Assembly: GCA_028713205.1 (NCBI GenBank)
Contig: JAQTOZ010000007.1
Location: 1 to 34,195, forward strand
Source: Candidatus Omnitrophota bacterium
GTDB taxonomy: Bacteria; Omnitrophota; Omnitrophia; Omnitrophales; Aquincolibacteriaceae
Direction: 5' to 3'
Length of the DNA stretch: 34,195 bases
Below the pieces are notes generated by a model that searched no databases, was not told where the DNA came from, and was given only the letters and a program-made list of their open reading frames with translations. Every line of letters begins with the position of its first letter. Within the stretch, counting starts at the first letter, position 1. Both the position numbers and the translations under genes were made by a program. Of the stretch, positions 1-34,195 are shown in pieces.

Positions 1-3000
1 GGTTGATTAAAAACAGCGGGAAATACGGATCCTCGAGAAGTCCCGGCAGCGTGTTCTTTTTCAGAATCGCCAAGATCTTGGCAATCCGTTTGCGCACACC
101 GAACGCGGGCGGCTTGGGTTTGGGCCAGTCACGCCACTGAAGCGCCTTCAGCATCCCGACCATTCCCCCGCCCTGTTGATCCAAAAACCCTTGGACACGG
201 AACCAATTCTCAAAGAGGCACCAGGACCATTCGTCCAGCTTCTCGCGCGGGAAAACACGCGCCCAAAATCCGCCGTAATCGGACAAAAATAAAATCAATC
301 CTTCGATCAGAGCCAGGTCATCCGGATTCGTCGTCTCGGAACCATAACGCAGCATCGACTCGATCGCATCGCGTGCCGCCGTCCAGCCGTCATCGGCAGA
401 CGCTTCCGCCGCAGTCGTTTCGGCAGTATCCGACAGACGCGCCGCACATGCGAAACCCTGCACGGCGCTCACAACATACATTGTCATCCAAGTGTCAAAA
501 TATCCATGGTCCATCATGATCTCAAGGGACTGTTGAAACCAACTCAGACCTTCACCCACACGCTGCATGGCCATCAGAGCGGCGGCATAGGCCATTTGCG
601 ACGCCACGGCATCCCTGGAATCATAGGTTCTCTCCCTGTGCCGGATCCACTCGACGGTCGTCCGAATCTCCGCCAAAGCCCATAAGGCATTATCCCTCTC
701 CCCATGCTCCAGCCACGCCGTCAAAAGCGGCACCAAGGCTTGCGCGCGCACTGCGGGCCTTCTCAGGGAATCGACGATCGTCTCGGCAATCTCGAAGTCC
801 CCCCTCCGTGCCAGTCGATCGACCTCCTCGACCACGCCCCTCTCGTTGGAATAACCTCGCTCTTTTTGCATACGCCGACGAAATTCTTCCGGCGTCCAAA
901 TCGCAGCGCCGGCCGCCCAGCGATATCCGACATAACTCCCGCCGGCATTCCAATTCAAAAGATCTCCGAGCCGGTAGAATCGTTCGGATTCGGCCGGATT
1001 TCCCAGGGCATGCCAAATTTCGGCAAGGCGATAAGCCTGGGGAGCCTCATGCGTGGGACTCTGTTCCGATAAATGAGCACCGACCCGTCGTGCAATGCGT
1101 TCCGCTTCGGCCGCATTTCCCATCGCCAGGTAAGACTGCGCCAAAGCCAAATCACCGAGGCCAGCCCCTTCCGGTCTGCTGCGCTTTTCCAAAACAGACG
1201 CCAAACGCAATCCGACCGGATCCATGTTTCTGGCGTGATAAGCCTCCGCCATATAATGCAATGCCTCCGGAGACGATTCGTGCACACCGAGACGCATCAG
1301 CAAACTTTCCGCCGCGGACAAAGCCGAATAAACATTGGCTTCCGGCGACATAGGCGCGACATTCGCAGCTGACGCCGCGACAGCTGGCATACCCGCTTCC
1401 GCAGTAACCTGTTCCGGATAATGAATAAGGAATTCTGCATCGAACCCGAAAATCCGTGCCAGATAGGGATCGTCCTCGTGATAATCCTGAAACCATTGAT
1501 TCAAGATCATTCGCCACAGGACTTCGTCCGGCGTCCCTGGTGCATATGCCCGCGCAACGGGCATGACACGCTCACGCAACGCAGCGGCGTTGTCCGGATG
1601 GCCCGTGCGTTCCTCCAACAATGCCATTTGCGCATATTGCCCGGCGTTGTGAAAGAAGATCTCCCCTGAGCCTTCCGAAAATATCCTCCGCACCAGCCGG
1701 TGCATCCGGCTGGCATGACCGCGGTCATTCAGTGTCAGATAAATTCCTCCCGCAAGGGCACCCAGTTGCATGAGATAAATGTCCTCATAATTTCCCTGTT
1801 CTTCCCGAATCTTTCGATCAAAGGATTCCATGGCTTGCCGCGCGGCACTAAAATCACCCCGGCGGATGGCCTGAAAAGCCATCAGCAGCGAAAGCCGTGG
1901 GGCCATGCCGTAAATGACGACCGACGGATTTAATTCCGGGAATTCCCGCCGGGACAATCCCGCGTCCAGCAAAAGGATCCAGCAGAGTATCCGGTTATTC
2001 AGCTGAGGCTCATTTTCTTTCGGCTGATTGTCGCGGATTTGTGCCAAACAGTGCAAATGGCGCAGCGTTTCCCGCACAATGTTCTCGTTCTTGTTATTCA
2101 AAGCCGCAACTCCGACGGCCACACCCAGCCGCGCTGCCTCGGCGGCGCTTTTTTCATTCGTCACCGGCAGACTTTGCATCTCTTCGAAAGCCCGTCTGAT
2201 TTCAAGCGCCGCTTGTTCGCGATTGTTTTCACGCGCAAGCTGGTCCGCATAGGCCAGGCTTTGCAGAATCTCTCCGCCTTTTTCCGGGAAAAATTTGAGT
2301 TCCCCATTCCTGATTTCCGACCTCCCCTTCGCGGTGGGAGGAAAGGTCTTATCAACGACGCGGGAAAACCCATAAATATTTATTTTCTCATGCCATGCCT
2401 GTAATTTCTCGTGATCTGAACTTGCTGCTCCCAAGTGGACGATACCTGCCAATAATTGATGAATGTCGGACCCTTCAACAAGCGAATTTGGGCAATGAGC
2501 TTCCGCATACCGAACCATTTGAAACAGCAATGAAGCCCAATCCTCCGATCTGGACGATCCGGGAATACACATCAACTCGCTGATTAAACGGATACCATTC
2601 GAAACCAGCCTGCGTTCGTACTCCTGAGGCGCAAAACGCCCTGTGATGTCATAATATTCTCCGCGATTCAGAAGATTCATCACTTCCTGAAAACAGATCC
2701 GCACGAATTCCTCAAGCTCAGCCGGACGCAATATTTCCAGTTCCTCGTAGCGCTCCCGGGACACCAGGGAGTGCGAGTCGGCCAAAAATTCCTGGACCAT
2801 TTCGCGGATTTGAGCCGGATCCGCATTCTCCGGAACAACGAAAGATCGCGATCCAACAATCCCCAAATCAACCAAGGCATTCAATATACCGGTCAAATCC
2901 AAACCGTCATAGAGACCTCTCTGAATCAGGTAATCCTCCATTTCACGTTCGTAAGTTTGCGGATCGACTCGGCGTCCGCGCCGAAAAATCAGTTGCTCGC

Positions 3001-6000
3001 TTCGCCCACTCAAGATCGGAGTTGCTATCGGAGTCTCAAGCGGTTCAGCGCTGACGTCGATTTCCCAAAAACTAGGCCGAATCGCCAAAACATGAACTTG
3101 CATACCGTTCACGACGACCTTTCCGATGCCTTCAAGCCTTGGAACCGGTGTCGTGTAAAGGATCGAACCCTGCTGAGGCAGGCCCAAATCGACCGGGCTC
3201 AAATAATGCCTGCCTTCGGCATCGGGCCGATCCGTACGAATGATCCGTCTCAATTTAAAAAACAGATTCCGCACATCGCCGATTTTCACTGGAATAAACT
3301 CTTCAGTCCGCGCCAGTTTATGTTCGTCTTCAGGATCCGCGGTTTCCCGCTCAATCACCAGTTCATTGCCGTTCTGAAAACGGATCGCAACTTCCGTAAC
3401 ACCTCTTTCCTGGAATAACGGGTCAAATATTTTAGTCATCACAAAGCGGCTAAAATCGTTCACCCGAACTTCCGACCGCGTCGTCGAAGCAGGATCTGCT
3501 TTGCGCATCTCCGAACGAACGGCCGTGTTACGCTGTTCCGGAGGAAGGCGTTCGATGTTCGCACGCAGCACACGCTCAGCTCCCTCGGAGACCATGAACT
3601 TTGCCACATCGCGGCAAATGCGTACGTCTCCATAGGAGGTTGGCCCACCGTACTCATCGGTACTGTCCTGATACCAGGCGGACGGTGAAGTGCTGATGTG
3701 AACCGTGGAAGGAACGATGCCGTCTTCTTTGAATAACCGGTCAAGAAAGCGGATGATCGACTGCGCATCTGCGACATCGGAACAGATATTGATCACGATC
3801 CGTTGATTTCGCGGCCGGTCTTTCCAGTCAAAGTATTTGTCAAATCCGGTGTGGACGTATTCACTGACATGTGACTTGACCATCCCGATACCTTCGTCAT
3901 TTTCATCTCCATGGTCGATCACGTTCCGGCTGGTCCGGCTGACGTGGATATGTCTGCCGATGCGTTTCTTTTGCGCTAACGTAATCGCGATATAACCCGG
4001 TCCATACCCATGCTTCAAATCCGGAATGTACGCATCGGTATGGGCGTCAATGAATAGTTGGTCGTTCACCTTCTGAGTTTCGCCTCTCTCCGTAGAGTCG
4101 TCCAAATAGGAATCGGATTTGTCATGTGCATCGAACACATAGATACCGAAGCCGAGATTTGTCTCGATACGGACATCCTGGGTCATCGTTGAATCTTCCG
4201 AGATCGAATCGTGATCGCGAGCCCTCTCGATGTCGTCGGGCGTCCCGACGATGAGACTTGAATATTTCACATGCCGCCAGCGGCCGATGGCCTCATCCCA
4301 TGTAAAATTCCGTGCATCAACCGGCGGTTCATCCCGGCTGCCCCTTCTCACCTCGGAGCGCGCTTCTTGGAGATGTAATATCATGTTTTGATTTGTACGC
4401 GAAAAATCAACAGTCGCACCCCAAAATGCGGCCTGACACATCAAGCGTTCGGCATCGACAATGACACTCAGCACATCGCGCGGTGCATTTAGCACACCGA
4501 ATCCCATCGATCGCAATCGTGTCGCCGTGAAGTTGATTGCCATATGATAACCGGCAGCGACCAACAACGATGAGGTCATAGCGATAAGGGTATGGTCCCA
4601 GGAATGTCTTAACCCTATCCCCGGAGTCGTCCGATCCCCTTCCGACATTATCGCGCTGTGGCCATCGGCAAAAAGGCGATTGGAAAATCCCAAGGCCGAT
4701 TCGTCGGTTCCATCATCGTAATGCCCCAACGGCATACCTTGCACCGAAACCATATAGCGAGGAATCAAATACCGGAACAGCATTTCTTCGATCATCGGTG
4801 CGATAAACACTTGATCGAGAATCATCGGCGCGTTCAACTGAACGAAAGTCAGCAGTTGATCTTCACTTCCGAAAGAGCCGTCCATGAAACGGCTTAACAC
4901 GTTATTCGAAACCTCCAGACGCGCCGATGCGACGGCAAGACAGATCATTTGAACAAAGAAGCGGTCATGCACCGGCGACTTCAACATTTTTGTCAAATGA
5001 CCAAAAACGTACTCACCGATTACCATCGCGTCCGGAAGGAGGCCGACAAACCTATCCGGCACATGCAAACGATCGAGGACTTGCGGCATACGGGATATCC
5101 CTTCGTAAAAGGAGCGGACGGCCCGGCTTTTCAGAAATTGATTGGCGGATGCCAAATCCCCTTCGGGGAAACTTGGCACAGCCGACAATTCAAGCCGGAG
5201 AGGGGCATACGCATGATCTTTCTCGGAGACAACGCTTTGATTGTAAATATCGAATTGTGCCGAAAGCATTTCCTCAAGCTCACCCGAAAGTCTCGGTAAA
5301 ATCATCGGTTTATTGTCCCATCTCGTTTCCGAGCGGGACGGTGTTTGGCTGCGTATCGGCTCGCGCAACTTTGCGGCAACTCGTTCGACGACTCCGGCAT
5401 CCGTACGCTGAAACAGCATGGTCCAGTATTTTTCGATCGCGTCCTTCCACTTTCGCAGGATTTCAATGGGCGGGAGTGTTTGAATATCACGAAGGACTTC
5501 GGCGTGCATCGTTTCGGTCCCCAGCAGATACATGACTTTCACCAGTTCATAGGTGAAATGTTTTTGGAATGTACGATTGACAAAATGTTTCTGCAATTCG
5601 GGATCGCTCAAATCGCTGACAAGATCCCGGAGATGCGTCAGCAAACCTTGGACATCCGTACGATAAAGATCCCCCAGGATGATTCGTGCCATATCCTGCC
5701 AATCTCCCCACGGAGTCACATGCAAACGAACTTGCATCGGCGCAAGCGCACCTTCGACACGAAAGTCGTACAACGCGCAAACCATACCGCTCCGGATCAA
5801 ACGGTCGGCACGAATGTTCAAGTCCGGATAACAGGCCTGAAGGGCTTTGCGCAATTCGGCGGTGAAAAAAGGGACTGCATTGGAGGTTACCCGCCGCTGA
5901 GCGATACTGTCCCTGAGACGGAGTTCCTGCGGATAATGGATGACAAAATCAATGTCCCAATCATCGTGATCATATCCCGGGAAATAACGCATAGAACCGG

Positions 6001-9000
6001 CAATCCTGGCCTCGATGACCATTCCCGGAATACCGATCCGCGCGGCCGTCCTTTGCGCAGCCTCCTCCGCCAGCAACTGCAGAAAGCCGACGTCCTTAAG
6101 CGCCTCGTGAATCGATGCCGGAATTCGGCTTGCGATACCGGCCGCCGGCGGAGCGAGTTTTTCGTCCGCAACATACTTCAAAGCAAAATCCAGATCGCCG
6201 TATTTCCCGCCCGGCTGTTTGCTCCCGTATGGCACACGGTAATTGTAATCAAAGATTTCTTTGCGGAGTTCCGCAGCCCGTTCCTCGCCCATGGATGGTG
6301 CGAAGAGCACATTAAATAAATACTCGTTAAGCGCGGAGGCATTTGCTCCGATCAAGTCCAAAACTTCGCTCGATAAGCCGATGGCGGCCGGATATTTTTC
6401 CGCAATCAGTTCTTGGAACTCAAACTCCGGGACAGTCACGGCAGCAACCGGTGCGGCAGGCACGGTATTGAACCACAGCAAATCGCCTTGCGACTTCGTG
6501 CGCTCAGCCGGATCCGGGATCACCACGGCATCAAATTCAACGATCGGTTTTTTGAGACTTTCGTCAATCCAGCCGCAAAGTTCCCGTTGTTGGGAATTTG
6601 TCAGGCCGGGAATTCTTAATGCGGCATGTTTAAGATCACTGCGCAACTCATCGAGATCGATACTGTTTCTTAAAGGTCTTACATTTTGCGCGAGCAACGC
6701 TTGCTCCAGTTCGCGTTGGGTTTCAGGAGAGGCATCTTGACGCATCTCGGATCGATCTAAGGATTCTTCGAAAGGCCGCGCGGTGATCGATAGCTCGTAT
6801 TCATCATGTTCTTTTGATCCCTGCCGGACATGCGTCCTGTTCAAATCAAGACGATAGGTAAAAGCCAAACCGCTAAAATGCGGTTTGCGCTCCAATTGCG
6901 TAACGAAATATTGTCCGATCCGCCGGAGGATAAGAGATGTTTCGGTCTTAGAACGCTCCGACTGCGGAAAATAATTCAACTGAATGACGCTCGGTACATT
7001 GAGTGCCACCATCATGAGAGGCTCACGCACCAAAGCAAGTTCATTGATCGTTTCAATCAGTTCAAACCAGCCACATTCGATAGTTTCAACCAATTCTTTG
7101 GGGCCTTCCTCCCGAATGGGATAAACCGGAGTCTGCGGTGAAAACCACTGTTGCACGGACGAAACAGCGTCTGCGATCCAATCGCGCAGGCGCTTAAATA
7201 ACCGCGTCTCGGACCTCATTTCAGTAGGCACTAGGCGGGAGGCAGTGGGCAATACATTCCTATCGCTTTGACTGCTTACTGTGGACTGCTTACTGCCGAC
7301 TGATTTCAGGCGCGCCTCGGAACGCCAACGCGCAAAGGATTCTTGTATTTGTTGATTCATCCGCTCCATATCCCTCATCCATTCCCAACCTTCCCGCGGA
7401 AGGACCTCGGTGTGGAGTGTATGAATCAGCCGTATCGTCTTCTCTGCGGATTCAAGCCACTTTCGAAGACGCGCAGGCAACGCTTCGACCTCGTCCGCAT
7501 TGAGCTCACCGCGCAACATCAGATCAGCAATAAAACTGTTGCTCACCACCATGCGCTGTAAAAGGCACATATGCTTGAGTGGATTCACCCACGGTGGGAC
7601 TTCCTCACCGGTCCAATGACTCTGAAACTCTGCCACCGCCAGACGACGCGGGTCACCTTGATCGCGGATCGCTTCGGCCTTGGTAAAAAATTCCGCTGCA
7701 ATCTCCACCGGAGAGTGCGTTTCAACATAGTCGTTCGTGAATGCCAACGAATAGCGGCCTTTCAGCACATCTTGATATTGATTGAACAAGGGACTCGACG
7801 TGAGCAGCGCCATCGCACGACGCAATTTCTGTTTGGACTTTTCGTCGTAGGCCTTCTCAAGCGGCGTCGCAAATCCAAAGGGCCATCCGGATTGAACGTA
7901 CACATACAGATTTCTTAACTTCGTCATATCCTGCACGAGCCCATTCAAAAGCCGGTGGAGCCAAACAAGCTTGGGTAAACCGAAAATCATATCGGCATCG
8001 GATGTCATCCCTTCAAATAGAGCCCCCAACTCATCGGCGCTCTCTGAGCGAATGACATACGCCAAAGTTTTTACGTCATATTCATTCATCAGCGGCAGAA
8101 TCACCCGCGTCACATAGTCGCGGAAATCCTCATAACGGTCAAACCGACCTAAATAATCTTCGTCAGTAATCTTTTTCGAATACTGATACAATCGGAGTCC
8201 CGTTTGATTGATTGTTTCGATCAATTGAGCGGCTCTCGTCCGCATCGAATCGTCTTCGATTTCGGACAATTCCGCGCGTTTTGCATCACAGGCGTCCCGG
8301 AGCATCAGAAGCACGTCCTCCGGATTGGAATCCGACCGCATCTCGGACCGGTTCGGAGCATCGGGCAAATGTCCTGCTTCATAAGTTGCATATTTCCCGT
8401 CAAATTTGGTGTAGGCTTGCCCGATCAACCGGACCGCACGCACCGAAGCCCAAAACCGCCGGTCTCTTTCTTCCTTGGAAACGTAATGCAGATCATGGAG
8501 CTGATCATAGATCTTGAGGACGATATTTGCCTGCCCCGCTTCGGTCTCGGAAAAGCGTTTTTCCCATCCCCGGCCTTCGCGCGGAACATATCGAATAAGA
8601 TTGGAACCGTCCGGAAATTTAAAATAGATTTCAAGATCGCCTTTCGTACCGCGGAGCCGGCAATAGCGGTCATTGCTCGGCATGCCGTCGCCCACTTCAA
8701 GATCCACAGGAACACCTTTGAGTTCCGTGCGGATATGCGCATACGTTTCAGCACCCGGTACCGCATCGGTCCGCCGCGCCAAAACAATATCCTTCGCATT
8801 GAGCGATAAGTCTTCAAAACTGAGTCCGAATGGGGCAAGCATCATTTCCAAAGGTGCGATAATATGCACCATCGTGTCCATGGCCTGACCGCCACCGCTG
8901 ATTTCGGAATCGACAATCCAAGCCGCATTCGACTTCTCTTCATAGAGCCGTCCCTCGACTCCGGCCAAATCACCGAGGAGTTCCGGCAAGCGCTCGTTCA

Positions 9001-12000
9001 TATTCAAAGCCTCCATCATCGCGCCCCGCTCGATCACATGATCAATCGAAAAAATCAGATCGGGATATCGCTCGTAAAGCGCAATCAGTTCATCGATCTG
9101 ATCCGGCGTGACCAAAGGTTTTTCCACGAATGCCGCAATACCTCTCTCGACAGCCCAGCGAATATAATCCAAATGCGTATTGGGCCACGTTGCGATCAAG
9201 ATAGCGTCCGGTTTGATTTCACCGCGTTCCACGGCTTGTTTGAATAATTCGAAACCCTGGTAATAATCCTCCACGCGCATAGGGAGTTGTTGCTCGCCGA
9301 TGATTTGATCGGCATCCTCGGGACTCTTCAAATCAATCCCGACCACTTTCGTGCGGTAGGTCGGACTCCATTGAGCGAGAATCGGCATATACCGGTCGCG
9401 GGATACTTTTCCGAGAGCTCCGGCAACGGCCAATGTTTTTTCTTGCAGCGAATGCGTGCCGACATGTTCTTCCGGCGCGGGAATCTTCGCGAGGACTTCG
9501 CCATGCCGCATTTCGCTTCGAACTTGTTGCACCTCGCTGAGGTGATAGGGTTCTGCCAGAGAAAGGAGGTTATTGCGCCAATCGACATGCCCTTCGGGGG
9601 CGATCACGGCCGGATCGCCTGCGAGTAATCGAAAAGCATTGAACAGAGTACCGTGACCGAACAAAATCACTTTTTGGCCGGGAGATTGCCGGTTCAGATA
9701 TTGCAGAAAATCATATGCACGGCCCAATACTTCTACAAAACTCTCGCCTTCGGGCTGCTTGGCTTTGACCAAAGCATTCAGGGCACGGAAACTTTTCGTA
9801 TTCTCGACTTCTTCCGGACCGAATCGGTCCGCAATCTCGTCCTCGGTCAGGTTCTCCCATGCGCCAAAGCCGATTTCCTCAAGGGCCGGGACCGTATTCC
9901 AAGTCAGATTTCCGGGCAGCGGTGTCGGGATGCGATCACGAAAAGGCTGTGCCGTTTGAAGCACCCGGGTCAATGGACTGCAAAAGACCGCGATTTTCTC
10001 ACCGCCCAAAATCGCGGCTAAAAATTGATCCCATAGCTTTTGGGCCGCCGCCCGGGCCTGTTCCCATCCCAACGAAGAAAGGTCATTGATCGTGTCTCCG
10101 CGTTTGCTGCCTTGAAAGCGGCGCTTTTGGTCCTCGTTAACCTGTTGAATGAGGTTTGTTTGTCCGTGGCGCACCAGCCATAGATCGCTGGCAAACCGCA
10201 TCGGGACAAAACTCTCTAAACGATAAATGCGGCCGGTTTCCGGATCATACCGAAGCTTCAACCGGTTTAAGATCTGCTCCTCGCGTACATTGGGATGCCA
10301 GACACGCATTTCGGAACGGTTGGCGGGTTCCGGACCCGCCTCGTGCGCAGGAGGCGGCACAGGCTTGCCGATCATCAGACTGTAGGCGGTATAATAATCT
10401 TGCCGGATCGTTTTTTGAGTTGCTTTCCAAAGCTTCCGGATTTTCACCGGGTTAAACAATTCGTTAAGCGTGGATGCCCGGACCTCAACCTGCAGCCAGT
10501 TGCCGTAATCCTCCAACAATTTATCGAGGTCCATGGCCTGCATTTCTTGAACAACCGTTTCAAAATACTCCAAATCATAGCCTTCCGCGCTGAACCATAG
10601 TGGATCACGGGCGCCATAGTATCGCCACATCTGCTCCATAAATTTTTTCCAATACGGGATACGGAACCCACTGATATCATTCGCACGTCGATCAGTCGGT
10701 TCGAGCGTGCCATCCATGTCAATTCTCAAGAGCGCCTCTGCCCCATCGCCGATTTTGACCGGCACCAAATTGGTATACTTGCTGTCCGCCTGCCGGAGCC
10801 AAACATCCAGCGCAAGAATCAGGGTGCGAACTTTTTTCATATCCTTCAAAGCCGGCGGCATCCGTTCGGGATGATCCCGATAGGTCCATTCATCGACAAT
10901 CGACAATACCGAGAAATAGGGCCTGAACCCGCTGGTATTGGGTCTCTGTTTGAATTCCTGATGAAGCTGCGGAGCTTCACCGAATGCCGGAATGAATACT
11001 TCGACCGCAACACCGAAATGCCGCATAATCAGAGAGGCCATGATTTCCTTATAATAGATGTTCACATTTTCATAGACGCCGCGAGCCTCTTCGGAGCGGG
11101 AACCTTTTGCGAGAAGCAACCTTCGATTTTTATCCCTGCCGATATAGAAAATATACTCATCGATTTGTTCGGGCCGTATGTCGTGTTGGAGGATCTCCCA
11201 ATATTTTGTTTCCCGCTCGATATAGCCCTGGCCAAAGACATACCGCAACACTTCAATCCATTGCGGATCCGTAATTTTGTGATACCGGATTTTCGGATCG
11301 CCCGGCCAATCCGCGACATATCGATTGGACCGCCTGCGCAGCCAATCTTTCGCCCAATCCGTCATCTCCCCTTCCACATAGACCACCGCGTCTTCGAGAT
11401 GGTCCTGATGGGCATCTGCCTTGACGTCCATTTTCCAGCGAGAAAGCGCATGATTCGTATCATCAATCGGTTTCTGAAGTTCCTTTTGTCGATTCATACT
11501 CAGTGTCGAATGGGCGCGTAATTGCCGCCTGAGAAAGTGCGCGCGGCCGTTGCGGAAACGGCGCAAACTCTTCAGATAGTCCAGCCTTTCTTCATCCGTT
11601 GCGAACGAAACCGCGGGGCTTTCCCAAATCATCTCCACGACCGGATCTTTGATATCAGGAAAATCGTGATTATGCGTGCCGTCAAAGCTATAATGACTTT
11701 CCACAACACGGGATTGAATTAATGACATGTACGGTTTAGCTTTATGGCGTAGGAAATAAATCGCCTGCGAGTCATAAACATCGAGCGGGAACCCTTGGTC
11801 CAAGTGCCTTTGCACGATCTCAACCTTATTGGCGGCATCTCCGGTATAAGCCCTGAATTGACTGATGGCAGGATTCTTAAACGGGCTCTCCATAACAGAT
11901 TTCCATTGGGCCGGCTCAGGCACGGGCTCCGCTCTCAATTCAGGCTTGAGCTCCCAAACTTCAAATTCTTCGGATGCCAAACCGAAATTCAAAGGTTCCG

Positions 12001-15000
12001 GCCGCCGTTTCGCTATATCCTGTTCCAAAATCACTTTGGCCTCCGTTTCGAGATCAATTTGCGTTTCGGGTACCGGACGTACAACGTGCACTTCCCGTTT
12101 CACCATCAAACGGTTCCAAATCTCGTCGCGATCAGGCTGTGAAATACTCCGAAGCATCAGAGCTGCCAAAGCTGCATCGATACCCGCATGCTTGCGAGCC
12201 TCTTCGAATGTGCGACCGGCCGCATCCTCTCCGGACTGAAAATCATCCGTTTGAATTCTCGCACGAAGCGCCCGGAATAGGTCCTCCACGGGATACTCCT
12301 GTTGGATTTGCTGCCGCGATAGCCAGGTTTCTACATCATGAATATTTTGCAATCCGTTGATTTTAGCTAAATCGATCACACTGCGCGTCTCAGACCGCGA
12401 TTCAGGAGGCACTAGGCCAGAGGCAGGAGGCAGCATCATTCTATCACGTTGACTGGTGTCGTCTGCCGGCTGCTTACTACCGACCGATTCTCGTCTTGTT
12501 TCTGAGCGAACCGATCGGCTGAGATGCAGAACCGCAAAGTCTTTACGCCAATCCGCGAGTCCCTGAATCAGAAAATCAGCGCCGGCCGCAACCAATCTGC
12601 GCCCGGCGGGGTGTTCCGGATCGGTCGATACGTTCACCGTACTTCCGACCGCGATAACATTCAATTCACGGTCTTTGGTAGATTCCATACCCTTGATGCC
12701 GTCATCAATAAGCATAATCTCATCATCTTTCACAATCAGATTCAAATGGGCCCGTTTCAAATTCCGCATGATCCATATCGAAGGAGCAGATACACGTTGA
12801 AATTGCGCCAGCCACTCAAAAATTATGAAACAGGGTAAAACGACAAGTCTCCAAACAAAAAGGTTCCATATTTCTTGAAAGATTTTGGCCGCTAGCAACC
12901 ACCGATTCTCTTTGAGCTTTTGCCTCTCGAGATCCCGTTTGATCTTGCGCAGCATATCGGACTTTCCTCTTGGGTACGGATTCGTTTCCGCTTCCGTTCC
13001 GTAGACGCCTTTGAAATATTCCCGCATCCCCCATTGTTTAATGATGTTCTCCACAAGTCCCCGTGGCGATCCAGTCCCGATATGCAGTTCAAAACCATGT
13101 TTCGCCAGAAAAGCAATGGCATCCCGCACGCCTTCAAGAGGCCTCGGATAATTCTTCCGGATTCCTTCAATGGCAAGCGCTTCTTCGATATAGACCGCCG
13201 CTGCGACAAACCGGTCGATCGAATTTAGATCCTTATTTTCCAAAGCGCCGCTCACTTTATCTTCGATCTTATATTTCCTGGCGAGTTCTTCGAAAACAAA
13301 CCTCAATCGCGGTAGAGTCTCTTTCCCATTTTGTCTGATCGAAGCCCGAATCATCATCCGAAACTGATGGGACGCAAGTATGCCCATGGTCCTGCTGAGA
13401 AAAGCAACGCCTTCTGCCATATCCGCCACGGTCGGTTCCTCCGGTGATAACCTCATGATCCAGTGATGGATCATGCCAAAAACTTCTTCCCAAATCGCGC
13501 CGGTATCGCCAAGCACTTTGTCAAAATCAAAAAGGATGACCTTGGTATCCGGTTTCCGGTCTGTTACAGCCTGAGCGCTACGACTCATCACCTCAAGGGC
13601 ACGCCCCGCGTCACGCCATTCGTAATAATACTGGGGATGATGCTCCGAGCTGCGGGCCTCACGGGTCGCGTCATAAACACTTTCCGCAATATTTTCATCT
13701 ATCACCAACGGACGGCCGAATACAACCACCCGAGAAAGCTGTCCTTGCTGCTTCTGCCGCATCCTTACCTGTTCGATCAAAAACTGATGTTCGCTGAAAT
13801 TTGTCACGTGACCTCGAATCAAAGAACCTGCTCCGCTCCTTGTCTCTGACCGCAATTCAGTTGGCATCAGGCGGGAGGCAGGAGGTAGTATATTTCTACC
13901 GTTTTGACTGCCGTCTAATTCTCGTCTCGTTTCGGCCCGGTTCGACACAAAGATTCCGTTTTCGAAGCGAAAGCGCCCACGTGGCCCCACATTGATTTCG
14001 GATCTCTTCGCCATAGCCAAGGATGCCAGGGTGGCCATCGTTGCCGGTTTGAGAAGGCTCATAATGTTTTGCGTGTTAAGTTGCTTTGTTTTCTCCAGCC
14101 GGGTCAGACCGCGCATAAATGCGTTGATTCGCTCAAGGCGTTTGCCGACCCCCGATTCACCCCGGCCGCGGTCCGTAAGCTCATCGATCAAGGCTGTGTA
14201 CCGGCCCGCGTTTTCGATCTGTCCCTGTCCGGCTAAATCGCGAATGATTTGGTCACGCCACAGCTTCAGCATATGGCTATGATCAAAATACATTTGTGAA
14301 TTTGGACTTTCACGAGATCCTTTGTGATCCATGCCGGCCGCTAATAATTTGTCCCCTACCGAACGCACGAAGGCTTTGCTGACATTGATTTTTCCGTTTT
14401 CAATTTTGAAGTATTCGGCCCACGATAGCCTGCCTTGCATTTGTGCGCGGTACGACGAATCCTCCGGAATTGAGTTGATCTCCGGCATCACGAGGACATA
14501 AGAAATTTGGTTCTCTTTAAATCTTCGCACCAGACCTTCGGTATGAAAACCTCCCGCCACCAGGATGGTTGCATTGACTGATTTTGTTTTAAACAGAGTG
14601 CTCAAATTCTTGAAAAAGGCGCTGTCACGTTTCCCGGTGTTTTCATAGAAAACAATGTGGGCGTTCAACTCGGGACTCAAGATTAAAGAGTCTGGATCAA
14701 GTACTCCTCCCTCGCTCCGGTCTTCGGCTTGAAGTTTTGGATCCCGGTCCCGGAGCGTTTGCAGGTCTCCCCATTCTTCGCGAGTCAGTTCAAGCTTGAT
14801 CAATCTTTCCAGGAGGTCCAATTGATGGGATTTTTTATCGATCTGCCTTTCGGAATCGTTACGAAAAACAGAATCCTTGACCGAATCCGCATATGCCCGC
14901 AATTCCCGGAAAAGTTTTGTCCCGACAATATCGCGCAGGGTTTTCTGTTTTTGTGTCAGCTGATTCCATAACGGCGTTGTGGTAACGGAGATCTGATACT

Positions 15001-16030
15001 TGGATGCGATTTCGCGGAGGATAAGCGCAAACGCCTGCGGTGACAGGGCCGAGGTCCGATAGGCCTGATAACGTTCATGAAATATTTTCAAATCAGCCCC
15101 GCAGGACGGTAAGGAGGCATGAAGATCCAAATAGGATTCAACACAGGCCGCAACGTCCTTGATTTCCGTCTTAAAACCCGGCGGGATGCGGCTTTGGTTC
15201 CGGCTTTCCGCCAGCAATAGGGCGATGGACGAATTGTTCGCAGGACTTTTGAATTTCGCCAAACCCCGCAAATAATCCAGTAGATTCATCTCGTTTTGCC
15301 GGAAAGCATGATCGGCCCAGTCGAGTTTGAGGAGTTTCTTGGAATAAACAGCTTCCTTTTCGGACCGGAGCTTTTTTTTCAGTGCCGTGAGTTTTTGGTC
15401 AAGAGCGGCTTCCCCTTCGAGCGCCCGCAAATAGGACGCCCAGCCTTCCTCATACAAATTCAAGTCTTCGATGCCGTAGCATTCGAGCCGGTTTGAGGCG
15501 GCGCTGTCTTGATGTCCGTAACCCGGTTCGCTGGCCGGCTGGACCGCCGCAAAGATCGCCGCTGCCGTGGTGCCCGTCAACTCTCCCCGGTCAAAATAGC
15601 CGTCGAGCGTCTTTCGGAGGAGGCCCTGGTCCGGGAAACTTCTGAAGATTTGAGCATCGAGGCTCGAGGAGGCACCTTCCAAGGCGACCCGGTTGATCCC
15701 ATACCGGTTTTGGATATATTCGATCAGCCGTTCAATATTCCTTTGCGCATCCGGAAGGGCATGCGCGTCTTGAATCAAGACCACAACAGGCTTCCCATCC
15801 GGCGCCTGATATTGATCTTCGATTTTCCCCAGTTCTTCCGGAACTTTCATATCCGAAACATCGATTTTGATGTGCCGGCTCTCGATCCCATGGGGCGTCG
15901 TCACAACCGGAGCACCGAAACCGGGAGTGCACACAAAAGCGGACAAAGTCAGGACGGCAACGCAGCGCAACGCGACTTGCCGGATGCACGGTCCGAATCG
16001 ATATCGCAGGGTTTGAGGGTTAGCCCACAT
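1..16030 (-). CDS. Giant multidomain protein, partial (C-terminus beyond left edge), >=5,343 codons, signal-peptide-like N-terminus MWANPQTLRYRFGPCIRQVALRCVAVLTLSAFVCTPGFGAPVV
   Basis: ATG at 16030 (minus). Frame (codon first base = 1 mod 3) read directly without stops at 1-540, 7202-7327, 12362-12530, 13802-13950 and most of 15100-16030. No ORF in this frame is listed by the track, as expected if it never terminates inside the window. All listed minus ORFs from 690 to 15989 are in the other two frames. Confidence 0.93.
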   Translation of the reverse strand, partial: MWANPQTLRYRFGPCIRQVALRCVAVLTLSAFVCTPGFGAPVVTTPHGIESRHIKIDVSDMKVPEELGKIEDQYQAPDGKPVVVLIQDAHALPDAQRNIERLIEYIQNRYGINRVALEGASSSLDAQIFRSFPDQGLLRKTLDGYFDRGELTGTTAAAIFAAVQPASEPGYGHQDSAASNRLECYGIEDLNLYEEGWASYLRALEGEAALDQKLTALKKKLRSEKEAVYSKKLLKLDWADHAFRQNEMNLLDYLRGLAKFKSPANNSSIALLLAESRNQSRIPPGFKTEIKDVAACVESYLDLHASLPSCGADLKIFHERYQAYRTSALSPQAFALILREIASKYQISVTTTPLWNQLTQKQKTLRDIVGTKLFRELRAYADSVKDSVFRNDSERQIDKKSHQLDLLERLIKLELTREEWGDLQTLRDRDPKLQAEDRSEGGVLDPDSLILSPELNAHIVFYENTGKRDSAFFKNLSTLFKTKSVNATILVAGGFHTEGLVRRFKENQISYVLVMPEINSIPEDSSYRAQMQGRLSWAEYFKIENGKINVSKAFVRSVGDKLLAAGMDHKGSRESPNSQMYFDHSHMLKLWRDQIIRDLAGQGQIENAGRYTALIDELTDRGRGESGVGKRLERINAFMRGLTRLEKTKQLNTQNIMSLLKPATMATLASLAMAKRSEINVGPRGRFRFENGIFVSNRAETRRELDGSQNGRNILPPASRLMPTELRSETRSGAGSLIRGHVTNFSEHQFLIEQVRMRQKQQGQLSRVVVFGRPLVIDENIAESVYDATREARSSEHHPQYYYEWRDAGRALEVMSRSAQAVTDRKPDTKVILFDFDKVLGDTGAIWEEVFGMIHHWIMRLSPEEPTVADMAEGVAFLSRTMGILASHQFRMMIRASIRQNGKETLPRLRFVFEELARKYKIEDKVSGALENKDLNSIDRFVAAAVYIEEALAIEGIRKNYPRPLEGVRDAIAFLAKHGFELHIGTGSPRGLVENIIKQWGMREYFKGVYGTEAETNPYPRGKSDMLRKIKRDLERQKLKENRWLLAAKIFQEIWNLFVWRLVVLPCFIIFEWLAQFQRVSAPSIWIMRNLKRAHLNLIVKDDEIMLIDDGIKGMESTKDRELNVIAVGSTVNVSTDPEHPAGRRLVAAGADFLIQGLADWRKDFAVLHLSRSVRSETRRESVGSKQPADDTSQRDRMMLPPASGLVPPESRSETRSVIDLAKINGLQNIHDVETWLSRQQIQQEYPVEDLFRALRARIQTDDFQSGEDAAGRTFEEARKHAGIDAALAALMLRSISQPDRDEIWNRLMVKREVHVVRPVPETQIDLETEAKVILEQDIAKRRPEPLNFGLASEEFEVWELKPELRAEPVPEPAQWKSVMESPFKNPAISQFRAYTGDAANKVEIVQRHLDQGFPLDVYDSQAIYFLRHKAKPYMSLIQSRVVESHYSFDGTHNHDFPDIKDPVVEMIWESPAVSFATDEERLDYLKSLRRFRNGRAHFLRRQLRAHSTLSMNRQKELQKPIDDTNHALSRWKMDVKADAHQDHLEDAVVYVEGEMTDWAKDWLRRRSNRYVADWPGDPKIRYHKITDPQWIEVLRYVFGQGYIERETKYWEILQHDIRPEQIDEYIFYIGRDKNRRLLLAKGSRSEEARGVYENVNIYYKEIMASLIMRHFGVAVEVFIPAFGEAPQLHQEFKQRPNTSGFRPYFSVLSIVDEWTYRDHPERMPPALKDMKKVRTLILALDVWLRQADSKYTNLVPVKIGDGAEALLRIDMDGTLEPTDRRANDISGFRIPYWKKFMEQMWRYYGARDPLWFSAEGYDLEYFETVVQEMQAMDLDKLLEDYGNWLQVEVRASTLNELFNPVKIRKLWKATQKTIRQDYYTAYSLMIGKPVPPPAHEAGPEPANRSEMRVWHPNVREEQILNRLKLRYDPETGRIYRLESFVPMRFASDLWLVRHGQTNLIQQVNEDQKRRFQGSKRGDTINDLSSLGWEQARAAAQKLWDQFLAAILGGEKIAVFCSPLTRVLQTAQPFRDRIPTPLPGNLTWNTVPALEEIGFGAWENLTEDEIADRFGPEEVENTKSFRALNALVKAKQPEGESFVEVLGRAYDFLQYLNRQSPGQKVILFGHGTLFNAFRLLAGDPAVIAPEGHVDWRNNLLSLAEPYHLSEVQQVRSEMRHGEVLAKIPAPEEHVGTHSLQEKTLAVAGALGKVSRDRYMPILAQWSPTYRTKVVGIDLKSPEDADQIIGEQQLPMRVEDYYQGFELFKQAVERGEIKPDAILIATWPNTHLDYIRWAVERGIAAFVEKPLVTPDQIDELIALYERYPDLIFSIDHVIERGAMMEALNMNERLPELLGDLAGVEGRLYEEKSNAAWIVDSEISGGGQAMDTMVHIIAPLEMMLAPFGLSFEDLSLNAKDIVLARRTDAVPGAETYAHIRTELKGVPVDLEVGDGMPSNDRYCRLRGTKGDLEIYFKFPDGSNLIRYVPREGRGWEKRFSETEAGQANIVLKIYDQLHDLHYVSKEERDRRFWASVRAVRLIGQAYTKFDGKYATYEAGHLPDAPNRSEMRSDSNPEDVLLMLRDACDAKRAELSEIEDDSMRTRAAQLIETINQTGLRLYQYSKKITDEDYLGRFDRYEDFRDYVTRVILPLMNEYDVKTLAYVIRSESADELGALFEGMTSDADMIFGLPKLVWLHRLLNGLVQDMTKLRNLYVYVQSGWPFGFATPLEKAYDEKSKQKLRRAMALLTSSPLFNQYQDVLKGRYSLAFTNDYVETHSPVEIAAEFFTKAEAIRDQGDPRRLAVAEFQSHWTGEEVPPWVNPLKHMCLLQRMVVSNSFIADLMLRGELNADEVEALPARLRKWLESAEKTIRLIHTLHTEVLPREGWEWMRDMERMNQQIQESFARWRSEARLKSVGSKQSTVSSQSDRNVLPTASRLVPTEMRSETRLFKRLRDWIADAVSSVQQWFSPQTPVYPIREEGPKELVETIECGWFELIETINELALVREPLMMVALNVPSVIQLNYFPQSERSKTETSLILRRIGQYFVTQLERKPHFSGLAFTYRLDLNRTHVRQGSKEHDEYELSITARPFEESLDRSEMRQDASPETQRELEQALLAQNVRPLRNSIDLDELRSDLKHAALRIPGLTNSQQRELCGWIDESLKKPIVEFDAVVIPDPAERTKSQGDLLWFNTVPAAPVAAVTVPEFEFQELIAEKYPAAIGLSSEVLDLIGANASALNEYLFNVLFAPSMGEERAAELRKEIFDYNYRVPYGSKQPGGKYGDLDFALKYVADEKLAPPAAGIASRIPASIHEALKDVGFLQLLAEEAAQRTAARIGIPGMVIEARIAGSMRYFPGYDHDDWDIDFVIHYPQELRLRDSIAQRRVTSNAVPFFTAELRKALQACYPDLNIRADRLIRSGMVCALYDFRVEGALAPMQVRLHVTPWGDWQDMARIILGDLYRTDVQGLLTHLRDLVSDLSDPELQKHFVNRTFQKHFTYELVKVMYLLGTETMHAEVLRDIQTLPPIEILRKWKDAIEKYWTMLFQRTDAGVVERVAAKLREPIRSQTPSRSETRWDNKPMILPRLSGELEEMLSAQFDIYNQSVVSEKDHAYAPLRLELSAVPSFPEGDLASANQFLKSRAVRSFYEGISRMPQVLDRLHVPDRFVGLLPDAMVIGEYVFGHLTKMLKSPVHDRFFVQMICLAVASARLEVSNNVLSRFMDGSFGSEDQLLTFVQLNAPMILDQVFIAPMIEEMLFRYLIPRYMVSVQGMPLGHYDDGTDESALGFSNRLFADGHSAIMSEGDRTTPGIGLRHSWDHTLIAMTSSLLVAAGYHMAINFTATRLRSMGFGVLNAPRDVLSVIVDAERLMCQAAFWGATVDFSRTNQNMILHLQEARSEVRRGSRDEPPVDARNFTWDEAIGRWRHVKYSSLIVGTPDDIERARDHDSISEDSTMTQDVRIETNLGFGIYVFDAHDKSDSYLDDSTERGETQKVNDQLFIDAHTDAYIPDLKHGYGPGYIAITLAQKKRIGRHIHVSRTSRNVIDHGDENDEGIGMVKSHVSEYVHTGFDKYFDWKDRPRNQRIVINICSDVADAQSIIRFLDRLFKEDGIVPSTVHISTSPSAWYQDSTDEYGGPTSYGDVRICRDVAKFMVSEGAERVLRANIERLPPEQRNTAVRSEMRKADPASTTRSEVRVNDFSRFVMTKIFDPLFQERGVTEVAIRFQNGNELVIERETADPEDEHKLARTEEFIPVKIGDVRNLFFKLRRIIRTDRPDAEGRHYLSPVDLGLPQQGSILYTTPVPRLEGIGKVVVNGMQVHVLAIRPSFWEIDVSAEPLETPIATPILSGRSEQLIFRRGRRVDPQTYEREMEDYLIQRGLYDGLDLTGILNALVDLGIVGSRSFVVPENADPAQIREMVQEFLADSHSLVSRERYEELEILRPAELEEFVRICFQEVMNLLNRGEYYDITGRFAPQEYERRLVSNGIRLISELMCIPGSSRSEDWASLLFQMVRYAEAHCPNSLVEGSDIHQLLAGIVHLGAASSDHEKLQAWHEKINIYGFSRVVDKTFPPTAKGRSEIRNGELKFFPEKGGEILQSLAYADQLARENNREQAALEIRRAFEEMQSLPVTNEKSAAEAARLGVAVGVAALNNKNENIVRETLRHLHCLAQIRDNQPKENEPQLNNRILCWILLLDAGLSRREFPELNPSVVIYGMAPRLSLLMAFQAIRRGDFSAARQAMESFDRKIREEQGNYEDIYLMQLGALAGGIYLTLNDRGHASRMHRLVRRIFSEGSGEIFFHNAGQYAQMALLEERTGHPDNAAALRERVMPVARAYAPGTPDEVLWRMILNQWFQDYHEDDPYLARIFGFDAEFLIHYPEQVTAEAGMPAVAASAANVAPMSPEANVYSALSAAESLLMRLGVHESSPEALHYMAEAYHARNMDPVGLRLASVLEKRSRPEGAGLGDLALAQSYLAMGNAAEAERIARRVGAHLSEQSPTHEAPQAYRLAEIWHALGNPAESERFYRLGDLLNWNAGGSYVGYRWAAGAAIWTPEEFRRRMQKERGYSNERGVVEEVDRLARRGDFEIAETIVDSLRRPAVRAQALVPLLTAWLEHGERDNALWALAEIRTTVEWIRHRERTYDSRDAVASQMAYAAALMAMQRVGEGLSWFQQSLEIMMDHGYFDTWMTMYVVSAVQGFACAARLSDTAETTAAEASADDGWTAARDAIESMLRYGSETTNPDDLALIEGLILFLSDYGGFWARVFPREKLDEWSWCLFENWFRVQGFLDQQGGGMVGMLKALQWRDWPKPKPPAFGVRKRIAKILAILKKNTLPGLLEDPYFPLFLIN
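2..2308 (-). other. Giant-protein module: helical TPR-like repeat region, continuing past left edge
   Basis: Repeated helix pairs such as LALAQSYLAMGNAAEAERIARR and YRLAEIWHALGNPAESERFYRLG. Confidence 0.5.
3520..4335 (-). other. Giant-protein module: UPF0489/arginase-deacetylase-like domain
   Basis: In-frame NLGFGIYVFDAHDKSDSYLDD followed by VNDQLFIDAHTDAYIP (DxHxD). Confidence 0.45.
4365..5315 (-). other. Giant-protein module: CPBP (CAAX/Abi-type) intramembrane metalloprotease-like domain
   Basis: In-frame LDQVFIAPMIEEMLFRYLIPRYMV (EExxxR) and RHSWDHTLIAMTSSLLVAAGYHMAIN (HxxxN-like). Confidence 0.4.
5345..6735 (-). other. Giant-protein module: nucleotidyltransferase-like domain
   Basis: In-frame EARIAGSMRYFPGYDHDDWDIDFV resembles the minimal NTase GS...D[DE]xD motif. 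Confidence 0.4.
7202..7324 (-). repeat. In-frame dispersed repeat element copy A (RSEARLKSVGSKQSTVSSQSDRNVLPTASRLVPTEMRSETR)
   Basis: Nucleotide similarity to copies at 12383 and 13838; bounded on both sides by RSExR motifs; verified codon by codon in the giant frame. Confidence 0.85.
8380..9470 (-). other. Giant-protein module: Gfo/Idh/MocA-type oxidoreductase domain
   Basis: In-frame QAVERGEIKPDAILIATWPNTHLDYIRWAVERGIAAFVEKPL, the hallmark (AT.N..H.....A...G..V..EKPL) of the family; Rossmann-like N-terminus TLAVAGALGKVSRDRYMPIL. Confidence 0.85.
9620..10215 (-). other. Giant-protein module: histidine phosphatase (phosphoglycerate mutase-like) domain
   Basis: DLWLVRHGQTNLIQQ (RHG catalytic motif), VFCSPLTRVLQTAQPF (SPLxRxxQTA), ILFGHGTLFNAF (GHG). 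Confidence 0.85.
12383..12508 (-). repeat. In-frame dispersed repeat element copy B (RSETRRESVGSKQPADDTSQRDRMMLPPASGLVPPESRSETR)
   Basis: Same architecture and nucleotide similarity as copies A and C. Confidence 0.85.
12620..13545 (-). other. Giant-protein module 2: HAD-like hydrolase domain
   Basis: TKVILFDFDKVLGDT (motif I DxD), ELHIGTGSPRGLVENIIKQWGMREYFKGVYG (motif II-like) and IMLIDDGIKGMESTKD (motif IV-like DD). Confidence 0.65.
13838..13939 (-). repeat. In-frame dispersed repeat element copy C (RAETRRELDGSQNGRNILPPASRLMPTELRSETR), shorter version
   Basis: Same architecture; lacks the central ~8-residue stretch of copies A and B. Confidence 0.85.
14010..15940 (-). other. Giant-protein module 1: TraB/ChaN/EreA-like domain (KPVVVLIQDAHALPDAQRNIERLIEYIQNRYGINRVALEGASS ... 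NATILVAGGFHTEGLVRR)
   Basis: In-frame translation; an early beta-strand with DAH, then VALEGA, then a late 'LVAGGFHTEGL' similar to the closing motif of TraB-type folds. No profile search possible. Confidence 0.45.
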
Positions 16031-16625
16031 AGTCATGGAGCATCCCCCTGATGCGTTGCGTGATATTGCGAAATTTAATACCGATACCCGTGTGATGGTT
16101 TTTCACCTGGTGGACAACACGGCCTTCAATTTCTATCAGGTCTTGTTGTTGATTCGGGATTTCAAAAATGACTTTGACCTGGTCCCCCACAACAAAAGCC
16201 TGCTCTTCTTCAAGCCACAAACCAAAAATATTTTGATCACCCGTCCCCTGCTCCGTAATGCGGTTAAAAGTATGAACAGGCACAAACAAGGCACCTTCTT
16301 CGCTCAGATTACGGATTTCTCCGCCTTGATGGATGACCTTGGCATCGCCCATCATTCCCGTGACATTGGCCGCTATCGTGGTATTGATTCTGGGAAAATT
16401 TCTCTTGTCTGCCGCAACCGCGGGATGATTGATAAAATCCTGATTTCCGTGAAGATAACTGAGGATGTCCGCTTCAAGGAAGCGCCAGTGTTTTCCGAAT
16501 TTCACGCCGCGCAATTTTCCTTTGGCGGCAAGATCGTAAATGGTCGAGAGAGGGATCTTGAGATAATCGCTAACTTCCTGTGCGGTTAGAATTTTCTGCC
16601 TGGATGCCCCCGCTTGATCGTCCAT
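16020..16625 (-). CDS. Excisionase/MerR-type HTH fused to PilZ domain; putative c-di-GMP-responsive DNA-binding regulator
   Basis: ORF track; HTH LTAQEVSDYLKIPLSTIYDLAAKGKLRGVKFGKHWRFLEADILSYL; PilZ motifs RNFPR (RxxxR) and RNLSEEG (NxSxxG). SD-like AGGA 5' of ATG. Confidence 0.88.
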   Translation of the reverse strand: MDDQAGASRQKILTAQEVSDYLKIPLSTIYDLAAKGKLRGVKFGKHWRFLEADILSYLHGNQDFINHPAVAADKRNFPRINTTIAANVTGMMGDAKVIHQGGEIRNLSEEGALFVPVHTFNRITEQGTGDQNIFGLWLEEEQAFVVGDQVKVIFEIPNQQQDLIEIEGRVVHQVKNHHTGIGIKFRNITQRIRGMLHDYVG

Positions 16626-16660
16626 GTTTTCCTGTTTTCCCAGTTTTCCCAGTTATCCCA
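16626..16660 (-). repeat. Short tandem repeat (minus strand TGGGATAAC TGGGAAAAC TGGGAAAAC AGGAAAAC) abutting the HTH-PilZ start codon
   Basis: Read directly: gttttcct gttttccca gttttccca gttatccca on + strand. Confidence 0.85.
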
Positions 16661-16923
16661 ATTTCAAGATAGGGATATTGCACATGAGCCAGATGAACTC
16701 GGGAATTTGTGCAAGATACGAAAGTTTCGCACATGACCTTAATTATTTCAAGGCAACGAGTTATAGAATTTAAACATTTACCCGTTTTATTAGAGGCTAT
16801 TTGTACAAATGTCGTTTTGTTATATCCTGCTATGTGGAAGGTTATGGGTCCGTCCATCACGCGGGAGAAACTTGAGGAATCAAACGTCCATCGGAACACA
16901 ACTCAGGAGCCGTGCAAATAATT

Positions 16924-16950
16924 GCCGGACCGCTAGTTATAGCGTCTGGC
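16924..16950. other. Hairpin-forming inverted repeat in intergenic region
   Basis: GCCGGACCGCTA-GTTA-TAGCGTCTGGC: 11-pair stem with one bulge and one G-T wobble. Confidence 0.55.
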
Positions 16951-17053
16951 AGCGGCATTGCTGAAACAATTGTTCTCGGACTTACGGACTTGGCAGAAAG
17001 GCAGCGGCTAAGGTCGGTTTGAGAGCACCCTTCGTAAAATAATCACGAATGTA

Positions 17054-17839
17054 TTATTTTCCTCCGCGATACCGCCAATGCCATGGCTCAAAGGTAATTT
17101 CTTCGCGGGATTTTCGAGGATAGGAAAGCTCAAAACCGTATTTGCGGGCATTCTTCAAAAGCCAACGGTATTCCGGAAGGCCCTCAAACTCTTTGGGATT
17201 ATATTCACCGTTAATACCGTTCTCATTGATGAAATCGATGGCCTGATGTTCCGGAGATCCATGTTCGCTGTATCCAGGCAAAGCGACAAATCGGGCCGTT
17301 TCCCGGATCGAATACTCATGGTTTTTGAGATAAAACAGAAAAATATACAATTGATAAGCGCTCGACCGGTAACCCGATTCGACATAAAGTACTTTCCCGA
17401 TATCTTTTTTCATCGCCTTCATCATGGCAGTGTATTTTTGATGGACCTTCACCGGTAAAAACTGCGGGACCAGTTCCTTGACGTCGCCTTTGACATTCAT
17501 CTTCTGCCCGGAAATTTTGACCAATTTCACATCACCTTTCGCGATCCCCCGGTAAGGAATTTTGACTCCGACCTTTTTGGGGTCCAAGTTCAAATATTCC
17601 TTCAGATATTTCCGGTCTTTCCGGTTCAGCGGCGCGTATAGATCGTCAAAGGTAAGTTCCGCCAAGGTCCCTTGTTTGTCGCGCTCCGTAATCACAGGCG
17701 CCAGCTTTTGAATCAGACCTTCGACCGTTTGGATATCTTCCGGTGAAAGACGATCGAGGTCAAGCCCCGCTTGGGCAAGCGGCACCAGCATCAAGAACCA
17801 AGTCAAACATGAAGCGGCCAGAAAATTCTTATTGGGCAT
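17054..17839 (-). CDS. VanY-like (M15) D-alanyl-D-alanine carboxypeptidase, secreted
   Basis: VESGYRSSAYQ, LPGYSEHGSPEHQAIDF and FEPWHWRY metal-site motifs; N-terminal signal peptide. Confidence 0.85.
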   Translation of the reverse strand: MPNKNFLAASCLTWFLMLVPLAQAGLDLDRLSPEDIQTVEGLIQKLAPVITERDKQGTLAELTFDDLYAPLNRKDRKYLKEYLNLDPKKVGVKIPYRGIAKGDVKLVKISGQKMNVKGDVKELVPQFLPVKVHQKYTAMMKAMKKDIGKVLYVESGYRSSAYQLYIFLFYLKNHEYSIRETARFVALPGYSEHGSPEHQAIDFINENGINGEYNPKEFEGLPEYRWLLKNARKYGFELSYPRKSREEITFEPWHWRYRGGK

Positions 17840-17884
17840 CCGGTTATCCTTATCGGGTTTTCACATTCAACGGCAAACCGTTTT

Positions 17885-19402
17885 TTAGGACTCGAAAAGA
17901 CTTGAAGACGCAAAATCCGTGTCGCTGGTCAGATTAATACCGAGTTTCCGCAGGCCCTTCTCGTCGCCGGGCGTCGGGATATGCGTCATATGGACTTCAC
18001 ACGCCTTCAGTTCGCTGAGTTTTTCCATGGCAACCTGGGCCGTGGGATTGTTCGCAGCACTAATGCTCAAGGCGATCAGGATTTCTTCAAGGTCGAGGCT
18101 GACGGCCTTGGCTTTCAGCACATCTTTTTTGAGTCTGCCGATCGATTCGATCAAATGCGGCGACAACAAATGGATCTTGTCCGGAATATCGGCCAGTTTC
18201 TTGATCGCGTTCAAAACCATGCTGGAGGCCGCATGCATGAGGATGGAATTCTTGCCGGTAACAATCGATCCGTCGGCAAGCTCAATCGCGGCGCCACAAT
18301 AGACCCCTTCGTTCCCGTGACCGTTCTGCTGGGCCCCTTGAGCGGCCTGTCGCGCGGGTAAAACGACTGCGCGATCGGTGGGTTTGGCGTCCAGGTTTTT
18401 CATCAAAAGCTCGGCGCGCTCGACCGCCTCTTTTTCGACAAAGCCCAGCATATACTCGCAGCTATACCGGAAATATCTCGAGATGATTTCCTGCACCGCG
18501 GCCTTCCGGACGACTTCGTCATTCACGATTCCGAATCCTGCCCGGTTGACGCCCATGTCGGTCGGAGATTGATACACCGAACCGTTCCCCATGATTTTTT
18601 TCAGGATCCTTTTCACGACCGGGAACACTTCCACATCCCGGTTGTAATTGATCGTCGTTTTCTTGTGCGCCTGCAAATGGAAAGGATCGATCATATTAAA
18701 ATCGCCGATGTCGGCCGTGGCCGCTTCATAGGCGATATTGACGGGATGGTCCAGGGGGATGTTCCATATCGGGAAAGTTTCAAATTTCGCATACCCGCTT
18801 TTAAAACCCTTTCGGTAATCATGATAAAGCTGGGACAGGCAGGTCGCGAGTTTCCCGCTGCCCGGTCCGGGTCCCGTGACCACAACCAGCGGCTTTTTGG
18901 TCTCGATGTATTCATTGGCGCCGTATCCTTCGTCACTGACGATCAAATCGACGTCGGTCGGATATCCTTTCGTAAAGAGATGGGTGTAAACCCGGACGCC
19001 GCGGCGTTCCAGTTTATTTTTGAAGATTTTCGCGGCGGGCTGGCTGGCAAAACGCGTAATCACCACGGCGGTGATATCGATCCCCCAGCTTTTCAAATCG
19101 TCGATCAATTTAAAAGCATCGGCGTCATAGGTGATACCGAAATCCGCCCTTACTTTTCGCCGTTCGATGTCTCCCGAATAAATGCAGAGCAAGACATCGG
19201 CTTTGTCTTTGAGCTGCTGCAAAAGCCTCATTTTAACGTTCGGGTCAAAGCCGGGCAATACCCGCGAGGCGTGATAGTCATAAAGCAATTTACCGCCGAA
19301 TTCCAGATAGAGTTTGTTGCTGTACTTCTTAACCCGCTTAAGAATTTCCGTGGTCTGCTCTTTTAAATACTTCTCATTATCAAATCCTATTTTCCGTCCC
19401 AC
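17885..19402 (-). CDS. DUF1846 family protein
   Basis: Sequence [53 protein letters not shown] is characteristic. GTG at 19402 has a strong SD (GGGAGGTG); the track start at 19477 is an alternative. Confidence 0.85.
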
Positions 19403-19473
19403 TGTGAACACCTCCCTTGGTGTATCTTCGATCGTTGCCGATTCAAGCGCCATGATGTTGCACCCAGCAAAGC

Positions 19474-20616
19474 TCAAGCTGCCAGCATCAGGATTTTTTG
19501 AATGTCCCGTTGGCTGAGTTTTTTCAGATTACCTGTCATTCCGTATTGAATCACATTCGCCGCGATTTCCGGAAACTGTTCCCGACAAATACCCAATTCC
19601 GTCAATGTGGTCGGACTCCCCCACGCTTTGATTTTGGCCTTCAGGGCGCGCACCCCTCCTGCGACGGTCGATGATCGCCAGATATTTTTCGACCAACGCT
19701 TAAATATGGCCGGATTTACATTTTGACAATAGGTGATCCACGCAGGAAAAATCACGCCCAAACCCGCGCCATGCGCGATGTCCGGGTTGATTGCGCTCAA
19801 GGCATGCTCGATACCGTGTGTGGCCCAGTCCCCCGACGACTGCCCGGCGCCGCTGATACCGTTCAGGGCCAATGTTGCGGCCCATGCCAGGTTTGCACGC
19901 GCACCGTAATCCTTCGGATCGCGTTTCAACTTATCCGTCACTTGGATCATGCTCCGGCAGAGAGACTCGTCCAAGGCCAGCGTCGTCTCCGAATCCCCAC
20001 CCATAAAATAGAACTCCTGAATATGCGCCAGCGCGTCCAGGGTCCCATTGACCGTTTGAGACCACGGGAGATTTCTTTGAACATCCGGATCGACAATCGA
20101 AACACGGGGATACAACGCGGGTCCGTAAATATTCCATTTCTTTTTCTCCGCCTCATGCGTGATCACCGCGAAACCGTTCATTTCCGTACCCGTCGCAGAA
20201 AGCGTCAATATCGCATAGACCGGGAGAGCGCGGATCACCGGCTCATGTTTTTCATAGGCAGCCCACACATCATTCAGGAAATAACCGCAGGCCACCGACT
20301 TGGCGGAATCAATAACACTGCCGCCCCCGACCGCTAAAATGGCATCCACGCCCGCCACCTTGGCCATTTGAATCATTTCGCGGACTTTGGACAACACAGG
20401 ATTCGGACGGACCCCCCATGCTTCGGACCACTCAATTCCGGCTCTTTTCAAAGAAGCAACCACTTGTTGATAGACTCCCGTCTTTTGGATACTGCCGCCG
20501 CCGGCGATCATGAAAACTTTTTTGAAGGATGCGCCCCGGAGTTTGGGCCCGATTTCACCGATCGTACCCTTGCCGAATATCAACTTGGTCGGATTGTGGA
20601 ATGTAAAATTTTGCAT
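19474..20616 (-). CDS. Iron-containing alcohol dehydrogenase family protein
   Basis: [26 protein letters not shown] and [17 protein letters not shown]; internal ATG at 20616 preferred over the track start 20709. Confidence 0.9.
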
Positions 20617-20678
20617 CTTTAGGTTGATTTCACTGTGCTCGAAAACATTTATTGTAAGAAGAATTATACCGAGAAATC

Positions 20679-20703
20679 GAAAGAACATAAACGGCGTTCT
20701 TTC
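20679..20703. promoter_or_regulatory. Perfect 8-bp inverted repeat GAAAGAAC-N9-GTTCTTTC upstream of Fe-ADH gene
   Basis: Read directly; followed on the minus strand by a TATAAT-like hexamer. Confidence 0.4.
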
Positions 20704-20796
20704 TCTCAAGGGTTGCCGGGAATCAACCCCTTTCGCACAAGGGATCGCCTCGGCTTCGTTTTTAATCGACCCAATACCGCAAAATCCAGATTTGGC

Positions 20797-21435
20797 CTAA
20801 CTTTTATGCTGGCGGGACTGAGAACGATGCAACCACCATTCCCGTAGGATAGGAAGGAAAGAAATGACAATCACAACCAAAATGACCCAATGAACTTGTT
20901 TTTCAATGTTCGGGACGGAATTCCCCAAAAAATATCCGATCAAGGTCATGGCCATCACCCAGCCGATGCCGCCGAATATATTGTAGGCCAGAAATCGCGA
21001 ATAATGCATGCGCCCCACGCCCGCAACGGTGGGAGCAAACGTTCTGACGATCGGGACAAATCGCGCGATCACAATCGTTTTAGCGCCGTATTTATCATAA
21101 AACTTCTGTGTGCGTATCAAATGATCCTTGTGGAAAAAAAACGAATCTTCCTTGCAAAAGATGCGGGGCCCGGCATGAAATCCGATCCAATAGCCGACGG
21201 TATCACCGGCAATTGCCGCCAGGGACAAAACGATGTTGAGCGATACGATATCAAGATCCTTATCGACGGCCGCAAGCAATCCTGCGGTCACCAGCAACGA
21301 GTCTCCGGGCAAAAAAAATCCGGCGAGCAGGCCCGTTTCCGCGAATACGATAATGACAAGCACCGTGTATCCGCCCCAGCGGATGAGCTCGTCAAATTGA
21401 TATAGGCGCGAAAAAAATTCGTGTAGGCATTCCAT
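20797..21435 (-). CDS. DedA family membrane protein
   Basis: VFAETGLLAGFFLPGDSLLVTAGLLA and VARFVPIVRTFAPTVAGVGRM. Confidence 0.92.
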   Translation of the reverse strand: MECLHEFFSRLYQFDELIRWGGYTVLVIIVFAETGLLAGFFLPGDSLLVTAGLLAAVDKDLDIVSLNIVLSLAAIAGDTVGYWIGFHAGPRIFCKEDSFFFHKDHLIRTQKFYDKYGAKTIVIARFVPIVRTFAPTVAGVGRMHYSRFLAYNIFGGIGWVMAMTLIGYFLGNSVPNIEKQVHWVILVVIVISFLPILREWWLHRSQSRQHKS

Positions 21436-21477
21436 GATTAGTGCTCAGCATAACAACGTTTCCGATTATTTCAAGCC

Positions 21478-22368
21478 TTATCTCACACCGATATCATTCC
21501 GGATCGATTCTTTCGGAACAATCTTCGTTTCCGGGACGCCGAGATCCTCGCCGGCCGGTGATTCGGTCGACTTGTCTTCATATTGATAGGCCTGTTCAAA
21601 TTCAAGTTTTCCCTCGGGGTTGTATTTCTTCCGGTGGACGTTTCTTCCGTTTTCATAGTTATCGATGTATAAAATTTCTCCATTGTCATAGTGGGTGATC
21701 ACCGCTCCATCCGGTTTTCCGTTCTTGATGTTCCAACGGGTCTTGAGATGCCCCTGCCAATCATACGTATCGACGGGCCCATTTTGCGTCCGCGCCAATA
21801 CAATATCCGCGTACTCTTTCTTAACGATTTGGGGCAAATCCCTGAAATAAAGCGTGTCCAGTTTGTTTTTTCCCGATTCGCCGTCTTCGATATATATTTT
21901 TTCAACGCCGGTCACCAGCGCAAGACGCTCTTCCCGGTTCAACTGGAGAGGACGTATGGCCCCTTCGAGATTAAGATAAAAATTCTGCATCAAATCATTG
22001 CGGCGCTTTTCGGCAGACTTTTCCTTAACATAATCCCCGAGGTTTTCGGTCACCGATTTGGCCAAGGTGCTCGTCTTTTCCGCGGTCCGCCACAACGCCC
22101 ACGCAAGTTTCGCATTGGCCCCCGCACTTTGGCCCGTCAAGGCCTTCGACAAATCCGCCGTACTTTCATCACCCGGAGGCATGCTCGCGGCACGTTCGGC
22201 CCCACGGCTCAAAGCCTTATCGTCAGAACCCGAATCATTCCCCTCCGATAAAAAGCTCCTGGAAACGGAGTCCTTCGTTTCACCTTGTGCATCCTCCACA
22301 CGCATGTCCGTCACGAGTCCGAGTAATCCCATACACAGGCATAGGATCCATATTGTTTTTTTTGACAT
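21478..22368 (-). CDS. Secreted protein with MORN/YwqK-like C-terminal repeats
   Basis: Signal peptide MSKKTIWILCLCMGLLGLVTD; GAVITHYDNGEILYIDNYENGRNVHRKKYNPEGKLEFEQAY. Confidence 0.65.
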   Translation of the reverse strand: MSKKTIWILCLCMGLLGLVTDMRVEDAQGETKDSVSRSFLSEGNDSGSDDKALSRGAERAASMPPGDESTADLSKALTGQSAGANAKLAWALWRTAEKTSTLAKSVTENLGDYVKEKSAEKRRNDLMQNFYLNLEGAIRPLQLNREERLALVTGVEKIYIEDGESGKNKLDTLYFRDLPQIVKKEYADIVLARTQNGPVDTYDWQGHLKTRWNIKNGKPDGAVITHYDNGEILYIDNYENGRNVHRKKYNPEGKLEFEQAYQYEDKSTESPAGEDLGVPETKIVPKESIRNDIGVR

Positions 22369-22477
22369 TGGAGCACCGAACTTTCCCAACCTTTTATGCG
22401 ATCTCATTCCGGACGGCGGGACTTTTTAAAGATTTCTTATGAAGGCTTTCAAATCAATTCCGGTTTTGCGCAAACCT

Positions 22478-23410
22478 TTAACTCGTGCCGGCATCTTCGT
22501 TCTTTGACCCAAAATAAATAGACGTTAAAATGCACACTCCCAGAGTCCCCATAATCACGCTCAACGCGACCCATACGGGAATATGAAAAATGTCGGCAAT
22601 CAACATTTTGACGCCGATAAAAACCAAGATGAGCGCAAGCCCATAATTCAAGTGTTTGAAGATCTTCATCAAGCCCGCTAGCGCAAAATACAAAGCTCGC
22701 AGACCTAAAATCGCAAAAATATTCGAGGTATAAATAATCATCGGATCCAGGGTAATCCCGAAAATGGCTGGAATGGAATCGACCGCAAAAATCACATCAC
22801 TCGTTTCAATCACCAGCAAAACCGCAACCAGCGGCGTGGCCCATAACCGGCCATCGCGCCGGATGAAAAATTTTCCGCCCTCAAAAGTATCCGTAATCGG
22901 AAAAATTTTTCTAAACAGCCGGAGGACCGGATTTTTTTCAGGGTCCACTTCTTCATCCTTGCCGATCACAAATTGAATCCCTGACCACACAAGGAGAATC
23001 CCGAAAAGGTAGAGGACCCAGCGAAATTGATGAACAACGGCGACCCCCGCCAAAATGAACACCGCCCGCATCACCAGCGCTCCCAAAATCCCCCAAAAAA
23101 GTATTTTGTGATGATATTCCGCGGGAACTTTAAAATAGGTAAAGACGAGCAAGAACACAAACAGATTGTCAAAACTCAGCGTTCTTTCGAGCATATAGCC
23201 CGTAAAAAAATTCAAGGCCTGTCCCGCACCGTAAAAATAATAGACCACGACATTAAAAATCAGCGCGAGGACCGTCCAAAACACACTCCAGATCAACGCA
23301 TCCTTGATGCTAACTTCTTTGTCCTTTCTGTGGAACCATACCAGGTCCAAAACCAACAAGCCGATCACGGTGACCGCAAAAGACGTCCACAGAATGAGTT
23401 GCACCATCAT
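22478..23410 (-). CDS. TerC/Alx family integral membrane protein
   Basis: ERTLSFDNLFVFLLVFTYFKVP and VIETSDVIFAVDSIPAIFGIT. Confidence 0.93.
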   Translation of the reverse strand: MMVQLILWTSFAVTVIGLLVLDLVWFHRKDKEVSIKDALIWSVFWTVLALIFNVVVYYFYGAGQALNFFTGYMLERTLSFDNLFVFLLVFTYFKVPAEYHHKILFWGILGALVMRAVFILAGVAVVHQFRWVLYLFGILLVWSGIQFVIGKDEEVDPEKNPVLRLFRKIFPITDTFEGGKFFIRRDGRLWATPLVAVLLVIETSDVIFAVDSIPAIFGITLDPMIIYTSNIFAILGLRALYFALAGLMKIFKHLNYGLALILVFIGVKMLIADIFHIPVWVALSVIMGTLGVCILTSIYFGSKNEDAGTS

Positions 23411-23654
23411 GAATATTCCCCGCTGGTTTTAATAAGAAGGTTGATCACAATCGTTATTTCTCGTGAAGATATTATCGGCCATTCAGCAAGGGTTCTGCAA
23501 CGCCTCCGAGATTAGCTTCCGATTTGGGCCGCAGAATAGCCCACTCCCCGATCACTCGAGAAAGTTCACCGCTACCGGCATCTCCCGTTTTCCCTTGCGG
23601 GAAACTAGGCGATTATCGTCCCCTACCGAACAAAAAGATCAGAGAGAGAGAAAC

Positions 23655-23969
23655 TTAAATCTTGGAAACTCTCACCGAACTTGCTTTCCAATTCCCCGTG
23701 GCTGAGTCCTGATCCGCCATGACCATCACGTACTCGCCGCCTTTGATCTCAGAGACATTCGCGACACCCGCGTAGGTGGTCTTATCATCAACGCCCACCT
23801 TCACCTTCTCTTCGGCATTGGTCGTAGGATTCATCCGGGCAATTTCGATCACATTGGCCGCCGTATCAACCGCACTCACCTTGCCGCTGACAAGTTTTGC
23901 AAATGCCGGACCTTGAAAAACCGCAAAGGCCACGAGCAAAATCACTAAACACAATGCTAACTTCTTCAT
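23655..23969 (-). CDS. Small secreted protein, hypothetical
   Basis: Signal peptide MKKLALCLVILLVAFAVFQGPAFA; beta-rich GKVSAVDTAANVIEIA... Confidence 0.75.
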   Translation of the reverse strand: MKKLALCLVILLVAFAVFQGPAFAKLVSGKVSAVDTAANVIEIARMNPTTNAEEKVKVGVDDKTTYAGVANVSEIKGGEYVMVMADQDSATGNWKASSVRVSKI

Positions 23970-23993
23970 TCCGATCCTCCTTGTTCATTCACT

Positions 23994-24344
23994 TTACATT
24001 CTCTTGGTAGTATCAACCTTGGGCATCACGGGAACCGGCTTTGGAATTTCAGGGGCTTGCACCGGTTGAACCGCAGGAACTTGCTGAGCAACCACCGGTT
24101 TCTGTACCATTGGCGGTACTGCCACAGGCATCTGCGCCGGAATTTGCTTGGGAACACGGATCGCAGAAGTCGGGGGCAACTGGCTCGGTGTCTGGACTTT
24201 CGCTCCTCCTGTTGCCTGCTGAATCGCTTTTTTCGTTGCTTCCGGAGATACCATTTCTTTGTTGTCCGTCTTGGCAAAAACCGCTGTCTGGATGACAAGT
24301 CCTGCCAGAAACAGAACTCCTAAAAGACGATAAACTTTCTTCAT
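23994..24344 (-). CDS. Small secreted Pro/Gln/Val-rich protein, hypothetical
   Basis: Signal peptide; PVAVPPMVQKPVVAQQVPAVQPVQAPEIPKPVPVMPK; strong SD AAAGGAGG. Confidence 0.75.
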   Translation of the reverse strand: MKKVYRLLGVLFLAGLVIQTAVFAKTDNKEMVSPEATKKAIQQATGGAKVQTPSQLPPTSAIRVPKQIPAQMPVAVPPMVQKPVVAQQVPAVQPVQAPEIPKPVPVMPKVDTTKRM

Positions 24345-24414
24345 AGAGTTAAACCTCCTTTCTCAAAATTTTTAAAGCTGACTGACCAATGCTTCCTGGC
24401 CCTACGGCCATAAA

Positions 24415-24478
24415 TAAAAAAACCTTCCAGCTCCAAGCGACATCTCATGAAGAGTTGCGACTTAAAACCGAAAGGTTT
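24415..24478 (-). promoter_or_regulatory. Attenuator-like leader with mutually exclusive hairpins
   Basis: Minus strand AAACC-TTTC-GGTTT hairpin versus AAACCTT ... AAGGTTTTTTT pairing ending in a T-run; upstream of 24344. Confidence 0.35.
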
Positions 24479-24854
24479 CTAATATTGCTCCACGTCAGGA
24501 CATCCTGCCGTCCTGCTACCCCTTCTTTTCTGGATCTCAGAAATTTTCGGGGGATTATTTCGGGTTACACCTCACTGTTTGAATGATGGATGATCTTACA
24601 GCAACTTATGGGGTCTGTCAATCACCGGGCACCAAATTCTGCAGGGACCGGTTTTTTCCCATCTTGCGCTCCACACAGTCGTTATGAAATTTTTTCACAC
24701 ACGGGAAAGCCCCTCTGTTTCACTCCGGTAATCTGGATGTCTCTTTGACGGTCGACCGAATAAAAATATTCAAAACACAACATTCACCCTACAAACAATC
24801 CGATTTTGTGCTAAAATCGCCGCTGACCCGAAAAACACTTGAGGGATTATCGCC

Positions 24855-25481
24855 ATGCTTAGTTTGTTTGATTATGCCATTCTTTCTTTTGCATCCCTGT
24901 TCGTGATCGTCGATCCCATCGGCCTCATCCCCGTCTTTCTTGCGATGACGGAAAATAATACCGTCAAAGAACGGGTTCGCATGGCCAAGTTAGCCGCCGT
25001 CATTACTTTCGCGATTTTAATGCTTTCCATGTTCGGCGGTTCGCAAATATTCAACGCCTTCGGCATCACGCTCCCGGCACTGGAAATCGCCGGAGGGATC
25101 ATCCTTTTGCTGATCGCTCTGGACATGCTCCAGGCGCGGCGCACGGCCGTCAAAGAAACTCAGGAAGAAAAAAAGGAAGCCATTCAAAAGGACGATGTCG
25201 CGGTAACACCACTGGCGATCCCCATGCTTGCCGGTCCCGGCGCCATCACGACGGTCATCCTTCTGAGCCACCGCGCCCATACGATTTATGATCAAGCCGT
25301 ATTGATCGGAAATATTCTCATCGTTTCATTGCTTACCTTCATCATCCTGTGGATCGCCGCGGTTCGTTCGGCGCATCTAAGCGCCATCGCTCTCAAAATC
25401 ACCGCGAGATTGATGGGGCTTTTGCTTTCTGCCATTGCGGTTCAGTTCATCCTCAACGGAATTTCGGCCGTCATTCGATAA
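24855..25481 (+). CDS. MarC family membrane protein
   Basis: FVIVDPIGLIPVFLAMT and TPLAIPMLAGPGAITTVI. Confidence 0.92.
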   Translation: MLSLFDYAILSFASLFVIVDPIGLIPVFLAMTENNTVKERVRMAKLAAVITFAILMLSMFGGSQIFNAFGITLPALEIAGGIILLLIALDMLQARRTAVKETQEEKKEAIQKDDVAVTPLAIPMLAGPGAITTVILLSHRAHTIYDQAVLIGNILIVSLLTFIILWIAAVRSAHLSAIALKITARLMGLLLSAIAVQFILNGISAVIR

Positions 25482-25585
25482 CACGCCGCGGGGCATACGC
25501 CACCCCGGGCACACAAAGAACCGCCCCCTAAGGACAATGGATTCGAACTTCGGTGAAAATTACGTGGTGGTTGACTTGGCCGTCG

Positions 25586-27118
25586 TTACTTCTTACGCCG
25601 GAGATTCCCGGGAACCTTCTCTTCCGGTCCTTCCGTCAAACGTTGCTTGGGGGTAGGGTCAAACACCAACGGCTTTTGAATCATCAAACGCGTCTGCGCA
25701 TCCAGTGCAGGAATCGACCCCAAAAAGGCAGAGACCAGAGGCGTCAGAAACCATTGCAGAATAAAGGAGACATAGATAAACCGGGAAACTTTGGGAGGCC
25801 TCGGCGGAAGAAATTCCTTGCCGATAAAAATGCACAAAAGCAAAATGAGCGTAAAAGAATTGACGAGTGTCGAATTGATGTAAGTCAGATTCAGGAAAAC
25901 CAAAGAGTCCTGCCGCACCCATTTGCCCCAGCATAAAAGCAAGGGCGTGATGAAGCTGATCAGGATCGCCCAAGTTGCCCAATTGATGTGATTGTCCAAT
26001 ATCTGGAAGACCTTCTTCACCTTCAACGACAGCGGGATGGATCGATTCCCCCACAGATGCATCCCCAAAAACACAAAGGTCTCGACGCCCCAAGCCCATC
26101 TTCTTTTTTGCTTGTACTGAACAAGAATCGTATCCAAGATATTCTTCCCGACGGCAATATCCATAAAAACAGGGACCTCAAGCGAATAGGTCGTATAATC
26201 CCCGTTAAATTTCACGAAACATTTCCAGTAAATCAACGAATCATCCGAAACCAGATTGACGGGCCAGTAGTCGACGTCCACAAGGGTTTTGAAACTCATG
26301 CCGTAAGAGGCAAACGTGACGAAGGCATTGGCTTTCATACTCTCGATCAATTGCCAAAAAGTGGATCCCATTTCAATCACACGCGCGAACGCCGGCGCCG
26401 TAAAAATATTATTACTGTAAATCGGTAACGGCTGGTAGCCCGTACGGTAACGGTTGGGATTGGTTAAAAAATGGTAGGTCAGGCATGAAAAATAATTACG
26501 GTCGGGACAGGTATCGGCATCAAAACAGGAAATGATCACATTACCGAAATCGATTGTCTTTTGTTCAAGATAAGTTTTGACCCTTTTGGCGGCATAGGTC
26601 GCGTTCGCTCCTTTGCAGGGTATTTCTCCTTGAATTCCGCTGGGATGAATGCTCAAAAGGATATCTTTAAAATCACCTTGAAATTTCGTTTTCAGATTCT
26701 CCAATTTTTCTCGAGTGCCTTCGCCGCGTTCTTCCCCGGCCAAAACAACGATGATGTTTTCTTTCGGATAATTCCCGGTTTTGACCGCATTCAGGCTTTC
26801 GATTAAAATCGATTCGGGCTCTTTGTAGATGGTATACAGGACGACGTGGACGATCTGGGCCAAGGACTTGTCGGATTCTGAGGCCTCGCACAGCTTGTAC
26901 CAATCCACGGATTTTTTGGAAAGCATGCGATGGTGGGCCATAAAAAGGAGCGTGCTCATATAAAACAAGCGGCATGACCAGTAAATCAAATAAACAATGA
27001 GCGCGATCGCGGCCATCACGGGATTGAACTTGAAAAGAAGGATCGACGACAAAATAATCGACCAGCTCATGACACCCGGGATGATTTCCAAAATTCGTTT
27101 AAGATTCGCTTTTTTCAT
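25586..27118 (-). CDS. Membrane glycosyltransferase family 2 (cellulose synthase-like)
   Basis: VISCFDADTCPDRNYF (DxD), QYKQKRRWAWG (QxxRW-like), multiple TM segments; ATG at 27118 preferred. Confidence 0.85.
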   Translation of the reverse strand: MKKANLKRILEIIPGVMSWSIILSSILLFKFNPVMAAIALIVYLIYWSCRLFYMSTLLFMAHHRMLSKKSVDWYKLCEASESDKSLAQIVHVVLYTIYKEPESILIESLNAVKTGNYPKENIIVVLAGEERGEGTREKLENLKTKFQGDFKDILLSIHPSGIQGEIPCKGANATYAAKRVKTYLEQKTIDFGNVIISCFDADTCPDRNYFSCLTYHFLTNPNRYRTGYQPLPIYSNNIFTAPAFARVIEMGSTFWQLIESMKANAFVTFASYGMSFKTLVDVDYWPVNLVSDDSLIYWKCFVKFNGDYTTYSLEVPVFMDIAVGKNILDTILVQYKQKRRWAWGVETFVFLGMHLWGNRSIPLSLKVKKVFQILDNHINWATWAILISFITPLLLCWGKWVRQDSLVFLNLTYINSTLVNSFTLILLLCIFIGKEFLPPRPPKVSRFIYVSFILQWFLTPLVSAFLGSIPALDAQTRLMIQKPLVFDPTPKQRLTEGPEEKVPGNLRRKK

Positions 27119-28022
27119 GAACCAGGTCCATAAAATTGACTTTGAACATCGAAAACGTGTCTTCCGGCACCGAGCGATCCCGCACAATCAGCGTCTCGGA
27201 ACCGGAGTCGTAGAACATTTTGGCTTGGTTATCTTTCAGGCCCATCACGGGAAAAATCACGCTCGGGTTTTCCACATCCAAGGCGATAATTTTCGAGCCG
27301 TCCAGAACAATCAGATATTTTTCTTTTAAACCGAAATAGACCTCGCGGACATCCTTGCGTGCATCATAAATCTGTTTGACGACCGTATCGTCGGGATCTT
27401 GGTTCCAGCCGAGTTTGACCAGCCATATTTTGCGGTCACTCCAAAACACAAATTTATTTTTGTCTTCCCGGATACCCGTGACCGTCCGGATATCATCGAC
27501 ATCCATACTTAACGTCGCGATTTTCTTCAAATCCCCGAAGTTCTCCCCCAACACATAGATCCCGTGATCCGTAAAGAGGATGATCTTCCTGCCGAACAAC
27601 CGTTCAATGACGAAAAATTTTTGGACGTTCATTCCCGATTTCAGCTTTTCGATATTTCTCATCTTCGGCACAAGCGTCACATCAATGCCCGTCACGGCGG
27701 AAGAACGCACATCGATCGGCATCTCGTAAACATAGAAAAGGTCCTTGTCCAGGGTGAGCGTGTATTTACCGGGCATGAGCAACCGGATCACACACGGAGT
27801 CGTATTTTCGATTTTCCTGCCGTTCAGGTAGACATTGGCATCTTTGGGATGCGACGTGATGTCGATCGCACCGGTCTTGAGAAACTTCTTGGATTTAAGG
27901 TCGAATTTGTAGCCGAGCGAATAAAATAAGACGATCGGCGTCAAAAGGATAAAGATAAGGACAAACATTCGAAAGAAAAACTTACGATAGGCAAAATACC
28001 GCTCTTTTTTCAAGGTATTCAT
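27099..28022 (-). CDS. Membrane-anchored PEGA-domain protein
   Basis: TGAIDITSHPKDANVYLNGRKIENTTPCVIRLLMPGKYTLTL; N-terminal TM helix; overlaps GT2 gene by 20 bp. Confidence 0.85.
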   Translation of the reverse strand: MNTLKKERYFAYRKFFFRMFVLIFILLTPIVLFYSLGYKFDLKSKKFLKTGAIDITSHPKDANVYLNGRKIENTTPCVIRLLMPGKYTLTLDKDLFYVYEMPIDVRSSAVTGIDVTLVPKMRNIEKLKSGMNVQKFFVIERLFGRKIILFTDHGIYVLGENFGDLKKIATLSMDVDDIRTVTGIREDKNKFVFWSDRKIWLVKLGWNQDPDDTVVKQIYDARKDVREVYFGLKEKYLIVLDGSKIIALDVENPSVIFPVMGLKDNQAKMFYDSGSETLIVRDRSVPEDTFSMFKVNFMDLVHEKSES

Positions 28023-28318
28023 ATGTTTTATTCTAGACTCGTGTCTGGTTGTTCGATCGGAATCGTCAAAGCGATAAACCTGCGGATTCCCTCTTTGGTC
28101 CATTCAAAAAGCTCGGTATTATATCACCGAACGGTTTGCGCCGTGTGTTTTATCCATTCACGATCGATAGCAAAATGCATCAAAGTCATGGAAATGCCGA
28201 TATTATACAGCAGGAAATGACGGATACAAAGCACCCAGCTACAGCATGTCATGCGTATCGATTGCAGGAGATTTGATCTGTGGAGAATCACCGGAAGCTT
28301 TGGCAAAGACAAAACGCC

Positions 28319-28762
28319 ATGAGAGCCCTCTCGAAACGGATGATCGCGCTGGTGATCACGATGTCCCTTGTTGCGCCTCAAGCCTTCGCGCTCTCGCCCG
28401 AGAATAATGGCGAAATTGCCAATTGGTATGCACTGGGTAACCAATATTTGCGGCAAAAGAACTATTCGGAGGCCATCACTGCGGCAGACAAGATTCTCGT
28501 CCAAGAACCCTCGAATGTCCTGGGGTATGAATTACTCATCAAGGCTTTTCTGGAACTCCATAATCTGCCCGCTCTTGTCCTTGCCATCCGCACGGCACAG
28601 CAGCATGGGCTACGGAATTTATCGCTTTACAAAATGCTTGCACGATCCCTATTTACGGTCGGTGGGTTCGCCCCGGCCTTGGACGCGCTGGTCAATATCG
28701 AAGAAATGATGGAGGAGAGATCCGTTGGAAACACGCTCGCAAACAAAGGGAACAGTCCATGA
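28319..28762 (+). CDS. Small secreted TPR protein
   Basis: MRALSKRMIALVITMSLVAPQAFA signal; NWYALGNQYLRQKNYSEAITAADKIL TPR; overlaps next ATG. Confidence 0.75.
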   Translation: MRALSKRMIALVITMSLVAPQAFALSPENNGEIANWYALGNQYLRQKNYSEAITAADKILVQEPSNVLGYELLIKAFLELHNLPALVLAIRTAQQHGLRNLSLYKMLARSLFTVGGFAPALDALVNIEEMMEERSVGNTLANKGNSP

Positions 28763-30570
28763 TACAGCCGCCTCCCGCGTTCGATGCAAACCGTCTTAGC
28801 CTATGGCGATTCATCGCGGGCGCTTTTATTGTTTTCTCGCTCGGGTATATCCTCTTCTTCGGCACCGCCGCAAAAGCATCGGGGTCCTGGAAATACATCA
28901 TTCATCAAATCGACGAATACGGCTATTGGGCTTATTCGAAAGGCGCCTCGGAAACTCCCAATAGCGAAGGGAATCCTTTCTACTATGAGGCGATGGGAAC
29001 GCGCCAAACCGTTCCCTATACCACCGCCACGCTGATCGGGTGGGCAGCAAAACTTTTGGGTGTTTCCGTACTCTTCTTCTTTCCTGTATTCCATATCGGG
29101 ATGCCGCTTTTGAACTGGCTGGTCCTTTTTCTTTGTCTTTACAAAATCTGGGGATATCCCCTTCGACCGAGCGCCGTCATTTCAGGGATACTCCTTCTCT
29201 CGCTTCTTTTCCTGCGGGGAGTGACCTACGACATTGTCTTGCGTTATTCAAGACCCGGAGACGGAATTTGGGCACTGATCGTTTGGATCTCCTACGCCAT
29301 GAACGGGAAACCGAAAACTTCGCTGACAAAGGCTTTGCTCGGATTCAGTGTTTTAGCATGCATTTGGATCAATCCTTTTCTCGCGGTCGCAGGTGCCGCC
29401 ATTACATTTTTCGAGTTCCTATGGCAAGCCTTGGTATCCAGGAACCGCGCGCGTGTCTACGACCTCGGCATCCTCCTTGGAATCACGGTCCTATCTTCCC
29501 TGCTTTACATTGGATTTATCTGGATGAATATGAATCAAAACATATGGGCACTGACTTATGTCAAAAATGCGATGAACAATTACATGAATTACATCGAGTG
29601 GCCTTCCCTGGCACTCTATGCAATCATCCTCATCATGGCCCTGGTCCATCAAAAGTTCTCAAAGAGTCAAACCACAAAGTTGGATCGCCTCGTCATATTT
29701 CTCTTTGTTTTAGAACCGCTCTTTGGAAACATTCAAATTCTTCTTTCCTCCAATCTGCAATTTGGCCCGAAACGTTATTATTTCACCTTGCTTGAAATGG
29801 CTTGCCTTGTCGCATGGTTTATTGAAAAGATCTCGTCCTGGCTGCATTCGGACAAACTCAGAAAAAAAGAGTTTTGGATTGTTGGGGGAGTCATCCTCAT
29901 CGAAATTTGGATACTGACAAACAACTGGTTTAATCCCTTTCGATATGGTTTTATCGAAGAACGCGAGTACGTCATGGAAAATAATTCCAGATTGCTGTTA
30001 ACGCTGTGCCCCTCCATCGCACTCGTGGTCTGGGCGTATCTGCGCATCCCTCTCATCGGAATGATTTTCCGCAACCGGTTCTTTATCATTTTAACCATTC
30101 TGGCCATGACCCTATCGGGTTTCGGCGGAATCGCACGATACTTTTACCCGCCCGGGGCGGCGCATCACCCATTCCCTTTCGATCAAGCTTATCAGTGGCT
30201 GAACAAAAACGCTTCGCGCAATGAGGTCGTCTTGACCGTGCCCCCTTCCGAATTGCGAATAGATTTTTTGCCTCTTTACACAAATTTAAAAACTTACATC
30301 AATCCGCTGGGCGATACTCTATCCGGCGGCCCTAAATATCCGGAGAATCATCTCCGTTTCAACTTTTACTATCATCTCCTGATCGCATCCCTGGACGGAT
30401 ACAAGCTACCGGGTGCGACCACTCTCAAAGAGAAACTGACGTGTCTGAAACTTGATTACATCTTGATCAAAATACCGAGCCCTTTCCTTTCAAATATCAC
30501 AAGACAATTGGGTGACCATATCCGGGAGGTTTACCGGGATCCGCATGCGCTGATTTTTAAGGTCCAATAA
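28759..30570 (+). CDS. Polytopic membrane protein, GT-C glycosyltransferase-like, hypothetical
   Basis: 603 aa, many TM segments, soluble C-terminal domain with FDQAYQWLNKNASRNEVVLTVPPSE. Confidence 0.7.
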   Translation: MIQPPPAFDANRLSLWRFIAGAFIVFSLGYILFFGTAAKASGSWKYIIHQIDEYGYWAYSKGASETPNSEGNPFYYEAMGTRQTVPYTTATLIGWAAKLLGVSVLFFFPVFHIGMPLLNWLVLFLCLYKIWGYPLRPSAVISGILLLSLLFLRGVTYDIVLRYSRPGDGIWALIVWISYAMNGKPKTSLTKALLGFSVLACIWINPFLAVAGAAITFFEFLWQALVSRNRARVYDLGILLGITVLSSLLYIGFIWMNMNQNIWALTYVKNAMNNYMNYIEWPSLALYAIILIMALVHQKFSKSQTTKLDRLVIFLFVLEPLFGNIQILLSSNLQFGPKRYYFTLLEMACLVAWFIEKISSWLHSDKLRKKEFWIVGGVILIEIWILTNNWFNPFRYGFIEEREYVMENNSRLLLTLCPSIALVVWAYLRIPLIGMIFRNRFFIILTILAMTLSGFGGIARYFYPPGAAHHPFPFDQAYQWLNKNASRNEVVLTVPPSELRIDFLPLYTNLKTYINPLGDTLSGGPKYPENHLRFNFYYHLLIASLDGYKLPGATTLKEKLTCLKLDYILIKIPSPFLSNITRQLGDHIREVYRDPHALIFKVQ

Positions 30571-30620
30571 CCGGTTCACGCCGATGGCACATTGGCTGAC
30601 CAGAAAATGAGGAAAAGTCC

Positions 30621-30980
30621 ATGAGGTTTTTAAAAATACTCACTCCGTTATTGATCCCCATGATGATCTTCGTTCAAACAGCCTCAGGGGCCGTACAAGC
30701 ACCGGAAGAATTAAAAGCCAAGGCCGACAGTCAAGTCAAAAGCGCGTCACTGGTTGCCGCAGAAGCCCTGAATCTGATACAAGGGCAAACGACTCCCCCC
30801 AAAGTAAAAGCCGCGTTGGAACTTTATGCCCGCGCCGGTCAACTCTATGAAAATTCTTATCAGATTTATGTGGCGGTGGGTCCTCAATACGCAAACAAAG
30901 ACGATGTTCAAAACGCCTACGCGGCCATGCAGAATTGCCTCAACACCATCAAGGAACTAAAAAAATCCCTGAGGCCCTGA
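30621..30980 (+). CDS. Small secreted helical protein, hypothetical
   Basis: Signal peptide MRFLKILTPLLIPMMIFVQTASGA; follows polytopic gene on same strand. Confidence 0.7.
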   Translation: MRFLKILTPLLIPMMIFVQTASGAVQAPEELKAKADSQVKSASLVAAEALNLIQGQTTPPKVKAALELYARAGQLYENSYQIYVAVGPQYANKDDVQNAYAAMQNCLNTIKELKKSLRP

Positions 30981-31013
30981 CGGATTCGGAGGGAGCACAG
31001 AATTGCCGTAAAG

Positions 31014-32495
31014 TCACGCGTGCCATTGCGCACGCCGATCAAGGGCCCTTTCGTAAAGCTCCTCGTATTTTTGGGCAGCATCGAGCCAGGAAAAATTTTT
31101 CTGCATCGCTCGCTTTCGCATTGCGGTGAAATGCTGCGGACGATCGTAATAAGTACTGACAGCCCAGCCGATCGTATTGTAAATCGCATGCGGTTCTGCC
31201 GCATGGAAGCAGAAACCCGTCCCCGTCCCGTCTCCTTCGTGATACTGCTCAACGGTATCCCGGATACCGCCCGTTTCCCGCACGATCGGCAACGTCCCGT
31301 ACTTCATACTATAAATTTGATTCAGGCCACAGGGTTCATAAAGCGACGGCATGAGAAAAAAATCGCACCCGGCCTCAATCAAATGGGCTTTATGATTGTT
31401 GTATCCGATCCACGCTCCGACTTTTCCGGGAAATTCGGCCGGTAATCCGCCGAAAAAATCCTCAAGCCCCTTCTCGCCGCTCCCGATGATGGCAAACTGG
31501 ACGGCCATGTTCCTGACGACATCTTTGATGATCGGAGCGACGAGATGGAATCCCTTTTGATGGGCAAATCTCGTCGTAATTCCAATCACGGGGCCCCTCT
31601 CCGCTGGCTCCAGGAGAAATTCTTTTTGAAGCGCTTCCTTGCATCGGTTCTTCCCCGACATGTCACGGACCGAATAATGAGCGGGAATCAGGTCATCCGT
31701 CCCGGGGTCCCAATGATCATAGTCGACGCCGTTCAAGATTCCATGCACATCCTCTCGCCGTCTTTCGAGATAGGGCGAAAGACCGTTGGCGCCGGGCTCC
31801 GATAAAATTTCCCGCGCATAGGAAGGACTTACCGTATTGATGACGTCCGCAAAAAAGATGGTGCCTTTCATCATATTGATGCCGCCATAGTTTTCGAACT
31901 TCGCTTCGGTATAATGCTCATACCCGAGCCCCAGATAGTCGTAAGCATTGATCGGAAAAGTCCCTTGATAAGCAATGTTATGGATCGTAAACACACTCGC
32001 GGTCCGGGCAAAAAACGGATGATGCAACTCATGAATTTTCAAATAAGCCGCAGTCAACGACGTCTGCCAGTCATGGCAATGGATAATATCCGGCTGGAAA
32101 TTCAAATCTTTGCAGATCTGTATGGCCGACTTCGAAAAGAAACCGAACCGCTCGGCATTATCCAGATAAGACCACTTACCGTCATCATACAACCCGGCAC
32201 GCCCGAAATAACCCTCATGTTCGACAAAATAGCAAGTGACACCGTTACTTTTCCCTTCGAGAACACTGCACCACACCGTCCCGGTCCCCATCGGCACACC
32301 CATCGACCCGAGGGCCGTTTTCAGCTGATGTTGTTCCCGGCCGATCACCCAATAACGCGGCAATACGAGGCGGACATCATGGCCTAATTTTTCCAACGCC
32401 TTCGGCAGGGCCCCGCAAACATCCGCCAAACCGCCGCTCTTACAAAAAGGGACGGCCTCCGAAGCAACAAACAGGATCTTTTTTTTCTCACCCAT
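31014..32495 (-). CDS. glgA: Glycogen synthase (ADP-glucose, GT5)
   Basis: KKKILFVASEAVPFCKSGGLADVCGALPKAL and LMPSLYEPCGLNQIYSMKYGTLPIVRETGGIRDTV. Confidence 0.95.
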   Translation of the reverse strand: MGEKKKILFVASEAVPFCKSGGLADVCGALPKALEKLGHDVRLVLPRYWVIGREQHQLKTALGSMGVPMGTGTVWCSVLEGKSNGVTCYFVEHEGYFGRAGLYDDGKWSYLDNAERFGFFSKSAIQICKDLNFQPDIIHCHDWQTSLTAAYLKIHELHHPFFARTASVFTIHNIAYQGTFPINAYDYLGLGYEHYTEAKFENYGGINMMKGTIFFADVINTVSPSYAREILSEPGANGLSPYLERRREDVHGILNGVDYDHWDPGTDDLIPAHYSVRDMSGKNRCKEALQKEFLLEPAERGPVIGITTRFAHQKGFHLVAPIIKDVVRNMAVQFAIIGSGEKGLEDFFGGLPAEFPGKVGAWIGYNNHKAHLIEAGCDFFLMPSLYEPCGLNQIYSMKYGTLPIVRETGGIRDTVEQYHEGDGTGTGFCFHAAEPHAIYNTIGWAVSTYYDRPQHFTAMRKRAMQKNFSWLDAAQKYEELYERALDRRAQWHA

Positions 32496-32540
32496 TTTGG
32501 TCCTCTTGCGGTAAGAGAATGGCACCACTTTTCATGCGCG

Positions 32541-33107
32541 TCACAGCTTTTTCCCGATTGAGAAGGCCTGCCCAAGATTCCGTCCGATACCGTAATAGCT
32601 CCAACTTTCGGGGGCAAAAAGACAAGGCTTTACTTTTTCAATCTCCGGCATCCCCTTTTGATTGAGGACTTCCGCATCGGCTTTCACATCCAGGATCTCA
32701 CCGACGAATAACGTATGCAATCCGATTTCAAGGACATGAATCACCCGGCATTCAAGCACCAGAGGAAATTCTTGAACGTACGGAGCATCGACAAGGCTGC
32801 TTTTGACCGCGGTCAGCTTCGCAACTTCAAATTTATTTTCATTCCGTCCCGACGCGATCCCAAAATAATCCGCTTCCCGGATATGTTGTTCCGAAGGGAT
32901 ACTCACCGTGAAGGCCTTGCGCGTCATAATATTTCCGTAGCTGTAAGTCGCCTTGCGCAACGAGATGGACACACAAGGCGGCTGGGAACAAACAATGCCA
33001 CCCCACGCCACGCTCATCGCATTCGGTTTTTGATCCTGGTCGTAGGAACCTACGATAAAAACAGGGGTCGGATACACCAAAGGTTTGGCACCCAAAGACT
33101 TCTTCAT
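32541..33107 (-). CDS. Flavin reductase family protein (FMN-binding split barrel)
   Basis: KPLVYPTPVFIVGSYDQDQKPNAMSVAWGGIVCSQPPCVSISLRK; strong SD before ATG 33107. Confidence 0.9.
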   Translation of the reverse strand: MKKSLGAKPLVYPTPVFIVGSYDQDQKPNAMSVAWGGIVCSQPPCVSISLRKATYSYGNIMTRKAFTVSIPSEQHIREADYFGIASGRNENKFEVAKLTAVKSSLVDAPYVQEFPLVLECRVIHVLEIGLHTLFVGEILDVKADAEVLNQKGMPEIEKVKPCLFAPESWSYYGIGRNLGQAFSIGKKL

Positions 33108-33237
33108 CTTCAATCCCCTCCTCTTAAAATCCGGAATGATTTGCACAGTGATGCTACCCATTTTCCATAGGAGATTCAACAAAAATACATGGCAGGATGG
33201 CACCGCAAAGGCAGTCCGGAAACCGACAATCAAAGCC

Positions 33238-33265
33238 TTGAAAATTAGACCGATTTGATTAAAAT
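33238..33265 (+). promoter_or_regulatory. Sigma70-like promoter TTGAAA-N16-TAAAAT upstream of Hsp20 gene
   Basis: Read directly. Confidence 0.5.
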
Positions 33266-33340
33266 ATTTTTGTCATCATCGGCGTCTTTTTTAGAACTGA
33301 TACATTCAAAATCACAACCCCAAAAACCGAAGGAGTTTCT

Positions 33341-34021
33341 ATGGAAGAAAGACACCAGCAAAATCAAAGGCCGAATTGGCCTTTTTTTGTCATCGCGATT
33401 TTGGGACTGGCTCTCGTCTTTGAAACAGGCCTTTTGCTTGGCAGACACCAAAAGACACCGCCGTCAGGGCAACCGGCGAGCTTGGAAAATGTTTTACCCC
33501 ATACCGGTTCCCGCACCGCGATGAGGAGGGGCTCACATCACGCGATATCTGCTGGAACTTATGACGATGAAGGCCTGGACACCCCTTTCGAAGAGTTCCA
33601 CGCCATGATGTCCCGCATGAATCGTCTTTTTAACGATGCGATGAGTTATGCCCCATCAACTCAAACGCTCGATATAGAAGCCTTTGGAAATTTTTCGCCG
33701 GCGATCGATCTCCAGGAAACCGACAAAGCCTATGTCGTCCGCGGGGACATCCCCGGACTTGAAAAAGACAAGATCAGCGTCACGGTCCGGGGCCAGGTTT
33801 TGACGATCGAAGGCCTCCGCGAATCTGAAAGCACCCAGGGAGACGCGCAAAATGGGTATTACCGGCAGGAAAGAAGTTACGGATCCTTTACGAGGTCTCT
33901 GACACTGCCCGGTCCCGTCGATGACGCAAATATCAAAGCTGACTACAAGAACGGCGTCTTAACCATCGTGGTCCCAAAAGTATCCGGCGCAGGCCTGAGT
34001 CAGAAGGTCAGCATTCAATAA
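33341..34021 (+). CDS. Membrane-anchored Hsp20/alpha-crystallin family protein
   Basis: N-terminal TM WPFFVIAILGLALVFETGLLLG; Hsp20 core FSPAIDLQETDKAYVVRGDIPGLEKDKISVTVRGQVLTIEGLR ... YKNGVLTIVVPK. Confidence 0.9.
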   Translation: MEERHQQNQRPNWPFFVIAILGLALVFETGLLLGRHQKTPPSGQPASLENVLPHTGSRTAMRRGSHHAISAGTYDDEGLDTPFEEFHAMMSRMNRLFNDAMSYAPSTQTLDIEAFGNFSPAIDLQETDKAYVVRGDIPGLEKDKISVTVRGQVLTIEGLRESESTQGDAQNGYYRQERSYGSFTRSLTLPGPVDDANIKADYKNGVLTIVVPKVSGAGLSQKVSIQ

Positions 34022-34070
34022 CGGGGCCGGGGCATTGCACGGAATTATTTTTCAGAATGATTTTTCTTCT

Positions 34071-34098
34071 TTGCACGGTGGGCCCTTCCCATTATAAT
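34071..34098 (+). promoter_or_regulatory. Sigma70-like promoter TTGCAC-N16-TATAAT
   Basis: Read directly; 10 bp upstream of the ATG at 34109. Confidence 0.6.
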
Positions 34099-34108
34099 AG
34101 CGGCCCTT

Positions 34109-34195
34109 ATGGAAAAGACACGTTGGCCCGAATTCTTACCTGCGTTCCCGGGAAGCCCTGATACAGACCATGGGACGGGCGGCGAGGCATATAGA
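34109..34195 (+). CDS. Partial ORF running off right edge (MEKTRWPEFLPAFPGSPDTDHGTGGEAYR...)
   Basis: Open to the window end, preceded by a good promoter; too short to identify. Confidence 0.5.
   Translation, partial: MEKTRWPEFLPAFPGSPDTDHGTGGEAYR

Follow-up and report, generated by a model that had tools for sequence, protein, structure and literature searches.

The pentapeptide R[SA]E[AVMTLI]R (PENTAPEPTIDE), which recurs along one giant open reading frame (ORF) of the window (the whole stretch of 34,195 nucleotides that was analysed), is a larger finding than the three repeat inserts, A, B and C, that it bounds. On balance we favour, with a probability of about 0.55, a reading in which the giant protein is a chain of modules and R[SA]ExR would be the site of cutting, or of some other recognition, with inserts tolerated between motifs. 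The repeats found in frame between paired motifs suggest, and do not prove, a polyprotein-like cutting of the giant.

The giant ORF, its modules and its motif

The ORF lies on the minus strand, and its frame is open to the end of the contig. The left end of the contig and another contig of the assembly, C20, share 41 nt with 1 mismatch, and C20 is an open frame throughout; therefore, the full length of the gene is probably about 9,740 aa or more. The features of the ORF, in the order of the encoded protein, are the following.

2..16036, minus strand: giant ORF, of which the window holds 5345 aa; its frame stays open to the contig end and runs on into C20
14000..16036, minus strand: N-terminal module, aa 1-679, which starts many giant ORFs of the phylum; confident model
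13925..13939, minus strand: motif RAETR, left of copy C
13853..13924, minus strand: insert proper of copy C, CAGTAAG/ACTGCC type (whole copy including motifs 13838-13939)
13838..13852, minus strand: motif RSETR, right of copy C
12932..13543, minus strand: HAD hydrolase module (Pfam PF00702, E 5e-8)
12494..12508, minus strand: motif RSETR, left of copy B
12398..12493, minus strand: insert proper of copy B (whole copy including motifs 12383-12508)
12383..12397, minus strand: motif RSETR, right of copy B
10304..10318, minus strand: single motif RSEMR, ahead of the histidine phosphatase module
9632..10183, minus strand: histidine phosphatase module (Pfam PF00300, E 6e-26)
9506..9520, minus strand: single motif RSEMR, with the phosphatase and Gfo/Idh modules on either side
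9062..9430, minus strand: Gfo/Idh/MocA oxidoreductase module (Pfam PF01408, E 4e-9)
8336..8350, minus strand: single motif RSEMR
7310..7324, minus strand: motif RSEAR, left of copy A
7217..7309, minus strand: insert proper of copy A (whole copy including motifs 7202-7324)
7202..7216, minus strand: motif RSETR, right of copy A
6740..6754, minus strand: single motif RSEMR
5321..5335, minus strand: single motif RSETR
4346..4360, minus strand: single motif RSEVR
3464..3517, minus strand: motif pair, RSEMR (3503-3517) and RSEVR (3464-3478), with 13 residues between them and no recognised repeat
2309..2323, minus strand: single motif RSEIR

The N-terminal module was present in 47/48 genomes of the order and in 133/292 of the phylum, and its relatives in named records belong to Candidatus Omnitrophota, plus a few Elusimicrobia, on which basis the DNA is assigned to Omnitrophota. 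Its predicted structure had a pLDDT of 86.7, and residues D90, H92, E120, E190, R470 and GG.H at 495-498 were invariant in 53 sequences. The top match in a fold search, the erythromycin esterase EreC, was weak (E 0.08), and both Pfam agreement and a PDB sequence match were sought for this module and not found. On these grounds it was not retained as a protease, and the idea that it might be the processing enzyme is no more than a lead.

The Pfam matches in four giants correspond to complete or near-complete domains of unrelated enzymes in one chain, including HAD, histidine phosphatase, Gfo/Idh, GNAT, DUF218, HTH, beta-propeller, response regulator, nucleoside diphosphate kinase and others, as well as both halves of one alanine dehydrogenase. 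None of these matches was crossed by a motif, which is supportive of a modular layout, although not strongly, given the modest number of matches. The spacing of the motifs is bimodal (93 gaps of up to 70 aa; 16 of 71-120 aa vs. 43 expected; median 283 aa), as is expected of modules joined by linkers, and P, S, T, Q and G are abundant in the linkers.

Across 39 giant ORFs with a total of 196,872 aa, a set chosen partly by motif count, R[SA]ExR was found 482 times. RSE[AVMTLI]R was observed 346 times in this set vs. 2.2 expected, whereas the near-variants RSE[AVMTLI]K and RSD[AVMTLI]R each had a single occurrence. ORFs selected by the N-terminal module alone contained 36 motifs vs. 2.0 expected, usually directly after that module, at about residue 650-780. 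The window ORF has 15 (0.46 expected). The sequence-only reading had described RSExR as the flanks of the three copies; the pentapeptide does bound each copy at both ends, but it also stands elsewhere in the ORF, for the most part with no adjoining repeat. The census of this genome, covering 401 kb in 31 contigs, gave 168 motifs in 17 giant ORFs and none in the other 159 ORFs (at least 150 aa; 62,386 aa).

Within a single Omnitrophota order, motif-bearing giants occur in several families, namely f1, f3, f6 and f8. Outside this order, 17 sampled giants that have the N-terminal module (about 64,000 aa) contained no motif, and neither did the giants sampled from its families f2 and f7; therefore, the motif is a lineage-specific trait. 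A search of published papers for the motif strings gave none using them in this sense.

With respect to codon use, all six Arg codons serve in the motif, all Ser codons occur and the third positions have diverged, which indicates that the constraint acts on the protein; a purely DNA-level repeat was ruled out by this full codon use and synonymous divergence. The motif Ser is nevertheless AGY in only 15/388 cases (4%) vs. 33% in the same genes (p 8e-46). Since independent point mutation should not leave AGY below its background share, the motifs descend from TCN copies spread as DNA. Taken together, the codons show that the motif was propagated by the copying of DNA, while its conservation is that of a protein sequence. 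The motif is also kept at homologous junctions across genera. An internal translation start at RSEMR was considered as well, and was dropped because residue 4 is often Thr or Ala.

Dispersed repeats in the linkers

The three related in-frame copies that had been read from the sequence were confirmed, all on the minus strand of the one ORF. They resemble one another in nucleotide sequence much more than chance would allow: a search of the 3.1 Mb genome using A matched B with E 1e-12 (76% identity) and C with E 2e-11 (80% over 70 nt). Copy C is shorter, and the left part, with SVGSKQ, of the protein pattern quoted for the three is missing from it. Two further in-frame copies are located in the giant ORFs of contigs C20 and C106, making five in total, and all in-frame copies found were inside motif-bearing giant ORFs. 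A covariance model built from these five and used to find spacer copies revealed a full intergenic copy in C39:2060-2144 (E 1.6e-5), detected on both strands, and another in C252:896-1006 (E 0.003); contig C100 gave a partial match to the unit. The intergenic copies are at sites without the R[SA]ExR motif. With in-frame copies and no fewer than two intergenic ones in the genome, A, B and C belong to a dispersed element and occupy coding linkers, as the sequence-only reading had proposed together with a genome search for copies of both kinds. Copies of this type were few at the sensitivity used.

An Rfam search gave no match. Copies A, B and C fold no better than shuffled DNA (z -1.2, 0.45 and -0.5, respectively), so that their palindrome has probably decayed; this poor folding is consistent with older insertions. 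The z for the intergenic copy in C39 was -2.3, and that of two other linker repeat families -5. Across 57 motif pairs, the insert DNA was more structured than the remaining ORF DNA (mean z -1.3; 10 below -3).

An ortholog with an empty site was searched for in the region of copy A, and none was found. For copy C, the junction after the N-terminal module was compared in 45 homologues: exactly one motif was present in 25/45, at least two in 4/45 (the window included) and none in 16/45, these counts covering motifs within the stretch compared. Several of the motif-less junctions carry near-variants, such as KSEVR or HSELR. The single-motif junctions are the empty-site comparison for copy C.

The linkers of this genome house at least four unrelated repeat families, the A/B/C type among them, and such unrelated dispersed repeats are mostly flanked by a motif on either side. 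A GTTTC-type palindrome, a second family in the gene that holds A, B and C, is read in frame within giants that carry the motif, with two copies in C20, one in C188 and one in C205. It occurs in about ten more places with no 120-aa ORF spanning them, a tally in which some entries are the same place on both strands. Giants also carry, in frame, 8 further copies of an ATTCGG-type palindrome, the majority between two motifs; these cassettes are similar all the way across, left and right motifs included, and the similarity fades beyond. A GTGACGC...GCGTCAC type, with peptide RRDATASRLDGTSSGRAE, forms tandem copies. Two different repeats of a genome from another family (G039) show the same behaviour, namely a PKTGTGS...EPVPVL type in giants adjoining motifs and a TGGATTCCCGC type found both in linkers, where it is translated, and in spacers. 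As at least four unrelated families prefer the same sites, the preference belongs to the linker and not to one element.

What the motif may do

Internal Tat-type signals (RRx[FLM] plus a hydrophobic core) are concentrated behind the motif: 9/11 start within 20 aa after it, a zone comprising 5.1% of positions (p 1e-10). Examples are RSEMR-RRDFLGMMLKTSAAVVAAAVVPGLTGC in contig C103, which has a lipobox, RSEMR-AGRSAGEMNRRGFLRTVSGAVVGAMAAAG in contig C173, and RSEAR-MDRRDFIQ in genome G012. Post-motif modules sometimes begin with Met and a Tat signal, resembling whole genes, and this genome encodes TatC. Tat signals work at the N-terminus of a protein.

According to the reading that we favour, once-separate proteins would have been joined head-to-tail via short linkers bearing the pentapeptide, and the motif would be the point of cutting, or of other recognition, which would in effect make the product a polyprotein of a bacterium. 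A cut at the motif would leave each Tat-bearing module with an N-terminal signal. The peptide between two motifs would lie outside every module and be dispensable or trimmed off, and repeats may persist there because it is dispensable. The second motif would have come from linker DNA copied together with the repeat. In its fullest form, which we put forward only tentatively and would not bet on, part of the order makes chromosomal polyproteins from which a putative protease frees the enzymes, some of them Tat-exported, the inserts being removed by proteolysis. Metacaspase C14 was rejected as the general processing protease, being present in only 4/48 genomes.

Several observations count against cutting. 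The N-terminal hydrophobic segment would send the chain via Sec, which is odd beside internal Tat signals. There are also motif-poor giants within the clade, such as G005_C21 with 3 motifs in 7721 aa, and motif-free giants in other families and classes. In addition, the internal Tat signals are also accounted for if the motif is a scar of gene fusion, as considered below.

Two rival readings weigh most, docking and gene fusion. The pentapeptide could instead be a docking or anchoring motif, each linker copy being bound by a partner protein while the giant stays whole as a scaffold or surface coat, with the inserts merely tolerated. A binding motif would be expected to look like this one, short and present in hundreds of copies in P-, S-, T-, Q- and G-rich linkers, and the giant ORFs of V. 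archaeovorus are thought to be coat-forming (PMC10066038). We regard docking as unlikely, in that it leaves unexplained the Tat-type signals after the motif, one of them with a lipobox, and the tendency of the inserts to sit between two motifs.

It is likewise improbable that the motif is a fusion scar without present function, left where genes or modules recombined at RSExR-encoding linkers, the inserts being intergenic remains. The codon ancestry does point to a spread at the DNA level, the inserts are of intergenic type, and a post-motif module opening with Met and a Tat signal is what a fused whole gene would look like. However, residues that stay fixed despite synonymous divergence (346 motifs vs. 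1 with final Lys) need selection at the protein level, and homologous junctions across genera retain the motif.

The sequence-only reading had a mobile element of the Rickettsia palindromic element (RPE) kind, which would aim at the RSExR codons and possibly duplicate them on insertion. In its favour, nearly all ATTCGG- and CAGT-type inserts have a motif on both sides, and a homologous empty site exists for copy C. Nevertheless, left and right motifs are no more similar than random pairs of the same genome (10.56 vs. 10.37 of 15 nt), and the motif is clade-wide and mostly insert-free, so that a target-site duplication was rejected; moreover, intergenic copies occupy motif-free sites and the site preference is shared by at least four unrelated families, which makes such targeting very unlikely. 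Finally, the view of A, B and C as mere repeats within the protein, of the ordinary kind, can be practically dismissed, for although they maintain a single reading frame and a similar length, the same DNA lies in spacers without a giant ORF (C39, C252) and unrelated repeats occupy other linkers.

If polyprotein-like cutting is true, the chain would tolerate selfish DNA as introns and inteins allow, but by proteolysis. It would also offer a reason for the recurrent entry of intergenic-type repeats into coding DNA, the stretch between motifs being expendable. What is at hand is a concrete motif with hundreds of copies, a phylogenetic limit and negative controls, which makes it directly testable in existing or new metaproteomes.

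Comparison with known systems

Giant Omnitrophota ORFs have already been described (PMC10066038). Those reported here are of the same phylum, with frames of 20 kb and more and few annotated domains; the difference is that here, within part of one order, they can be divided into modules that have a motif in common. The published papers searched on giant ORFs gave no description of a punctuation motif, processing or repeat inserts. A survey of huge proteins considers cleavage into smaller functional proteins possible and names the lack of known protease motifs as the obstacle (PMC11573180).

RPEs are short dispersed repeats, both intergenic and in frame within genes (Ogata et al., 2000; reviewed in PMC10969869). 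The analogy drawn from the sequence is loose and by description, and it holds in that the repeats are dispersed, about 70-150 bp in length, intergenic as well as in frame, and of several unrelated families. It fails in that Rickettsia copies enter unrelated metabolic genes, whereas the in-frame copies found here are in no unrelated ordinary genes, only in giant-ORF linkers beside the pentapeptide; besides, some of the repeats here are built of degenerate heptamers. Several inserts are of the type of REP-like intergenic palindromes, and the TGGATTCCCGC repeat of G039 is both intergenic and in linkers, with the difference that some copies here are translated as protein linkers.

With viral and other polyproteins, the giants share functionally unrelated whole proteins, a short recurring site and flexible linkers, and would work like them. 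They differ in being chromosomal and bacterial, with many such genes per genome, and in that the cutting is putative; the likeness is offered as one of working, and membership in that class is not claimed.

Start and probable continuation of the giant gene

Window positions 2-42 overlap the right end of contig C20 (L009), from the same genome; since the shared 41 nt differ at a single position, C20 is very likely the continuation of the giant gene of the window. At its start, the giant ORF has 17 nt in common with this gene:

16020-16625, minus strand, encoding helix-turn-helix (PF12728) and PilZ (PF07238) domains

This overlap hints at coupled expression of the two genes.

Spread of the N-terminal module

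The module that opens the giant ORF (14000-16036, minus strand) has no Pfam name. Together with its relatives, it constitutes the start of many giant ORFs throughout the phylum. As many as 29 matches were found in a single genome, and relatives are also present in Elusimicrobia.

Other words and a possible in-frame insertion

Other words were over-represented in giants with few or zero copies of the inter-module pentapeptide R[SA]ExR, namely loci L163, L173, and L162 (genomes G219, G028, and G245, respectively). F.HNP.EA was found 8 times, R.QGT 9 times and V.EPV 10 times; some of them might be other punctuation, or else plain repeats.

In contig C74 of this genome (L192:1480-1620), a palindromic repeat of the intergenic type was located within a 715-aa open frame from which R[SA]ExR is absent; this may be a case of in-frame insertion in an ORF other than the giants.
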